Positions 1 to 64,000 of a stretch of 64,000 nt of DNA are shown one piece after another; the first letter of the stretch is position 1; every line of letters starts with the position of its first letter. This DNA is from an uncultured Fodinibius sp. (lineage in GTDB: Bacteria > Bacteroidota > Rhodothermia > Balneolales > Balneolaceae). The stretch is taken from positions 806,001-870,000 of the forward strand of contig CAJXMW010000001.1 in the NCBI GenBank assembly GCA_913056235.1, given 5' to 3'. The position numbers and the translations under genes were made by a program. The notes below the pieces were generated by a model, which did not search any database, was not told the DNA's origin, and was given only the letters and a program-made list of their open reading frames with translations.

Positions 1-586
1 GTATATAAATTGTAAGCGAATGATTAATATCTGAAGGAGCTATTCTCAGATTAGTATATTCATCTCCGATATCTTTCCCAGTGACTAGAGCCTCCCCTTC
101 GACAAGCATGCCTATATATTGCTCGGGATGGTTATTTATGTTATTAATTTTTATAGGGTCTGGAACGTGTGAGGCTGTATCAATAACATGTAGGCTGTCG
201 GCAACTATTTCAGGCTTTCCATAATATAGTTTGAACGTTCCGGATACTCGAAGACTATCTCCCTTATGCACTTTACCTATTTTTCGATCTGAAAATATTC
301 GTATACCTGCAGAACTATCTTGCAGGTATACGACAAGGTACTGCTTTTGATAGATTGAATCTTCTACCGTGGCCCGACCAGTGACCGTAATCTGGTTGCC
401 TAGTAGATCCGGTTCCCCATCCTTATTTTGGTCCTTTAATACCTGTGATATCGATTTAACGCTATCTGTTTGAGATTTTACAGCTATTAAGTCGTGACAT
501 GTAGCCGACAAGAGTATTACTATAAGTAATAAAAATTTGAATACAGATATATATAGTGCACTCTTAATGTTTAAAGAGACGTCCAT
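1..586 (-). CDS. Exported OB-fold-like protein, 3' end outside window (possible sensor N-terminus)
   Basis: The reverse strand is open from an ATG at 586 to the window edge, giving 195 codons without a stop. Residues 8-30 form a hydrophobic export signal, and a cysteine at residue 30 (LLSATC) could be a lipobox. A segment DQNKDGEPDLLGNQITVTG (residues about 52-70) is followed by an alternating beta pattern (YLVVYLQDSSAGIRIFS, then GDSLRVSGTF). This resembles the OB-fold domain that precedes histidine kinase or nuclease modules in Bacteroidota-like genomes. A second similar repeat seems to begin near residue 150. The function is not recognised. A sensor kinase N-terminus is one possibility, but the catalytic part would lie outside the window. 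Confidence 0.6.
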   Translation of the reverse strand, partial: MDVSLNIKSALYISVFKFLLLIVILLSATCHDLIAVKSQTDSVKSISQVLKDQNKDGEPDLLGNQITVTGRATVEDSIYQKQYLVVYLQDSSAGIRIFSDRKIGKVHKGDSLRVSGTFKLYYGKPEIVADSLHVIDTASHVPDPIKINNINNHPEQYIGMLVEGEALVTGKDIGDEYTNLRIAPSDINHSLTIYI

Positions 587-767
587 TTTCCCTAAAGCCT
601 TTAAATTTTAAATGAACTTAAAGAAAATTAAGCTACAGGGAAAATGTGGGTATTAGAACCAACTTTAGTAATTATGGCTTATGAGTCCCAGAAAAGATTA
701 ATTATTAAGAGAGTACAGTAAGAATTGAGGCATTGAGTAAAAAAAATGTAGGGATTGATGGCAGGCT

Positions 768-1772
768 TTATACTTCCTGCATTATTTCGGCAAACAGCCG
801 GTGCGATTTTAGCCGCTTTTCGTGATCAAAGAGATAGGAGGCAATCATCAGCTCATCAGCCGCCGTTCGTTCTACAAAGTCCTCAACTTCTTGTCGGATG
901 CTATTCTTGCTGCCAATAAAGGTACAGGCCAACATTTGCTGTACCGCAGCGCGTTCGCGGATACCCCAGACTTCATTCATATTCTCAACGGGTGGAGGCA
1001 TCGGGCTGCGATCGCCGGTAACCACGCCCATAAACATTTGCATCAGTGAGGTCGCCAGATATTCTGCCTCGTCATCGCTATCAGCGGCCACAATGTTGAT
1101 GCAGGGTATAACGTAAGGCTCATCAAGTTGTTTGGAAGGCTCAAAATTTTCGTGATACACCTTTAGAGCCGACATCAGTTGTTGTGGGGCAAAGTGACTT
1201 GCAAATACATAAGGTAATCCCAATGATCCGGCCAACTGTGCACTGTCGGTGCTGGACCCCAAAATCCAAAGCGGTACCTCGGTACCTTTGCCTGGAATAG
1301 CCTGCACATGTTGCGAATTGTTATCAGAAAAATACTGCTGCAATTTCTGCACGTTCTGAGGAAACTGGTGGACAGCCGCCCGCCGATCCGAGCGAATGGC
1401 TTGGGCTGTACTCTGATCGGTGCCGGGGGCTCGTCCCAATCCAAGGTCAATGCGGTTGGGATACATGGTGGCCAGTGTACCGTAATGTTCGGCTATGATA
1501 AGCGGGGAGTGATTGGGCAGCATCACCCCGCCGGAGCCCACGCGCAGTGTTTCGGTAGCTTCGGCAACATGACCAATCAGCACAGAGGTGGCTGAACTGG
1601 CAATGTTCTCCATGTTATGATGTTCGGCCATCCAAAAGCGCTTGTAGCCCCACTGCTCAACATGCTGGGCAAGATCGCGGCTGTTGGCAATGGCATCGGC
1701 CGGTTTTTGGCCTTCAGTAATGACGGCCAGATCCAATACAGAATAGGGGATGTTTGAGTGTGTTTTACTCAT
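768..1772 (-). CDS. LLM class flavin-dependent oxidoreductase (luciferase-like monooxygenase, group 1)
   Basis: This 334-residue protein has the bacterial luciferase-like TIM-barrel fold signature. [10 protein letters not shown] lies at residues 45-54, [14 protein letters not shown] at about 77-90 and [13 protein letters not shown] at about 108-120. These are typical of the single-subunit 'luciferase family oxidoreductase, group 1' (YhbW/MsnO8-like), which binds reduced FMN and oxidises an unknown small substrate in the cytosol. The length is normal for the family. The gene is read leftward, 165 nt beyond the end of the efflux operon, and a hairpin lies in that gap, so it is probably transcribed separately. 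The substrate cannot be inferred from the sequence. Confidence 0.88.
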
Positions 1773-1803
1773 ATCAAAATCTCTTAGAATTCAATCTTTC
1801 TAA

Positions 1804-1843
1804 CCTTCTTGTCCCACCGAATGGCTCGGGGCGGGCAAGAAGG
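1804..1843. other. Intergenic hairpin between efflux operon and monooxygenase gene
   Basis: CCTTCTTGTCCC at 1804-1815 is nearly complementary to GGGCAAGAAGG at 1833-1843, giving a stem of about 11 bp. No U-tract follows on either strand. It could be a weak or Rho-assisted end for the leftward efflux operon, or a repeat remnant. Confidence 0.35.
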
Positions 1844-1937
1844 AACTCATAGTTGAAAAATTAAGTGGATAAGCTGTTCCTGACTCACGTTCCTCTTGGA
1901 AAAGAGGGATTTAAAGAGATTGGAACAAGATATTCTA

Positions 1938-3389
1938 TTAGTTGCTATCAGATTTAGTGGCCCTTCCAGTTGACTGGTCCCAGCCACCGCCGAGTGAGCG
2001 ATACAGGTCAACGCCGGCTGTAAGTTGTTGCAGCCGGTCGGCCACATTGCTTAGTTGGGCCGAAAGGTAGTTCTGCTGAGCCGTAAGCACCTCAGCGTAA
2101 TTAGCTTCACCATAACGCAAAAGTTCACGCGAGTATTCGACGGCATTTTCCAGCGCTTCAAGTTGCTGCCTTCGGAGCTCCAGCTTTTGTTCAGCATTCT
2201 GGTATTGGCTCATAGCATTTGAAACTTCTCGGCTGGCATCGAGGACAGTACTGCGCAGTTGTAGTTTGGCTTGCTCTTGACGGGCCTTGCTGCGTTTGAG
2301 ACGAGCCTTGTTTTGTCCCCGGTTAAAAATAGGCTGTGTGAGTCCGGCGATGAGATTGTAGAAAATGGAGCCCGGCTGAAAAAGATCCTCGGTTTGCAGG
2401 CTCTGGTATCCCCCCTCGGCCGTGAGGGTAAAGGACGGATAAAAGTAAGCCCGTGCGTTATTAGTAAGCTCAAAAGCGCTGCGAAAATTTTGTTCCGCTG
2501 CGATGATATCAGGACGATTGCGAAGTAGCTGCGCAGGCATTCCGGTCGCCAGTGAATCAATAGGTTCTTGGGTTACCAAGCTGTTGCGTTCAATAGATCC
2601 CGGAGCGCGCCCCAGCAAAATACTGAGCGCGTGTTCCTGCTCGGTAATTTGCTGCTTGAGCTCAGGAACAGTCACCTCAGCGGCATATTGATTGGCGATG
2701 CTTTGCTGCACCGAAACTCCGGTGACAATGCCGCTCTCCTTCAGGCTCTTGATGGTTTGCACATCCTGCTGTCGATTCTCGACTGTCTGCTTGGTGATTT
2801 CCAGTTGTTTGTCCAAGGCCATCAGCCGGTAATAGGCTGTCGCCACATTAGCGATAAGCGTGGTCTGTACGGCGCGGCGTGTAGCTTCGGTCTGTAGCAG
2901 TGCGGCGTAGCTGGCTTTTTTGGCGCTGGTCAATTTGCCCCAAACGTCGAGTTCCCAACTGGAGCTCAGCGATACCGCGTACTGCTCGCTGGCCGGGATG
3001 GTGGTGTTACCCGAACTTCCACCCAAGCTGAAGCTGTTGTCAGACTGTTCGTTGTAAGAGGCGCGCCCATTGAGTCCCAGGCTGGGCAACAGGCTCATCT
3101 TGCCCTCGTAAAAATTAGCTTCGGCCACCCGAATTTGTTGGATAGCATCACGCAATTGCAGGTTGTTTTCAAGGGCTTCCTCGATGAGATTACGCAGCTG
3201 TGGATCTTCAAAAACCTGTTGCCAGGGCATATTAGCCAGTGTCGTACTGTCCATACTCACCTGCTCAAAAGGGTAGAGGTCTTCAGTTTGTTGCGTTGGT
3301 TTTTTGTAGGATTTTGTAGCAATGCAGGATGATACCAACACTGCTAGCAATCCAGATATCAGCAATTTTGATGTTCGGTTAAACGACAT
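1938..3389 (-). CDS. TolC/OprM-like outer membrane efflux lipoprotein (NodT family)
   Basis: At 483 residues this has the usual length of RND outer-membrane channels. A lipoprotein signal ends in LVSSC, making Cys22 the likely lipidated residue. The middle carries SWELDVWGKL, characteristic of the NodT/OprM group, and MPAQLLRNRPDIIAAE, the conserved inter-repeat segment. Two OEP repeats and long helical coiled-coil stretches complete the fold. It would form the outer-membrane duct of the tripartite pump encoded just upstream. The gap to the RND gene is 37 nt, so the four genes marR, MFP, RND and OMF (8339 down to 1938) form one leftward operon. Confidence 0.92.
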   Translation of the reverse strand: MSFNRTSKLLISGLLAVLVSSCIATKSYKKPTQQTEDLYPFEQVSMDSTTLANMPWQQVFEDPQLRNLIEEALENNLQLRDAIQQIRVAEANFYEGKMSLLPSLGLNGRASYNEQSDNSFSLGGSSGNTTIPASEQYAVSLSSSWELDVWGKLTSAKKASYAALLQTEATRRAVQTTLIANVATAYYRLMALDKQLEITKQTVENRQQDVQTIKSLKESGIVTGVSVQQSIANQYAAEVTVPELKQQITEQEHALSILLGRAPGSIERNSLVTQEPIDSLATGMPAQLLRNRPDIIAAEQNFRSAFELTNNARAYFYPSFTLTAEGGYQSLQTEDLFQPGSIFYNLIAGLTQPIFNRGQNKARLKRSKARQEQAKLQLRSTVLDASREVSNAMSQYQNAEQKLELRRQQLEALENAVEYSRELLRYGEANYAEVLTAQQNYLSAQLSNVADRLQQLTAGVDLYRSLGGGWDQSTGRATKSDSN

Positions 3390-3426
3390 AGTAATCTTGT
3401 TGAAATATCTTTTAGTAATTAGATGC

Positions 3427-6400
3427 TCAGGGCATAATAATTTGATCGCGCTGCTCTTTTACGATTTCCGGAGGACCGGATATCTTCTCTTGCAGCGTTT
3501 GAAGGAGTATAAACAGCACCGGTACCACGAGAAGGCCAATAAAAGTACCGATAAACATGCCGCCTGCCGTGCCGATACCGATGGATTGGTTGGCATTGGC
3601 ATTAATGCCGGTAGCCAAGGCTAGTGGTAGCAGGCCGGCGATAAAGGCGAAGGAGGTCATCAGAATAGGACGAAGACGGGCTTCGGCCCCGTTGATGGCA
3701 GCTTTGGCAATAGTCATGCCTTCTTCTCTACGACGCTGCAGGGCAAACTCTACTACTAGGATGGCGTTTTTAGCCAGCAGTCCCATCAACATAATCGAAG
3801 AGATCTGCAGATAAATATTATTGGCCACGCCAAAGATGTTGGCAAATATAAATGATCCCGCCAGCCCGATCGGGAGGGGTAGAATAACGGCCCAGGGAAC
3901 CAGGTAACTTTCATACTGGGCGCTCAGCAGGAAGTAGACAAATATTAAACAGAGGGCAAAAATAATGAGCTCCTGTCCGCTGGCTTTACTCTCCTCTCGG
4001 GTTAGTCCGGAGAAAGCGTAATCGTACTGATCCGAAATCTGGGTGCTAAAGACCTCTTTGATAGCATCAATAGCATCGCCGGAGCTGTAGCCGGGATTGG
4101 TAGCACCAGTAAGCTGAACCGAATTGAACAGGTTGAATCGCGAAATATTCTGGGGGCCATAGACGCGCTCAAGGTCAACGAAAGAGCTGATGGGGGCCAT
4201 TTCTCCCTGGCCGTTGCGGACGGTAATATTTTGCAGGCTTTCTTTGGAGCCTCGAGATTCAGGGTCGGCCTGAACGTACACGCGGTAGAGCTTACCAAAG
4301 CGGTTGAAATTCGAGACATAAAGACCGCCGTAGTAAGCCTGCATCACATCCATTATAGATTTTGGCGTAATGCCGGCGCGCTTTGCTTTGGCTATATCCA
4401 CATTGACCAGGTATTGTGGATAATTGGTGTTAAAATACGAGGACGCATATTGTATTTCGGGACGCTGAAACAGTGCCTGTTGCACCTTCTGGCTGACGTT
4501 CTCGAGTTCTTGCAACGAACCACTGGACTCATCCTGAACATTTACAGTAAAGCCGCTGGTGTTGCCAAATCCCGAAATCACGGGTGGAGCAAAGAAAGCA
4601 ATGTCCGCTTCTTTAATGCTCGATGTTTTCTGTTGTAGTTCGGCGATGACATCTTTAACACTCTTGCTTCGTTGATTCCAATGGTTAAGCTTGCCCACTA
4701 CAAATCCGTATTGGCTGCCGGACCCACTAATGATACCAAAGCCGGAAATAGCCAGTCGGGAATCAATGATATCCATATCGGCCAGTATCTGATCTACCTC
4801 GCTCATCACTTCCTTGGTGCGATCCAATGAGGCCGAGGGCGGAAGGCTTATATTGGCAAAAAAGGTACCCTGATCCTCATCAGGTACAAAGCCTGAAGGT
4901 GTGGTCTGGAAAAGAAATCCGAAAAGCACAATAGAACCGACAACCACGGCTACAGCCGCCCATGAGTTACGGGTAAAAAATCCGAGTACCTTCTTGTAGC
5001 GATATTTGGCCACATCAAATACAGAGTTAAAGGCAATGGCAAAGCGGTCCATAAAGCTTTTCTCTTCGCCGATTGTTTTGTGTTCTGGTTTTAATACCAA
5101 GGCACACAGGGCGGGGCTCAGTGTAAGCGCGTTTACGGCCGAGATGATAATGGCCGTAGCCAGGGTGATACCAAACTGCTGGAAAAATACACCCGTAGAG
5201 CCGGTGATAAAGGTCACCGGAACAAAGATTGCCGACATGACCAGGGTAATGGACACGATGGCGCCGGCAATTTCATTCATTCCCTCTACGGCGGCTTCGG
5301 TGCCTGATTCAGCCCCCTCCTCAAGCTTGGCGTGGATAATCTCCACCACAATAATGGCATCGTCCACTACAATTCCGATGGCAAGTACCAGTGCGAAGAG
5401 CGTCAACAGGTTAACGCTGTAGCCAAAAAGGTTGAGGAAGAAGAAGGTACCAATAATCGATACGGGTACGGCAATGGCCGGGATGAGGGTTGAGCGCCAA
5501 TCCTGCAAAAATACAAACACCACAATAAATACAAGCAGAAAAGCTTCCAGGAAGGTGGTAAACACTTTGTCGATGGATGCGGTGAGGAAACTGTTAGCAT
5601 CAAAGACCGTAGTGTATTCAATATCATCGGGGAAGTTCTGGGAGGCGGCTTCAATTTCGGCTTTTACGTTTTCTACCACTTCCTGGGCGTTAGCACCGGC
5701 TGTTTTTGATACAAACATTCCAACACTGGGTCCGCCATTGGCAGTACTATGGCTGCCGTAGGTTTGTGCTCCGAGTTCAACTTCTGCTACATCGCCAAGT
5801 CGAAGCATTTCGGAATTTTTGGATCCTTCGCGGATGATAATATCGCGATACTCGGGAGCCTCGGAAAGACGTCCCTGGTATTTCATAGTATATTGAAAAG
5901 ACTGGCCGCTGTTTTCACCAATCGATCCGGGGGCTGCCACAAAACTTTGTTCATTAAGGGCCGCAATCACATCATTGGGGGTCAAATTATAGGAGGCCAT
6001 CTTATCAGGTTTCATCCAGATACGCATGGCATAGGTGTTGGATCCAAAGGCATCGGCCGTGCCCACTCCGTTAACTCGTTGAAGCCGGGGAATTAGATTG
6101 ATGCGGGCAAAATTCTCAAGAAAAGTGCCGTCATGAGTCCCATTAGGACTATACAGGGTAAAAATGAGCAACCTGCTGGTTTGCTCTTTCTGGGTGGTGA
6201 CGCCGGTCTGAGTTACTTCTTGCGGCAGAAAACTGCTGGCTTGCGCTACTCGGTTTTGCACATTGACGGCAGCAATATCGGGATCAGTTCCCAGCTCGAA
6301 AAAGACCTGGATTTGAGCACGGCCGTTGTTACTGGCCGTCGAGCTCATATAGGTCATGCCTTCAACTCCGTTTATTTGTTCTTCGAGTGGAGCCACAACA

Positions 6401-6579
6401 CTATTAAGTACAGTTTCGGCATTGGCTCCGGGATAGGTGGCAGAAACCTGGATTGTTGGTGGCGCAATTTTGGGATACAACGAAACCGGCAAGGCATTAT
6501 ATCCGAGAAGTCCCAGGATAACGATGATGATGGAGATGACCGTCGATAATACCGGTCGTTCAATAAATCGTCTTATCAT
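3427..6579 (-). CDS. RND (HAE1-type) multidrug efflux permease, AcrB-like
   Basis: The protein has 1050 residues, the full AcrB length. It begins MIRRFIERPVLSTVI, with a first transmembrane helix and the conserved NALPVSLYPKIAPPTI periplasmic entry. The proton-relay acidic pair sits in the fourth transmembrane helix (GIVVDDAIIVVE). Two large periplasmic loops and two blocks of transmembrane helices show the internal duplication of RND pumps. It exports drugs or other hydrophobic compounds by proton antiport across the inner membrane, through the MFP and OMF encoded beside it. The substrate range cannot be read from the sequence. The 60-nt gap to the upstream MFP gene supports co-transcription. 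Confidence 0.95.
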   Translation of the reverse strand: MIRRFIERPVLSTVISIIIVILGLLGYNALPVSLYPKIAPPTIQVSATYPGANAETVLNSVVAPLEEQINGVEGMTYMSSTASNNGRAQIQVFFELGTDPDIAAVNVQNRVAQASSFLPQEVTQTGVTTQKEQTSRLLIFTLYSPNGTHDGTFLENFARINLIPRLQRVNGVGTADAFGSNTYAMRIWMKPDKMASYNLTPNDVIAALNEQSFVAAPGSIGENSGQSFQYTMKYQGRLSEAPEYRDIIIREGSKNSEMLRLGDVAEVELGAQTYGSHSTANGGPSVGMFVSKTAGANAQEVVENVKAEIEAASQNFPDDIEYTTVFDANSFLTASIDKVFTTFLEAFLLVFIVVFVFLQDWRSTLIPAIAVPVSIIGTFFFLNLFGYSVNLLTLFALVLAIGIVVDDAIIVVEIIHAKLEEGAESGTEAAVEGMNEIAGAIVSITLVMSAIFVPVTFITGSTGVFFQQFGITLATAIIISAVNALTLSPALCALVLKPEHKTIGEEKSFMDRFAIAFNSVFDVAKYRYKKVLGFFTRNSWAAVAVVVGSIVLFGFLFQTTPSGFVPDEDQGTFFANISLPPSASLDRTKEVMSEVDQILADMDIIDSRLAISGFGIISGSGSQYGFVVGKLNHWNQRSKSVKDVIAELQQKTSSIKEADIAFFAPPVISGFGNTSGFTVNVQDESSGSLQELENVSQKVQQALFQRPEIQYASSYFNTNYPQYLVNVDIAKAKRAGITPKSIMDVMQAYYGGLYVSNFNRFGKLYRVYVQADPESRGSKESLQNITVRNGQGEMAPISSFVDLERVYGPQNISRFNLFNSVQLTGATNPGYSSGDAIDAIKEVFSTQISDQYDYAFSGLTREESKASGQELIIFALCLIFVYFLLSAQYESYLVPWAVILPLPIGLAGSFIFANIFGVANNIYLQISSIMLMGLLAKNAILVVEFALQRRREEGMTIAKAAINGAEARLRPILMTSFAFIAGLLPLALATGINANANQSIGIGTAGGMFIGTFIGLLVVPVLFILLQTLQEKISGPPEIVKEQRDQIIMP

Positions 6580-6639
6580 GATCGAAAAGTTATATTCTTA
6601 AAATTTTACAGTAGCACTGATGGTCTGAGCCTGCTGCTG

Positions 6640-7833
6640 TTATTGCTTTTGAACAGTGAGGGCCTGGTATAAACTGTCACTGTTTACGGGAGTTGGCTTG
6701 ATTACATTACCATCCTGTAGGTTGCTGAGTCCAGCCGTAGCAATTCGTTGTCCGCTCGATAATCCCTCTTCAACGACGAACAGCTGCTTGGTTGACAGCG
6801 GCAGGGTTTTTATTTCGGTACTTTCAACAGTATTGCTATCGGTGATGGCATATACAAAACGTTTGTTCTGAACTTCGTAGGTCGCCTTTTTGGGAATCAC
6901 AATAGCTGATTCCTGCTGAAAGGGAATTTGCACCTGTGCTGATCCTCCGCTACGTAGAATCTCTTTGGGATTGGGAAAGACAGCACGGAAAGATGCTGAT
7001 CCTGTTTTCTTGTCAATAAGTCCACTGGCCAGGCGAAGCGTTCCTTGGTGCTGGTACATTGTATTGTCCGGCAAAATCAAGTTTACCGGCGGCATTTCGC
7101 CGATGCGCTGTTGCAGCGTTTTGTTTCCGTCCTCGGATGCTACACCTTGCGCCATTTCCAGAAGCTCACGCTCACTCATTGAGAAGTAGGCATACACCTC
7201 GGAGATATTTGAAATAGTTGTCAAAGGCTGGGCCATGGAGCTGTTCACTAAGCTGCCAATACGGTACGGAATGCTGCCAATCACCCCATCCGTAGGACTT
7301 TTTACCTTTGTGTAATTCAGGTTAACCCGGGCATTTTCAAGTCGGGCTTTGGCTTGTGCCAAAGCTGCTTCTTGCGATTCCAACTTGTTTTTGGCGGATT
7401 GCAGTTGGTAGTCGCTCACAATATCCTTTTTGACCAACCGGCTGTAACGTTGCACTTCGTCCTCGGCTGTTTTAATCGCTGCTTTGGCCGCTTGTACATC
7501 GGCTTCCGCAGAGCGCACTTCCTGCTCGTACTGCTCGCTGTTAATCTGAAAAAGCAGTTCACCATTCTCAACGATGTCGCCTTCGTCGACCGGCATTTGT
7601 GTGATATATCCTTGCACGCGTGGACGGATTTCTACAGTTTGGCGTCCCTCAAGTGTGGCGGGATAGGTGCTGGTTAGTTCAATTGATCGGGGCTGCAGGT
7701 TTAGTACGGGATACGATTGTACCTGTTGTTGGTTGGCAGTACCTTGCTGGTCTGAGCTTCCACATGAGACAATAAGAATAGAAGCCATGCAAAAGATTAG
7801 GCTGCTGGTGAATAATTGAAATTTAGATTCCAT
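6640..7833 (-). CDS. RND efflux periplasmic adaptor (membrane fusion protein), lipoprotein
   Basis: I place the start at the ATG at 7833 rather than the upstream TTG at 7893. From 7833 the N-terminus reads as a lipoprotein signal (SLIFCMASILIVSC, Cys24), as in AcrA. The 397-residue product has the order expected of an MFP: a lipoyl half (PRVQGYITQMPVDEGDIVENG), a helical hairpin coiled coil, the second lipoyl half (NYTKVKSPTDGVIG), a beta-barrel domain and a membrane-proximal domain. It would bridge the RND pump and the outer-membrane channel. The TTG alternative overlaps the marR stop by 4 nt, so coupled translation from it cannot be excluded. Confidence 0.92.
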   Translation of the reverse strand: MESKFQLFTSSLIFCMASILIVSCGSSDQQGTANQQQVQSYPVLNLQPRSIELTSTYPATLEGRQTVEIRPRVQGYITQMPVDEGDIVENGELLFQINSEQYEQEVRSAEADVQAAKAAIKTAEDEVQRYSRLVKKDIVSDYQLQSAKNKLESQEAALAQAKARLENARVNLNYTKVKSPTDGVIGSIPYRIGSLVNSSMAQPLTTISNISEVYAYFSMSERELLEMAQGVASEDGNKTLQQRIGEMPPVNLILPDNTMYQHQGTLRLASGLIDKKTGSASFRAVFPNPKEILRSGGSAQVQIPFQQESAIVIPKKATYEVQNKRFVYAITDSNTVESTEIKTLPLSTKQLFVVEEGLSSGQRIATAGLSNLQDGNVIKPTPVNSDSLYQALTVQKQ

Positions 7834-7889
7834 GAGTTGATAACTTTGCTGAGTGATTAGAAGAAATTCAGAACTAATTGTTGATATGG

Positions 7890-8339
7890 TCAACAGTTAG
7901 AGTTTTCTATCGCAATTCTGTAAATGTGTTCTACTGTTTTTTCGAGCTTGTCAATTTTTTGCTGGCAGATATCATCAGTAACAGTATTGTTGACTTCTTT
8001 GTCGAGCGTGACTGCCTTTTCCAGTTCTTCCATGCCGTATTTGGTGACCAATAAAATTTTACGGCGTTTGTCGTCCGGATCAGTGTTGCGGGCTACAAAA
8101 TGGTTTTCCTCGAGTCCATTTATCAGCCGAAGTACCGCTGATTTATCTCTTTCAACGATGTCCGCTAACTCTTGGAGGATGAGGCCGTCCTTGTTATCGA
8201 GGATGTTGAGAATAAAATATTGTTCAACTGTAAGCTTTAGATCTTCTTCTTCAAAGCGTTGTCTTAGATTTCGAAGAATACCTTTAACGGCAAACCCCAT
8301 CTTGCAACTGAGGGTGTGACAAAAGAGACCTGTTCCCAT
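7890..8339 (-). CDS. MarR-family transcriptional regulator of the efflux operon
   Basis: This 149-residue protein has the MarR winged-helix layout. The N-terminal dimerisation helix is followed by TVEQYFILNILDNKDG, then the recognition helix region ADIVERDKSAVLRLINGLEE, then the wing with ARNTDPDDKRRKILLVT (the conserved D-x-R-x-K/R wing). It is the first gene of the leftward RND operon, the classical arrangement for a local repressor that responds to a ligand. A perfect inverted repeat lies 45-65 nt upstream of its start. Met14 is a possible alternative start. Confidence 0.9.
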   Translation of the reverse strand: MGTGLFCHTLSCKMGFAVKGILRNLRQRFEEEDLKLTVEQYFILNILDNKDGLILQELADIVERDKSAVLRLINGLEENHFVARNTDPDDKRRKILLVTKYGMEELEKAVTLDKEVNNTVTDDICQQKIDKLEKTVEHIYRIAIENSNC

Positions 8340-8383
8340 AGTTTTTTAGGTTGCTAAAATTATGATTGGACAAAGAAAGGTAA

Positions 8384-8404
8384 TTAGTTGATATATGCAA
8401 CTAA
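8384..8404. promoter_or_regulatory. Candidate MarR operator
   Basis: A perfect inverted repeat has arms TTAGTTG (8384-8390) and CAACTAA (8398-8404) around a 7-nt AT-rich spacer. Its size and symmetry fit MarR-family operators, and it lies 45 nt upstream of the marR start in the divergent intergenic region shared with the decarboxylase gene. Autoregulation is inferred. Confidence 0.55.
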
Positions 8405-8544
8405 ATTTCTGTGAGTTAACTGTTTCTTCATATCGTTTTACCTTTTTTATCATTTTGGAAGTCGCATATGTTCTACCTCCATGGAAAGCCGCCAACCAAT
8501 CTCTATATTTGTTCTGCAAATAAATCCCAAGAAGTTTAGCAAAA

Positions 8545-9978
8545 ATGAGTCTTGACGTATCGTCCCGACAATTTCAGCAGTGGATCAAGCAAGCCGGTCA
8601 GCTAGTCTCGGATTTCTATGAACGAAAGGAAGAAGGATCTGTATTTGCTGGCCAATCGCCTACCGAAGTACAGGAATTGTTAGAGGAATCACTTCCAGAG
8701 AAAGCTGAAAGCATAAACAACCTGCTCGATGAGACCGGCGAAAAAATTTTGAGTTCCATTACCAATAATATAGGTCCGCGATACTATGGATATATCACCG
8801 GTGGCGGCAACCAGGTGGCGGTGCTGGCCGAGATGATCAAGGCGTCGCTCAATCAAAATAATTTGAAGTGGCACTCGTCGCCGGTGAGTACCGAGCTGGA
8901 GCGGCTGGTGATGCGCTGGGTGGCGGAGTTTATCGGTTATCCCACCAGCAGTGCCGGGGTATTGCTCAGCGGCGGATCGGTTGCCAACTTTAACTGTCTG
9001 GCAGTAGCGCGAAAGATCAAGGCGCCGGCTGACATTTCAGAAGAAGGGGTTTATGGATCCAGACCGATGACGGTGTACGTCTCCGAGGAGGGGCATTCCA
9101 GCTTCGACAAAGCGATGGACATGCTGGGGCTCGGCAAAAGCTACCTCCGCAAAATTCCGGTGGATGAGCAGATGCGCATTGATCCAGAGCAGCTCGAAAA
9201 GCAGGTGCAAAAGGATAAAAACCGGGGGTTGGAGCCTATTTGTGCCATAGCCGTAGCGGGAACGACCAATTCCGGCGCGGTAGATGATCTGCAAGCTGTG
9301 GCTGAGATCTGCCAAAAGCACGGGCTCTGGTATCATGTGGATGCGGCTTATGGCGGTCCTGCAGCTAAGGTTGAAGGAGTTTCTGAACTTTTCGAAGGTA
9401 TTGAACAGGCTGATTCGGTGGTTGTGAATCCCCACAAGTGGATGTATGTGCCGTTTGAGGCGGGTGGTGTGCTGGTAAAAAATCCCGAGCACCTGCGTCG
9501 GACCTTCAGTACCATTCCTGATTACTTGAAGTCGGATCAGCAAAATGGGGGGCGTACGGACCTGATGGAATATAACCTGCCATTGACCAAGGAGTTTAAA
9601 GCGCTTAAGGTGTGGATGACGCTCAAGGCGTATGGTGCCGATCGTATACGCAGCGAAATTGCTCGTGATATTGGCAAGGCTAAGTATTTAGCTGAGCTTG
9701 TTGAGGAGCATGAGCAGCTGGAGCTGATTGCCCACGGTTCGCTGTCGATTGTTTGTTTTCGGTATAGTCCCGACGGACTAGATGAGACGTCGCTGAATGA
9801 GCTTAACGATCGCATTATTGATGAGATCGAAACCGACGGCCGCGTATTTTTAACCGGCACTAAAATCCACGGAAAGACGGCACTGCGGGCCTGTTTTATC
9901 AATCACCGCACCGAAAATGACGATATTGATTTTTTGCGGGATGTCGTGCTGGAAATTGGCAGTGGATTGAATTCTTAA
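8545..9978 (+). CDS. Group II PLP-dependent decarboxylase (aromatic-amino-acid / glutamate decarboxylase family)
   Basis: This 477-residue protein is of the DDC/GAD family. It shows the PLP-binding sequence WYHVDAAYGGPAA and the Schiff-base lysine in VVNPHKWMYVPFEAGG (Lys298). The family-typical HSSPVSTELERLVMRW and SGGSVANFNCLAVARK are also present. The enzyme would remove the alpha-carboxyl group from an amino acid. The sequence cannot distinguish an aromatic substrate from others. It is transcribed divergently from the marR-efflux operon, so amine production next to an efflux pump is a possible functional pair. A TATATTTG box at 8504-8511 resembles the Bacteroidota -7 element, without a clear -33 partner. 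Confidence 0.88.
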   Translation: MSLDVSSRQFQQWIKQAGQLVSDFYERKEEGSVFAGQSPTEVQELLEESLPEKAESINNLLDETGEKILSSITNNIGPRYYGYITGGGNQVAVLAEMIKASLNQNNLKWHSSPVSTELERLVMRWVAEFIGYPTSSAGVLLSGGSVANFNCLAVARKIKAPADISEEGVYGSRPMTVYVSEEGHSSFDKAMDMLGLGKSYLRKIPVDEQMRIDPEQLEKQVQKDKNRGLEPICAIAVAGTTNSGAVDDLQAVAEICQKHGLWYHVDAAYGGPAAKVEGVSELFEGIEQADSVVVNPHKWMYVPFEAGGVLVKNPEHLRRTFSTIPDYLKSDQQNGGRTDLMEYNLPLTKEFKALKVWMTLKAYGADRIRSEIARDIGKAKYLAELVEEHEQLELIAHGSLSIVCFRYSPDGLDETSLNELNDRIIDEIETDGRVFLTGTKIHGKTALRACFINHRTENDDIDFLRDVVLEIGSGLNS

Positions 9979-9981
9979 CGG

Positions 9982-10063
9982 CTCATCTAATGACTGAGTT
10001 TGTCACCTGATGAGTTGGAGAGAGCCTTAATTCATCAGATTTCAAAACCAGAAATCAGATGAA
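9982..10063. repeat. Paired 33-nt hairpin repeats (family H33), inverted relative to each other
   Basis: The first unit, 9982-10014, has 13-nt arms around the loop TGAGTTT. The second unit, 10031-10063, has 13-nt arms with one central mismatch around the loop AAAACCA. The loops are near reverse complements, so the two units are copies in opposite orientation, 16 nt apart. The same pair recurs at 48849-48931, and single copies occur at 15966 and 56672. Confidence 0.8.
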
Positions 10064-10121
10064 GATATGACCCGTTATAAATGAAAAGAACTATAGGATT
10101 GTAGCAATTCGATGCGTCTTG

Positions 10122-10871
10122 CTAATGATCTTTCAGTAGCTTATCCACCTTCTGTTGCAGATCCTTGAAATGCGACCCTTGCCAGTACACCTGTCCACAG
10201 TTAGTGCATTGCCAATAATCAGAGTGCCATTGCTGTACTTTTGGTGGTACGCTGTCTTTGACTTCTTGCAATTCAGCCTGTTGTAAACTACCGTTACACT
10301 TCATACAGCATGTAAAGGGATTGACCTTCTCAGCGAGGTCAAATCGTGCAAACAGTTCTTGAATCTGCTCATCGGGATTAGTGGAACGTATCCAATAGCC
10401 GTAATTAGCGGCTCCGTTTTTAAGCAGCTGCAGGTCGCGGGTCAGGATCATGCGTGGCCCGGCGTTCGAGCGATCAATAATCTCTTGGTCATCCCAATGA
10501 GGGTCGAAGGCACAATCCAATCCCAATAAACGCAGAGTTTTGACCAGCTTGCCCAGATGCACATCAGCAATGAAGGATGAGGGTGATTGGTAAATCTGGT
10601 CAACATAATCAGCTGCTAACTCATCATAAGGATACAGCATGATCTGATCGCCCTCCTGAATGTTGTAGCTGAAATCCTGCTCCATGCCGTTTATTTCTAC
10701 TTTGGCGACGGCAGTATGTGGTATACCTTGGGCCTCAAACAGATCCTTAACTGAGGGATGTAGCTCAAAATAAATTTCATGGGGAGGATTACTGGAGCTG
10801 CTCAAAAAATCCTGTAGCATTCCGTGAACAATTAGGAACGCTTTTTTATCGGCACTCTTTTTATTCATCAC
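10122..10871 (-). CDS. Ubiquitin-like domain plus Mut7-C (PIN-like RNase) protein
   Basis: The 249-residue protein has two parts. Residues about 8-85 look like the Mut7-C ubiquitin/RnfH-like beta-grasp domain, including EINGMEQDFSYNIQEGDQIM. From about residue 97, FIADVHLGKLVKTLRLLG, then DDQEIIDRSNAGPRMILT and RDLQLL match the Mut7-C PIN-like nuclease core with its acidic residues. The C-terminus has a zinc ribbon with two CxxC knuckles (CMKCNGSL and CTNCGQVYWQGSHF). The family occurs in bacteria and archaea and is predicted to cleave RNA, but the target is unknown. The gene stands alone on its strand. Confidence 0.85.
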   Translation of the reverse strand: MMNKKSADKKAFLIVHGMLQDFLSSSSNPPHEIYFELHPSVKDLFEAQGIPHTAVAKVEINGMEQDFSYNIQEGDQIMLYPYDELAADYVDQIYQSPSSFIADVHLGKLVKTLRLLGLDCAFDPHWDDQEIIDRSNAGPRMILTRDLQLLKNGAANYGYWIRSTNPDEQIQELFARFDLAEKVNPFTCCMKCNGSLQQAELQEVKDSVPPKVQQWHSDYWQCTNCGQVYWQGSHFKDLQQKVDKLLKDH

Positions 10872-11091
10872 GCTTACATAGAATTAGTCTATAATTTTTT
10901 ACATAGACGACCTGCTCAAATCTTGCTAAGATGAGTAATAATAAGTATTTATTGCCTGACAATAAGACTAGGGGCATTTTTGACAATCGGGGAAATTTAG
11001 TTACCTTTTTTAAATGTTTTTACAAGCTCTCTTTTTAGTTTCTTAGCAACAAATTATCTACTCTTAACAAAAAGTAACAGTTCAGCATTTT

Positions 11092-12333
11092 ATGGATTTA
11101 TTTGATAAGCTTCCGGACAGACCCAGCCCACTTGGGGAATTTACTTCAGAAGGATATGGCTACTATACTTATCCTAAGCTGGAGGGGCCACTGGGACCGG
11201 AAATGAAATTTAATGGCGATGATGTCATTGTCTGGAGTATTAATGACTATCTTGGGGTTGGAAGCAATGAAGAAGTGAAGGAGTATGATGCCGAAATTGC
11301 CCAGGATTACAGCCTAAGCAGTCCAATGGGGGCCCGCCTGATGACCGGCAACAGCTCGGAGCACGAGAAGCTGGAAGAAGAACTGGCGGATTTCGTCCAT
11401 AAGAATGATGCTTTTCTGCTCAACTATGGCTACCAGGGGATCATGAGTGTGATTCATGCCTTGGTGGATCGTAAAGATTATCTGATTTATGATGAGCTGA
11501 GCCATGCCTGCATTGTGGATGGCAAGCAGTTGGCCATGGCCGAGAAGTATGTATTCCAGCATAACGATATCGAAAGTTTTGAGAAGCAGCTCGAACGTGC
11601 CCATCGCAACAAGCGGGATGATTCAGCTGTGCTTGTGGTCACCGAAGGTGCTTTTGGCATGACCGGCGATCTGGGTATTCTGGAAGAAATGATTGCCCTT
11701 AAAGAAAAGTATCCCTTCCGATTGTTGGTGGATGACGCTCACGGCGTAGGTACCATGGGCGAAGACGGCTCTGGAACCGGAACCCACCTGGGATGCCACG
11801 ACGGTATTGACCTTTATTTTGGTACGTTTGCCAAGGCTTTTGCCCTGATTGGTGCATTTGTAGCAACCGACGACGAACGCGTGGTTGAGTTTTTGAAGGC
11901 AAATGTACGCAGCCAGATTTTTGCAAAGTCTGTGCCTATGCCAATCGTCAAGTCAGCACGCAAGCGGCTGGAGATGATTCGCAACAATCCCCAGTGGAGA
12001 GAAAAGCTCTGGGAAAATACCAATATGCTGCGTGAGGGTCTTCGTGATATTGGCTACAACGTGCTGCCGGCAGAATGTCCGGTTACACCGGTGCTGACGA
12101 AAGGCAGTACGGATCTTTGCCAGCTGATTATGCGCAAGCTTCGTGAAGAACACGGCGTATTTGTCAGCGGTGTGACCTATCCGGTAGTGCCGAAGGGAAC
12201 AGTACTGATTCGACTAATCCCCACTGCAGCTCATACCGAAGAGCATATTGAACAAACGCTCAAAGGTTTTGATGCTATCAAGGATGTGGTTTTTGCTGAG
12301 GCAAAAAAAATGGAACAAAAGATGACGGCCTAG
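11092..12333 (+). CDS. Alpha-oxoamine synthase (serine palmitoyltransferase / KBL-like PLP enzyme)
   Basis: This 413-residue fold-type I PLP enzyme belongs to the alpha-oxoamine synthases. LLVDDAHGVGTMGEDGSG carries the cofactor-binding aspartate and histidine, and YFGTFAKAFALIGAFVA carries the Schiff-base lysine, Lys248. SPMGARLMTGNSSEHEKLEE is the family's substrate-site segment. These enzymes condense an amino acid with an acyl-CoA. In Bacteroidota-like bacteria the relative with this N-terminus (MDLFDKL...) is usually annotated serine palmitoyltransferase or glycine acetyltransferase-like, and I cannot choose between them. A strong terminator follows. Confidence 0.85.
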   Translation: MDLFDKLPDRPSPLGEFTSEGYGYYTYPKLEGPLGPEMKFNGDDVIVWSINDYLGVGSNEEVKEYDAEIAQDYSLSSPMGARLMTGNSSEHEKLEEELADFVHKNDAFLLNYGYQGIMSVIHALVDRKDYLIYDELSHACIVDGKQLAMAEKYVFQHNDIESFEKQLERAHRNKRDDSAVLVVTEGAFGMTGDLGILEEMIALKEKYPFRLLVDDAHGVGTMGEDGSGTGTHLGCHDGIDLYFGTFAKAFALIGAFVATDDERVVEFLKANVRSQIFAKSVPMPIVKSARKRLEMIRNNPQWREKLWENTNMLREGLRDIGYNVLPAECPVTPVLTKGSTDLCQLIMRKLREEHGVFVSGVTYPVVPKGTVLIRLIPTAAHTEEHIEQTLKGFDAIKDVVFAEAKKMEQKMTA

Positions 12334-12359
12334 GCAACAAGCCATTCCAGTAATTTTTG

Positions 12360-12394
12360 AAGCCTTCTGTCGCTTAAGGCAGAAGGCTTTTTTA
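12360..12394 (+). terminator. Rho-independent terminator after alpha-oxoamine synthase gene
   Basis: Perfect 10-bp arms, AAGCCTTCTG (12360-12369) and CAGAAGGCTT (12380-12389), are followed by a T-rich run on the plus strand. Confidence 0.9.
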
Positions 12395-12492
12395 TTGAGG
12401 GGATTTGAAAATTGTATTTGTGTAGGCATTTATAACCATAAATCCCTATAACCTTATCGAAGATCCAGTAAGAAGGAAGGAAAGTGATGAGC

Positions 12493-12533
12493 AATAAAAA
12501 AGCTCCGATTCCGAGTATTACGGAACCGGAGCT
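12493..12533 (-). terminator. Rho-independent terminator for the DEAD-box-like gene
   Basis: On the minus strand a 13-bp stem (12533-12521 with 12513-12501, one mismatch) around a 7-nt loop is followed by a run of six T. It lies 24 nt past the stop of the leftward helicase-like gene and faces the preceding terminator. Confidence 0.9.
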
Positions 12534-12556
12534 TATACAAGTTGGAGTAATTAGCC

Positions 12557-13930
12557 TTATGAAAAGAGTTTTTTGATCAGGCCGATGACCCCATCTTTTT
12601 CATCTTTTTTAGAGGCATCACCCTTACGTCCACCGCTCAGATTTTCATAGCTGGGACGCGGAAGTTGCATATCGTCGTCTTTGTGTTTCTTGCCACGGCC
12701 ATTTTGGCTGCCCCGCTTGGGTCGCTGGTCGCGTTTCTTCTTCGATTTATTCTTCTTCTCCTTTCGTTCTTCCAGTTTCTGTTTCACTTTATCAGGCAAC
12801 GGAAGTTCTTTCGGTGCTTTTCCCAAGGCGTTTTCCAGCTTGTTGATGTCGCTGCGATCTTGTTTGGATACCAGCGATACCAGCCGTGACGCTTTGCCTG
12901 AACCAACTAATCCAGCGCGGTATCGATACTCGTCAGGATCGGCAGGCACATCGTAGTTGATAACCTGTGTCACGCGGTTGATCTGTAGTTCCGCGGCCGG
13001 GATGTCGGCCACCAACAGATATTGCACATCACCGTTGGTGAAGTTAGCAAACCGCTGGGAATGCTTCTCATCAGATAGCTTGCCGTGCAGGCTCGTGGCC
13101 TTCAAATTTCGCTTCCGGAGTATACGATACAACCGGTCGGTTCCCCGCTTGGAGGCCGTGAAGATTACGCAATTGTCGGTAGGCGTATCTTCAAGATGAG
13201 CCATTAGCGTTGAAATCTTCATGCGGTTGGGCACGTAAATATATCCCTGCTTAAGATTTTGATCTAGCTCGGGAGGCTCAGTGAGCATACCCGGTTCATC
13301 TTCAAAACCAACAGCCTCCGGCTCATCTAAATAATCCTTGGCAAACTCTTTTACGTCATCGTTGAGCTCCTCGGTATAGATGAGGGTCTGATGATCGCTG
13401 AGTACGCGTTTGGTAATATTTTTGATTTTTGAATCCAGATTTAGCGAAAGCATTTCATCTGCTTCATCAATGACCAGCAAGTCAACATGCCGGAAAATAA
13501 AGCGCAGTTCCGCACAGACATCAAGCAGCGGGCCGGGATTGCCGACTATCACTTCAACCTCGCTTTGCAGGGCTTCAGCCTGCTCCTCAAAATCGCCATC
13601 CATGTCGATGGAGGCACATTCGATTTGCGCATGATATCCCATCGCCCAGACGAGCTCATCAATTTGTTGAGCCTCTTCCGGATTAGGAGTTAATACCAAT
13701 ACTGATGTGCCTTCTTTGGGCTCCTTGTTATTGATCTGTTCAAGAGCCGGTATAACAAAAGAGGCGATTTTGCTGCCGCCCGGTGCTGCTTTAATCAGTG
13801 CGTCTTTGCCATCGAGTACAACAGGTAGTGCTTCTTCTTGCAGTTCAGTAAGTTCAGTGTAGTTCACATCTTCAAGCCCGCTCATAATATTTGGGCTCAA
13901 CGTCATATCTTCAAACTTCAACGTTCTCAC
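12557..13930 (-). CDS. DEAD-box helicase-like protein with degenerate ATPase motifs
   Basis: The 457-residue protein follows the DEAD-box RNA helicase plan: a Q-motif-like start (FEDMTLSPNIMSGLE, YTELTELQEEALP), RecA1, RecA2 and a basic tail. VIDEADEML (154-161) keeps motif II. Other motifs are lost. Motif I is KAAPGGSKI (48-56) in place of A-x-TGSGKT. The SAT motif III is replaced near 183-187 (LIYTE). Motif V reads VADIPAAEL. Motif VI reads YRYRAGLVGSG (336-344 region) in place of HRxGRxGR. Motif IV (VIFTASKRGTDRLYRI) survives. The reading frame is intact, so this looks like a conserved RNA-binding pseudo-helicase rather than a decaying gene. The tail from about 380 is rich in Lys, Arg and Gly. 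Confidence 0.85.
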   Translation of the reverse strand: MRTLKFEDMTLSPNIMSGLEDVNYTELTELQEEALPVVLDGKDALIKAAPGGSKIASFVIPALEQINNKEPKEGTSVLVLTPNPEEAQQIDELVWAMGYHAQIECASIDMDGDFEEQAEALQSEVEVIVGNPGPLLDVCAELRFIFRHVDLLVIDEADEMLSLNLDSKIKNITKRVLSDHQTLIYTEELNDDVKEFAKDYLDEPEAVGFEDEPGMLTEPPELDQNLKQGYIYVPNRMKISTLMAHLEDTPTDNCVIFTASKRGTDRLYRILRKRNLKATSLHGKLSDEKHSQRFANFTNGDVQYLLVADIPAAELQINRVTQVINYDVPADPDEYRYRAGLVGSGKASRLVSLVSKQDRSDINKLENALGKAPKELPLPDKVKQKLEERKEKKNKSKKKRDQRPKRGSQNGRGKKHKDDDMQLPRPSYENLSGGRKGDASKKDEKDGVIGLIKKLFS

Positions 13931-14010
13931 CTTTCATTTGATTAGCGTTTGTTCACAAAGCACTGCTTCAAAACCAAGCAATGCGTATCAAGTGGCAGAA
14001 TATACAAAAC

Positions 14011-14958
14011 TTATTGGCTTTGCTCATCTGATTTCCCAGCCGGCTGATACTCGTTCGAAAACAGCTCGGCTATGGCTATTTCATATCCTTCTGCCTTTAT
14101 ATAAACGTAAGAGAGACCCAACATTATTGCCATGCCAACCCAGCCCATGAGGCCGGCCTCGGGGCCAAAGGCACCGCCCGTCCACAACTCGATACCGTTC
14201 TGTTGTATACGGATAACTGAGGTTTCGAAGTTCATGCCGCTGACGGGAAATCCCAGCACCCCAGCCATCACAAAATTCCAGCTGAAATGGAGCCCAACAG
14301 AAAGACCAAGGCTGCCCGTCAGAATATAGGGCACGGCCAGTACAATGCCGGCAATGACAATGTTGAAGGTAGAAACGGCCGAAGCGTTATCGTTGAAGAT
14401 GTGCATAATTCCAAACAGGGAGGAAGTCAAAAGGACAGCTATAACTATAGCGCCGCGCGTACCAAACTGGGGATATCGGAAGCCCTCGGTAAGATTCAAA
14501 ATCTGGTAGCCACGGGAAAAAAGCTCTTCATGGAATCCGACCATTAACATTCCTAGAAAAGAACTGATCATAATCCAAAAGAACGAATTTTGGGTAGTGA
14601 CATTCCAGCCAAAGCCGGTAATGGTCAGCCATCCCGCCGCCCATTCTACCGCAAAGATCGTGATTTGAGCTACTGCCGCGATAGCGCATCCCACTAAAAA
14701 CTCTCGAAACCACTGGCGGTCTAAAGCGATGCCATAGTCGAAGAACGAGCGTTTATCCATAAGATAAGCCGCAACCCAGACGCTGGCGATAATGCCGATA
14801 AACTGGGGAAGGATCAAAAATATGCTTAGCGAACTATCGATCAGTGTTTGTGATCCAAGAATGCCGAAGCCCACAAACAGGAACATAAAAATGAACTGTA
14901 CCAACAGCCGCCAGCCCGCTCTGGCCCGCTGTTCTTTTTCATTGATGAAGATATTCAT
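14011..14958 (-). CDS. CPBP family intramembrane glutamic endopeptidase (CAAX/Abi protease)
   Basis: I choose the ATG at 14958, because the upstream extension to 15090 overlaps the divergent gene and looks non-coding. The 315-residue product has about eight hydrophobic segments and the three CPBP motifs in order: HEELFSRGYQ (EExxxR), LFGIMHIFN (FxxxH) and LHFSWNF (HxxxN/D). These form the intramembrane glutamate-protease site of the Rce1/Abi family. Substrates in bacteria are mostly unknown. It is divergent from the SRAP-like gene, with 84 nt between the starts. Confidence 0.9.
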   Translation of the reverse strand: MNIFINEKEQRARAGWRLLVQFIFMFLFVGFGILGSQTLIDSSLSIFLILPQFIGIIASVWVAAYLMDKRSFFDYGIALDRQWFREFLVGCAIAAVAQITIFAVEWAAGWLTITGFGWNVTTQNSFFWIMISSFLGMLMVGFHEELFSRGYQILNLTEGFRYPQFGTRGAIVIAVLLTSSLFGIMHIFNDNASAVSTFNIVIAGIVLAVPYILTGSLGLSVGLHFSWNFVMAGVLGFPVSGMNFETSVIRIQQNGIELWTGGAFGPEAGLMGWVGMAIMLGLSYVYIKAEGYEIAIAELFSNEYQPAGKSDEQSQ

Positions 14959-15042
14959 AAGCAGAGAAACATTGTTTATTTTGTCGCGTTTAGTACAAAA
15001 ACGTTGTAACCTAAGTGAAAAGATGAAATAAATCAGGAATTT

Positions 15043-15717
15043 ATGAGTGACCGATTTGTACTTGAGGCTGACAAAGATGAAGTAGAGCACTTGTTTGACG
15101 TATCGACGGAACGGAATGATTTTTTTGAATCGGAGTATAATATAACGCCTGGTTCACGGATTCCGGTGGTGTACCAAGAGGATGGTGAGCGCAAGATCTA
15201 TACTTTTAGTTGGGGGATGATTCCACCGAATGCTGATGAAGAGAGGGAGGGGGAAGGTAATTTTGAGGCGGCCTTGGAGGATATCGAGGATGATGAATGG
15301 CTCAGTGAATGTTTCGAGCAACGCCGATGCCTGATTCCGGCTAATGGTTTTTACAAGTGGAAGTTCAGCGAAAAGAAGAGCACGCCTTTTTATATCCGAT
15401 TGTTATCCAATGAGCTTACGGCGCTGGCCGGTATTTACTCGGTATGGAAGTCGTCCTCTGGTCGCAAAGTCTATTCATGCGCTATGCTCACGACTGAAGC
15501 GAACGCGCTGGTACAGCCGGTGGATAACCGTATGCCGATCTTACTGCGTCCGGAGCATTACGAGATGTGGTTGTCTGAGGAGCCGTTGACCGATAGCAAT
15601 ATAGAGAAACTGCTCAACAGCTATTCGATGACGGAGATGGCGGTTAATCGCGTCTCGGAGGATGTCAACGATCCGGATAATAACAGCCCGGAGCTGATCC
15701 AGCCGATACCAAAGTAG
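15043..15717 (+). CDS. SRAP-domain (YedK/HMCES-like) protein lacking the catalytic residues
   Basis: The 224-residue protein aligns by eye to the SOS response-associated peptidase family: FSWGMIPP, then CLIPANGFYKWKF, then LAGIYSVWKSSSG, then PVDNRMPILLRPEHYEMWL. The family normally starts MCGR, with Cys2 forming a thiazolidine link to abasic sites and self-cleaving the start Met. Here the start is MSDRF, so position 2 is serine. The catalytic Glu of GFYEW is Lys105. The His of the I-H-x-R-M-P motif is Asp161. The NARAET segment is replaced by NFEAAL, keeping only the Asn (73). The reading frame is intact, so this is a pseudo-SRAP with possible DNA binding but no expected covalent crosslinking. 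Confidence 0.88.
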   Translation: MSDRFVLEADKDEVEHLFDVSTERNDFFESEYNITPGSRIPVVYQEDGERKIYTFSWGMIPPNADEEREGEGNFEAALEDIEDDEWLSECFEQRRCLIPANGFYKWKFSEKKSTPFYIRLLSNELTALAGIYSVWKSSSGRKVYSCAMLTTEANALVQPVDNRMPILLRPEHYEMWLSEEPLTDSNIEKLLNSYSMTEMAVNRVSEDVNDPDNNSPELIQPIPK

Positions 15718-16141
15718 ATTGCTGATTGATCTAATTTATAGATTTAGCATGATATATCCATATCTTGGCGGTAGTGGATTGGTAAATTGTCTTAGATAAC
15801 TTGATCGAGGCGTGAATGCCTTAATCAGTAAGGGGTTACTTAGTTAATTGAACTGACAAATAAATCTGTTAGAAATCCTGAAAACGAAGTCAAGATAACA
15901 GCGGATAATTTCAGAATGGGGAAGGGAGGTCTTTTCATTAAATACCCAATGAGGTGATTTTTTAATTCATCAGATGACAAGTCCAGTCATCCGATGAAAA
16001 ATACATACCTCATCAAAGTTCTGGTTTTGAGTCTGGAGTAGGCGTACAACATGCTATGCCTTGCGCTATCTAAAACAGGTTTGGCTCTTTCCTAGAGCGA
16101 AAAAATGATTGCAAGCTTTACAATCAGGTTACTCCCCTTAA
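15718..16141. other. Intergenic region with repeats, no gene seen
   Basis: This 424-nt gap lies between the convergent SRAP-like and mscS genes. It holds one H33 hairpin copy, a degraded second copy at about 16009-16040 (TTCTGGTTTTGAG core), and a small stem GGCTCTTTCCTAGAGC near 16083-16098 without a T-tract. I see no coding signal. Confidence 0.6.
15966..15998. repeat. H33 hairpin repeat copy
   Basis: A 33-nt unit has 13-nt arms (one central mismatch) around the loop AAGTCCA. It differs by only two loop bases from the copy at 48899-48931. Confidence 0.8.
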
Positions 16142-17035
16142 TCAGCGATCGGGCTGTTGGTAGATGCGCATCGTGGGATAGGCCAGATCGATATCCTCAT
16201 GTTCATCAAATTGTTGCAGCATGTCTTCCCAAATTTTTTGCGAGATGCTACGTCGCCGTCGGGGATCGGAGAGATGCCGGACCGTTAATCGCACCCCGCT
16301 GTCTTGTACATCGGTATAAATGATGGGCGTCAAGTATTTGTAGTGAATCAGGTATGACTTTTTAGCCCGACGCACCTGCTGTTGTGCCCGATCCACAAAA
16401 TCCTGCAGATGTTCATCAGCAATATTCTGAAGGATTTCCTTGGCCTTCTTCCAGTCGCTTTCGAAGGTAACAAGAACCTCTAGCTCATTCCAGATAAACT
16501 CAAAGTCGCTGGTATAGTTGGCAAGTGAATCCGTGAAAATATTGTGATTGGAGACATGTACAACACGGCCCGTACTCTGGTCGGCATGCACCCAGTTGCC
16601 AATTTCGAGCACCGTAAACTTAAACACCCGAATGTCAATAACGTCGCCCTTCACATCGCCGATCTGGATGCGGTCGCCCACATCAAAGGGCTTGCGCCAG
16701 AGGATGAAAATCCATCCTGCAAGATCAGAGACTGGATCTTTGAGGGCGATAGCCAAACCGGCCGAGAGCAGTCCCAGGAAGGTGGCCAGTGACTGGAGAC
16801 CTTCGAACCAGATGTTACCAACGATCAGAAATCCCACGAAAACCGAGACGTAGGTCAGGTTTTTACGCCATTTATACTGCATTCGGGCATCATCCTGTCG
16901 ACGGTTTACAATCCGGATAGCAATAAGCCGGAGCAGCCAGATGATGAAGATCGCCGCAATGGATAGAATAAGCTGATAGGTGATACCCGGCGAATTTTCT
17001 ATAAATGTCTGGATGCGGTCGGTAAAATTCTGCAC
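16142..17035 (-). CDS. Small-conductance mechanosensitive channel (MscS family)
   Basis: The 297-residue protein has three N-terminal transmembrane segments (about 18-38, 55-72 and 77-95) and the MscS beta-domain entry RKPFDVGDRIQIGDVKGD, followed by HVSNHNIFTD and the alpha/beta C-terminal domain. It would open under membrane tension to release solutes during osmotic downshock. The pore helix region around GLLSAGLAIALKDPVSDLAG has the Ala/Gly packing expected. The gene is monocistronic. Confidence 0.92.
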   Translation of the reverse strand: MQNFTDRIQTFIENSPGITYQLILSIAAIFIIWLLRLIAIRIVNRRQDDARMQYKWRKNLTYVSVFVGFLIVGNIWFEGLQSLATFLGLLSAGLAIALKDPVSDLAGWIFILWRKPFDVGDRIQIGDVKGDVIDIRVFKFTVLEIGNWVHADQSTGRVVHVSNHNIFTDSLANYTSDFEFIWNELEVLVTFESDWKKAKEILQNIADEHLQDFVDRAQQQVRRAKKSYLIHYKYLTPIIYTDVQDSGVRLTVRHLSDPRRRRSISQKIWEDMLQQFDEHEDIDLAYPTMRIYQQPDR

Positions 17036-17178
17036 TTGGGAATATTTAATTTATTAATGAAATAAAACTCTTTTCCTGTTGTTACACAAAGTAAGTTTAT
17101 CATGTATCAGCATTGTAAAGAAAAGGAATTTTGAATAACTTTACGGGTCTGAAACACACCGTTATATAGATTTTTATC

Positions 17179-17607
17179 ATGCTTTACACAATCATATTAT
17201 CAGTTATTGTATTAGTTTGCGTTTTATTAACGATCGTTGTGCTGCTGCAACCCGGTCAGGGACAAGGTCTTTCCGGTGGACTTGCCGGCGGTATGCAAGG
17301 GGGGCAAGGACTCGGTGCGCGTCGTACTGCTGACCTTCTTTCTAAGTCCACAACGGTTTTGGGAACTGCACTACTTGTGCTCTGCGTGCTGGCGAATTTT
17401 GCTATCAATCGCGGAGAGCGGAACGAAAGCGCGGTTCAGCAAAGCGGCGTACCTGCACAAACCCAGCAGAACGATATGAACAATTCCGAAACGCCTTCTG
17501 CAGTACCATTGCCACAGAATCAACAAGGCAGTGGAAACGCCAACAGCGGCAATAATGGTGGAAATGGTGGCAATGACGGAGGCTCTGGTTCCGACGGAGG
17601 AAACTAA
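17179..17607 (+). CDS. secG: Preprotein translocase subunit SecG
   Basis: Residues 1-20 and about 55-72 are the two SecG transmembrane helices. Between them lies the typical glycine-rich loop VLLQPGQGQGLSGGLAGG, then LGARRTADLLSKSTT. SecG is an inner-membrane part of the SecYEG channel. The 142-residue length exceeds the usual 75-110 because of a low-complexity tail (from about residue 85) rich in Gln, Asn, Gly and Ser, ending GGSGSDGGN. A strong terminator follows, so this is a single-gene unit. Confidence 0.93.
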   Translation: MLYTIILSVIVLVCVLLTIVVLLQPGQGQGLSGGLAGGMQGGQGLGARRTADLLSKSTTVLGTALLVLCVLANFAINRGERNESAVQQSGVPAQTQQNDMNNSETPSAVPLPQNQQGSGNANSGNNGGNGGNDGGSGSDGGN

Positions 17608-17630
17608 AACGAGACTTTGAAAATTTAGAA

Positions 17631-17665
17631 AAGCCCGATACCAAATCTGGTGCCGGGCTTTTTTT
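17631..17665 (+). terminator. Rho-independent terminator after secG
   Basis: AAGCCCG (17631-17637) pairs with CGGGCTT (17654-17660), with an inner ACCA/TGGT stem, and is followed by a run of T to 17665. The stem may also serve the convergent SDR gene. Confidence 0.9.
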
Positions 17666-17691
17666 GTTGGGATATTCCAGAGAAACAGTCG

Positions 17692-18294
17692 TTAATCGAT
17701 ACGGACGATCTGTCCGGTGATAAGCGTTTTGACGCTCTTTTCATATCCATCGACCACCTCATCCATCTTGGCCGGCGTGTGGCCTGGGAAGAAATCACCA
17801 AGAGCTTCAGCCGAATCTTCGACCAAGGCAGGGCTAATGACATTGATGCGCAAACCTTTCTGCAGAAATTCTCCGTATGCACCCGTCACAAATCCATTAA
17901 TGGCCCCATTGACAGTGCTGAGAATAGTTCCTTGTGGGATGGGATCATCTGCCAGAATCCCCGAGGTAAGCGTTACACTGCCGCCGTCGTTAAGGTAGTT
18001 CATGGCAGTGAGTGCCACATTGATTTGCCCCATCATCTTACTTTTGACGCCTTCCATGAAATCATCGTTGTTACTTTCGGTAAGTGGCTTTACCGGCGCG
18101 GATCCGGAAGTGACTACGACGGCATCTACTGTTCCAACTTCTTCAAAAAGTGCTTTGATGGCATCCGGATCGGTGATATCCGTTTGAACATCGCCAGAAG
18201 TGTGTCCGGCAATGATGAGCTCGTTTCCTTGCTTCAGTCGTTGTGCCACTTTACTTCCAATAGTACCAGTTCCGCCAATTAGTAAAATTTTCAT
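17692..18294 (-). CDS. Atypical short-chain dehydrogenase/reductase
   Basis: This compact 200-residue SDR has an N-terminal dinucleotide-binding GGTGTIGSKVAQRL (TGxxxG-type) and DAVVVTSGSAP at the NAG-like position. GGSVTLTSGI gives the catalytic-serine strand. The usual YxxxK dyad is missing. At the expected place the sequence reads STVNGAINGFV, a feature of the small 'short chain dehydrogenase' subgroup. RINVISPALVEDS matches the post-catalytic substrate loop. The substrate is unknown. Confidence 0.85.
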   Translation of the reverse strand: MKILLIGGTGTIGSKVAQRLKQGNELIIAGHTSGDVQTDITDPDAIKALFEEVGTVDAVVVTSGSAPVKPLTESNNDDFMEGVKSKMMGQINVALTAMNYLNDGGSVTLTSGILADDPIPQGTILSTVNGAINGFVTGAYGEFLQKGLRINVISPALVEDSAEALGDFFPGHTPAKMDEVVDGYEKSVKTLITGQIVRID

Positions 18295-18635
18295 AGAATA
18301 ATTTTGATCGTTGATTTGGAAATTATGAGTTAATAATAACTGAAGAGAGAAGAAAGAGGTTCAGAACAATTTATTCTCTTCGTCAGCTAGTGGATCAGGA
18401 CCTTATACTCTGCGGCTGCTATGCGGTTAAAGAGTTTGTTATTTATAATTTTTAATGAAGAAAAAAACGAGCCCCAAAACCAACCGGCTGAGGAAAGCCA
18501 TCATTTTTTTGGTCTTAGATTCTGAAATAAGTTCAGGATGACACCTTGGCTTAGTTATTGGGATCGTATAAAAAAATAAAATTCTGTGTATCCTCCGCAT
18601 CTCTGCGGTTAGACAAATAATTCATTCCTATGAAA
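18295..18635. other. Intergenic region with short repeat motifs, no gene seen
   Basis: This 341-nt gap contains a hairpin TTCTGAA-ATAAG-TTCAGGA (18520-18538) of a kind widely interspersed in Bacteroidota-like genomes. It also contains a CCGC-ATCTCT-GCGG hairpin (18595-18608) that shares the word TCTCTGCGGTTAG with 37423-37435. No convincing reading frame was seen. Confidence 0.5.
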
Positions 18636-20042
18636 TTACTTGCCAATACAAAACCGGGAAAAAATACTGTCAAGGATGTCCTCGGTGGTAATTTCACCGG
18701 TAATGGTACCCAGGTTTTTGAGCGCCGAGCGGAGGTCAATGGACAGGAAGTCGCCGGTCATACCTCGGTCGAGGGCTTGCAGGGCACCGCGAACATCCTG
18801 TTGGGCTTTTTGCAATGCATCGCGGTGGCGACTTGATGTAACCAGCAGGCTCGACTCATTGTAATCAGTATTTTCAAGGGCGCGCTGTTTCATCAGCTTC
18901 TTAAGCGCATCAATTTTTTCGCCCTCCAACGCTGATATTTTCAGGTCGTAATCCATGCGTTCATCTTCTACATCTATCGCAATATCATTTTTCGTGCCGA
19001 TCAGAATAAAGGGCGTATCGCCGGCATTTTTTTGGAATGTGGCGATGTCTTCGCGTTCGTCAGTAGTGAGCTCTTGGGACAAGTCCTTGAGGTAAACTGC
19101 CAGATCTGCTTTTTCGAAAGCCTCCTGCGACCGCTTAACGCCCTCCGCCTCGATGACGTCTTCTGTTTCGCGTAGACCAGCCGTGTCGGTCAGCTTAAAC
19201 CGGAGCCCGTCGTAGCTCCAGTCTACATCAATAGTATCACGGGTAGTGCCGGCGATGTCGGTTACGATCGCACGATCTTTACCCACCAGCGTGTTCAGCA
19301 GCGTGGACTTGCCGGCGTTGGGCAGACCGATGAATACGGTGCGTACGCCGTGCTTAACGAGACGCCCGGTCTCGTAAGTGGCCAGCAGGTCGTCAATTTC
19401 TTCATCTACTTCCTTTAATAGGCGTTCCAATTCCTCCTTGTCAGCAAATTCCACATCCTCTTCCACGAAATCGAGCTCCAGTTCCACCATTGCCGTGGCA
19501 TCGATAATCTGCTGGCGAAACTGCTTGATGTGTTCCCCAAGTTGGCCTTCGAGCTGTTGGTGGGCAGCATCCAGGGCCTTCTTACTTTTCGCATGGATGA
19601 GATCGGCTACTGCCTCGGCCTGGCTTAGTTCCATCTTGCCATTCAGGAAGGCACGCTGGGTGAATTCGCCGGGTTCGGCTGAGCGGACGCCCAGCGATAG
19701 CACTGCTTCGAGAACCGATTGCGTAACCAGTACGCCGCCGTGGCAAGAAATTTCAACGGTTTCTTCGCCCGTGTATGATTTCGGTGAGCGGAAGAGTGTG
19801 ACCAACACTTCATCGATGACCTGCTCATCCTGATCCAGAATATTACCAAAGTGTACGGTGTGAGACTCTTGCTTTGTTAGATCCTTGCCCTTGAAAGCCC
19901 GATTAACGGAAGCGATAGCATTTTTCCCCGAAACGCGGATAACGGCAATACCCCCTTCACCTACCGGGGTGGCAATTGCAGCGATGGGTTCTTTTTCGGT
20001 GAGATCTCGTTGTTGTGTACTAGTAGCTTCTTGCTTTTTCAT
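18636..20042 (-). CDS. mnmE: tRNA modification GTPase MnmE
   Basis: The 468-residue protein has all MnmE parts. The N-terminal tetrahydrofolate-binding domain begins IAAIATPVGEGGIAVIRVSG and includes GEFTQRAFLNGKMELSQAEA. A helical domain and an inserted G domain follow: P-loop GLPNAGKST at about 238-246, TDIAGTTRDT, DTAGLRET and GTKND. The C-terminal FCIGK is the CxGK motif. MnmE works with MnmG to install the cmnm5 group on U34 of certain tRNAs. The start at 20042 precedes the conserved N-terminus by about 18 residues. Confidence 0.97.
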   Translation of the reverse strand: MKKQEATSTQQRDLTEKEPIAAIATPVGEGGIAVIRVSGKNAIASVNRAFKGKDLTKQESHTVHFGNILDQDEQVIDEVLVTLFRSPKSYTGEETVEISCHGGVLVTQSVLEAVLSLGVRSAEPGEFTQRAFLNGKMELSQAEAVADLIHAKSKKALDAAHQQLEGQLGEHIKQFRQQIIDATAMVELELDFVEEDVEFADKEELERLLKEVDEEIDDLLATYETGRLVKHGVRTVFIGLPNAGKSTLLNTLVGKDRAIVTDIAGTTRDTIDVDWSYDGLRFKLTDTAGLRETEDVIEAEGVKRSQEAFEKADLAVYLKDLSQELTTDEREDIATFQKNAGDTPFILIGTKNDIAIDVEDERMDYDLKISALEGEKIDALKKLMKQRALENTDYNESSLLVTSSRHRDALQKAQQDVRGALQALDRGMTGDFLSIDLRSALKNLGTITGEITTEDILDSIFSRFCIGK

Positions 20043-20153
20043 AATGAGAAATATAAGGGGTTTCTGACCTTATATCATTCAGAAAGAGCCAGGAACGTTG
20101 GATTATCAGATATGATTCATTGGTATGAAAGGAAACCAAAAAATATCGAATAT

Positions 20154-20900
20154 ATGCGTTTGGAAAGATACGTTATTTGTTGCTTCATATTAATATTAGT
20201 AATCGCTGGTAATGTAAATGCTCAGGAAAGTATAGTTCCTGACAGACCCGGCATCGGAAACGGCACGTATGTTCTTAGTCCCCAGATGACGTATCTGGAG
20301 AGTGGTGTTGAGTACTATAACCTGGACCCCGGGAGCCAGTATAGTTTTGGGCAGGTACTATTGCGTAATGGACTTACTAAAGGAGTTGAGCTGCGGGTAG
20401 TCCTTAATTCGTTTGTGATACAGAATATCGCTTCAACCACAGACAGTGGTATCCCCGACCCTGGCATGGGAGTAAAAGTTAACTTGTACAACGAATCGAG
20501 CTCAAAATTACGCTTGTCAGGATTGGGATCACTTTCTATTCCAATCGGTTCCGAAATATATACCAGCGAAGAGTGGGTACCAACGACTACACTTTTGGCG
20601 GAGTATAGCCTCTCAGAATTCAGCTCTGTTACAGCAAACGTGGGATATACCTTCGAGGTTGGACGATTGCCTGCCGCCTGGAATATATCTATAACACCGG
20701 GAGTTACGCTGCTTCGATATCCTCAAACCGGAATCTTTGCCGGGTATGCAGGTGTATTTTCGGATGCCGGCAACCAGCAGTTTATCGAGGCGGGTATCAC
20801 ACACCATCTGGAATCTTATTTGCAACTGGATGTCAACAGTGGGTACGACGTCAAGAACGAAGAGCTGTTTATTGGTGCCGGGCTTGCTCTCAAGTTCTGA
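20154..20900 (+). CDS. Outer-membrane beta-barrel transporter-like protein
   Basis: I place the start at the ATG at 20154, which gives a clear signal peptide (MRLERYVICCFILILVIAGN ending NVNAQ). The upstream extension overlaps mnmE. The mature protein of about 225 residues begins ESIVPDRPGIGNGTYVLSPQ and consists of alternating amphipathic beta strands ending in a C-terminal phenylalanine (GAGLALKF), as in outer-membrane barrels. The DRPGIG entry is typical of the 'transporter / phenol-degradation MetA-like' barrel family. The cargo is unknown. Confidence 0.8.
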   Translation: MRLERYVICCFILILVIAGNVNAQESIVPDRPGIGNGTYVLSPQMTYLESGVEYYNLDPGSQYSFGQVLLRNGLTKGVELRVVLNSFVIQNIASTTDSGIPDPGMGVKVNLYNESSSKLRLSGLGSLSIPIGSEIYTSEEWVPTTTLLAEYSLSEFSSVTANVGYTFEVGRLPAAWNISITPGVTLLRYPQTGIFAGYAGVFSDAGNQQFIEAGITHHLESYLQLDVNSGYDVKNEELFIGAGLALKF

Positions 20901-21013
20901 TAACCGGTAACGGCCACGAAAATATTTACAGATTAGGTCTTTAGGTATATCCACTGGGTAACAGTACCCGATGCTGGATTTTTAGTCCTTTCTAACGCGC
21001 CAAAAAGTATTGG

Positions 21014-21172
21014 ATGTTCAAGACTGCAGGGGATGGACGGGGGATTAATGTTATGAGGCACAGAGCCGACCTACTCGGCGGTACGTTTGAACTCAAAGAA
21101 GAACCTGACAAAGGAGGAACCAAGTTGGTTTGTTTCATCCCGCTGGAGAGGATAAGGAAAGAAGAGCAGTAG
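21014..21172 (+). pseudogene. Remnant of a histidine kinase HATPase C-terminus
   Basis: A frame ending at the TAG of 21170-21172 encodes GDGRGINVMRHRADLLGGTF, followed by ELKEEPDKGGTKLVCFIPL. This is the G2 box and final strands of a NarX/DesK-type HATPase domain (compare G-x-GL-x-NM-x-x-RA-x-x-LGG). Only about 45 codons are recognisable, with no kinase upstream, where a barrel gene ends at 20900. It is a gene relic, too short for an active domain. Confidence 0.7.
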
Positions 21173-21186
21173 CTGAAGTGATTTAG

Positions 21187-21222
21187 AATAAAAAAGGCAC
21201 GCTCCTTTTGCAGAAGCGTGCC
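21187..21222 (-). terminator. Rho-independent terminator for the POT transporter gene
   Basis: On the minus strand GGCACGCT (21222-21215) pairs with AGCGTGCC (21203-21196), followed by a run of six T. It lies 31 nt past the transporter stop. Confidence 0.9.
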
Positions 21223-21253
21223 TGTCAGAATTAAAACTCTGAGTTATTATTCG

Positions 21254-23116
21254 TTATTCCACATCACCCATCAATTTCTTAACACCTGGGCTGGCAAGAA
21301 TTGCTACAATCCCGCCGCCACCAATCATGAGAGCAACGCTCCAGAAGAGGTTGGTAGGTTCGAGTGTTTCAAGCTGACCGGCAACAAGTCCGGCAAACAG
21401 GTTGCCCAGTGCTGCCGCTACGAACCAGACCCCCATCATTTGACTGACGCGGTTTTTCGGTGCCAGCTTGGTCATGGACGAAAGTCCGACCGGCGACAAG
21501 CAGAGCTCACCGCAGGTGTGCAGGAAGTAAGTGACGACAAGCCAGGCCGGGGATACTGAGTTCGGTCCGGTGGAATTGGCGGCGCCCCACGAGATCACGA
21601 AAAATCCAGCGGCAAGGCCAAACAATCCCAGTCCAAATTTAACCGGAATTGAGGGATTGGCGTCACGAGCAGCCAGCCACGTCCAGAACCATCCAAATAC
21701 CGGAGCAAGAATAACAATAAACAGCGGGTTAATATTCTGAAGCATGCTGGCCGGCATCTCCCATTCAACCGCTACTTCACTGGCGATGTAGTAGGCAAAG
21801 CCTACAACCAGCAGTGAGAGTCCGACAACACCGGCTTTCCCTACCCACCATAGGTTGTCTCGTTTAAAAATTCGCCAGGTCACATAAGCCAGCGGCAGTG
21901 CAATAATAAGCGCAGGCAAGAATGCGCCTACTTGATTGATCCATCCATAGGGGCCAAACATTCGGTTTGTTTCACGGCTGGCAAACAGGTTCAGCGAAGA
22001 TCCGGCCTGCTCGAAACCGCTCCAGAAAAGGGCAGCTAGAATAAACAGCCAAAAAATCACAAACAGCCGCTTCTTTTTCCGGGGCACTTCAAGAGATGGG
22101 GTGAACATCCGAATAGTGTTAAAAATCAGGAAGGCAATGACGGTGATACCAATTCCAATTTGATAGGAAAAGATTGTATATCCCCAGTTAAAAGAGGCCG
22201 CGTAAAATCCAGCCAGGGCCAGTAGAATAACGACGCCTATCCATTTGGTATCGTTAATCAGATAAGCAAAAAACACAACAGCAATAAGCGCTACGCTGGT
22301 ACCAAGTGTTTGGGCAAGCTGCTCAAGTGAAATTCCGATAACGCCGGTGCTCATCAGAAAACTGAAGAGGGCAATTGCACCTAGTGAAATGCCGGTGGTT
22401 AGCCAAAAATTACGGCTTCGCTTGGAAAGCACTTCATCGCTGTCATCGATCTTGAGGTGACCGGCGTTGCCAAGATTCTTTTCGCCAATTTTATATGAGA
22501 TGAGTCCCAGAAGCATACCGAAACCGGCCAGTGAAAACCCCCAGTGCCAGTTGTATCCCTCACCGACAATACCGCAGAGCGTTGGTCCTAAAATAGCACC
22601 AAAGTTGATGCCCATGTAGAAGATCGAAAACCCAGCATCGCGTCGGGCTCCACCTTCCGGATAGAGCTCACCAACCATCGAGCTCACATTAGGTTTCAAG
22701 AGCCCTGTTCCAACTACAATGAAAAACAGTCCCAGAAAGAAGGTAAGTTCGTCGGGAAGTCCTACCAGCGGACCTGCCATGGTAAAGTGTCCCAGGGCAA
22801 TAATGCATCCACCTACGAAGACGCTTTTGCGTTGCCCCCATAGGTTGTCGGCTACCCAGCCGCCGGGCATGGCCAAGACGTATACAAAGAAGGTGTAGAG
22901 CCCATAAATGGCGGTGGCCCGTCCATCACTAAAGCCAAGGCCGGGGTTGCCACCGGTTACAGCTGCCGCCATGAAAAGTACGAGTAGGGCACGCATGCCG
23001 TAGTAACTGAAACGCTCCCAAAATTCAGTAAAAAATAGTGTTGATAGACCCCGAGGATGACCAAAAAAGTCTTTTTTCGAGGCAGCTGCCTGTTCGTCTA
23101 CCTGTCCATTTGCCAT
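21254..23116 (-). CDS. Proton-dependent oligopeptide transporter (POT/PTR2 family MFS)
   Basis: The 620-residue protein carries the POT entry motif in WERFSYYGMRALLVLFM (ExxERFxYY, about residues 32-48), GGWVADNLWGQRKSV and GLLKPNVSSMVGELYPEG, then FSIFYMGINFGA, the PTR2 signature. It has 14 or more hydrophobic segments and a long central insertion of helices. It would import di- and tripeptides with protons across the inner membrane. It is divergent from hutU across a 199-nt gap, which is sensible if imported peptides feed histidine degradation. A terminator follows. Confidence 0.92.
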   Translation of the reverse strand: MANGQVDEQAAASKKDFFGHPRGLSTLFFTEFWERFSYYGMRALLVLFMAAAVTGGNPGLGFSDGRATAIYGLYTFFVYVLAMPGGWVADNLWGQRKSVFVGGCIIALGHFTMAGPLVGLPDELTFFLGLFFIVVGTGLLKPNVSSMVGELYPEGGARRDAGFSIFYMGINFGAILGPTLCGIVGEGYNWHWGFSLAGFGMLLGLISYKIGEKNLGNAGHLKIDDSDEVLSKRSRNFWLTTGISLGAIALFSFLMSTGVIGISLEQLAQTLGTSVALIAVVFFAYLINDTKWIGVVILLALAGFYAASFNWGYTIFSYQIGIGITVIAFLIFNTIRMFTPSLEVPRKKKRLFVIFWLFILAALFWSGFEQAGSSLNLFASRETNRMFGPYGWINQVGAFLPALIIALPLAYVTWRIFKRDNLWWVGKAGVVGLSLLVVGFAYYIASEVAVEWEMPASMLQNINPLFIVILAPVFGWFWTWLAARDANPSIPVKFGLGLFGLAAGFFVISWGAANSTGPNSVSPAWLVVTYFLHTCGELCLSPVGLSSMTKLAPKNRVSQMMGVWFVAAALGNLFAGLVAGQLETLEPTNLFWSVALMIGGGGIVAILASPGVKKLMGDVE

Positions 23117-23315
23117 TGATTGTGCCTTGTTTTGTTCAACATCCCGTTTAAGATATAAATCACGCCGTGCATGATAATTAAACCGCTATAGTGAAGCAAC
23201 TTTTGTATTACGTGTTGTGTAGTACATCTTGGTTTCTCGCAAGAATAGAATATGAGATACGCAATACGCACAATATTTATTACCTTCCCAAAAACCCAAA
23301 TAAAAAGCAGTGGCG

Positions 23316-24986
23316 ATGAGCAACAAATCAGGCGTTGAAAAAAACATCAAAGCACCAACGGGAACCGAACTGAACTGCAAGGGATGGCACCAAGAGGCCG
23401 CGCTGCGGATGCTGATGAACAATCTGGATCCAGAGGTAGCCGAGAAGCCGGAAGAGTTGATTGTCTATGGCGGAGGTGGCAAGGCGGCCCGTAACTGGGA
23501 GTGCTATCACAAAATTGTGGAGACCCTGAAACGGCTCGAAAACGATGAGACGCTAATGGTACAGAGCGGTAAGCCGGTGGGCGTTTTTCAGACCCACGAA
23601 GAAGCCCCGCGCGTACTTATTGCCAATGCTCACCTGGTACCCAAATGGGCTAATTGGGATGAATTTCGTCGCCTCGACAAAAAGGGCTTGACCATGTACG
23701 GGCAGATGACCGCCGGCTCGTGGATTTATATTGGCACGCAGGGTATCCTGCAGGGAACATATGAGACTTTTGCGGAGTGCGCCCGCCAGAAATTTGACGG
23801 TACGTTGCAAGGGCAGTTGCTGGTTACGGCCGGGCTCGGTGGTATGGGCGGCGCGCAGCCACTGGCCGCCACCATGAATGGCGCGGCCTTTATCGGCATC
23901 GAAGTGGATGAGAAGCGCATCGACCGGCGCGTGGAAACCGGCTACTGCGATATCAAATGCACCAGTTTGGATGAGGCTCTGGAAAAAGCTCTCGATGCTA
24001 AAGAAAAAGGCGAAGCATTGTCGATCGGTTTGCTGGGCAATGTGGCGGAAGTACTACCCGAGATGCTGGACAAGGGCGTTATTCCCGACGTGCTGACCGA
24101 CCAGACCTCGGCGCACGATCTCCAGCTGGGATACATTCCGGCTGGTATGTCGCTGGAAGAGGCCGCCGAAGAGCGCGAGCTGAATCCCGAGATGTACCAG
24201 GATGCGGTACTCGACTCAATGGTCACCCATGTGGAGACCATGCTGAAGATGCAAGAGAAAGGCGCTATCACCTTTGATTACGGCAACAACATCCGCGGGC
24301 AGGTAGCCGATCACCGCGGGATGGATGAGGCGTTTAACTTCCCGGGCTTTGTACCCGCTTTCGTGCGTCCGCTGTTCTGCAAAGGGTCAGGCCCGTTTCG
24401 CTGGGCGGCACTATCGGGCAATCCTGAGGATATTTACACCACTGACCAGGCGGTACTGGATATCTTTCCCGAAAAGGAATCGCTTAACCGATGGATACGG
24501 AAGGCACAGGATCAGGTGCAGTTCCAGGGACTGCCATCGCGCATCTGCTGGCTGGAGTATGGTGAACGCGCTGAGATGGGCGAAAAGTTCAACTGGCTTG
24601 TTAAAAAGGGAAAAGTGGATGCTCCACTGGTGATCGGGCGCGACCACCTGGATACCGGCTCGGTGGCATCGCCTAACCGCGAAACCGAAGACATGAAAGA
24701 CGGTTCCGACGCCATTGCCGACTGGCCGCTGCTCAATGCGATGCTTAATACGGCTAGTGGCGCCAGCTGGGTGTCTCTGCATCATGGTGGTGGCGTGGGT
24801 ATTGGCTATTCAATCCATGGCGGGATGGTCTGCGTGGCGGATGGTACCGAGGAAGCCGACCGCCGACTCAAGCGCGTACTAAACAACGACCCCGGCAGCG
24901 GCGTAATGCGTCATGCCGATGCAGGTTACGACGAGGCGATGAAAACGGCGAAAGAGCGTGGCGTGGATCTGCCGATGGTGGATTAA
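23316..24986 (+). CDS. hutU: Urocanate hydratase HutU
   Basis: The product, 556 residues from the ATG at 23316, is full length for urocanase. A GTG two codons upstream is an alternative start. It begins with the family's [20 protein letters not shown] and [10 protein letters not shown]. It shows the NAD+-binding glycine segment [15 protein letters not shown] and [10 protein letters not shown], and [16 protein letters not shown]. The enzyme hydrates urocanate to 4-imidazolone-5-propionate using NAD+ as electrophile. The other hut genes lie 15-25 kb downstream on the same strand rather than adjacent. Confidence 0.97.
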
Positions 24987-25150
24987 TTCACCTGCGAAAT
25001 TTTTCTGTGTGTTTTGTTAAAGCTGACAATGGGTTTGATCACATACATTTAGTATGTCACTGCACCGATTTGGTCGCCTTGCTCACAACCAAATTTCTTT
25101 GTGAGCAATAAGAAACAGTTTTACATGAAGCGCGACTGACAGTTGAGCAT

Positions 25151-25225
25151 GTAGGTTGGGTTGCCAACCTGACCATCTTAAAAGTAGTAAAATATTAAAA
25201 TGGACGGGTTATCAACCCGTCCTAC
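25151..25225. repeat. Left 75-bp REP-type direct repeat flanking the RAYT gene
   Basis: The unit starts GTAGG and ends CCTAC. The hairpins GGTTGGGTTGCCAACC (5') and GACGGGTTATCAACCCGTC (3') flank a central segment identical to that of the right copy. It ends 12 nt before the transposase ATG. Confidence 0.9.
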
Positions 25226-25237
25226 AATCAAGAGAGA

Positions 25238-25858
25238 ATGAGCTATTACAAACGAAAGTTACCTCATTTGCAACCTGAAGGCGCCGAGTATTTTATCACG
25301 TTACGGTTGAAAGGGTCGTTGCCCCAAATAGCTATTGAAAGGTTAAAAGCTCTTCAAAAGCGGCTTTCAGAAGAGTCCGAAAAGAACGAAGTAGCTACTT
25401 ATATCCAGCGAAAAATTTTTAAAGAATACGAAGATCTACTTGATTCTGGGGATATCGGACCAACATGGCTTGGCAAAAACGAAGTCGCTAGGATTGTAGA
25501 AAACTCGATCCATTTTCGAGATTCGAAATTATTTGAAGTATATGCGTATTCTGTGATGCCTAACCATATACATTTGGTATTCAAGCATTTGATTCAAGAG
25601 GGTAAGAAGGAGAATCCTGTTACTCATATTATGCGTAATTTTAAGCGTTACACTGCTCGCAAATGTAATGAGCTTTTAGGACGAACAGGCCCATTCTGGC
25701 AGCCGGAAAGCTACGACCGGGTTATCCGCGATCAGGAGGAGTTGGAGAATATGATTCGTTACACCTTGAATAACCCGGTTAAAGCAGAGTTGGCCGACCA
25801 TTGGCAGGACTGGCCTCATAGTTACTGCAAACCTGAGTTTGAAGAGACTTTCATATAA
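25238..25858 (+). CDS. REP-associated tyrosine transposase (RAYT, Y1/IS200-like)
   Basis: The 206-residue Y1-type HUH protein carries the histidine-hydrophobic-histidine motif in VMPNHIHLVFKH (about residues 107-118). It also has FKRYTARKCNELLGRTGPFWQ, and ESYDRVIRDQEELENMIRYT with the candidate catalytic tyrosines. NPVKAELADHWQDWPHSY is the typical RAYT C-terminus. The gene sits between two 75-bp direct copies of a double-hairpin repeat, the normal RAYT/REP arrangement. RAYTs are single-copy domesticated relatives of IS200/IS605 that nick REP DNA. The frame is intact. Confidence 0.93.
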   Translation: MSYYKRKLPHLQPEGAEYFITLRLKGSLPQIAIERLKALQKRLSEESEKNEVATYIQRKIFKEYEDLLDSGDIGPTWLGKNEVARIVENSIHFRDSKLFEVYAYSVMPNHIHLVFKHLIQEGKKENPVTHIMRNFKRYTARKCNELLGRTGPFWQPESYDRVIRDQEELENMIRYTLNNPVKAELADHWQDWPHSYCKPEFEETFI

Positions 25859-25873
25859 GATACAGAGTCCATT

Positions 25874-25948
25874 GTAGGTCGGGTTGGTCCCCTGACCATC
25901 TTAAAAGTAGTAAAATATTAAAAGGGACGGATTGCCATCCCATCCTAC
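25874..25948. repeat. Right 75-bp REP-type direct repeat flanking the RAYT gene
   Basis: It has the same length, orientation and GTAGG/CCTAC ends as the left copy. The central segment from TGACCATC through ATATTAAAA is identical, while the hairpin arms differ at several positions. Confidence 0.9.
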
Positions 25949-25975
25949 GTTAGCATTGCTCTTAAATATTATGAG

Positions 25976-26581
25976 CTATTTCTTGGCAGCCGTCAGAAGA
26001 AAAATGGGGAACTCCTTACCGTCGTCATTGGTCATCGTGTAAACGGTGGTAAATTTGATGTCTTTGAATCCGTGTTTTTCCAACAAACTTTGAAGCTCAG
26101 CACGATCGAACCCATGGTGATGTACGCCCTCAGTCCCTTCATCGTGGAAGCTGCCGTCTTCTTTATCTAGGTCAGCCAGCGCAATTTGTCCGCCGGAAGC
26201 CAGCAAGCGGGCAAACTGCCCAATTAATCCATCCACATTTTTGACATGATGCATGGACATTGAGCTGATAACAATATCTACCTTCACATCTAGCGGATCG
26301 GTTACGATATTCCGAGAAACTGTTTCCAGTTTATCCTGAAATATAGGTTTCTCCCTGAGCTGATCGAGCATGGCCTCAGAGGTATCCACCGCAATTATTT
26401 TCTTGACCTTGGGGACAAAAGGTTTACTTAAGAGTCCGGTACCTGCACCGAAATCCATGAGGATGGAGTCGCTATCAAAGGAAATACGTTCCTTAATAGC
26501 TTTGGTGATGGCGGCTGCGCGTTCTTTGCTTCCTTCTTTTTGATCCCATTCCTGGGCTTTCTCTTTAAAATGGTCGGTCAT
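25976..26581 (-). CDS. Class I SAM-dependent methyltransferase
   Basis: I choose the ATG at 26581, giving 201 residues that begin MTDHFKEKAQEWDQKEG. The longer frame to 26638 adds an unlikely leader. Motif I is LMDFGAGTGLLSKPF, followed by the acidic end of strand 2, KIIAVDTSEAM. VDIVISSMSMHHVKNVDG and GGQIALADLDKEDGSFHDE fit the Methyltransf_11/25 group. The substrate is unknown. The fold binds S-adenosylmethionine in the cytosol. Confidence 0.88.
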   Translation of the reverse strand: MTDHFKEKAQEWDQKEGSKERAAAITKAIKERISFDSDSILMDFGAGTGLLSKPFVPKVKKIIAVDTSEAMLDQLREKPIFQDKLETVSRNIVTDPLDVKVDIVISSMSMHHVKNVDGLIGQFARLLASGGQIALADLDKEDGSFHDEGTEGVHHHGFDRAELQSLLEKHGFKDIKFTTVYTMTNDDGKEFPIFLLTAAKK

Positions 26582-26742
26582 TGATCTGCTTTTGTAAGTT
26601 AATGTGTTGAAGTAATAAGAACTTAAAATGGGTGACAAAGATTTCAGTAATGTTCCGCGATTCGGTTAACTTTATAACATTGTACGCCAAAACGTTTATT
26701 TTATGCTCCAATAATTTTGATGAATCCAGCGTTTTGCCTCCT

Positions 26743-28611
26743 ATGAAAAAATCTGCTCTTCTATTCGGTTTTCTACTGTTGTTTGTATCATCAAGCTTAT
26801 TTGCCCAAACTACGCTACCCGTTCCGCGCGATATTCAGGCTACCTACGAGCAAGGCACGCGTTCAAAGGATGGTTTGCCGGGCAAAAGCTAGTGGCAGAA
26901 CCGCGCGGAGTATAGTATCGACATAAATTTTACGCCGAGCACGCGTTTGTTGTCAGGCACCGAAACCATTACCTACTATAATAACAGTCCCGATACGCTG
27001 GGTACAATCTGGTTTAAGCTCTATCCGAACCTATATAAAGAGGGCGTAAATCGCGATTCAAATATTCATCCAAGCGACCTCACTAGCGGCGTTGAGATTG
27101 AAGAGATTGCTATCAATAGCATACAGCGTGATGCGGGAGTAGCCAACATTGATGGCACAAATATGACGGTGGATGTGCCCGCCCTATCGCCGGGGCAGAA
27201 GATGCAGCTTACCATCGAATTTAGCTACATGCTTAACGAGCACTCACATATCCGTACCGGGCAGGTTGATCCCGGCGCCTATTTTGTAGCGTATTTCTTT
27301 CCACGGATTACTGTTTACGACGATATCGACGGCTGGAATACGTATTCGTATACCGGAAGTGAAGAGTTTTATAATGATTTTAGTGACTTTTATGTCAACA
27401 TTACGGTGCCCAAAGGTTATGCCGTCTGGGCGACGGGCACGCTCCAAAATCGGTCGGAGGTGTATGCCAGCAAATACGTGCAGCGGATCGAACAGGCGGA
27501 GAATCAAAATGAAACTGTTACAATAATTGACAGTACAGATTTGAAGCAGGGCAATATCACCGCGCAGAATCCCATCAACACATGACATTTTACAGCGGAT
27601 AACGTTACGGATTTCGTTTTTGCTACCAGCAATCATTACATGTGGAAATCCAAAAGCGTAGAAGTGGATCCCAAAACTGGCCGGCGCACCCGCGTGGATG
27701 CGGTCTTCAATCCTGATCACAAGGATTATTATGATGTAATCGATTATGCCAGTGAGACAGTCCGAGCTATGAGCTACGAGTTTCCAGCTTGGCCGTATCC
27801 CTATCCCCATGAAACAGTGTTTGACGGACTGGCTCAGATGGAATACCCGATGATGGTTAACGACAATCCACTGGAAGATCACGCGGCCACCATCGAGCTG
27901 ACCGACCACGAGATCATGCATACGATGTTTCCGTTTTATATGGGCACCAACGAGACGAAGTATGCCTGGATGGATGAAGGCTGGGCGACGATTGGCGAAT
28001 GGCTGATTACTCCTATTATCGACTCGACGATTACCGATGATTATGGTATGGCGCCCTATAACAACTCAGCCGGCACGGAAAACGACCTGCCGATCATGAC
28101 GCTGAGTACCCAGACTTCCGGGCTGGCCTACTACCTGAACTCCTATCCCAAAGCGGGTCTGGGCTATTTATACGTGAAGGGTATGCTTGGGGATAAGCTG
28201 TTTACCAAAGCGCTGCATCATTACATTGAGCAGTGGCATGGCAAACACCCGATGCCGTACGACTTTTTCTATAGTATGAACGAGGGCGCCGGACGCAACA
28301 TGAACTGGTTCTGGAAGCGCTGGGTTTTTGAGGATGGCTATCCTGATTTGGCGATCGCCCAAGCTGGCAAACAAAACGACCAGTATCGCGTGGTGATCCA
28401 AGCCAAGGGATCCAAACCGGTGCCTGTACACCTGACGGTGACCTATAAGGATGGTTCCACGCAGAAGTTCCACCGAGATATCTCGGTGTGGAAAAATAGT
28501 GATTCAGAAACGATTAGTTTCAGGCCGAAGGGCACGATCGCCAAAATTAAGCTGGGCAATACCCACGATGCCGATATTGATCACAGTGACAACACGTTTA
28601 CGGCAAAGTAA
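26743..28611 (+). pseudogene. M1 family metallopeptidase paralogue with two in-frame stop codons
   Basis: One frame runs 623 codons from the signal peptide (MKKSALLFGFLLLFVSSSLF) to 28611. It is interrupted by TAG at 26890-26892 and TGA at 27583-27585, with no frameshift. Alignment by eye with the intact paralogue at 38271 puts the TAG where KYWQN has Tyr and the TGA where TWHY has Trp. The zinc site is intact: HEIMH, with glutamate 19 residues on in WMDEGWATIG. The rest of the gluzincin domain is well conserved, so inactivation looks recent. A translation restart for the catalytic part is possible but unsupported. Confidence 0.85.
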
Positions 28612-28621
28612 TATTTTTTAG

Positions 28622-28691
28622 GTCGGCCATCTTGGCCGACTACTAAAGAATATTGTGGGTATGACGCATCGAGACGGCCAGGATGGTCGTC
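28622..28691. repeat. REP-like hairpin pair after the M1 pseudogene
   Basis: GTCGGCCA-TCT-TGGCCGAC (28622-28640, perfect 8-bp arms) and GACGGCCA-GGA-TGGTCGTC (28673-28691, one mismatch) lie 32 nt apart. They resemble the RAYT-associated hairpins at 25.2 and 25.9 kb. They also lie between convergent genes and could limit read-through. Confidence 0.65.
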
Positions 28692-28700
28692 TTTACGGGG

Positions 28701-29651
28701 TTAATGAGTTGTTGCCAGCCAATGGGTGATCGTTTCTTCCAGCTCCTGCTTACCCTCCATAAACGGCACATGTCCACCATCCCACAGATGGAGTGTACCC
28801 TTGGGAAAGTCTATTCCCTTGTAGTGGTTGGGACCTACCGCATAGTCGGTACGCCCAAAATAAAGCAGCACCGGCATGTCGATATTCAGGGCCATCGGTT
28901 TATAGTTGTGATAGTACTCAGCTATGTTAAAAGCACGGCTACTGAATTCATAATTATGTGAAGAAACCTGAGACATTACAGAATCCATACGCGCATAGCT
29001 CTGCTTGTCGGCGTAGTAGGCTTTCCAGAAAACATCCTGCTCACGCATCTTAATAAAGAGCGGCATCAGTCGGTCGATGGGATATTTGCTGGTATCGAGA
29101 TATTCTTTTTGTGCTTCTCCGTTGATGCTTAGCTCCTTAACAGCAAAATCGATCATTCCCTCGGCACTGTCATTTAAGTTGAGTGTGGGAGCGACCATCA
29201 TCATAGCACGAACCGTAGCGGGATATCGTTGCACATGTTCCATTTGCAGGAGCCCACCGAATGAATGGCTAAAAGTTATCCACGACTTGATACCCAGTGC
29301 CTGACGGACCTCATCGAAATCCTGTGCCATCCGCCCGGGTGAATAGTCGCCGGTAGTTGCAGAGCCTGATCGTCCCGAACCCCGTTGGTCGAGATAGATC
29401 ATTTTAAAATATTTTTCGAGTACATCGCCATAAAGCTGCTCCATCCAATAAGATCCTACACCAGGTCCACCGTGAATGTACAGGCACGGAATTCCTTCGC
29501 CGCGGATAGTTACGTACAGTTCAGTACTGTCGGATACCGTGATGCGAAGGGAATCTGTGGCTAGGTTTTGAGCGAGCGCATTCGAGTGGGTATTCCCGAT
29601 TAAAAACAGAAAGACAACGAGCTTACGTAGTTGGCGAAATATGATATTCAT
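28701..29651 (-). CDS. Secreted alpha/beta hydrolase (proline iminopeptidase-like)
   Basis: The 316-residue protein has a signal peptide (first 28 residues, ending ALAQ). The S33/proline iminopeptidase oxyanion-hole motif HGGPGVGSYW is followed by MIYLDQRGSGRSG. The nucleophile elbow SHSFGG has serine in place of the usual first glycine of G-x-S-x-G. The late acid lies in FGRTDYAVGP and the catalytic histidine in WDGGHVPFME. It could cut N-terminal residues from peptides or hydrolyse small esters in the periplasm. A peptide role fits the M1 peptidases nearby but is inferred. Confidence 0.87.
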   Translation of the reverse strand: MNIIFRQLRKLVVFLFLIGNTHSNALAQNLATDSLRITVSDSTELYVTIRGEGIPCLYIHGGPGVGSYWMEQLYGDVLEKYFKMIYLDQRGSGRSGSATTGDYSPGRMAQDFDEVRQALGIKSWITFSHSFGGLLQMEHVQRYPATVRAMMMVAPTLNLNDSAEGMIDFAVKELSINGEAQKEYLDTSKYPIDRLMPLFIKMREQDVFWKAYYADKQSYARMDSVMSQVSSHNYEFSSRAFNIAEYYHNYKPMALNIDMPVLLYFGRTDYAVGPNHYKGIDFPKGTLHLWDGGHVPFMEGKQELEETITHWLATTH

Positions 29652-29763
29652 GATGAATAGTTTTAATGGTTATCCCTTAATATACGCCGATTTACGAAAT
29701 CAGTTACTGTTTTTTTGATCAAATAATCTTTTTATAGTAGGACAGTCCTAGATAAATAGCTCA

Positions 29764-30946
29764 ATGAAGAAAACAATCCCCAAGCGTATTTTGCCCATTA
29801 TTGTGCTGGCGGAGTTTGCCGGCACTTCACTCTGGTTTGCGGGCAATACCGTGATTCCGGATTTGGTGCAGGAGATGCAGCTCACCGAGATGGCGGTTAG
29901 CTACATCACTTCGGCCGTACAACTTGGTTTTATCAGCGGTACGTTGTTGTTTGCTTTTTTGAGCGTGGCCGATCGGATGTCGCCCAGCAAGGTTATTTCT
30001 CTGGTGTGCTGGTCCTTGGTGCCGGTGCTAATGCGCTTACCGTCTATAATGGCACCTTTCGCTGCTTATGCTCAGCCGGTTTGCTACGGGATTCTTTTTG
30101 GCAGGAATCTATCCGGTGGGAATGAAAATTGCTTCTGACTGGCACAAGGAGGGACTTGGTAAAGCGCTGGGGTATCTTGTCGGTGCACTGGTGTTAGGTA
30201 CGGCCTTTCCACATCTGATTAAATTTATTTCAGCCGATCTGCCTTGGAAGGTTATCCTGTTTGCCACTTCGTGGTTCGCCACGGCTGGTGGGGTATTGCT
30301 GTATTATGCAGTGCCGGATGGACCCTATCAGGTTAAGAAAGGTAAGTTTAAGCCAGCGGCAATGGTCCGCCTGTTTAAAAACAAGAATTTTCGCTCGGCC
30401 GCTTTTGGCTACTTTGGTCATATGTGGGAGCTCTATACCTTTTGGGCATTCATTCTTATCATGATTGGCTACCACGGGCAGGTTAAGGGAGCCATCGCGT
30501 ATACCTCTTTGTGGTCTTTTGCGGCGATTGCCGTTGGAGGAATCAGTTGTGCCGTGGGCGGACACTGGTCGCTGTCGGTCGGTAGTAAAAAAGTAGCATT
30601 TATTTCGCTGGTTGGATCCGGACTCTGTTGTCTGGCATTGCCATTTTTCATGGAGCTTCCGTTTGCACTTTTTATTGCTCTCTTGCTTTTATGGGGGTTG
30701 TTTGTGGTTTCGGATTCGCCGCAATTTTCGACGCTGGTGGCCCACTCCTCAGATTCCGATTACGTGGCTACCGGATTGACCATCGTCAATAGCATCGGTT
30801 TTGCCATCACCATTGTCAGTATCCAATTAACAAATTGGCTCTGGGCAGAGTGGCAGGATCCGCTGGTATTTCTGGTGATGGTAGTCGGACCAGTGTTGGG
30901 AGTGATATTCATCAGTAAATATCAGAAGCGAGTAGCTCCGGCGTAG
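29764..30946 (+). pseudogene. MFS transporter disrupted by two 1-nt losses
   Basis: Three frames join into a 394-residue MFS transporter. The N-terminal part starts MKKTIPKRILPIIVLAEFAG. A middle piece reads LGAGANALTVYNGTF, in another frame from 30012. The C-terminal part starts SLLMLSRFATGFFLAGIYP from 30059. Restoring one G at 30011-30012 and one T at 30057-30059 reconnects them exactly (1183 + 2 nt = 395 codons). Both changes fall in short homopolymers, so sequencing error is as plausible as decay. Transmembrane helices occur throughout. The substrate is unknown. Confidence 0.82.
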
Positions 30947-30964
30947 CACCGAAGGGTTCATAAC

Positions 30965-32800
30965 TTATTTATTATGTGATTTTTTCGGAAAACTCCCATC
31001 GGGATTTAGTCCCCACGCACGATTTGCTTCTTGGATAAGATCTCTGTAGCGGGGGTTTTCTTTAATCGATGGGTTTTCAACACCATAATACCGCAGTCTG
31101 TCAAGTACTCCAATATTTCCCCAACCTGCTCCTTCAATCTTTTGATACGTCTCCATGGCTTTATCAATCATCCCAATTCCCAAATAGGCCCATCCCAAAA
31201 ATGGAGGTTCAGCATTTATGCTTTTAAGCTTGTTAAGATATATTTGTGCTCGAGTAGTGTCGCCTCTAGTTGATAAAATCTGAACAAGATATGCCTGAAG
31301 CCATTTGCCCGGTACCGTTTGTGTATCTTCAAGTTTTTCGAACTGTCTTGCTGCAAGCTGCTGTGCATCGTCCAGCCTGTCTAACCGATAGAGTACTCGA
31401 ACTTCACCCATAATTGCTGCAACATTCTCCAATCCAAGTTTTTGTTGTCGACGTGCTTCTTGAAGAGCTTTAAGATGTTGGCCATTTGAATTATAGGCAT
31501 CGTAGAGCCAGTGCCGAGCACGGGCATGGTTGGGGTTCAGTTCAGTTGCAAGCTTTAAATGATTCAATGCTTGTTCTGATCGGCCAATATGAAAATACAA
31601 TTCTCCGAGTAAAAAGTGTGCTTGCCAGTAACTGGGTTTTAATTCAATTGCATATTGTAATTTGTTCAAGGCTGCCGGTGCATTTAAGTTTCTAAGATGC
31701 ACGAAACCCATTGATGTTTGTGCTTCGGCAAGTTTGGGATTGAGCTCCAAGGCCCGTCGTGCAGCTGTTTCTTGGTCCCATGGAAGATTAGCGAATACTT
31801 TAGAATCAGCCAGAGGATATATTGCAGCCGCGTCAGCGATACCTGACCAAGCTAGGGCAAAAGTAGAATCGATTTCGATCGCTTGTTGAAAAAAATCTAC
31901 AGCTTTTAGTTGGTGTTCATTATCAATATAAGTTCGTTTTGCTAGTTGTTTACGTCCTTTGACATACAGGCGATAAGCCTCGAGGTTTTGTGTTGGGGCT
32001 CCGGTAATACGTTCCTGCTCACTCAAACTTAGCTGTACCTGTAAAGCACTAGCAATTTCCCTGGCGATATCTCCCTGGACCGCAAAAATATCTTTTGCGG
32101 TCATATCCCTTTGGTAAGTTTCCGCCCAGTTGGGAGTGTCGGTGGCAGGGTCTATAAGTTTAGCATTGATCTCTACTTTGTTACTGCTTTTCTGGACATT
32201 TCCCTCTACAATCCATTTAACCCCCAAGCTGCCTGCTATAGCTGGCAAGGTGAGTTCAGTCCCCCTAAATTTTTCAACCGAAGTTCTGGATATAACTTTC
32301 AGATCTCCAACATTAGCCAAGCGGGTCAGCAAGTCGTCGTGCAGTCCCTCGGCCAGTGGTAAGGGTTCATCGCTGCCGCTTACGCTTTTCAGCGGTAACA
32401 CTGCAATAGAGCGATTGGTAATGTCTTGGGATATGACAGATTTGGTATTTGTAGGCGATTCCATTTTTAGATACCACCAGCCACCTAGTAGTATGATGGT
32501 TATTATTCCGGTAGCAAACCAAAAACTTCGTTCGTTAATTTGTTTATGCTCCTCACCTTTAGAGGTTGGCCGGACTCCTTCTGGGGTTATCTCGAATGCC
32601 CATGCTATTACCAACGCTAGTGGAAGCCCAAGGATAGCAACGGCAACAACTAGCCAGTAGAACCACTCGGGAAGCACCATTGCAGGAATAAGTAGTTGAG
32701 CAATTTGAACCACAACGAAAGCGGTAATGGCGTAAATGGCACCTACTTTATAAATATTTCGCCTTTTCAATTCATCAAAGAAAGATTTGAACTTGCCCAT
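30965..32800 (-). CDS. TolB/FlgO-like domain plus TPR membrane protein, copy 1
   Basis: I choose the ATG at 32800 over the GTG at 32806. The 611-residue protein begins with the basic KSFFDELKRRNIYKVGAIYA and two transmembrane segments (about 20-40 and 45-65). WAFEITPEGVRPT follows, then a third helix near 92-110. A TolB/CsgG-like nucleotide-cyclase-associated domain follows (RSIAVLPLKSVSGSD, LPLAEGLHDDLLTRLANVGD, GVKWIVEGNVQ). The C-terminal half is TPR repeats. Such proteins are often mis-annotated as adenylate cyclases, but no cyclase domain is present here. The role is unknown. It lies 5 nt after its paralogue. Confidence 0.82.
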   Translation of the reverse strand: MGKFKSFFDELKRRNIYKVGAIYAITAFVVVQIAQLLIPAMVLPEWFYWLVVAVAILGLPLALVIAWAFEITPEGVRPTSKGEEHKQINERSFWFATGIITIILLGGWWYLKMESPTNTKSVISQDITNRSIAVLPLKSVSGSDEPLPLAEGLHDDLLTRLANVGDLKVISRTSVEKFRGTELTLPAIAGSLGVKWIVEGNVQKSSNKVEINAKLIDPATDTPNWAETYQRDMTAKDIFAVQGDIAREIASALQVQLSLSEQERITGAPTQNLEAYRLYVKGRKQLAKRTYIDNEHQLKAVDFFQQAIEIDSTFALAWSGIADAAAIYPLADSKVFANLPWDQETAARRALELNPKLAEAQTSMGFVHLRNLNAPAALNKLQYAIELKPSYWQAHFLLGELYFHIGRSEQALNHLKLATELNPNHARARHWLYDAYNSNGQHLKALQEARRQQKLGLENVAAIMGEVRVLYRLDRLDDAQQLAARQFEKLEDTQTVPGKWLQAYLVQILSTRGDTTRAQIYLNKLKSINAEPPFLGWAYLGIGMIDKAMETYQKIEGAGWGNIGVLDRLRYYGVENPSIKENPRYRDLIQEANRAWGLNPDGSFPKKSHNK

Positions 32801-32805
32801 AAGCA

Positions 32806-34698
32806 CTAATTCCCATTTGAGGTTTCAGTTTTGTGCTCTTCCGGGAAACTACCATCAGGCTTTAGCCCCCATGCCCGATTCGCTTCTTGTATTAGCTCTC
32901 GGTAGCGGGGATCACTCTTCAAAGGTGTGGAATTATAGACATGACCATAACGAAGGTCAGCACTTGGTCCAATTCGTCTCCAATGGGAGGAAGGAACTTT
33001 TTGAAAATTTTCTATGGCCTTGTCAATTTTGTCTAAAGACGCATAACCAATAGCTAGGGGTACGGCAGAAGCGTTACTTTTGGCTTTAAGTTGATGCAAG
33101 TATTTTTTCGCCTCGGCAGTATCACCTTTCGCGGCCAGTATACTGACCAAGTACGATCGGATATAATCATCAAATCGTGAGCCGGCAACAAAGGTTAAAA
33201 AGTGAGCCCCGGAATCCGCACTTTCCAACTGCTGCCGGCCAAGTTGGAGGGCTTGCTCATACTTACCGAGTACATACAAAGCTCTGATTTCACCGCCAAT
33301 GGCCATCATCTTTTCAAGGCCGAGGCTTTTTTGCTGACGAGCTATTTCCAGGCTTTCTTCGGCTTGTCCGGTAATCAGATAGGCATCGTAAAGAAAATGG
33401 CGGGCCCTGCGATGTTGGGGGTTGAGTTCCTCCACAATTTTAAGATGGGTTAAAGCCTTTTCGGGTCGACCCGTTTTCAAATAGAATTCTCCAAGACGGT
33501 TATGGGCTTCCCAATAACTTGGCTTAAGAGTAGTGGCTTTTTTAAGTTCTTTTACCGCTGCTGAGCCGTTTCCTTCTTCCAGATATACTATACCCATCGA
33601 CGTATGTGCTTCTGCCAAGTTAGGAGCAAGCTTCAGTGCTCGTTGAGCAGCTTCGCGTTGAGTTACATCTGGCAAGTTCAACGAATCAAGACTAAAGTTC
33701 TCAAAAAGTCCGGCGCCAATTGCATCAGCTAGACCGGTCCAAGCCAATGCAAAGGTCGAATCTCTCCTGAGTGACTTTTTGTAATATGAAATAGCGGTTA
33801 ATTGTTCTTCCCGATTTGAGGCCTGGTGAAAGAGCTGTCTGCCCTTCACATAAAGTTGATAAGCCTCGAGGTTTTGGGTCGGTGCTCCAGTAATTCGCTT
33901 CTGTTCCCCCAAACTAAGCTGAACCTGTAAAGCACTGGCAATTTCTCGAGCTATCGCCCCCTGAATAGCAAAAACATCTTCCGCATTGAGGTCGCGTTGA
34001 TATGTTCCGGTCCAGTTGGGGGTATCGGTGGAAGGGTCTATAAGTTTGGCATTGATTTCTACTTTGTTTCTGTCTTTTTGGACATTTCCCTCTACAATCC
34101 ATTTAACGCCCAGGCTGTCTGCTATGGCAGGTAAGGTAAGTTCAGTTCCCCTGAACTTTTCAACTGATGTGCGAGAAATTATTTTCAGGTCTCCAACATT
34201 AGCTAGGCGGGTCAGCAGGTCGTCATGTAGTCCCTCGGCCAGTGGTAAAGGGTCATCGCTGCCGCTTACGCTTTTGAGCGGCAATACTGCAATAGAGCGG
34301 TCGGTAATGTTTTGAGATATGGCAGACTTAGTATTTGTAGATGTTTCCATCGTTAAATACCACCAGCCGCCAAACAGAAGCGCAACCATTACCGAAATAC
34401 CGATCCAAAAATACAGCTCGCTGGAGGTATTTATGTCGCCTGTTTCATTTTCAGTAGGCTTGGTCTTTCGGACGCCTTCGGGTGTCACTTCAAATGCCCA
34501 GGTTAATACCATCGCGATAGGGAACCCCAATAGGATCAGCGTGATGATCATCTTCATCACCCACGGCGGTGCTCCAAAAGTATTGGCCGCTATAGAGGCA
34601 ATCTGAACAATTACCCAGCCGGTAATGCCATAAACCACCGCTACTCGGTATATGTTGCGGCGCTTGAGCTCTTTGAAGAAGGATTTTAACTTCTTCAT
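32806..34698 (-). CDS. TolB/FlgO-like domain plus TPR membrane protein, copy 2
   Basis: This 630-residue paralogue of the adjacent gene has the same order: basic start FFKELKRRNIYRVAVVYGIT, two transmembrane helices, WAFEVTPEGVRKT and a third helix. It continues with a TolB-like domain (RSIAVLPLKSVSGSDDPLPL, HDDLLTRLANVGDLKIISR) and TPR repeats. The two copies are close in the TolB-like core (near 32100-32460 and 33990-34350 in DNA) but diverge in the TPR part. It is upstream in a two-gene leftward unit. The function is not recognised. Confidence 0.82.
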   Translation of the reverse strand: MKKLKSFFKELKRRNIYRVAVVYGITGWVIVQIASIAANTFGAPPWVMKMIITLILLGFPIAMVLTWAFEVTPEGVRKTKPTENETGDINTSSELYFWIGISVMVALLFGGWWYLTMETSTNTKSAISQNITDRSIAVLPLKSVSGSDDPLPLAEGLHDDLLTRLANVGDLKIISRTSVEKFRGTELTLPAIADSLGVKWIVEGNVQKDRNKVEINAKLIDPSTDTPNWTGTYQRDLNAEDVFAIQGAIAREIASALQVQLSLGEQKRITGAPTQNLEAYQLYVKGRQLFHQASNREEQLTAISYYKKSLRRDSTFALAWTGLADAIGAGLFENFSLDSLNLPDVTQREAAQRALKLAPNLAEAHTSMGIVYLEEGNGSAAVKELKKATTLKPSYWEAHNRLGEFYLKTGRPEKALTHLKIVEELNPQHRRARHFLYDAYLITGQAEESLEIARQQKSLGLEKMMAIGGEIRALYVLGKYEQALQLGRQQLESADSGAHFLTFVAGSRFDDYIRSYLVSILAAKGDTAEAKKYLHQLKAKSNASAVPLAIGYASLDKIDKAIENFQKVPSSHWRRIGPSADLRYGHVYNSTPLKSDPRYRELIQEANRAWGLKPDGSFPEEHKTETSNGN

Positions 34699-34762
34699 GA
34701 TTGGATATTTAGGTTGACTCTACTGTTTTAGAGGCAACATATAATATTTCAGATTGCAGCTT

Positions 34763-36250
34763 TTAACCGGTTTCATGCACCGCTTTGGCCGCTCTTGCTC
34801 CCGACCGCAGGGCGCCTTCCATCGTGCTGCGGAGTATTGTTGTATGTTCACCGGCAAAGTGGATATTTCTATGAGGTTGTTTCAGTGGTTTGAGGTAGCT
34901 GGTCACATCACCCGGGGCTGCCCAGCTCGTGCCGCCCAGAGCATACGGATCAGTACTCCATGATTTAACGTATTCCTTGCCCTGCTGGTAAAAGTTGTTG
35001 ATTCCGGGATGTACTTTTTGCAATCCCTGTAGCGTTTGATCAATTATATTTTGTTTAGGAAGTTGTCCCAACTCTACAGCAGAAGGCCCTACGACATAGC
35101 TTTCCAGAATAGCCGGTTTCTGTGGTCCGCCACCTGGATAGGCATTGATCTGTCCAACCGGTAAATCGGTGTAGGCCGTGCCGGATACGCCTTCGTCCTG
35201 CCAATAAGGTCTTTTAACCTGCATATAAGTTCGGTTCATGTGCAGGTAGTTCAGTTCCTCAATAGCTTTTTGCTTTTCTGCGGGCAGTTCCGGTGTAAAT
35301 TCAATATTAGCAAGTACAGGGGCAGGAAATGTACAGACTGCACGATCCGCTTTGAAGGTAACGGGATTGCTGTTTTCTATTGCTGTAACCTCGATGCCCT
35401 GGTCTGTGTCGGTTACTTTAGTAACTTCAATTCCATACTTGACGGTATTGCCAAGTGAGTTAGCCATTTCTTTGGGAAGCTGATCGTTGCCACCGGCCAG
35501 GATAAAAGGAGCTGCGCCCATAAAAAGGCCAAAGTCAGATACTGCCATCGAAAGTGCAGACGTCTGATTTGGTACAGATCCAAACCACTGAGTGGCTTGA
35601 ACCAGTTTTACAGCTCCCTTACTGGCACCTTGTGAACGCATGTACTCAGCAAGGGATTGGTTGTCCAGCTTTAGCAAGGGAGCTTCATCCCAGGAATTTG
35701 GATTCGAGATCTCTGGGGGCAGCGTATCAATAATATATTTTTTAATAATACCCATCGGGCCCAGTTGTTGCTCTTCAGAAGTTAAATCGTACGGCCATGT
35801 AATGCTATTTTCTCCCGAGCCAGTAAGGCGTTTCCCGTTCAGATGATAAACCGGATTCTCGGGTAAACTCCAGGGGATTTTCTTGAGCCCAAATTTGTCA
35901 ATAAATCTTTTCGCATGTGTGTAGGTATTTGAGAAAGCCATTCCGCCTTCTTCGGCATAGAGGTTCCCTGCGAATGGTTCTCGGACTGTAGAAACGCGTC
36001 CGCCAGGTCGACTACGGGCTTCCAAGACTGTTACATCATGACCGGCATCATTCAGTTCCCATGCAGCTGCAAGCCCGGAAAGACCGGCGCCCAATACCAA
36101 TACTTTTTTGGGACTGGTCGTCTCTCCGGATATGAAATTACTTGCGGATAACGAGCTCGGTAAAACCAGCCCCGTACCGACAGCTCCCATCCCCATGGTT
36201 AGTTGTTGCAAAAATTGCTTTCTGGATATACTCCTTTTTCCATTTCCCAT
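34763..36250 (-). CDS. FAD-dependent flavin monoamine oxidase / L-amino-acid oxidase family
   Basis: The 495-residue protein has a twin-arginine-like leader with an Arg-Lys pair (RSISRKQFLQQLTMG), suggesting export of the folded flavoprotein. The dinucleotide fold KVLVLGAGLSGLAAAWEL (about residues 48-65) is followed by VLEARSRPGGRV, the amine oxidase GG-motif. The C-terminal FAGEHTT is followed by MEGALRSGARAA, the FAD-binding closure. The enzyme would oxidise an amine or amino acid in the periplasm, releasing ammonia and hydrogen peroxide. The substrate is not predictable. It is in keeping with the amino-acid catabolism genes around it. Confidence 0.9.
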   Translation of the reverse strand: MGNGKRSISRKQFLQQLTMGMGAVGTGLVLPSSLSASNFISGETTSPKKVLVLGAGLSGLAAAWELNDAGHDVTVLEARSRPGGRVSTVREPFAGNLYAEEGGMAFSNTYTHAKRFIDKFGLKKIPWSLPENPVYHLNGKRLTGSGENSITWPYDLTSEEQQLGPMGIIKKYIIDTLPPEISNPNSWDEAPLLKLDNQSLAEYMRSQGASKGAVKLVQATQWFGSVPNQTSALSMAVSDFGLFMGAAPFILAGGNDQLPKEMANSLGNTVKYGIEVTKVTDTDQGIEVTAIENSNPVTFKADRAVCTFPAPVLANIEFTPELPAEKQKAIEELNYLHMNRTYMQVKRPYWQDEGVSGTAYTDLPVGQINAYPGGGPQKPAILESYVVGPSAVELGQLPKQNIIDQTLQGLQKVHPGINNFYQQGKEYVKSWSTDPYALGGTSWAAPGDVTSYLKPLKQPHRNIHFAGEHTTILRSTMEGALRSGARAAKAVHETG

Positions 36251-36452
36251 CGTTACTCTCTCTTTGTTTTTAACTCCTATTTATTGGATCTCACTGAAAC
36301 CTCCCTATAATAGACTCTCAGCTCTTTTTGAAAGCCTATTATCAGTAACATTTGAATTTTATTGTTTTTGGAGGCCAAAATAAAATATTCCTGAAACTCC
36401 CGGGACAGGTTTTCGTGTATTATGAGTAATTAATGGATAAAGGATATAGTTT

Positions 36453-36923
36453 ATGGAAATTATTCTTCTAATTGTTGGCTCGCTTTTAGTGATTGCCGGA
36501 TTTTTGGGCTCATTTCTTCCGGTGATACCGGGTCCGCCGTTGAGCTATATGGGTTTGTTGACACTTCAACTAACCGCCGCCCACCCGTTTAGCCTGCAGT
36601 TTTTCGTCATTTGGGCCGTGGTCGTGGCTGTTTTGATGGTCCTTGATAACGTCATTCCTGCCTACGGCACTAAAAGATTTGGGGGATCGGCCTACGGCAT
36701 TTGGGGATGTATGATTGGAATGTTTGTGGGACTCTTCTTTTCGCCCATTGGCTTAGTTGTTGGGCCCATTGCCGGCGCTTTTGTGGGTGAGCTTATCGGC
36801 GGTAAAAAATCTGATCAGGCATTTCGCTCGGCATGGGGTTCCTTTTGGGGATTTTTGACGAGCTTGGTGCTCAAAGTGATAGCCAGTGGAATGATGGGAT
36901 ATTATTTCTTCATAAATATGTAA
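36453..36923 (+). CDS. DUF456 family membrane protein
   Basis: The 156-residue protein has four to five hydrophobic helices. Its conserved core is GFLGSFLPVIPGPPLSYMGL near the start, then YGTKRFGGSAYGIWG, and GAFVGELIGGKKSDQAFRSA in the second half. This glycine-rich pattern defines the DUF456 family, which is widespread and has no established function. It overlaps nothing and faces the VOC gene, with 10 nt between the stops. Confidence 0.88.
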   Translation: MEIILLIVGSLLVIAGFLGSFLPVIPGPPLSYMGLLTLQLTAAHPFSLQFFVIWAVVVAVLMVLDNVIPAYGTKRFGGSAYGIWGCMIGMFVGLFFSPIGLVVGPIAGAFVGELIGGKKSDQAFRSAWGSFWGFLTSLVLKVIASGMMGYYFFINM

Positions 36924-36933
36924 TTCTCCGGTA

Positions 36934-37317
36934 TCACTCAGCCTCATTCACTTCAATCCAGTAGCCATCCGGATCCTGGAAATAAACTTGCCGAACTCCG
37001 TCAGCCCTGACCGTTATTTCATGAGGATTTCCCTTGGAGTCGTGCGGCGTGATATCTTGTGCCCTGAGGTGTTCGGTAAAGTTTTCAAATTCAGACATTT
37101 TGAGCGCCAGATGCACCCCAATGTTTTTCTTGATTGCATCTGTTTTTCCTTCCACAACATGAAGTTCAGTGCCGTTGCCAAGCGAGAACCATCGGATATA
37201 TTCCTTTTCGGTGCGATTTGTAATGAGGCGTAGGCCGAGCACATCACCATAAAAGGAGGTGCTGGTTTTCAGGTCTGCTACTTTTATCGTATAGTGATCA
37301 AAAGCTAAATCAAACAT
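36934..37317 (-). CDS. VOC family (glyoxalase-like) protein
   Basis: The 127-residue protein has two beta-alpha-beta-beta-beta modules. The first has FDHYTIKVADLKTSTSFYGD with a likely metal-ligand histidine (His8). LHVVEGKTD and VHLALKMSEFENF follow. The end VYFQDPDGYWIEVNEAE carries the C-terminal Glu ligand. VOC proteins bind a metal and act as lyases, isomerases or dioxygenases. No specific reaction can be assigned. Confidence 0.88.
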   Translation of the reverse strand: MFDLAFDHYTIKVADLKTSTSFYGDVLGLRLITNRTEKEYIRWFSLGNGTELHVVEGKTDAIKKNIGVHLALKMSEFENFTEHLRAQDITPHDSKGNPHEITVRADGVRQVYFQDPDGYWIEVNEAE

Positions 37318-37431
37318 AATATGAAGGGCTGATTCAATGCTGTTAAGGGAACATGATAGTTTTATAATTCAGATACTCCTTTAAGATATATTCTTAAGAA
37401 TATACGCTGCACAAACGTAATGTCTCTGCGG

Positions 37432-38091
37432 TTAGTCAGGTTTTCTGAAAATTACCACCCGATTGCCGTGAAATTGCAGCGAGGCATCCCAGTGGTCAGC
37501 CAGCCAGCGGAAGGTTTCTTTGGTATAAAACGTGACGTGCGTTATATCGCGTCGGTAGTGCCAGTTGGCAAACCGTTCTTCGTTATTCATGGCCAACTTC
37601 GTCATGATGCCAAGATATCCGCCCGGTTGAAGGCAGTTCCACAGGCGTTCGAATTCTTTCCCGGGCTCAAAAAGATGCTCGACCACTTCAGTAGCGGTGA
37701 TAAAATCATAGCTATCTTGGAATACGGATTCGTCATCAGCGTAAAAGGAGTCGTAAATTTGCATTTCGTGTCCTTGTTGCTCAAGCATGATATTTAACGT
37801 GGGGCCCGGCCCGCTGCCAAAGTCAAGTCCCTTGCTTTGCGGTTTCAGCTTGTCCTCAAGGGGTTCAAAAAACTGATTCAAGAAATTACGATATCCTTCA
37901 TCTTCGGGATCATTTTCATGTGTTTCGTACCGGGCAAGTTCATCCTCAGTTGAGGGACGGTCTTTGGGCGGGGCAAAGATCAGATTGCAGTTTTGGCACT
38001 GGTAATAATCGCTGGCGTAAGTGTCGGAAGTATCTTCGAAGAAATGGTCAATGTCAGTACTATTGCACAGAATGCACGAGTCAAGCTTCAT
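37432..38091 (-). CDS. Class I methyltransferase with N-terminal zinc-binding CxxC pairs
   Basis: The 219-residue protein begins with a zinc-ribbon-like unit (CILCNSTD, then YYQCQNCNLIF). LDFGSGPGPTLNIML is SAM motif I, and YDFITATEVVEHLFEPGKEF and GGYLGIMTKL are the post-motifs of the Methyltransf_23 group. The HVTFYTKETFRWLADHW segment is common in this class. The substrate is unknown. Related proteins methylate sugars or small molecules. Confidence 0.87.
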   Translation of the reverse strand: MKLDSCILCNSTDIDHFFEDTSDTYASDYYQCQNCNLIFAPPKDRPSTEDELARYETHENDPEDEGYRNFLNQFFEPLEDKLKPQSKGLDFGSGPGPTLNIMLEQQGHEMQIYDSFYADDESVFQDSYDFITATEVVEHLFEPGKEFERLWNCLQPGGYLGIMTKLAMNNEERFANWHYRRDITHVTFYTKETFRWLADHWDASLQFHGNRVVIFRKPD

Positions 38092-38270
38092 AAATTAATA
38101 GGACGTTAAAATTACGATAGTTAAAAGATATAAAATTAGTGGCAAAACCCGCCCAGTAGTTCAAAATTTGTGGTTATCGGTTTGTGAGTGTGGAAGCATA
38201 TCAGGATATTCAGATTGTGTAATAAAACAGCGTTTCACTAACTCAATACTAAAAATAGTTCACTCCCGAG

Positions 38271-40241
38271 ATGAAAAAGATTATCTCCCTTCTTTCCCTA
38301 TTGATATTCTGTGCTGGACTGAATGTGCAAGCTCAATCACAGGAATCGAACTACAATCCCCATAAAGCATTTGATCCGCTCTTCACTGCCGATGGTGGAA
38401 ACATGTTCCGTAGTGCAGATGGTACCCCGGGCCCAAAATACTGGCAGAATTCGGCTGATTACGATATCAAGGCAAAGCTGGATACGGCAGCCAACGTGCT
38501 GAGCGGAGATGTTACGATTACGTACACTAATAACAGTCCCAATAAGCTGAATCAACTGTGGCTTGAGCTGGTGCAAAATGCTCGGAAGAATAATTCCAAA
38601 GCAGCCAAGGTACGGGGCAACCTTTCGGAAAAAACAGCTAGTAAAGGGTTTGATCTGCGAAATGTTCGTATCAAGAAGGGGGATAAGTGGCATCAGGCCG
38701 ACTATAAGGTTGTAGACACGCGGATGCAGATTCGGCTCGATAAACCGCTCGATGCCAACGGATCCAAAATAAAAGTCGATATTTCCTATAATTTTCCACT
38801 TCCCGAGTATGGCCGCGGCGGCTATATGGATTCTAAAAACGGTGCTATTTACGAGGTCTCGTATTGGTATCCCCGAATGCATGTGTATGATGATCTGCGC
38901 GGATGGAATACGCGTCCATTTTTGGGGTCTGGCGAATTTTATCTCGATTACGGGACCATTGATTACGAAGTGACCCTGCCCGAAGGTATGTTGATGGCGG
39001 GTTCTGGCACCTTGATGAATCCTGATGAAGTGTTGACCGATGAGCAACAAGAGCGGCTGCAAAAAGCACGTCAGTCTGAGGAGACGGTAATGATTCGCCC
39101 CGAGGATGAACTCGATGAGCCTGCAACGGCACAAAGTGATGACGGCATGCTCACCTGGCACTACCGCATGGAGAAAACACGCGATGTTGCGTGGGCAGCT
39201 TCCAAGGCATTTTTGTGGGATGCCGCTACCGCCAAATTTGAGAGTGGAAATGAATCACTGGCGATGTCTTACTATCCCGTAGAAAGTATTGGCGAAGACG
39301 GCTGGGGACGAGCAACCCATTTTCTCAAGCGTTCGATTGAGATTTTTTCTAAACAGTGGTTTGAGTATCCGTATGATACCGCGATTAATGTTGGTGGTCC
39401 CACCGGCGGGATGGAGTATCCGGGCATCACCTTCGACAGCTACAGAGCAAAAGGATATACGCTGTTTTTATTGGTTGCCCACGAAATTGGCCACAACTGG
39501 TATCCCATGGTGGTAGGTAGCAATGAGAGCCGCAGTCCGTGGATGGATGAAGGATTCAATACGTTCATTGATATTTATGCCCACGAGATATTTAATGATG
39601 GGGAATTTGCGCCCAAAAGAGATGGCGAATATGCGCCCGACGGCGGCAATCCGGCCAAAGAAATTGTCCCATTCATTACGCAGGACGAAGCGCGTCCCAT
39701 TGTAAGCAAGGCGGATGCCTTGAAGAGCGACTACTACCATCCGCTGGAATATTTCAAACCGGCCTTTGGCTTGAAACTGCTTCGCGATGTTGTTCTTGGA
39801 CCTGAGCAGTTTGACTATGCTTTCAAGCAGTATGCCAAGCATTGGGCCTTCAAGCATCCCGGTGCCAAGGATTTCTTCCGGGCCATGGACAACTATTCGG
39901 GCGAAGATCTGAGCTGGTTCTGGAGAGGCTGGTTTATTCACAACTGGAAGCTGGATCAGGCGGTGACCGATGTTACCTATCCGGATGAAAATCCCGAAAA
40001 AGGGGCAAAAATAACGATTAAAAATATGGAGCAGATGCCGATGCCGGTGCTGGTGACGATAACCACGGCGGACGGCAATACCCAGCAACACAAACTGCCT
40101 GTTGAGGTTTGGATGAAGGATGAAACCTTCACTTTTACAGCGCCTATTTCGCAAAGAGTGACGAAGGTAGAACTGGATGCCGACCAAAAGCTGCCAGATG
40201 TGAATCGAGATAATAACACTTGGAGTGCTAACCAGAAATAA
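38271..40241 (+). CDS. Secreted M1 family metallopeptidase
   Basis: The 656-residue protein has a signal peptide (MKKIISLLSLLIFCAGLNVQ ending AQ) and an M1 N-terminal beta domain (LSGDVTITYTNNSPNKL). The gluzincin site is VAHEIGHNWYPMV, with the third zinc ligand Glu 19 residues on in WMDEGFNTF. GGPTGGMEYPG replaces the usual GAMEN-type aminopeptidase motif, as in bacterial relatives annotated only as M1 peptidase. It would cut peptides in the periplasm or outside the cell. It is the intact paralogue of the pseudogene at 26743. Confidence 0.93.
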   Translation: MKKIISLLSLLIFCAGLNVQAQSQESNYNPHKAFDPLFTADGGNMFRSADGTPGPKYWQNSADYDIKAKLDTAANVLSGDVTITYTNNSPNKLNQLWLELVQNARKNNSKAAKVRGNLSEKTASKGFDLRNVRIKKGDKWHQADYKVVDTRMQIRLDKPLDANGSKIKVDISYNFPLPEYGRGGYMDSKNGAIYEVSYWYPRMHVYDDLRGWNTRPFLGSGEFYLDYGTIDYEVTLPEGMLMAGSGTLMNPDEVLTDEQQERLQKARQSEETVMIRPEDELDEPATAQSDDGMLTWHYRMEKTRDVAWAASKAFLWDAATAKFESGNESLAMSYYPVESIGEDGWGRATHFLKRSIEIFSKQWFEYPYDTAINVGGPTGGMEYPGITFDSYRAKGYTLFLLVAHEIGHNWYPMVVGSNESRSPWMDEGFNTFIDIYAHEIFNDGEFAPKRDGEYAPDGGNPAKEIVPFITQDEARPIVSKADALKSDYYHPLEYFKPAFGLKLLRDVVLGPEQFDYAFKQYAKHWAFKHPGAKDFFRAMDNYSGEDLSWFWRGWFIHNWKLDQAVTDVTYPDENPEKGAKITIKNMEQMPMPVLVTITTADGNTQQHKLPVEVWMKDETFTFTAPISQRVTKVELDADQKLPDVNRDNNTWSANQK

Positions 40242-40310
40242 TGCTGCCACAAGTTTCAACCGTGCGCCAGCTGTAGCGTGTCGGACAAGCAATTAAATTA
40301 ATTGAGTACA

Positions 40311-40343
40311 TAACCCTCAGGGTATTTGAGACCCTGAGGGTTA
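40311..40343. repeat. Perfect 13-bp-arm hairpin between M1 peptidase and hutH
   Basis: TAACCCTCAGGGT (40311-40323) and ACCCTGAGGGTTA (40331-40343) flank the loop ATTTGAG. No T-tract follows. It may act as a transcript end for the peptidase gene or belong to the AACCCT-type REP family seen at 44.6 kb. Confidence 0.7.
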
Positions 40344-40422
40344 TATATTTGAAATCCAAGTTGGGATGAGCCAATAGTCCTCGTATTTTTATCAAAATTC
40401 ATGACAAGAAAAGTGTAGATCA

Positions 40423-41922
40423 GTGAAAGTTACTATTTCTAATTTATACGAGGATCTTTCTACCCGAATTCAGGGACTCAAAGAGGATAAATCATCAGTT
40501 TTGCAATCTCGGTCGGTTGTTGAGGATGCACTTGATCGCGACGAACCAATGTATGGTATCAACACCGGCTTTGGGGCTTTAGCCAATAAGCGGGTGGATG
40601 GCAAGCAACTTAAGCAGTTGCAGCGCAATTTGGTGCTTTCGCATTCGGTGGGAGTAGGCGACTTGATTCCCAAAGACATTTCGCGGCTGATGCTTCAGCT
40701 GAAGATACACGCCCTTGGATTGGGCAATTCGGGGATCTCCGAGGAAACATTCGACCGCTTGATTTACTTTTCTGAACACGATCTAATCCCGGCCATGCCG
40801 GAAAAAGGAAGTGTGGGGGCCTCGGGCGATCTGGCTCCGCTGGCCCACATGTCGCTGCCACTGTTGGGATACGGACTATTCTGGAATGAGGACGGCACTG
40901 ATACCATCGCCGCCGAAAAAGTGTTGAACGAGCATGATCTGGACTCTATCGATCTGCAGCCCAAAGATGGCTTGTCACTGATTAACGGTACACAACTGAT
41001 GGGCGCCTACGGCGCGTACGTACTGGAAAAGTCGCTCAGCCTGATGAAGGCGGCCGACCTGATTGCTGCGATGAGCTTGGAGGCACTGCAGGGCAGCATA
41101 AAACCATTTGACGAACGGATTCACGAAATTCGTCCGCATAACGGGCAGCAGGAAGTATCAAAGAATGTCCGCGAGCTATTGGTGGACAGCGAGATCCTGG
41201 AATCACATCGGAATTGCGGTAAGGTACAGGACCCCTACTGTCTGCGGTGTGTCCCGCAGGTGCACGGGGCCAGCCGCGATGGTTTGGACTATAGCGCGCA
41301 AACCATTGAAACTGAGCTCAATTCTGTGACCGACAATCCGCTGGTTTTTGAAAACGGCGATATTATCAGCGGAGGGAATTTTCATGGTCAGCCGCTGGCC
41401 TTGGCACTGGATCATGCAAAGATTGCTTTGGCCGAGTTTGCGAGTATATCTGAACGCAGGACGTATCTGTTGCTCGAAGGTCATGATGGTTTGCCCGAAT
41501 TGCTGATGGAGGAGACCGGGATCAATTCCGGATTTATGATTCCACAATACACTTCCGCGTCGCTGGTCTCCGAGAACAAGGTGCTTTGCCACCCTTCTTC
41601 CGTTGATTCCATTCCCACCAGTCTGGGACAAGAAGATCATGTGAGCATGGGAAGCATTAGCGCGCTAAAATTGCTGGAGGTTTTTCAAAACGTAGAGCAA
41701 GTGTTGGGTATTGAGCTCTTTACCGCGGCACAGGCGCTGGATTTTCGCAAACCTCTGCGTCCGGGCAAAGGCGTTGAAATTGCGCACGAATTTGTCCGCG
41801 ATGCCATTCCGCATGCTACGACCGATCATTATTTTAAAGATGACATCAATAAGGCCGTGGAGTTGCTGCAAGATAATAGCATGGTGCAAAAAGTGGAAAA
41901 AGAACTCAATTCTTTATGTTGA
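40423..41922 (+). CDS. hutH: Histidine ammonia-lyase HutH
   Basis: The 499-residue protein starts at a GTG. The MIO prosthetic group forms from Ala133-Ser134-Gly135 in KGSVGASGDLAPLAHMSLP. YGINTGFGALANKRV near the N-terminus carries the active-site tyrosine. SVTDNPLVFENGDIISGGNFHGQP and IPQYTSASLVSENKVL are diagnostic of HAL. It deaminates histidine to urocanate, the substrate of HutU. The length is normal (about 500). Confidence 0.96.
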   Translation: MKVTISNLYEDLSTRIQGLKEDKSSVLQSRSVVEDALDRDEPMYGINTGFGALANKRVDGKQLKQLQRNLVLSHSVGVGDLIPKDISRLMLQLKIHALGLGNSGISEETFDRLIYFSEHDLIPAMPEKGSVGASGDLAPLAHMSLPLLGYGLFWNEDGTDTIAAEKVLNEHDLDSIDLQPKDGLSLINGTQLMGAYGAYVLEKSLSLMKAADLIAAMSLEALQGSIKPFDERIHEIRPHNGQQEVSKNVRELLVDSEILESHRNCGKVQDPYCLRCVPQVHGASRDGLDYSAQTIETELNSVTDNPLVFENGDIISGGNFHGQPLALALDHAKIALAEFASISERRTYLLLEGHDGLPELLMEETGINSGFMIPQYTSASLVSENKVLCHPSSVDSIPTSLGQEDHVSMGSISALKLLEVFQNVEQVLGIELFTAAQALDFRKPLRPGKGVEIAHEFVRDAIPHATTDHYFKDDINKAVELLQDNSMVQKVEKELNSLC

Positions 41923-41933
41923 TCTAACAATAT

Positions 41934-43178
41934 TTAGGATTTTACGACCTGCATACCTTTAAAATCGGGAGCTAAGTTTTCGGGTCGGGGAAATGTAATA
42001 ACATAGGAATCGTCGTGAGTTTCGTTCATGATACCCTGAATATTGCTAGCATCATCGAAGTTATTGAACACCCCAATCATGACTTCATAAAACTTCTTAC
42101 GGTGAAGGATAACAATATTGTTAGGTGGATTTGGCAGGGACTCGGACAACGATTCAATTGCTTGCTGTCTTACATTCTGAGCAATATCCAGGTAGTAAGT
42201 GGCAAAAATTTGGACATAGTGTCCATTAGATAATGATTGGGCCATTCCAGTTTCTGGGTCTACTGAAACTTCAGCAAGCTGGCCTTTTAAATTTGAAAAA
42301 GCTGTTTCGAGCTCAGTAACACGATTAGTGAGACTATGCAATCCTGTTTTAAGCGTGTTAATTTCCGTTGAATTGTTAGCTATTACTGTTTCAAACTCTT
42401 TTTCTTTTTCGGCATTTTGCTTTTCCATCTTGTCCATCCGTATTTTCAAGTTGTCTGCCAGGTTGGATTGCCCCATCAGCCGATCATAATCTGAAGGACT
42501 CAGTTCTATAGGAACCGGGCGCCAAGAGGGATGCTTAGCATTTTTGCGACCAAAGTTGATTCGAATGCCTCCTGTAAGCGAATTTATAAGATCTGATCCC
42601 CAGCCCTCTCTTTCGTTGTCTACACTATTGACCCCCAAGTGATATTCGTATTGGGTAAAAAGATCAAAAGTATTGGATAGTTTGTAGGCGATACCGACAC
42701 CGGCATTGTAGCTGGTTGCATCATCGCTGAACTCAGCTTGTGGGCCGTCGTAATGGAACATATCGTAACCAACACCAAGGGTGAGGAAAGGATTTACACG
42801 ATCTGATATCCGATTAACGAAGAAAAGTTGATTCAGGTTGATAATATTTTTCAGGCTAATCAGGTTCATATTAGTCCGGAAAGATATCTCTGTTCCCTCT
42901 ATTTGGGTACGTTGATAACCCAGCTCCAAGGACCAAGCCGGTGTTAGCGCATATTGCAATCCGGCCCCAAAACTGAATGTGTTTTTGGTATCTACACTAA
43001 AATGACTGGACATAAAATTTCCACTCTCGCTGAAATCACCGAAACTTGTTCCACCATTAATTGTAAGGCTTAAACGCCGTTGGTCTTGGTTTGTGTTGCT
43101 TTGCGAAAAGGCAAAAGTGGTACTAAACAGAAATATAAAAAAACATATAAGTTTCTTTTGATGTATTGACGTGAACAT
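41934..43178 (-). CDS. Outer-membrane beta-barrel protein with coiled coil and C-terminal SPOR domain
   Basis: The 414-residue protein has a signal peptide (ending AFSQ) and an OmpA-like eight-strand barrel (RLSLTINGGTSFGDF to GGIRINFGRK, about residues 32-210). A coiled-coil linker (about 245-310, KMEKQNAEKEKEFETVIAN) follows, then a SPOR domain (GHYVQIFATYYLDIAQNV, then KFYEVMIGVFNNFDDASNIQ). SPOR domains bind denuded septal peptidoglycan. With a barrel anchor this would tie the outer membrane to peptidoglycan. It stops 12 nt from hutH, tail to tail. Confidence 0.85.
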   Translation of the reverse strand: MFTSIHQKKLICFFIFLFSTTFAFSQSNTNQDQRRLSLTINGGTSFGDFSESGNFMSSHFSVDTKNTFSFGAGLQYALTPAWSLELGYQRTQIEGTEISFRTNMNLISLKNIINLNQLFFVNRISDRVNPFLTLGVGYDMFHYDGPQAEFSDDATSYNAGVGIAYKLSNTFDLFTQYEYHLGVNSVDNEREGWGSDLINSLTGGIRINFGRKNAKHPSWRPVPIELSPSDYDRLMGQSNLADNLKIRMDKMEKQNAEKEKEFETVIANNSTEINTLKTGLHSLTNRVTELETAFSNLKGQLAEVSVDPETGMAQSLSNGHYVQIFATYYLDIAQNVRQQAIESLSESLPNPPNNIVILHRKKFYEVMIGVFNNFDDASNIQGIMNETHDDSYVITFPRPENLAPDFKGMQVVKS

Positions 43179-43403
43179 AATCTTGACCCTCTTTTTTTAA
43201 CCGTATTGTGTTAAGTACATAGTGTAAATATCTCTTTTATTTTGTTGGCTGCTGTTTAAAATTTACTCAGTTTTCTATTGCCCAAGTCATTGTTAAACGT
43301 CTTATTTATTTATCTCAATGCAATTAGGTTGATATATAAAACCTTTTCGAGTTATTTCGTAAGTTTTTAGCGACCAACTATATCTAAAATAGATGCAATA
43401 ATA

Positions 43404-44618
43404 ATGCCATTACTAAAAAACATCGGCTATCTAGCCACCTGTAAAGACGAAGGTGAACAGGGTGATATTTATCCCATAAAAAATGCTGCAGTGGTCTGGG
43501 AGGACAGCACCATTCAGTGGGTAGGATCGCAATCGGATCTGCCGAAGAAATATACTGGCCATCAAACCCATGATGCTGAAGGAAAAATGGTGATTCCGGG
43601 ATTGGTAGATTGCCACACCCACCTGGGGTTTGGTGGATGGCGACCCGAAGAGTTTGCCATGCGGGTCCGCGGTGAAAGCTATCTCGATATTGCAAAATCG
43701 GGCGGAGGCATTTTATCCACGGTGAAGGCGACGCGCCAAGCTACAGAAGATGAGCTTTATGAAAAAGCATGTGGCTTTCTACAGGAGATGGCCAAGCTTG
43801 GTATCACAACGGTTGAGTGCAAGAGTGGCTACGGCTTGTCAGTCGAGCACGAGTTAAAGACCCTGCGCGTTTATCGCCGGTTGGCTCAAGATCAGCCGAT
43901 GCATATTGTGCCGACCTTTTTGGGTGCACATACCATTCCGCCTGAATACAAAGACGATCGCGAAGGGTATATCGATCTGGTTATTGAAGAGATGATTCCA
44001 GCCGTGGCTGAGAAGGAGCTGGCCGAGTTTTGTGACATCTTTACCGAAGAGTCAGCTTTTACGATTGACGAGTCACGCCGTATTCTAGTGGCAGCTAAGG
44101 CTGCGGGTCTAACGCCCAAGCTGCACGCCGATCAGCTTACTTCGTGTGGTGGTGCAGAGCTAGCGGCGGAAGTTGAAGCAGCCAGTGCTGATCACCTGGA
44201 GAAGATATCGGATACCGGTATTAAGCAGATGGCCAAGGCTGGAGTCGTGGGTGTGACCTTGCCGCTGGCCTCTCTGTATACGCAGGAAGAGCCGTTGAAC
44301 TGCCGGAAGCTAGTTGAAGGAGGTGTGGAAGTAGCGGTGGCTACCGATTTTAATCCTGGCTCGGCACCAACATTTGATCTTCCATTAGCCATAATGCTCA
44401 CTTGTAATCAGGGTCGATTAAGTCCCGTTGAAGTGCTAAAAGGAGCGACGATCTATGCGGCCAAAGCCATTCGGCGCGATCACCGAATCGGATCAATAGA
44501 AAAAGGAAAATCAGCAGACTTTGCTATTATCGATGCGCCTAATCCCGATTTCTGGATGTATCATTATAAGGGAGCAAATTGTGTAGGATCCTTTATAAAC
44601 GGAGAAAGGATTTTTTAG
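43404..44618 (+). CDS. hutI: Imidazolonepropionase HutI
   Basis: The 404-residue amidohydrolase has VIPGLVDCHTHLGFGGWR, with the metal-binding HxH. ECKSGYGLSVEHELK and PTFLGAHTIPPEYKDD give the substrate histidine loop. KLHADQLTSCGGAELAAEV and VAVATDFNPGSAPTFDLPLA complete the zinc site with the C-terminal Asp. It opens 4-imidazolone-5-propionate to N-formimidoyl-glutamate. It starts a few kb from hutH on the same strand. Confidence 0.96.
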   Translation: MPLLKNIGYLATCKDEGEQGDIYPIKNAAVVWEDSTIQWVGSQSDLPKKYTGHQTHDAEGKMVIPGLVDCHTHLGFGGWRPEEFAMRVRGESYLDIAKSGGGILSTVKATRQATEDELYEKACGFLQEMAKLGITTVECKSGYGLSVEHELKTLRVYRRLAQDQPMHIVPTFLGAHTIPPEYKDDREGYIDLVIEEMIPAVAEKELAEFCDIFTEESAFTIDESRRILVAAKAAGLTPKLHADQLTSCGGAELAAEVEAASADHLEKISDTGIKQMAKAGVVGVTLPLASLYTQEEPLNCRKLVEGGVEVAVATDFNPGSAPTFDLPLAIMLTCNQGRLSPVEVLKGATIYAAKAIRRDHRIGSIEKGKSADFAIIDAPNPDFWMYHYKGANCVGSFINGERIF

Positions 44619-44624
44619 TTCAAT

Positions 44625-44658
44625 AACCCTGAAAGGGTTGCGCAACCCTTTCAGGGTT
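44625..44658. repeat. Perfect 34-bp palindrome upstream of the second RAYT
   Basis: AACCCTGAAAGGGTTG and CAACCCTTTCAGGGTT are exact reverse complements meeting at a CG dinucleotide. It lies between the hutI stop and the RAYT start. A half copy lies at 45305-45320, so the pair brackets the transposase gene. Confidence 0.85.
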
Positions 44659-44673
44659 TAAGCAAATATTTTT

Positions 44674-45293
44674 ATGAGAGAGCAACTAAAAGAGGGTAAT
44701 TACTATCATATCTACAATCGCGGAAATAATTCTGAGAATATTTTCTACGAAAAAGCTAACTATCAATTCTTTCTAAAGAAATACGGCAAGTACTGCTATT
44801 CGGTATTAGATACCTATGCTTACTGTTTACTGAAAATCATTTTCACCTGCTTGTACGCGTGCGAACCGAAAAAGAAATAGGTGAAATAGCAAGAAAACAA
44901 GATGAAGGGAATAGTATCGCAAAGACAACAAAAGAATGGTTCCTGGGGTTAGCTTCGCAACAATTAGGGCATTTATTTAATAGTTATACTCAAGCGTTCA
45001 ATAAACGATATGGCCGAACAGGATCCCTTTTTGAAAAATCGTTTAAGCGGAAAAAGATTGATTACCAAAAATATTTTTGCAACTTGGTATCCTATATTCA
45101 CCGTAACTCTGAACTTCATGGATCTGTAAAGGATTTTAAAAAGTATCCTTATTCATCATATCCTTTATATTTTTCTGATGGTGCAACGAGGCTGAATCGT
45201 GAAGAGACGTTAGATCGGTTTGGTGGTATTCAAAATTTCAGAGTTGTTCATGATGAGGGGATGAAAGTCCCGAAGGAAATAATTTTTAAATAA
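44674..45293 (+). pseudogene. Frameshifted REP-associated tyrosine transposase
   Basis: Two overlapping frames form one Y1/IS200-like transposase: MREQLKEGNYYHIYNRGNNS through YAYCLL, then in the -1 frame from 44832 ENHFHLLVRVRTEKE, with the HUH histidines. RYGRTGSLFEKSFKRKKI and FCNLVSYIHRNSELHG complete the fold. Adding one base near 44831-44832 gives exactly 206 residues, so a single G was lost (GG to G). It belongs to a different subfamily from the 25.2-kb RAYT. No slippery heptamer suggests programmed frameshifting. Repeats AACCCTGAAAGGGTT flank it. Confidence 0.87.
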
Positions 45294-45304
45294 TTAAGTA
45301 TAAG

Positions 45305-45320
45305 CCCTGAAAGGGTTGGA
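45305..45320. repeat. Half copy of the RAYT-flanking palindrome
   Basis: CCCTGAAAGGGTTGGA repeats the left arm of the 44625 palindrome 12 nt after the transposase stop. It also overlaps the region just upstream of the cyclase start. Confidence 0.6.
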
Positions 45321-45333
45321 GATTGAACTAATC

Positions 45334-45921
45334 ATGTCCAAAGACTTCAAAGCGGAGAAAAAAGAAGGGACGGTTCTGTTTTGTGACATCCGCAACTTTA
45401 CCAATTTGTTTGAGGCCGAGGATCCGATGGAAGCAGTTAAGTTTGCCAATTCGGTGTTGGCTGAGTTGGGGCAGGTAGTGGAAGAATTGGGCGGTACCGT
45501 CGATCGTTTTACGGGCGATGGTTTTTTGGCTCATTTTGGGATCAAAAACGAATCGTCGCATCATGTGCTAGATGCGTGCAACGCTGCTATTAATATGCGC
45601 GATGTGCTAAAGCAGATTAACAACCAGCGCTATTATAAGGTGCAGAGTGTGGTGTCGACAGGAACCAGTATCCACACCGGTACGGTTGCCTATGGAGAGA
45701 TCAAAACGGCACACATAAATCAGCGTACTGTGCTGGGCGATGTGGTGAATACGGCTGCGCGTATCGAGTCATTGACTAAATATTTTTCGGTCGATATTTT
45801 ACTATCTGAACAGAGTTACCAGCATGTTAAAGAAGAATTTCAACTTCAGGAGATGCCCCTCAAAGAATTGCAGGGCAAGCAAAGAGAAGTTACGACCTAT
45901 TGGTTACTTCCAATGAATTAA
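45334..45921 (+). CDS. Stand-alone class III adenylate/guanylate cyclase domain
   Basis: I start at the ATG at 45334; an upstream TTG would add six residues. The 195-residue protein is a single catalytic domain. GTVLFCDIRNFTNLFEAED carries the first metal Asp (Asp18), and GGTVDRFTGDGFLAHFG carries the second (Asp62), with Arg at the place often held by Lys. RTVLGDVVNTAARIES supplies the transition-state Asn and Arg. No sensor or membrane segment is present, so activity would depend on dimerisation or a partner. The next gene starts 27 nt downstream. Product specificity (cAMP or cGMP) is unclear. Confidence 0.9.
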   Translation: MSKDFKAEKKEGTVLFCDIRNFTNLFEAEDPMEAVKFANSVLAELGQVVEELGGTVDRFTGDGFLAHFGIKNESSHHVLDACNAAINMRDVLKQINNQRYYKVQSVVSTGTSIHTGTVAYGEIKTAHINQRTVLGDVVNTAARIESLTKYFSVDILLSEQSYQHVKEEFQLQEMPLKELQGKQREVTTYWLLPMN

Positions 45922-45948
45922 CAGCAAAACTTGGAAAATATCAGCAAT

Positions 45949-46260
45949 ATGAAGATCACTGTTGAAGATGGTAATCAAATTAGCCAAGAGGCATTAGAGG
46001 AACTTGAGAAACACGCGGATATGATCGAGTGCGAATGCCCCTCGAAACTGATGGAAATCCTGGATCAGATCCGTGATTTTACGGAATACACTGAGCAGTG
46101 TATTGAAAAGTATCCCGAGGACAAAGCCACGCATAAATGGCTGAAATCGTCATCGATGAATCTCGACCAACTCATTTCTACCACGCTGATTCAACTGGCC
46201 CGCTACGAAGGTTTTATCAACGAAAATAACGAGATCGTAGACCGCGACAAGGTTTCTTAA
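45949..46260 (+). CDS. Small hypothetical helical protein after the cyclase
   Basis: I start at the ATG at 45949 (103 residues), rather than a TTG six codons upstream. The protein is mostly helical and acidic (MKITVEDGNQISQEALEELE), with a Cys pair in MIECECPSKLMEIL and HKWLKSSSMNLDQLISTTLI further on. I do not recognise the family. Its short spacing to the cyclase suggests a shared transcript and perhaps a partner role. Confidence 0.72.
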   Translation: MKITVEDGNQISQEALEELEKHADMIECECPSKLMEILDQIRDFTEYTEQCIEKYPEDKATHKWLKSSSMNLDQLISTTLIQLARYEGFINENNEIVDRDKVS

Positions 46261-46276
46261 TTTCGGTCGTCACTTT

Positions 46277-47353
46277 TTAACCGGAGCAGGATGGGGCGCC
46301 GTCACCCGCTTTTTCTTCGTATTGATTCTTGAAGTTTTCCAGTGAACTTGAAATACGTCCCGGGTTTTCGCCTCGCTTTTCAGCCTTTGTTTTGAGCTGC
46401 TTCATATTCTGGATGATATTGCACGCCTTATCGAAGTTGTCCACCTCTAAATAAGCCTCAAAAAGCCAGCGGTAGGAGTGGTAGTCGCGATCCTTAAGCG
46501 GTCGGTTGGTCTTTTGCTGCCAAGCTACCGAGGCATCCCAGGCGCGGATGTTCGATTCTATTACTTTATCCCACATCTCAAGCTGTTTAAAAATGTGGCT
46601 CGGCATGTGTATAGCATGCGATGAGGAGTAAGCGACTTCAGAGTAATCGCGTGCAGGACGCAGCCCCATTTCGGCAAACTTATCGTTGTCGTAGGCATGG
46701 ATCAGGTAGTGCATGCCGCCGGGGTGTTTTGGATTGCGCTTGTAAAGTTGCTCGAGCTTAGCCACAATCGGCACAATATCCCGCGCATCGGGATTGCTGT
46801 AGTTGTAATCAGGCTTACTCAATGCTGAAAGCGCCCAAAAGGCCAGTGTCTCATCACTGGGATGTTGCTCGTAAAGCTCTTTCATGGCTTGTGAATACTT
46901 ATCGCGGCGCTCATCCATATCCAAGTTATCATTATAAAGAGTCCGCACGGCAGCCACATATTTTTTTTCTCGCTCCGACCACTTTACAGATCCGTTTTCT
47001 ACTTGTTGATCCAACTGCTGCAACACCTTAGCGCCGGATTGCTGATCGTGCTGCTCCCACAGTGGATGGTCGTAAGTCATTGCTTCACCCCAGTAGGCCA
47101 TCGCAAATTTCGGGTTTAGCTGCTGTGCTTTTTGGAAATGGTCGCGGGCTTCGGGATACCAAAAGCTGTGCAGGGCCAGAACACCGGTCAAAAATTCCTT
47201 TTGAGCTTCGCCGCTGATCGAAGTCGGAAAGTTAATAGAGCCAAGCGAAAGTTTATCAGGTGCGGCATTTTTTTGGGCGGATAAATTTTGTATTCCTAAA
47301 AATAAAAAGCTGACAAAGGCAGTTATAAGCAGACAATATTTTCGTGTATGCAT
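46277..47353 (-). CDS. Secreted TPR-repeat protein
   Basis: The 358-residue protein has a signal peptide (ending LSAQ). GEAQKEFLTGVLALHSFWYP begins a helical repeat array with EARDHFQKAQQLNPKFAMAY, a clear TPR. HPGGMHYLIHAYDNDKFAEM and HAIHMPSHIFKQLEMWDKVI (His-rich) are characteristic of a conserved family of secreted TPR proteins of unknown function. The C-terminus ends with a short GAPSCSG tail. Confidence 0.82.
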   Translation of the reverse strand: MHTRKYCLLITAFVSFLFLGIQNLSAQKNAAPDKLSLGSINFPTSISGEAQKEFLTGVLALHSFWYPEARDHFQKAQQLNPKFAMAYWGEAMTYDHPLWEQHDQQSGAKVLQQLDQQVENGSVKWSEREKKYVAAVRTLYNDNLDMDERRDKYSQAMKELYEQHPSDETLAFWALSALSKPDYNYSNPDARDIVPIVAKLEQLYKRNPKHPGGMHYLIHAYDNDKFAEMGLRPARDYSEVAYSSSHAIHMPSHIFKQLEMWDKVIESNIRAWDASVAWQQKTNRPLKDRDYHSYRWLFEAYLEVDNFDKACNIIQNMKQLKTKAEKRGENPGRISSSLENFKNQYEEKAGDGAPSCSG

Positions 47354-47765
47354 AGCGTAAACTCAGAATTATGGTGTACAACGCGTTGAAAATTTCACAA
47401 CCATAACTTTTGTAGAAAGAACAATGAAAACAACACTAATTTTGAAAATTTTGGGGATTGGACTTCATCTTATCGGGATGACCTAGGCCACCGTGGCTCA
47501 ACAACGCGGAGATAATGAGATGAAGAAGGAGTACATAGTACGAATGTATGACCGCTGGCCGTTTTCACGGTCCCCGCTTTCAACGAGTGAAATAAACTAC
47601 AGGCAAGATACGCTTTGGATCATTCAGAAGGTGTAATATTTGTCATTTTACGATGGGATTATATTGGACCGTCAGCTTTAATAGCGTCTGATTTGCCCCC
47701 GCAGATCAATAATGTTATGATTAGCCTATTCAATAAGTTAGTTACCGTCAATTAATTCATAACAA
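47354..47765. other. Intergenic region with one broken small ORF
   Basis: This 412-nt gap lies between the TPR gene and hutG (divergent starts). Apart from the small ORF remnant at 47424-47636 I see no gene. The final 120 nt before the hutG GTG are AT-rich and probably hold its promoter. Confidence 0.5.
47424..47636 (+). pseudogene. Small secreted protein ORF with an in-frame TAG
   Basis: From ATG 47424 one frame reads MKTTLILKILGIGLHLIGMT, then TAG (47484-47486), then ATVAQQRGDNEMKKEY and on to the TAA at 47634-47636, 70 codons in all. The first part looks like a signal peptide and ATVAQQ like its cleavage site, so the stop appears to interrupt a real small exported protein. It could be chance. 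Confidence 0.35.
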
Positions 47766-48704
47766 GTGTCTGACCTTAAAACTCCCTCCGTCCCCGTCCC
47801 TGAACCCAACGAACAGGATCCTCGCTTGGGTCATTGGCTGCAGCGAGATGCAACTGAACTAAATTCGATTGATGCAGTGCTGATCGGCTTCCCCTCGGAT
47901 GTTGGTGTCCGTCGCAATGGCGGTCGCCCGGGAGCTTCCGAAGGTCCCCAAGAGATTCGCAGGCAGCTTTACAAGATGACGGCCAGCGCTGAGTATTATG
48001 AGCCTTTTGTAGATTTGCTTGAATGCTGTACCGATGTTGGGGATGTTAGGATCACCGGGAATTTGTCCGCTGACCAGCAAAATTTAGGGAATGTAGTGGC
48101 AGGTTATCTAGAGCAGGGGGTCGTACCTATCATCTTGGGTGGGGGACATGAAACGGCTTTCGGCCATTTCTCGGGATATGTTGAGAGCGACCAGCTAACG
48201 TCTATCTTTAATCTGGATGCGCATACTGATGTACGTTGGCTCAAGGAGGGAAAACCTCATTCCGGATCCTCATTTCGGCAGGCTCTGGAACACGAAAGCG
48301 GGTGTGCCGAAACGTATCTCGCAGCGGGATTACAGCCCCATTCGGTAGCCAAGGCGCATCTGGAGTTTATCAGCAACCACGGCGGCCATTACAAATTTCG
48401 CGACGAGACCAACATTACTTCCATCTCCGGGTTATTTCATCAGCATGAAAGCAACCGGCTGATGGTGACGTTCGACATGGATGCCGTGGACCAATCGCAG
48501 GCGCCCGGCGTGAGTGCTCCATGTACCAACGGGTTGCCTGCTGATTTATGGCTGACGGCCGCCTATCTTGCGGGGCGTAATGAAGACGTTAGTTCTTTTG
48601 ATGTTTCAGAGCTCAATCCCCTGCACGACCGCGATGGGCAGACGGCCAAGCTTGCGGCCCTCACCGTCTGGCATTTTATGTTGGGATTAAGTCAGCGGGA
48701 GTGA
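47766..48704 (+). CDS. hutG: Formimidoylglutamase HutG (arginase/ureohydrolase family)
   Basis: The 312-residue protein starts at a GTG. It has the binuclear Mn site of ureohydrolases: GGGHETAFGHF, then FNLDAHTDVRW (DAHxD), then VTFDMDAVDQSQAPGVSAP (DxD). IGFPSDVGVRRNGGRPGASE matches the N-terminus of HutG-type enzymes. It cleaves N-formimidoyl-glutamate to glutamate and formamide, completing the pathway with HutH, HutU and HutI. It lies on the same strand as the other hut genes. Confidence 0.94.
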   Translation: MSDLKTPSVPVPEPNEQDPRLGHWLQRDATELNSIDAVLIGFPSDVGVRRNGGRPGASEGPQEIRRQLYKMTASAEYYEPFVDLLECCTDVGDVRITGNLSADQQNLGNVVAGYLEQGVVPIILGGGHETAFGHFSGYVESDQLTSIFNLDAHTDVRWLKEGKPHSGSSFRQALEHESGCAETYLAAGLQPHSVAKAHLEFISNHGGHYKFRDETNITSISGLFHQHESNRLMVTFDMDAVDQSQAPGVSAPCTNGLPADLWLTAAYLAGRNEDVSSFDVSELNPLHDRDGQTAKLAALTVWHFMLGLSQRE

Positions 48705-48716
48705 CCCTCTTTTGTT

Positions 48717-48738
48717 TTCTCCCTTTAGGAAGGGAGAA
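48717..48738. repeat. Hairpin after hutG
   Basis: TTCTCCCTT (48717-48725) and AAGGGAGAA (48730-48738) form a perfect 9-bp stem. No T-tract follows. Related sequence (CTCTTTTGT near CTCCCT) occurs inverted at 56750-56780, so it may be part of another interspersed repeat. Either way it lies between convergent genes. Confidence 0.55.
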
Positions 48739-48848
48739 AGACTCCCAATTGATTAACGAGTTCCTTTCCCTAATTGTTGAAAAATGGTCATAGCAAATCG
48801 AATGATATGGAGTCCAACTCAAAGTTGGCCTCCATCTGAAAGGTTCCC

Positions 48849-48931
48849 CTCATCTGGGTTCTGGTTTTGAAGCCTGATGAATGGAGCAAGCTCTATAATT
48901 CATCAGATGACAAACCCAGTCATCCGATGAA
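48849..48931. repeat. Paired H33 hairpin repeats
   Basis: A unit at 48849-48881 (core TTCTGGTTTTGAAG) and an oppositely oriented unit at 48899-48931 (13-nt arms, loop AAACCCA) lie 17 nt apart. This repeats the pair and spacer seen at 9982-10063. Confidence 0.82.
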
Positions 48932-48958
48932 GAATATCTGTGAGAATGTGAGTTAAAG

Positions 48959-50119
48959 CTACGGCCGAATCTTAATATCGATTTTCTCCGTGGGCTCTTG
49001 CTCTTTGTTGCGGATTGCCAGCTGCTGAATCACATTGTTGGATAGCTCCACAAACTTTTGAGCCGATACCGTCTCTAGATCGCCCAGCACAATAGGCTTG
49101 CCCTCATCGCTGCTTTCGCGCACTTTTTGCTCCAGCGGAATTTCGCCGAGGAAGTTCGTGCCCATGCGTTCGGCCAGGTTGCGTACTCCGTGCTTGCCAA
49201 AGATATAGTATTTCTTGTCGGGCATATCCTCGGGAATAAAGTAGGCCATATTTTCGACCATGCCCAGCACCGGCACATTTACTTTCTTGAACATCGCTAC
49301 GCCTTTGCGGGCATCATCGAGCGCTACGTTTTGCGGCGTAGAAACAATCACGGCGCCGGTCAGCGGTACGGTCTGCACCAGCGTGAGCTGGATGTCGCCG
49401 GTTCCGGGAGGCAGGTCGAGCACCATGTAGTCGAGTTCGCCCCATTCCACTTCATTCATAAACTGCTTGACGGCGCTGGTCACCATTGGTCCCCGCCAGA
49501 TCATCGCCTGATCGGGATCCACAAGCATACCCATTGATAGAAAGCGCACGCCATGTTTCTCTTTGGGAATCAGCTTCTTTTTGGTGGTGATGTTAGGTCG
49601 CCCGTGGGCATCCATCATCGTGGGAATGCTCGGTCCGTAAATGTCGGTGTCCAGTAGTCCCACCTTGGCGCCGGTGCGTGCCAGACCACAGGCCAGGTTG
49701 ACGGCAACTGTAGATTTTCCAACTCCTCCTTTACCAGAGGCAACAGCAATAATGTTTTTAACGCCGGACAGTACTTCTTCGTCCTCATCATCTTCCTGTT
49801 CTCGCTTGTCGCGGTGCCCTTGCCCCGGGAAGGCCGGTTCGCCATCTTCGCCCTGGTCACGGAATTTGGAGATGTTTACCGCCGTATTGATATCCAGCAC
49901 GGCATCCTTATCCACAAACTTGCGAATGGCCTCTTCACATTCCTCCTTGAGCTGGGCTTCGAGCTTGGTGTCTTTCTCCGGCAGATCAATAGTAAAAGTG
50001 ATAAACTGATCCTGCACAATCAGGTCTTCAATCATATCCAGCGATACCACATCCTTTTCCATCTGGGGATGCATCACATGGGTTAGTGCCGTACGGACTT
50101 GTTGCTTATTAATGGCCAT
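48959..50119 (-). CDS. Mrp/NBP35-family ATP-binding iron-sulfur carrier
   Basis: The 386-residue protein has an N-terminal MIP18/DUF59 domain (about 5-80) and a P-loop domain with the deviant Walker A ASGKGGVGKST (127-137). GLLDTDIYGPSIPTMM, MVLDLPPGTGDIQLTLVQ and VSTPQNVALDDARKGVAMF follow. This is the bacterial Mrp/ApbC type, which carries Fe-S clusters to apo-proteins. The CxxC typical of some Mrp proteins is not evident by eye, so cluster binding may rely on other residues. Confidence 0.92.
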   Translation of the reverse strand: MAINKQQVRTALTHVMHPQMEKDVVSLDMIEDLIVQDQFITFTIDLPEKDTKLEAQLKEECEEAIRKFVDKDAVLDINTAVNISKFRDQGEDGEPAFPGQGHRDKREQEDDEDEEVLSGVKNIIAVASGKGGVGKSTVAVNLACGLARTGAKVGLLDTDIYGPSIPTMMDAHGRPNITTKKKLIPKEKHGVRFLSMGMLVDPDQAMIWRGPMVTSAVKQFMNEVEWGELDYMVLDLPPGTGDIQLTLVQTVPLTGAVIVSTPQNVALDDARKGVAMFKKVNVPVLGMVENMAYFIPEDMPDKKYYIFGKHGVRNLAERMGTNFLGEIPLEQKVRESSDEGKPIVLGDLETVSAQKFVELSNNVIQQLAIRNKEQEPTEKIDIKIRP

Positions 50120-50474
50120 TGTAAAAGGTAATCTTCGGTTGGAAGCTCAATTTTTCAGTCTTGAAAGATAAGGATTTCAGACCACATGCTAAACGCAGAT
50201 TGTTGGAAAAGAATTCACAGGCTAGAACCTCAATGTGACTGATAATGTCTGTGACATTGGGTCTTAACTGCTAAATTAGTGTTCTAATATTATTCTCCAT
50301 TCTAAAACGAAATCCGTATTTTAGGCCACTCTTTCAGGATGCAAGTTACAGGGTTAGAGATACAAGTTTCCTGCATCATGAAACCTGCATCCTGTACCAT
50401 CATTCAGAATCTGATTTATTAAGTGTTATTTCTTGTAAAGTCATAGAAATTGAATATCAACGATTAAAAATCCG
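50120..50474. other. Intergenic region upstream of gcvT, hairpins only
   Basis: This 355-nt gap lies between divergent mrp and gcvT. It has an imperfect palindrome CAATGTGAC...GTGACATTG at about 50230-50260 and an inverted repeat of AGGATGCA with TGCATCCT around 50338-50395. Neither has a recognised function. I looked for a glycine riboswitch and saw none. The gcvT promoter is presumably in the last 100 nt. Confidence 0.5.
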
Positions 50475-51575
50475 ATGCTAAAACGAACACCCTTTTACGA
50501 GCTACACGAACAGGCCGGAGCCAAACTCATTGATTTTGGCGGATTTGAAATGCCCGTGCAGTACGATAGTATCCGCAAAGAGCATAACGCAGTGCGCGAA
50601 TCGGTGGGCATGTTTGATGTGTCGCACATGGGCGAATTTTTTGTGACCGGGGATGAGGCCGAAGCGCTGCTTCAGCATGTTACGGTCAACGATGTGACGA
50701 AGCTGGTGGAGGGCAAGGCCCAGTACACCGCCATGTGTTACGAACACGGCGGCATTGTTGATGACCTGCTTGTGTATAAGCTGTTTGATAACACTGGTTA
50801 CATGCTGGTAGTGAACGCTTCCAACATCGAAAAAGATTTTGAGTGGATTCAGAAAAACAACGATTTCGATGCCGAGGTACACGATCAGTCCGACGACACC
50901 TGCCTGTTGGCCGTACAGGGACCCAACTCCATCAAGACGTTGCAAAAGTTAACCGACAGCGACCTGAGAGATATCTCGTTCTACAGCTATCAGATGGGAA
51001 CGCTGGCCGGATTTGACGATGTCGTGCTTTCGGCCACCGGATACACCGGAGAAAAAGGATTTGAGCTTTATTTCGATAAAAATCTCGTGGATCCCGAAAA
51101 AATTTGGGAGGCCATTATGGAAGCTGGCCAGGAATTTGATATTGAGCCATGCGGACTCGGTGCCCGTGACACCCTGCGCCTGGAGATGGGTTTTGCGCTT
51201 TACGGTAATGACATTACCAAGGATACGCATCCACTGGAAGCGCGAATGGGATGGTTAACGAAGCTCGACAAAGGTGATTTTATTGGTCGCGATGCACTGC
51301 TCGAAGCCAAAGAGAATGGACTTGAGCGAAAGCTGGTTGGTTTTACCATCGACGACCGGCGCTCTATTCCACGCAAAGGTTATACCATTCTGGATGGCAA
51401 CGACAACGAAATTGGTTTTGTCACCAGTGGTTCACGGTCTATTACGCTGGACAAAAATATCGGGATGGGGTACGTTGCCATTGATGAGGCCGAAGAAGGC
51501 AACACCATCAATATAGAAATTCGAAACAAAACCGCCGAAGCCACCGTTAAAAATCCTCCATTCCTGGAAAAGTAG
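50475..51575 (+). CDS. gcvT: Glycine cleavage system T protein (aminomethyltransferase)
   Basis: The 366-residue protein is full length for GcvT. It opens [19 protein letters not shown], with [11 protein letters not shown] and the folate-site region [53 protein letters not shown] and [20 protein letters not shown] complete the fold. It takes the aminomethyl group from H-protein to tetrahydrofolate. The gcvH and gcvP genes are not in the window. It is first in a tandem run toward ftsK. Confidence 0.96.
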
Positions 51576-51644
51576 TGGCTGCAAAATAAAAACCTTCTTA
51601 ATATGGTAGTTGGGACAATTTTAAACATAGGGGATTTGTAATTC

Positions 51645-52385
51645 ATGCTAGATACATTAGATGTGTTTTCATCTGCACACTCATTCAAAGAAGAGGATGT
51701 GCGGGACAAAACCGTGGTGATGATTGACGTTCTTCGTGCCAGCTCCACGATGATTACAGCGTTGCATAACGGCGCCAAGGGCATTATTGCTGTTGAGGAT
51801 ATGGATGATGCCAGTAAGTTTTCGCGTAGCCTGGATGAAGAAAGTTATCTGTTGAGCGGCGAAAAGGACGGCATCACGATCGAAGGATATGATCTTGGCA
51901 ATTCGCCGATGGAGCATACCGCCGAAGTGGTAAAGGGCAAGACCATCATCTTGAATACCACCAACGGCACCAAAGCGATACGACGTTGCAGTCTTGCCGA
52001 CCGCATTGTCGTTGGGTCATTTCTCAACCTGCAAGTGTTGGTTGATTACCTGCGCCAACTGGACGAAGAAATTTTGCTTGTATGTGCGGGTTGGAGAGGA
52101 CGCTTATCGCTTGAAGATATTCTTTGTGCTGGAAATATTATTTACGAACTTTGCTCCGGTCAACTACCCGACAGCGCACGGGATGGGGCAAAAGTGGCTT
52201 TTGGTCTTTATGAAAAATTTGGTGATGATATAGAAAATAGCATCAAGTCGTCGAATTATGCCGTTCGGCTGGATGGCATTGTCAGTGAAGACGATCTTTC
52301 GTATTGCTGTCAACGTAGTATCTTACAGGTTCTGCCTGTACTAAATGAAGGAATGATTACCGATCTAAATGGCAAAGAACAATAG
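51645..52385 (+). CDS. comB: 2-phosphosulfolactate phosphatase (ComB family)
   Basis: The 246-residue protein is of the ComB family. VVMIDVLRASSTMITALHNG is the family's N-terminal signature. LLSGEKDGITIEGYDLGNSP, ILNTTNGTKAIRRCSLADRI and AGWRGRLSLEDILCAGNI follow. It dephosphorylates phosphosulfolactate to sulfolactate. In bacteria without coenzyme M this leads to sulfolactate instead. ComA and ComC are not in the window. Its 3' end overlaps the ftsK start by 17 nt, suggesting coupling. Confidence 0.88.
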   Translation: MLDTLDVFSSAHSFKEEDVRDKTVVMIDVLRASSTMITALHNGAKGIIAVEDMDDASKFSRSLDEESYLLSGEKDGITIEGYDLGNSPMEHTAEVVKGKTIILNTTNGTKAIRRCSLADRIVVGSFLNLQVLVDYLRQLDEEILLVCAGWRGRLSLEDILCAGNIIYELCSGQLPDSARDGAKVAFGLYEKFGDDIENSIKSSNYAVRLDGIVSEDDLSYCCQRSILQVLPVLNEGMITDLNGKEQ

Positions 52386-54930
52386 TTCCGGCAATTTTTT
52401 GGGAGGCCTCTCGGAATCCCGAAAAATGGAAATACTGGGTATTTTGGTGATGGCCATCGGTGGCCTGCTTGGGCTGGCTGTAGTTACTTATAATGCTGCA
52501 GATTTCACGCTTATCAAATCATTATCCTCTGAGGTAGCTGCCCAACGCATCCAGAATGGCCTCGGACAGGTGGGGGGATATATCGCCCACTTTTTTGTGT
52601 ATATGCTCTTTGGATATATGAGCATTATCATACCCCTGATTATCTTGGGATATGGCTGGTTTATTTTCCGCGATCGCGATATTAACCAGATGCTGTGGCC
52701 GACGGCTTACGGCATCTGGACCATGGTACTATTCTCGACTATTCTGGGATGGTTTAATCTCAATTACGAATGGATCACATCGGTCTGGAGCGGGTCAGCT
52801 GGTATTCAGGTGGCAAAGGTGCTCCAGATTTATACGGCCGAAATTGGCTCAATGGTGATTCTGTCGGTGCTACTGGTAACAACTCTGCTGGCCCTGCTGG
52901 ATCGTGACCTGCAGCATACGGTTGAGCGATTCAAGGATTGGATTGCCAATATAAAAGACTCGTTTGCAGAATGGCAGCAGCGTCGCCAAGAGCGTAAAGA
53001 AGCCAAGCGCAAGGAAAAAGAGGAGCGGCAAAAACAAAAAGAGGAACAGGCCCAGGTTGAAAAGCAGCGCCGGGCCGAGGAGCAGATGGCCCAACAGTCG
53101 CAGCAAAACAACCAGCCTTCGCAGCGTTCAACATCATCCAAGCAACAGCAGCGATCAGAGTCCGAACCGAAGGATGAGGAAGAAGAGCAGAAGCCAAAGT
53201 CCATTGAAGAAATTGTAGAAGAATCGCATCAGCAGGATAAGGAACGCCGACGGAAACAGGAGGAACAAGTCAAATCGCTGGACCAGCGTCCCCGCGCGGA
53301 TATTGATAAGAAAAAGATTGCCGAAGAGGACGAAGATGATGTCGATATATCGGTCTATGTAGGGGAAGGCGACGAGCAGGCCGGCGAAAAGGAACTCGAC
53401 AAGCAAAATAAAGACAAAGCCAAGGAAGTCCCCAAGGTCAAATACAAGTTCCCAACCGTCGACCTGCTGGATAGCCCACCCAACGAAGGCAATGAGGTTG
53501 ATCTTGACGAGATTAAGGAGAATAAGCGGATTATCCTCGACAAGCTGAAGCGTCACAACATTGAGATCCGCAGCATTAATGCCATCGTGGGTCCAACGGT
53601 TACGCTCTATGAGCTCGATCCCGCACCGGATGTGAAGATCAGCAAGATTGAAAGCTATGCCAACGACCTGAAGATGGCGACGGCGGCGAAAGGGCTCCGT
53701 ATTATGGCGCCCATCCCGGGACGCTCGGCCGTGGGTATTGAGGTGCCGAACGGCAAGCGCGAAACAGTCTATATCAAGTCGGTGCTGAACACCAAAAAAT
53801 TTGTTGAAAGCGACTACGAGCTGCCCATCGCCTTCGGAAAGACCATCGAGAACGATGTGTTTATGATCGACCTTACCCTTATGCCGCACTTGCTGATGGC
53901 TGGGGCAACGGGATCCGGTAAAACGGTGGGGATGAATACTATTATTACGTGTTTGCTTTACAAGTGTCATCCCGATGATGTGAAGTTTGTACTTATTGAT
54001 CCGAAGAAAATTGAGCTCTCTCTTTTTCAGAAAATTGAGACTCACTTTCTGGCCACACTGCCGGGCGCGGAAGAGCCGATAATTACGGATACGTCCAAAG
54101 CGAAGGATACACTCGAAAGCCTGACCAAGGAGATGGATGAGCGCTACGACCTGCTTAAGGATGCAATGGTACGCGATATTCGAGCTTATAATGAGAAGTT
54201 TGATAATGGCGATCTGGATGAAAGCGAAGGGCACCGCCATCTGCCGTATATTGTAGTAATTATTGATGAGCTGGCCGATCTGATGATGACGGCCGGCAAG
54301 CAGATTGAGGAGCCTATCGCCCGGCTGGCACAGTTGGCACGTGCGGTAGGGATTCACCTGGTTGTCGCTACGCAGCGACCCTCGGTGAATGTAGTAACGG
54401 GTACGATTAAGGCGAACTTCCCGGGACGTATTGCCTACCAGGTGGCCTCAAAAGTGGACTCTCGAACGATCCTCGATACCGGCGGCGCCGATCAGCTGAT
54501 TGGTAATGGTGATATGCTATTTACCAACGGTGGCGGTATGACGCGAATCCAGAATGCGTTTGTATCCACCGAAGAGGTCGAAAGAATCACCGATTTCATT
54601 GGCAACCAAGAGGGATATAATAATAAGTACGAGTTACCTGTTTTAGAAGATGAGTCCTCGAAGAGCAGCGACATTCCGGATCCGCTGGATGATATCGACG
54701 AGCTTTTTGAGGCGGCAGCTAAAGTGATTGTGCTGCACCAGCAGGGTTCGGTTTCACTGTTGCAGCGCAAGCTTTCAATTGGTTACAATCGGGCCGGCCG
54801 AATTATTGACCAGTTGTTTAATGCTGGTGTTGTGGGTCCTTACCAGGGAAGCACGGCGCGCGATGTACTGGTCGAAGACGAAGAAGAATTAGAAGAACTA
54901 TTAGATGAACTGGACGAATTTGAGCGATAA
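52369..54930 (+). CDS. ftsK: DNA translocase FtsK
   Basis: The 853-residue protein has four N-terminal transmembrane helices (about 20-45, 70-95, 105-130 and 150-170) and a long charged linker (190-370) of Lys/Glu/Gln repeats. The motor domain follows with Walker A MAGATGSGKTVGMNT at about 509-523 and Walker B IVVIIDELADLMMTAG. ATQRPSVNVVTGTIKANFPG and IAYQVASKVDSRTILD are diagnostic. The C-terminal winged-helix gamma domain (QQGSVSLLQRKLSIGYNRAG, about 791-810) reads DNA polarity sequences. It pumps DNA and couples division with chromosome segregation at the septum. The lolA gene starts inside its 3' end. Confidence 0.97.
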   Translation: MAKNNSSGNFLGGLSESRKMEILGILVMAIGGLLGLAVVTYNAADFTLIKSLSSEVAAQRIQNGLGQVGGYIAHFFVYMLFGYMSIIIPLIILGYGWFIFRDRDINQMLWPTAYGIWTMVLFSTILGWFNLNYEWITSVWSGSAGIQVAKVLQIYTAEIGSMVILSVLLVTTLLALLDRDLQHTVERFKDWIANIKDSFAEWQQRRQERKEAKRKEKEERQKQKEEQAQVEKQRRAEEQMAQQSQQNNQPSQRSTSSKQQQRSESEPKDEEEEQKPKSIEEIVEESHQQDKERRRKQEEQVKSLDQRPRADIDKKKIAEEDEDDVDISVYVGEGDEQAGEKELDKQNKDKAKEVPKVKYKFPTVDLLDSPPNEGNEVDLDEIKENKRIILDKLKRHNIEIRSINAIVGPTVTLYELDPAPDVKISKIESYANDLKMATAAKGLRIMAPIPGRSAVGIEVPNGKRETVYIKSVLNTKKFVESDYELPIAFGKTIENDVFMIDLTLMPHLLMAGATGSGKTVGMNTIITCLLYKCHPDDVKFVLIDPKKIELSLFQKIETHFLATLPGAEEPIITDTSKAKDTLESLTKEMDERYDLLKDAMVRDIRAYNEKFDNGDLDESEGHRHLPYIVVIIDELADLMMTAGKQIEEPIARLAQLARAVGIHLVVATQRPSVNVVTGTIKANFPGRIAYQVASKVDSRTILDTGGADQLIGNGDMLFTNGGGMTRIQNAFVSTEEVERITDFIGNQEGYNNKYELPVLEDESSKSSDIPDPLDDIDELFEAAAKVIVLHQQGSVSLLQRKLSIGYNRAGRIIDQLFNAGVVGPYQGSTARDVLVEDEEELEELLDELDEFER

Positions 54931-55543
54931 CGTACGAAAACATTTCTTTTTGGCGACATTCATCCTTGGACTAACCTTCGCAGGTTATGCTCAGGAAAAG
55001 CCGTTCTCAAAGGTAAAGCAAAAATTTGAACAGGGCGCAATTTTCAATGCGCAGTTTCAGCACCAGTCGGTGGATTCCTATACCCAGGACACGGTGGCCA
55101 GCAGAGGCCAGATCTGGGTGGGCGAACGCCAGTATAAGGTGCGAGCGCAAAAACAGACCGTAGTCGTGGATGGGCAGACGTCCATGGTATTTGATGGTAA
55201 CCGCAATCGGGTGATTATTAGCAAATATGTACCCGAAGAAGACGACTTTGCCCCTTCGCGCATTTTAAATGGCGTTGATTCGACTTTTGCCGTGGAGGAG
55301 CAACGCCGGGAGGGGGATCAAATTTACATCCGCCTTTCTTCTGATGATGCATTTGCCATGTATAAAAAGGTGGAAATCTATTTGTCGGAAGCACTGATCC
55401 CGCAAAAAATTCGAGCCGTCGATCCTGTGGACAATGTGATCACCACCACTTTTAAGGATGGCAGTTTTGTGAGTGCTCAGAAAGGGATGTTTGTGCTAAA
55501 ATATCCAGATAGTGCCGAAGTTGTTGATATGCGCAATAAATAG
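54905..55543 (+). CDS. lolA: Outer-membrane lipoprotein carrier protein LolA
   Basis: The 212-residue protein starts at an ATG inside the ftsK 3' end (26-nt overlap). A signal peptide (KHFFLATFILGLTFAGYAQ) precedes a beta-rich domain with SRGQIWVGERQYKVRAQKQ and VVVDGQTSMVFDGNRNRVII, typical of LolA folds. It ferries lipoproteins across the periplasm. The ftsK-lolA order is common in Bacteroidota-like genomes. The sequence is divergent from proteobacterial LolA, as usual for this group. Confidence 0.87.
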   Translation: MNWTNLSDNVRKHFFLATFILGLTFAGYAQEKPFSKVKQKFEQGAIFNAQFQHQSVDSYTQDTVASRGQIWVGERQYKVRAQKQTVVVDGQTSMVFDGNRNRVIISKYVPEEDDFAPSRILNGVDSTFAVEEQRREGDQIYIRLSSDDAFAMYKKVEIYLSEALIPQKIRAVDPVDNVITTTFKDGSFVSAQKGMFVLKYPDSAEVVDMRNK

Positions 55544-55559
55544 CCAATTCAGTTGAAGC

Positions 55560-56591
55560 ATGGTTAAACGAGTTCTCAAAATAGTACTGGCATTAATGTT
55601 GGGCGGACTGTTTTTGTGGCTTGCTTTCCGCAACGTAAGGCTGGAAGAAGTGCTGGAATATTCCAAACGCATTCAGTTTGGGTGGATTATTCCATTTGCC
55701 GTCTCGGCCTTGTGTAGTCATGTCTTTCGGGCCGAACGCTGGCGCCTGCTTATCGAGCACGACAAGAAAGAGCTCGACCGAATTACACTTATTTCAGGCG
55801 TCTTGGTCGGATACCTGATGAATTTAGTAGGTCCGCGGCTGGGCGAAGTGTCGCGTCCATTATATGTAGCGAAAAAAGAGGATTTAAGCACTTCCAAGCT
55901 GATGGGCACGATCGTGCTCGAGCGCATTATTGACGTCGTGGTGATGGCCTTTTTGATGCTGGTAGTGTCGTTATACCTAATTTCGGATGTAAACTTACTT
56001 CGAAATATCTTTGGGGATCAGACTATCGACTTTTTGACGAATCAGTCTGGTGTTATGACCTACGGCTGGGTAGCACTGTTTATTCTCTTGTTGATTGTTG
56101 CAGGTTATGCAGGACTCAGGCTGTTACTTTACCTGGGTACAAAGATTGAAGCCTTGCAAAAATGGGTTTTCCGGGCCAAGAAAGCCTTTATCATGTTTAA
56201 GGACGGAGTACTGTCGGCACGAAAAGTGGATCGCTGGTGGCTGTTTATCACCTACACCGCCTTGATTTGGTTCTGCTACACCCTGATGACCTACATCCCC
56301 TTCTGGATGTTTGATATGCAGGCCGAGTTCGATCTCGATATGCTGGATGCGCTCGTTATTACCGTGATTTCGGCCATTGGTATTGCCATCCCATCGCCGG
56401 GTGGAATAGGTACTTATCATTATTTTGTAAAACAGTCGCTTCTGGTGCTGTTTGCGGTGCCGGCGGTAACCGGCATAGCCTATGCGACGATCACTCATGC
56501 CAGTATGGTGATTTTTGTAGCTGGTATTACGCCGTTTTTCCTGTTTATCGACAAGCTTCGATCAACCAAGGCTGGCGATCCTGTCATTTAA
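55560..56591 (+). CDS. Lysylphosphatidylglycerol synthase-like transmembrane protein (UPF0104/YbhN)
   Basis: The 343-residue polytopic protein has about eight helices. It starts VKRVLKIVLALMLGGLFLWL. PFAVSALCSHVFRAERWRLL and GYLMNLVGPRLGEVSRPLYV are the family's conserved loop. SAIGIAIPSPGGIGTYHYFV is the GGxG signature of the UPF0104/AglD/MprF flippase-like fold. The cargo is unknown; lipid-linked intermediates are a family guess. It ends a run of tandem genes from gcvT. Confidence 0.9.
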   Translation: MVKRVLKIVLALMLGGLFLWLAFRNVRLEEVLEYSKRIQFGWIIPFAVSALCSHVFRAERWRLLIEHDKKELDRITLISGVLVGYLMNLVGPRLGEVSRPLYVAKKEDLSTSKLMGTIVLERIIDVVVMAFLMLVVSLYLISDVNLLRNIFGDQTIDFLTNQSGVMTYGWVALFILLLIVAGYAGLRLLLYLGTKIEALQKWVFRAKKAFIMFKDGVLSARKVDRWWLFITYTALIWFCYTLMTYIPFWMFDMQAEFDLDMLDALVITVISAIGIAIPSPGGIGTYHYFVKQSLLVLFAVPAVTGIAYATITHASMVIFVAGITPFFLFIDKLRSTKAGDPVI

Positions 56592-56592
56592 T

Positions 56593-56615
56593 GTAGGACG
56601 GGCTTTCAGCCTGTC
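56593..56615. repeat. REP-like hairpin (GTAGG type)
   Basis: GTAGGACGGGCTTTCAGCCT with the following GTC forms a GACGGGCT/AGCCTGTC stem around TTC, with one mismatch. It shares the GTAGG start and hairpin style with the 75-bp RAYT-flanking repeats. The 396-nt gap (56592-56987) that holds it contains only this, the H33 copy at 56672, a CCCTG-TGG-CAGGG stem near 56752 and, presumably, the promoter for the next operon. Confidence 0.6.
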
Positions 56616-56671
56616 AGTGTGGGAGTACCACTCTCTGGGAGCTCTATTATCTGAAGTTATTAACTGTCTTA

Positions 56672-56704
56672 CTCATCAGACTTCAAACCCAGAACTCAGA
56701 TGAG
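56672..56704. repeat. H33 hairpin repeat copy
   Basis: The 33-nt unit starts CTCATCAGACTTC, has the loop AAACCCA and ends GAACTCAGATGAG. Two arm positions are mismatched. The loop matches that of the copy at 48899. Confidence 0.75.
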
Positions 56705-56987
56705 GGGGCTTCATGTGATGAATTATATATGTACTTGAAAAGAGTATTTTTCCCTGTGGCAGGGAGAACACAAAAGAGGATCAAACCAACAATGCGATTT
56801 CAGTCAGTTAATTTAGTCACGACCAAAAAATAAGATTAGGCTCAGCAATTCGAACGCCCCTTTTCCGTTATTCGAAACAGACGTCCCCAAGACGGGTATA
56901 AAAATGCTTAATTGAAGCATTAATCGTTGCTAAAAAATTAGTACCTTTAAGACTGATTTTATCTGGCACACAGCTCTATCACTATTT

Positions 56988-58709
56988 ATGAATCGTTTTC
57001 TATCATTTGTCGTCACAATGCTTGTTGTAATAGTTGCTGCACAACCCGGGGCAGCCCAGGATCAGCAGCAAAGTGAAAATTCATTGCTGCCCGAAATTGA
57101 TCCGCAGGATATTGAAATTCGCAGCCAGTTTAAGGCGCGGTTCCCCGGTCTGCAACGACAGCCTATTTTAGGGTTCGATCCTACTCCGCGGGTCTACCAG
57201 ATCGACCCCAACCGGATGCCGTTTATGGAGGCCGACGAGCAGGTAGTAGCAAACCTGCCGGTCAGCGAGCTCTCACGGCCTGATCCTCCGGCCTACACCC
57301 CGCCGCACTATGCTGATGACATCAATGCATATAGCCGCCTTGGATTTGGAAGCTACGTGAGTCCCGAGGCCAAATTTTGGGGCGTAAACCGAATTAATTC
57401 AAAAAGCTATATTGGCGGAGATCTTGATTATTCTTCTTCGGATGGACATCTCGACAATAACGAAGCCAGTTTCCGATTTTTTGATGCTAATGTCGAGTAT
57501 GCTACAAAACTCAGCTCCGAATCACGGCTGGGCATAAACGGCGGATTTAGCAACAGCTTCAACAATATGTTTAACCTGCCGTCGACCACTATTCCCGATG
57601 GTGCACGCAAAGAGTACGACGGCTTTAATCTGGGGGCTGATTTTCAGCAGTTTAAAAATACCATCACCGGTTGGAAGGCACAGGCAAATATTCGCTTTTT
57701 TAACGCAGAACTAAAAAATGCCAATATGCTGTCAGGGTCCAGCGAGGAGCGTGTCTTTAATGGATCCCTTGCCAAACGATGGGCGGGCTCAAATGTAAAC
57801 GAGACTTTTACGGTCAAAGCGGGTGCTAAAGTTGGCCATTACGACAACAATACGCCCTTTGATAATGACTGGGTAACGGCGCAGGGCGGCGTAGTTTACG
57901 AGCGTCTTTTTAATTATACGACGAAAGTAAGTGTTGATGCGAGCGTTTATTATACGAATGATGGATTTTCGAATAAAGTGTATCCCGGCCCGTCGGTAAC
58001 GGTAGAGCACCCGCTGTTGGATATGGTAACGCTGACTGTGAAGGCAGCAGCTGAACCTTATGTGCAGACTCTTGAGCAGATGCACACCCAAAACCGATTT
58101 CTAAATGTTGATAATGTCTTGCGTCACTCCTATCGCATTAAAGGTTCGGCCGAGGCCAGCTTGGAATATGCCGATGAGGGAGTACTGAATCTTGGATTTC
58201 AATACGCCAATATTTCGGATTATCCCATGTTTGGACGCGAGCAGATGTCGGCCGTGGTAGGGGCTCCTCAGGCCCCTCGCAATCTGTTCTATGAGGTAAA
58301 TTACGCCGATGTGTATAAGGTGCGGGCCTATGCAAGTGTTACGCAACAGATTGTTTCGGATCACTTTCAGGTGAATGCCAAGGTGTATTTGCAATCGCCA
58401 CAGGTTAAAAACGGTGGACGCATTCCATTTGAAGAAAAGATTGGTGTTAATTCGGGGATTACGATCCGGCCATTTGATAAGTTCACTTTCGAAGCTTGGG
58501 CTGATTATGTAGGTTCACGCAAAACATTTCGAACAAACGACACACTGGATGGTTTCCTGCAGCTGGGCGGGCAGGCAGATGTGCAAATTACTGATCGATT
58601 TGGAGCATATATAAAATTGGTGAACTTGCTGAATCAGGATTATCAGGTTTGGCAGGGATATACCGAGCGTCCATTTCAGGTGTACGGCGGGTTAACAGTA
58701 AAACTTTAA
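56988..58709 (+). CDS. Outer-membrane beta-barrel protein, TonB-receptor-like without a plug
   Basis: The 573-residue protein has a signal peptide (ending PGAAQ) and a Pro-rich N-terminal region (RVYQIDPNRMPFMEADEQ and SRPDPPAYTPPHYADDINAY). About 20 amphipathic beta strands follow from GFGSYVSPEAKFWGVNRINS to a final FQVYGGLTVKL. No N-terminal plug domain is seen. It heads the operon that contains HU-like, SPOR and Exb/Ton genes and ends 4 nt before the next gene, so it is likely part of an envelope assembly. The cargo is unknown. Confidence 0.8.
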   Translation: MNRFLSFVVTMLVVIVAAQPGAAQDQQQSENSLLPEIDPQDIEIRSQFKARFPGLQRQPILGFDPTPRVYQIDPNRMPFMEADEQVVANLPVSELSRPDPPAYTPPHYADDINAYSRLGFGSYVSPEAKFWGVNRINSKSYIGGDLDYSSSDGHLDNNEASFRFFDANVEYATKLSSESRLGINGGFSNSFNNMFNLPSTTIPDGARKEYDGFNLGADFQQFKNTITGWKAQANIRFFNAELKNANMLSGSSEERVFNGSLAKRWAGSNVNETFTVKAGAKVGHYDNNTPFDNDWVTAQGGVVYERLFNYTTKVSVDASVYYTNDGFSNKVYPGPSVTVEHPLLDMVTLTVKAAAEPYVQTLEQMHTQNRFLNVDNVLRHSYRIKGSAEASLEYADEGVLNLGFQYANISDYPMFGREQMSAVVGAPQAPRNLFYEVNYADVYKVRAYASVTQQIVSDHFQVNAKVYLQSPQVKNGGRIPFEEKIGVNSGITIRPFDKFTFEAWADYVGSRKTFRTNDTLDGFLQLGGQADVQITDRFGAYIKLVNLLNQDYQVWQGYTERPFQVYGGLTVKL

Positions 58710-58713
58710 GGTG

Positions 58714-58905
58714 ATGGATAAGAACTTTATCAAAGCATTTTCCGAGGTTATTCGCGAAGAGGTTGCTAGTAAAAACGAAGTAGAGCTTGAAGGGGTTGGG
58801 CGTTTTCAGTTTAAACACAAAAAGCAGTTTCAGAAGCAATACGATAATGGCCGTGTTGTAATGATGCCTCCGAAAGATACTATTACGTTTGTTCCGGAAA
58901 ACTAA
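58714..58905 (+). CDS. Minimal HU-like DNA-binding protein (63 residues)
   Basis: I use the ATG at 58714 over the adjacent GTG at 58711. The 63-residue protein aligns with the C-terminal two-thirds of HU/IHF. EVELEGVGRFQFKHKK matches the VELPGFGTF segment, and GRVVMMPPKDTITFVPEN matches the ITIPA-x-KVPKFKPG tail. The first HU helix is absent. It lies 8 nt from the SPOR-domain gene, which also has an HU-like domain, so the two may act together. DNA binding is inferred. Confidence 0.75.
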   Translation: MDKNFIKAFSEVIREEVASKNEVELEGVGRFQFKHKKQFQKQYDNGRVVMMPPKDTITFVPEN

Positions 58906-58913
58906 TTGGAGAT

Positions 58914-60050
58914 ATGACTATCGACAAAGAACAGCTAATATCACTTCTTGTTGACAAAACGGGGTTGGAGCGTGACCAGGTAGAAAATCAGTTGCAAGAG
59001 CTGGTAAACCGTATTCAGCAGGCAGCTGAAGAGGGTAAAACCTTCGAAGTTGAGGTCTTTGGTACTTTTAGCATGCAAGAGGGCGAACTACACTTTGAGC
59101 CTACTGATACCCTGGAAACCGAGATTAATAACAAGTATGCCGGCATGAAGCCCATTGAGCTGATTGGCGCTTTTAAGGAGCCGGACGGTGAAGAAATTCC
59201 CGATATGGATAAGCAGCAACAGGGTAATGAAGACAGGGTCTGGGCCTTTGATCAGGATGCCATTGAGCCGGACGAAACTGTTGAAGAGCCGGTAGCAGAA
59301 ACGGCGGATGAAGAGGAACAGGATGATGAACCTGAGCAGGTAGCTGCTGAAGAGGATCAGCCGGAAGAAGATATTGAGATTGATGCTGATGCCGCCCAGC
59401 CGGAGAAACCCCCGGAAGAGCAGCAGGAAACAACATCTGGGCATGAAAATAAACAGCTGGAGAAAGTGACGGCATCTGCGGAGGATGAGACGGACCCTAT
59501 CGGCCGCTTTTTGGTAGCTGCTCTTGTGGTTATTGCACTTGGATTGGCTGGATTTCTGATTTATGATAGTGGATTATTGAGTGGAAGCAAACATTCGTCG
59601 CAGCCTAAAACTTCTCAGCAGATGACAGATGTGCCCTCCCAAACGACCGGTGACACGCAAGAGGAATCGCCTTCAAAAGAGGCCTCTGATAGTAATAAAC
59701 AAAACGAGAATACCGATTCGGAACCTGAACAAGAGTTAGAAGTAACAAGGCAGGGAGGCTCCGATGCCCAACAACCTATATATGGATTGCGCGGTACCTT
59801 GAATGACAAGGCCAATGACGGATATACGATTGTTGTTCACTCGCTGCGCGTTAAAGACAAAGCAGAAAAAAGAAAGCAGGGATTGCAGGAAGCAGGATAC
59901 CGTGCTTTAATCAATAAAGCTTCGGTTGATGGAACCACTTATTACCGGGTAGGGATCGGTCAGTTTGAAACCGTTACAGCGGCACAGCAAGCTGTTTCTC
60001 GTATTCCCGAAGAGTATCGAGATAATAATTTTATTAAACGAATTAAATAA
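58914..60050 (+). CDS. HU-like domain, transmembrane and SPOR domain protein
   Basis: The 378-residue protein has four parts. Residues 1-80 look like an HU/IHF fold (MTIDKEQLISLLVDKTGLER and FEVEVFGTFSMQEGELHF). Residues 95-195 are acidic and disordered. Residues 198-217 (RFLVAALVVIALGLAGFLIY) are a transmembrane helix. Residues 303-378 are a SPOR domain (GYTIVVHSLRVKDKAEKRKQ, then YYRVGIGQFETVTAAQQAV). The HU domain would sit in the cytoplasm and SPOR in the periplasm. Similar HU plus SPOR proteins are known in Bacteroidota-like genomes (the HU-CCDC81 group, from memory). ExbB and ExbD follow in the operon. Confidence 0.85.
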   Translation: MTIDKEQLISLLVDKTGLERDQVENQLQELVNRIQQAAEEGKTFEVEVFGTFSMQEGELHFEPTDTLETEINNKYAGMKPIELIGAFKEPDGEEIPDMDKQQQGNEDRVWAFDQDAIEPDETVEEPVAETADEEEQDDEPEQVAAEEDQPEEDIEIDADAAQPEKPPEEQQETTSGHENKQLEKVTASAEDETDPIGRFLVAALVVIALGLAGFLIYDSGLLSGSKHSSQPKTSQQMTDVPSQTTGDTQEESPSKEASDSNKQNENTDSEPEQELEVTRQGGSDAQQPIYGLRGTLNDKANDGYTIVVHSLRVKDKAEKRKQGLQEAGYRALINKASVDGTTYYRVGIGQFETVTAAQQAVSRIPEEYRDNNFIKRIK

Positions 60051-60073
60051 CACATCAGTCACAAGATAACATT

Positions 60074-60814
60074 ATGCAAGCGTTACTTTTCATTTTGATT
60101 CAGGCACAGCCCGACACCACAACCGCCGCGGCTGACACTTTAAGCATGGCTTCGCAGCAGGATAGTATGTCGATGCTGGAATTATTGACCGAGGGCGGCA
60201 TCTTGATGATTCCGCTCTTTATTCTTTCACTGGTGGCCATTTATGTAATTGCTGAGCGCTGGCGTTCACTGAATAATTCGCGCATTGAGGTAGATGGTTT
60301 TTTGCGAACGGTTGAGGGTATGCTCAAAGATGGCGACCGTGAGCGGGCACTTACCTATTGCGATGGTATTGATAAGCCACTGGCTCGCATCCTCCAAGCA
60401 GGCATTCGTCGTCTGGGGCGCCCCATTCGGGATATCGAGGATGCTATCAGTAACGCTGGCAAGAAAGAAATTTATCACCTCGAGAAGCGCATGAACTGGC
60501 TGGCGACTATTGCCGGTGTAGCCCCGCTTATTGGATTTACGGGAACCGTAACCGGCATGATTGAAGCGTTTATGGATATACAGTCGCTACAGGGGAACGT
60601 CAATCCCAGCGTGTTGGCAGGTGGTATCTGGGAAGCGCTGATCACCACTGCCACCGGGCTTATTGTAGGTATTATTGCTTATGGATTCCACAACTTCTTG
60701 CTGGGTAAAATAAACCGCACAGTGCACGAGTTGGAAAATGCATCAGCCGATTTTGTTGATATGCTGAATGCACCCTCAGAAAAGAAACAAAAAGAACGAC
60801 AGAAGGTAGGGTAA
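60074..60814 (+). CDS. ExbB/TolQ/MotA-type proton channel protein
   Basis: The 246-residue protein has an N-terminal extension and three transmembrane segments: GGILMIPLFILSLVAIYVIA (about 36-55), WLATIAGVAPLIGFTGTVTG (about 142-161) and ALITTATGLIVGIIAYGFH (about 192-210). The conserved GVAPLIGFTGTVTGMI and the Thr-rich third helix line the proton path. It would power ExbD and the TonB-like transducer by proton flow. The exbD start overlaps its stop by one nucleotide. Its context does not settle ExbB or TolQ naming. Confidence 0.9.
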   Translation: MQALLFILIQAQPDTTTAAADTLSMASQQDSMSMLELLTEGGILMIPLFILSLVAIYVIAERWRSLNNSRIEVDGFLRTVEGMLKDGDRERALTYCDGIDKPLARILQAGIRRLGRPIRDIEDAISNAGKKEIYHLEKRMNWLATIAGVAPLIGFTGTVTGMIEAFMDIQSLQGNVNPSVLAGGIWEALITTATGLIVGIIAYGFHNFLLGKINRTVHELENASADFVDMLNAPSEKKQKERQKVG

Positions 60815-61224
60815 TGGATTTTCGAAAAGATAACGATCGCATGGAGCCATTGTCGATGTTTTCGCAGTCGTCACTGACCGACATTGTGCTCCTGCTCCTT
60901 ATTTTCTTCCTGTTGACATCCTCCTTTGTCACTAATTTTGGGATTAAAGTGAACATCCCCAAAGCCGAGACCGGTGCAGAGACCGAAACGCAGTTTATCA
61001 CCGTAGCAGTAACCAAGGACGGGCAATTTTATGTGGATGGAAATCAGACAAGCAGCGGCATGCTGGCATCGGCTTTGCGCGAGGCAAAGAATAAGAAACC
61101 ACAGGGCACGTTGGTATTACGGGCCGACAAGGATGCAATTATCGACGACGCCGTACGCGTAATGAATATTGCCAAGGCCCTGGAGTTGAATATCATAATG
61201 GCAACAGAACGGGCATCGAGATAA
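60814..61224 (+). CDS. ExbD/TolR-type biopolymer transport protein
   Basis: The 136-residue protein has one transmembrane helix. The proton-carrying Asp sits in SSLTDIVLLLLIFFLLTSSF, at about residue 20. A periplasmic domain with DGQFYVDGNQTSSGMLASAL and LVLRADKDAIIDDAVRVMNI follows. The 1-nt overlap with exbB shows tight coupling. It forms the stator-like complex with ExbB. TolR versus ExbD cannot be decided because no tolB or pal is present. Confidence 0.92.
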   Translation: MDFRKDNDRMEPLSMFSQSSLTDIVLLLLIFFLLTSSFVTNFGIKVNIPKAETGAETETQFITVAVTKDGQFYVDGNQTSSGMLASALREAKNKKPQGTLVLRADKDAIIDDAVRVMNIAKALELNIIMATERASR

Positions 61225-61242
61225 CAAAGGGTCAACTAACAG

Positions 61243-62064
61243 ATGCAAGTACCGACATTACATAACGAAGATCGTTTTGCCCTCGCTGTTTCGGGCGGCA
61301 TACATGTAGTGCTGTTTGTGATATTCCTGCTATATACCTTTTCCATCAACTCAAACGTACGTCCCTCGTTTATTGAGGTGGAATTTGGAGAATTTAAATC
61401 CGGTACACCGGCCGAGTATGCCGAGCAGCAGGCCGATAAAGTAGCCACACGACCCAATCCCTCAGAAACCAAACCTGAGAATCCGGAGCCCGAAAAACCG
61501 GATCCAGTTGAAGAGAAACAGTCAACCACTGAAGAGACCACCAAGCCGGTTGATGTTCCCGATCAGGAGGAAAAGGTCGAAGAACAAGAGGTTAAAACCC
61601 CCGAGACCGACAAGGTGGATCCGCAAGAAGAAACCTCTGAGGAAAAGCAAAAAGAAGTCACTGTTCCCCCTAAAACTGAAAAGGATGAAGTACAGCAGGA
61701 AGGGGCCGAAACCAGTGGCGATGAACAGGGTAATACGGGTGAGGTAAACGCCGACCAGGGTACGGGTAACCAGCAGGAAAAATCAGCTCCCTACGAGCTG
61801 AAATGGGAGGGCGATATCGAACGCAATCCTATGGTGCAGCCACTGCCCAATAATACCACTAACGAAGAAGCCACGATTACCATCCGATTTGAAGTGAAGC
61901 CTGATGGATCCATGGGACGAATTATTCCCCTTAAGAAAATGAATCCCGAGCTTGAGCGCGAAGTGATGAGCACCTTGCGGAGCTGGCGTTTTTCGCGACT
62001 CCCTTCTGGTGTACCGCAACAGTCACAATGGGGAACAATCACTTTCCGATTTGTTTTTGATTGA
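61243..62064 (+). CDS. TonB-like energy transducer
   Basis: The 273-residue protein has an N-terminal membrane helix (about 17-36, HVVLFVIFLLYTFSI). A long Glu/Lys/Pro-rich linker (about 60-165) follows. The C-terminal TonB_C-like domain includes TITIRFEVKPDGSMGRIIPL and VMSTLRSWRFSRLPSG, then WGTITFRFVFD. It spans the periplasm and would pass energy from ExbB/ExbD to outer-membrane partners, perhaps the barrel at the head of this operon. It is the last gene of the unit. The linker composition also fits TolA. Confidence 0.87.
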   Translation: MQVPTLHNEDRFALAVSGGIHVVLFVIFLLYTFSINSNVRPSFIEVEFGEFKSGTPAEYAEQQADKVATRPNPSETKPENPEPEKPDPVEEKQSTTEETTKPVDVPDQEEKVEEQEVKTPETDKVDPQEETSEEKQKEVTVPPKTEKDEVQQEGAETSGDEQGNTGEVNADQGTGNQQEKSAPYELKWEGDIERNPMVQPLPNNTTNEEATITIRFEVKPDGSMGRIIPLKKMNPELEREVMSTLRSWRFSRLPSGVPQQSQWGTITFRFVFD

Positions 62065-62180
62065 TATTAGAGGGAATTTTCTCTCAAATTTCTTTTAATT
62101 TTCCAATCTTCTTTTAGTTTTTTGTGCTTGCCAAGTAATTTACATTTACCATGGTAAACAATTATTTGTATTAACTTCTT

Positions 62181-64000
62181 ATGGCAAAAGGTCTCAAGAA
62201 AAATTTAAGTTTGTTTGATGTCATCGCTTTTGGCATTGGTCCAATGTTAAGCTCCGGCTTTTTCCTGTTGCCGGGCATGGTATATGCAAAAGTTGGTCCC
62301 AGTGCAATATTGGCCTATCTCGTGGCCGGCCTGTTGATCATCCCTTCATTGATGAGCAAGGCTGAGCTTTCGACGGCAATGCCCAAAGCAGGTGGTGCTT
62401 ACTACTTCCTAGATCGAAGTATGGGTCCGCTGGTGGGTACGATATCGGGATTTGGAACTTGGCTGGCCCTGGCCTTTAAAAGTGCATTTGCACTCATTGG
62501 TCTAGGGGCATATTTGGTGCTCTTTATTGAATTACCCGTCAAGCCGGTTGCAATTTCATTGTGCGTTCTTTTTGCCGGATTAGGTATCAGCGGGATGAAA
62601 AATGTAGGGCGCTTTCAGGGAATTTTTGTGAGTATTATTCTTGGGGCTCTTACGTTTTTCATTGCGAAGGGGTTCTTCTATGTTGAGCCAACGAATTTTT
62701 TTCCTTTCTTCGAAAGTGCTTCCGGTAATTTCCTCGAGGCCGTTGGGCTGGTCTATATCTCTTTTGCAGGCTTGACCAAGATAGCCAGTGTAGCCGAAGA
62801 GGTCGAGGATCTGGACCGCAATATTCCCCTTGGCATGGCCGTGGCGCTGGGGGTTACGCTGGTGATTTATCTGCTGGGACTGGGTGTGGTCGTTGGCGTA
62901 ATGCCGGGCGAAACACTGTCCGGATCTATTACACCTATTGCCGATGCTGCCACGGCGTTTATGGGTCCGATTGGCAAAACCATCATTTCAATTGTAGCGA
63001 TTTTTGCTTTTACCACCGCTTCAAATGCCGGACTGACGGCTGCTTCGCGCTATCCGCTGGCCATGAGCCGGGATAACCTGATGGGATCGTACTGGAAGAA
63101 AATTGGGCGTTTTAATACGCCTACGCGATCTATCATCCTTACCATGGGATTGATGATAATATTCATTCTACTGCTTTCTCCGGAAGGCATCGCCAAGCTC
63201 GGCAGTGCGTTTAAGCTGCTTATTTTTGGGATGATCAATCTTGCGGTTGTTGTGATGCGCGAAAGCAAGATTACGGCCTATGATCCCGGTTACGAAACAA
63301 AATTATATCCCTGGGTGCAAATTATCGGAATCTTAACGCCGGTGGTGCTCATTCCCCAGCTTGGAGGGCTGTCGGTTATTTTGTCTGCAGGTGTGATTAT
63401 TTTCGGAGCACTATGGTATTATCTATACGCCAAGAAAAAGGTGGATCGCTCGGCCGCAATGTACCAGGTTTTTGAACGTGTGGGCGCGCAGGCAACGCCG
63501 CAGCTGTACGAAGAACTCCGGGATATTATCCGTGAAAAGGGAACCCGAAGAGAAGATGTGTTTGAACAGTGTATTTTACGCGCTGCTGTGATCGATCATA
63601 AAGAAGGGGAGTCGTACGAGAAATTACTGGGTGAGGCCTCTACGATCATATCAGATCGTCTTAATATTTCTACTGATACTATTTATGAAGAGTTAAGCAG
63701 TATTTCAGATATCTCACTGGGGAATCACCTGGCGCTGCCGCATGCCAAGATTGACAAAGCCGATCATCCTGAGCTGGCGATCATTCATTCCGAGCAAGGT
63801 ATCATGCTGGAAGAGGCCGATGAACCGATATATGCTATCTTTGTGCTGGTGAGTCCTGCCAATAATCCCAGGCAACACCTTCGGTTTTTGGCGGAGCTGG
63901 CCAAGCGGGCCGAAGAAATTGATTTTGCAGGACGCTGGCGCCAGTTGTCAGACCTTAAGGCTATCCATGAGGCCTTTATCCGGTCTGAGGACCATGTAGA
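62181..64000 (+). CDS. APC-family amino-acid permease fused to a PTS EIIA type-2-like domain (3' end outside window)
   Basis: The frame is open from the ATG at 62181 to the window edge (606 codons). Residues 1-420 form an APC permease with about 12 helices, opening DVIAFGIGPMLSSGFFLLPG. AGLTKIASVAEEVEDLDRNI is the conserved helix 6 / loop region, and ASNAGLTAASRYPLAMSRDN follows. From about residue 430 a hydrophilic part contains GNHLALPHAKIDKADHPELA, the active-site loop of PTS EIIA type-2 domains, with the phospho-acceptor histidine at about 521. This implies transport or regulation tied to a phosphorelay. No PTS enzymes are in the window. Confidence 0.85.
   Translation, partial: MAKGLKKNLSLFDVIAFGIGPMLSSGFFLLPGMVYAKVGPSAILAYLVAGLLIIPSLMSKAELSTAMPKAGGAYYFLDRSMGPLVGTISGFGTWLALAFKSAFALIGLGAYLVLFIELPVKPVAISLCVLFAGLGISGMKNVGRFQGIFVSIILGALTFFIAKGFFYVEPTNFFPFFESASGNFLEAVGLVYISFAGLTKIASVAEEVEDLDRNIPLGMAVALGVTLVIYLLGLGVVVGVMPGETLSGSITPIADAATAFMGPIGKTIISIVAIFAFTTASNAGLTAASRYPLAMSRDNLMGSYWKKIGRFNTPTRSIILTMGLMIIFILLLSPEGIAKLGSAFKLLIFGMINLAVVVMRESKITAYDPGYETKLYPWVQIIGILTPVVLIPQLGGLSVILSAGVIIFGALWYYLYAKKKVDRSAAMYQVFERVGAQATPQLYEELRDIIREKGTRREDVFEQCILRAAVIDHKEGESYEKLLGEASTIISDRLNISTDTIYEELSSISDISLGNHLALPHAKIDKADHPELAIIHSEQGIMLEEADEPIYAIFVLVSPANNPRQHLRFLAELAKRAEEIDFAGRWRQLSDLKAIHEAFIRSEDHV

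Follow-up and report, generated by a model that had tools for sequence, protein, structure and literature searches.

Utp25/Def is a pseudohelicase of the eukaryotic SSU processome, and its authors stated in 2022 that to their knowledge it was only the second one to be proposed (PMC9539457). The marks of a pseudohelicase argued for there are motifs that are vestigial and non-functional, the structure of a helicase, a requirement for the cell, and inactivity in functional or mutational assays. The pseudohelicases that we found in print were Utp25 and Deinococcus radiodurans PriA, a DNA replication-restart protein whose inactivity is reported to have been demonstrated by assay (PMC4504706). A few sets of search terms applied to the open-licence PMC literature returned no published bacterial DEAD-box pseudohelicase. 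Here we describe a bacterial DEAD-box pseudohelicase family whose reality, conservation and single origin are well supported by the sequences compared. Like Utp25 (PMC9539457), the protein combines a pair of RecA-like domains with vestigial motifs and a disordered extension, and is kept by its hosts; however, Utp25 carries an N-terminal extension and belongs to eukaryotic ribosome assembly, whereas the present protein is bacterial and has a C-terminal tail. It resembles D. radiodurans PriA (PMC4504706) in being a bacterial helicase-family protein that lost its ATPase in one lineage and was kept, and differs in being an RNA-helicase-type paralogue that stands beside an active-looking copy and is predicted from its sequence to be inactive. 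We regard it as slightly better than an even bet that this is a vertically inherited pseudohelicase of single origin that docks, via RecA2 and its tail, where its active paralogue docks.

The gene lies on the reverse strand of the window (the whole 64,000-nucleotide stretch analysed, from an uncultured Fodinibius sp. of the family Balneolaceae). The frame at 12557–13930(−) was unbroken and comprised 457 codons counted from GTG, so that the intact frame of the initial annotation stood; its start at GTG 13930 probably did not. Translation probably begins at TTG 13921, giving a coding sequence at 12557..13921(−) of 454 codons plus stop, which contains the Pfam matches, because the GTG falls within a ribosome-site-like sequence and because each of the 64 complete pseudohelicases that were placed, the window protein among them, had TTG as the equivalent codon. 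The Shine-Dalgarno-like AAAGGTGAG (13934–13926) lies in the stretch preceding the TTG (13922..13934, −), and a similar arrangement was seen in relatives. The start-codon count, which omits three fragments (L027, L149 and L150), searched the start region for Leu/Met with Ser/Lys and then Phe/Lys behind it and thus tests which codon stands there; L002, an active-looking DEAD-box paralogue in the same genome, likewise had TTG at this position.

Among mechanically chosen starts, TTG was assigned to most pseudohelicases (the window gene at 13921, L005–L033, L114–L148 and the seven further copies L159–L165), with ATG in L154 and GTG in L156, L157 and L158. The same procedure gave TTG in 25 of 26 L002-type paralogues (L002, L155, L167 and L171–L193, with GTG for L173) and ATG in the other DEAD-box paralogues L166 and L168–L170. 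The TTG start common to pseudohelicases and L002-type paralogues possibly reflects inherited translational control. Downstream, the terminator that had been ascribed to the gene was found as an intrinsic-terminator-like hairpin with a T run (12500..12534, −), whose 14-pair stem was the longest among four hits in the window (shuffles: 1.9, s.d. 1.7); it may mark the end of the pseudohelicase transcript.

Pfam detected DEAD (1e-22) and Helicase_C (2e-14) in the window protein, both over the cut-off, and comparison of a predicted model with PDB structures agreed with the two-RecA layout originally read from the sequence. The RecA1-like domain (residues ~1–205; 13307..13921, −) lacks Walker A, SAT and most RNA contacts, as judged from motif counts and the model. 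It is followed by a RecA2-like domain with an extension, delimited by alignment and model (residues ~223–383; 12773..13255, −), a Lys/Arg-rich linker (residues ~384–419; 12665..12772, −) and a C-terminal motif, LPRPSYENLSGGRKG...GVIGLIKKLFS (12557..12664, −), defined by the tail alignment of family members. The model had a mean pLDDT of 82.5 and a pTM of 0.52, with both RecA domains confident; residues 208–217 and 404–454 fell below pLDDT 50, and a short helix was drawn at 446–452. It superposed on DDX6 (5anr; Z 36.4, rmsd 4.4 over 356 residues) and CshA (5ivl; Z 31.3, rmsd 7.6 over 361 residues). Since the alignment behind the model consisted of 33 canonical homologues, from at least 80 listed loci, and biases it toward the DEAD-box fold, the agreement indicates compatibility rather than independent proof; with this reading, the predicted structure is that of a helicase, as the term pseudohelicase implies.

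CshA-type helicases were the closest known proteins in sequence: CshA 5ivl was the best PDB match (4e-49), and the fold, the Q-motif Gln and the motif Va NYDxP are common to both, whereas the window protein is devoid of the ATPase and RNA-contact motifs. Its score against the CshA family (NF053631), 227.8 bits for a cut-off of 646, was the best of 17 NCBIfam matches, every one of which was far under its cut-off. Membership in the Utp25 family (PF06862, Utp25_C) was likewise unsupported, as the window protein gave no match at E ≤ 0.01. Two of 54 pseudohelicases matched Utp25_C weakly (best 0.0015), but so did the active L002 (0.0057, below the cut-off), so that shared helicase ancestry looks likelier than membership. 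Separately, 19 of the 54 gave weak matches to the Pfam family HolC (DNA polymerase III chi; best 4e-5), perhaps because the folds are alike.

Alignment of the window protein with CshA and 26 active paralogues bore out the motif losses that had been proposed. Motif I reads AAPGGSKI instead of AQTGTGKT and does not conform to the Walker A pattern GxGKT; motif III is YTEE instead of FSAT, motif V VADIPAAELQI instead of ATDVxxRGIDI, and motif VI YRAGLVGS instead of HRxGRTGR, with the arginine fingers gone. The Q-motif Gln, DEAD and motif IV were present, as initially noted. The changes extended to the family: none of the 79 complete pseudohelicases, counted against the 26 active paralogues, was canonical. 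By sequence, therefore, the motifs are vestigial and non-functional, as expected of a pseudohelicase, and the loss of the residues that bind and hydrolyse ATP, and with it pseudoenzyme status, is well supported. Conversely, the initial suggestion that DEAD itself was preserved by selection had to be discarded, because the window protein was the only one of the 79 to have it. The commonest versions of motif II were DQAE and DEAH (23/79 each), and eleven genus mates of the window protein had DAAD, DSAD, DATD, DELD, DEMD or DDLS.

The residues that contact RNA bear on an explanation that we consider unlikely, though worth weighing first: an RNA-binding scaffold in which mainly the linker and what is left of the cleft would hold RNA, the protein chaperoning RNA or assisting in assembly, for example that of ribosomes, as discussed for Utp25. 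A basic linker was found in all 75 members measured (median length 45 residues; median net charge +16, range +8 to +24; +10 in the window protein). Motif Ib kept its Pro in 79 and its Arg in 55 of the 79, and the first Arg of motif VI persisted in 73. Against this, the motif Ia Arg was retained in 1/79, the two glycines of GG in 4/79 and 0/79, the conserved residues of QxxR in 7/79 and 11/79, and the motif V Thr in none. Because these classical contacts are largely gone, RNA binding through the usual cleft is doubtful, the persistence of the Ib Arg notwithstanding. The selection for RNA binding or scaffolding suggested by the initial annotation is partly supported in that the protein may still act as a scaffold or hold RNA with its basic linker. 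Active DEAD-box proteins can have basic linkers as well, which counts against assigning them this role here.

The nucleotide site suggests another explanation, which we judge improbable: a residual sensor with a non-standard mode of binding ATP or some other nucleotide, which would change its conformation without helicase activity. The Q-motif Gln was retained in 74/79 and the first Asp of motif II in 72/79. Weak nucleotide binding is conceivable because most of the window protein's genus retains, in the old Walker A, a Gly together with a Lys or Arg. However, across the family motif I kept its Thr in 0/79 and its Lys in 12/79, the P-loop was acidic or shortened in many members, and the arginine fingers survived in 2/79 and 3/79. 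SAT retained its Ser in 31, its Ala in 23 and its Thr in 10 of the 79, and motif V its Arg in none. Elsewhere, the motif IV Phe (74/79) and the Asn, Asp and Pro of motif Va (73/79, 76/79 and 79/79) were retained.

The pseudohelicase was present in 85 of 92 genomes of the bacterial family, as 79 complete copies (including L017 of G037), five fragments (G048, G056, G059, G070 and G073, that of G048 being an N-terminal fragment at a contig edge) and one disrupted copy (G084), the last six being excluded from the complete set. The C-terminal profile matched strongly (E 6e-28 or better) in 77/92. Eight of the other 15 genomes also had the gene: six with divergent copies (G036, G083, G087, G088, G089 and G090), together with G048 and G084. 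The gene was not found in G049 and G071, which are 78–81% complete in 370–380 contigs. It was missing at the syntenic site in five g19 genomes (G080, G081, G082, G085 and G086), where the genes that flank it elsewhere, encoding CPBP and aminotransferase-family proteins, adjoin; G082 is the only one of these seven genomes that is >90% complete, and its stretch contains ambiguous bases. In G084, the syntenic copy (L197, about 900–2470) was broken by several frame changes, by decay or assembly errors. These absences and the disruption suggest that the gene is dispensable in that part of g19. In L017/L152 (G037:C6:209956–211367), the conserved tail was out of frame with the gene body, through a frameshift or an assembly error.

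In its own genome (G000, 3.97 Mb), the pseudohelicase was single. The three further matches were L002 (32% identity; G000:C6), a DEAD-box paralogue with canonical motifs, L003 (25%), another DEAD-box protein included in the tree, and a protein at 26% that resembles RecQ. Matches at E 1e-12 or better were confined to the family among 244 genomes of the class, and all 44 hits at this threshold among 394 genomes of the phylum fell within it. Outside the family, 23 class genomes gave weak matches (best E 5e-12), and the five that were fetched (L173, L174, L177, L178 and L189) had canonical motifs. The search of named genome contigs returned at least 80 loci, at 27–31% identity among the matches listed and from other phyla by their titles, and the 33 that were aligned had a consensus with canonical motifs; the 24 pattern hits on viral contigs included no relatives.

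When 62 proteins were placed in a tree, a single branch (SH-aLRT 100, stem length 1.75) separated all 27 pseudohelicase rows from the rest, and their nearest neighbors were L002-type paralogues of the order; the tree was made by a quick search and leaves open the branching order of pseudohelicases, paralogues of the family and those of other families. L194, L195, L196 and L221 stood outside the tree, and their membership rests on similarity and neighbors: the divergent copies L195, L196 and L221 had the CPBP gene on one side and the aminotransferase gene on the other, and L194 adjoined the aminotransferase gene. In the window, the upstream neighbor on the same strand was the CPBP/Rce1-like gene (14011..15090, −; relatives in 12/16 loci), followed by an SRAP gene (15043..15717, +; 16/16), an MscS-type channel gene, mscS (16142..17035, −; 14/16), and secG (17179..17607, +; 15/16). 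On the other side lay the aminotransferase-family gene (11092..12333, +), in reach in 8/16 loci and at the g19 sites. These neighbors pointed to no pathway. Because the pseudohelicases share one branch and common neighbors, the gene most likely arose once and was inherited in place.

Estimates of dN/dS were far below one wherever measurable. There were 66 pairs within the genus, 25 of them printed; YN00 gave values for five of the 25 (0.063, 0.040, 0.042, 0.034 and 0.059; dS 0.5–2.6), none involving the window protein, and NG86 for nine, the remainder being saturated. The NG86 values were 0.027–0.046 for the five YN00 pairs and 0.027–0.073 over all nine, with the window protein at 0.052 and 0.073. 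In every one of 16 genome comparisons, the pseudohelicase showed lower conservation than its active counterpart (for example, 81 vs 90% and 40 vs 58%); in these, the whole pseudohelicase was set against the first 385 residues (helicase core) of the active protein, an arrangement that favors the latter. Together, low dN/dS and this lesser conservation suggest a protein that is constrained yet faster-changing. Of the two observations that the initial annotation had named as refuting it, close homologues with canonical motifs and dN/dS near one, neither was made, and the conserved subfamily that it had preferred to recent decay held up.

The new constraint was located mainly in RecA2 and the tail. 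Among 71 less divergent members (eight divergent rows being set aside), 54 positions were at least 90% invariant with no matching conservation in the active paralogues, although at some of them the active copies carry that residue too, with less uniformity. Four of the 54 lay before residue 220, 40 at residues 223–382 and 10 in the tail, so that 50 belonged to RecA2 and tail. A further 41 positions, about 20 in RecA1, were conserved in active and pseudo copies alike, and 73 paralogue-invariant positions were not kept in pseudohelicases; judging from this alignment, RecA1 retains part of the old constraint. A gene decaying on its way out is thus very improbable: its lesser conservation, its absence from five g19 genomes and disruption in one, and its strong divergence in g8, g18, g19 and g20 would fit, but the low dN/dS, the open frames in 79 genomes (one with its tail in another frame), the new invariant positions and a tail recognizable in 75/79 contradict decay or sequencing error for the family at large, and decay may be right for part of g19.

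The C terminus had been described simply as Lys/Arg-rich; that holds for the linker, beyond which we found a conserved motif of 30–41 residues. It consists of LPRPxYDxLSGGRxG followed by GxxGxxKKLF at or near the end, and the four complete copies in which it was missing were L017, with its tail match in another frame, and three proteins of g19 whose last residues are VKR(L/F)FKRLF. A pattern for the terminal peptide matched 75/79 pseudohelicases and 25/26 active L002-type copies vs 2/175 other ORFs; the regular expression was composed with the sequences already in view and tailored to known cases, which makes this contrast suggestive. By eye, five other DEAD-box paralogues ended differently. 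The L002-type paralogue thus resembles the pseudohelicase in its place in the tree, its C-terminal end and its TTG start, but keeps canonical motifs (26 compared) and lacks LPRPxYDxLSGGRxG, a feature of the pseudohelicase clade. As an indicator of a membrane-binding helix, the hydrophobic moment of the terminal peptide gave a mixed picture: shuffles as high made up 5–8% in five pseudohelicases and 7–47% in four active copies; the values for L156, L154 and L195 were 20%, 24% and 2%.

Neither the tail nor a repeat found elsewhere in some members named a partner through other carriers. The tail profile gave some match at E 10 in 36 of 39 genomes, and beyond the first match none scored better than E 0.0019; a PDB search with the tail at E 10 returned nothing. 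In L114, L116–L133, L158–L163 and L165, a KLxxASVKVVLNPEE-type repeat is inserted between RecA1 and RecA2 in one to three copies; no second match better than E 1 was detected in eight genomes.

Returning to the docking protein that we favor, a DEAD-box helicase gene would have been duplicated in or before the ancestor of the bacterial family. One copy would have stayed an active-looking helicase, L002 in this genome, while the other would have shed most classical RNA contacts along with the residues that bind and hydrolyse ATP, and then have been inherited vertically in one neighborhood under purifying selection. The resulting docking or adaptor protein would offer RecA2 as a protein surface, and its basic linker may hold RNA loosely. 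A common docking place is proposed because the C-terminal ends of pseudo and active copies resemble each other: the terminal peptide would bind the same partner as the active paralogue's end, a protein complex or a membrane, and the pseudohelicase could thereby recruit to, or compete with, the active helicase at this site. For docking through RecA2 and the sister-like peptide taken by itself, our confidence ranges from tentative to roughly balanced. More speculatively, and with the chances leaning against it, the pseudohelicase might regulate its active sister by sharing or competing for the C-terminal docking site, with LPRPxYDxLSGGRxG recruiting a lineage-specific partner, as an independent bacterial counterpart to Utp25.

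The 79 complete sequences of this bacterial DEAD-box family most likely share one origin and have stable neighbors, an active-looking paralogue coexists with the pseudohelicase in the cell, and one sub-lineage includes natural losses of the gene. The family would thus be a clean system for asking what a helicase fold does without ATP and how a dead enzyme gains new constraints, and its family-specific tail could serve as bait for finding the partner.
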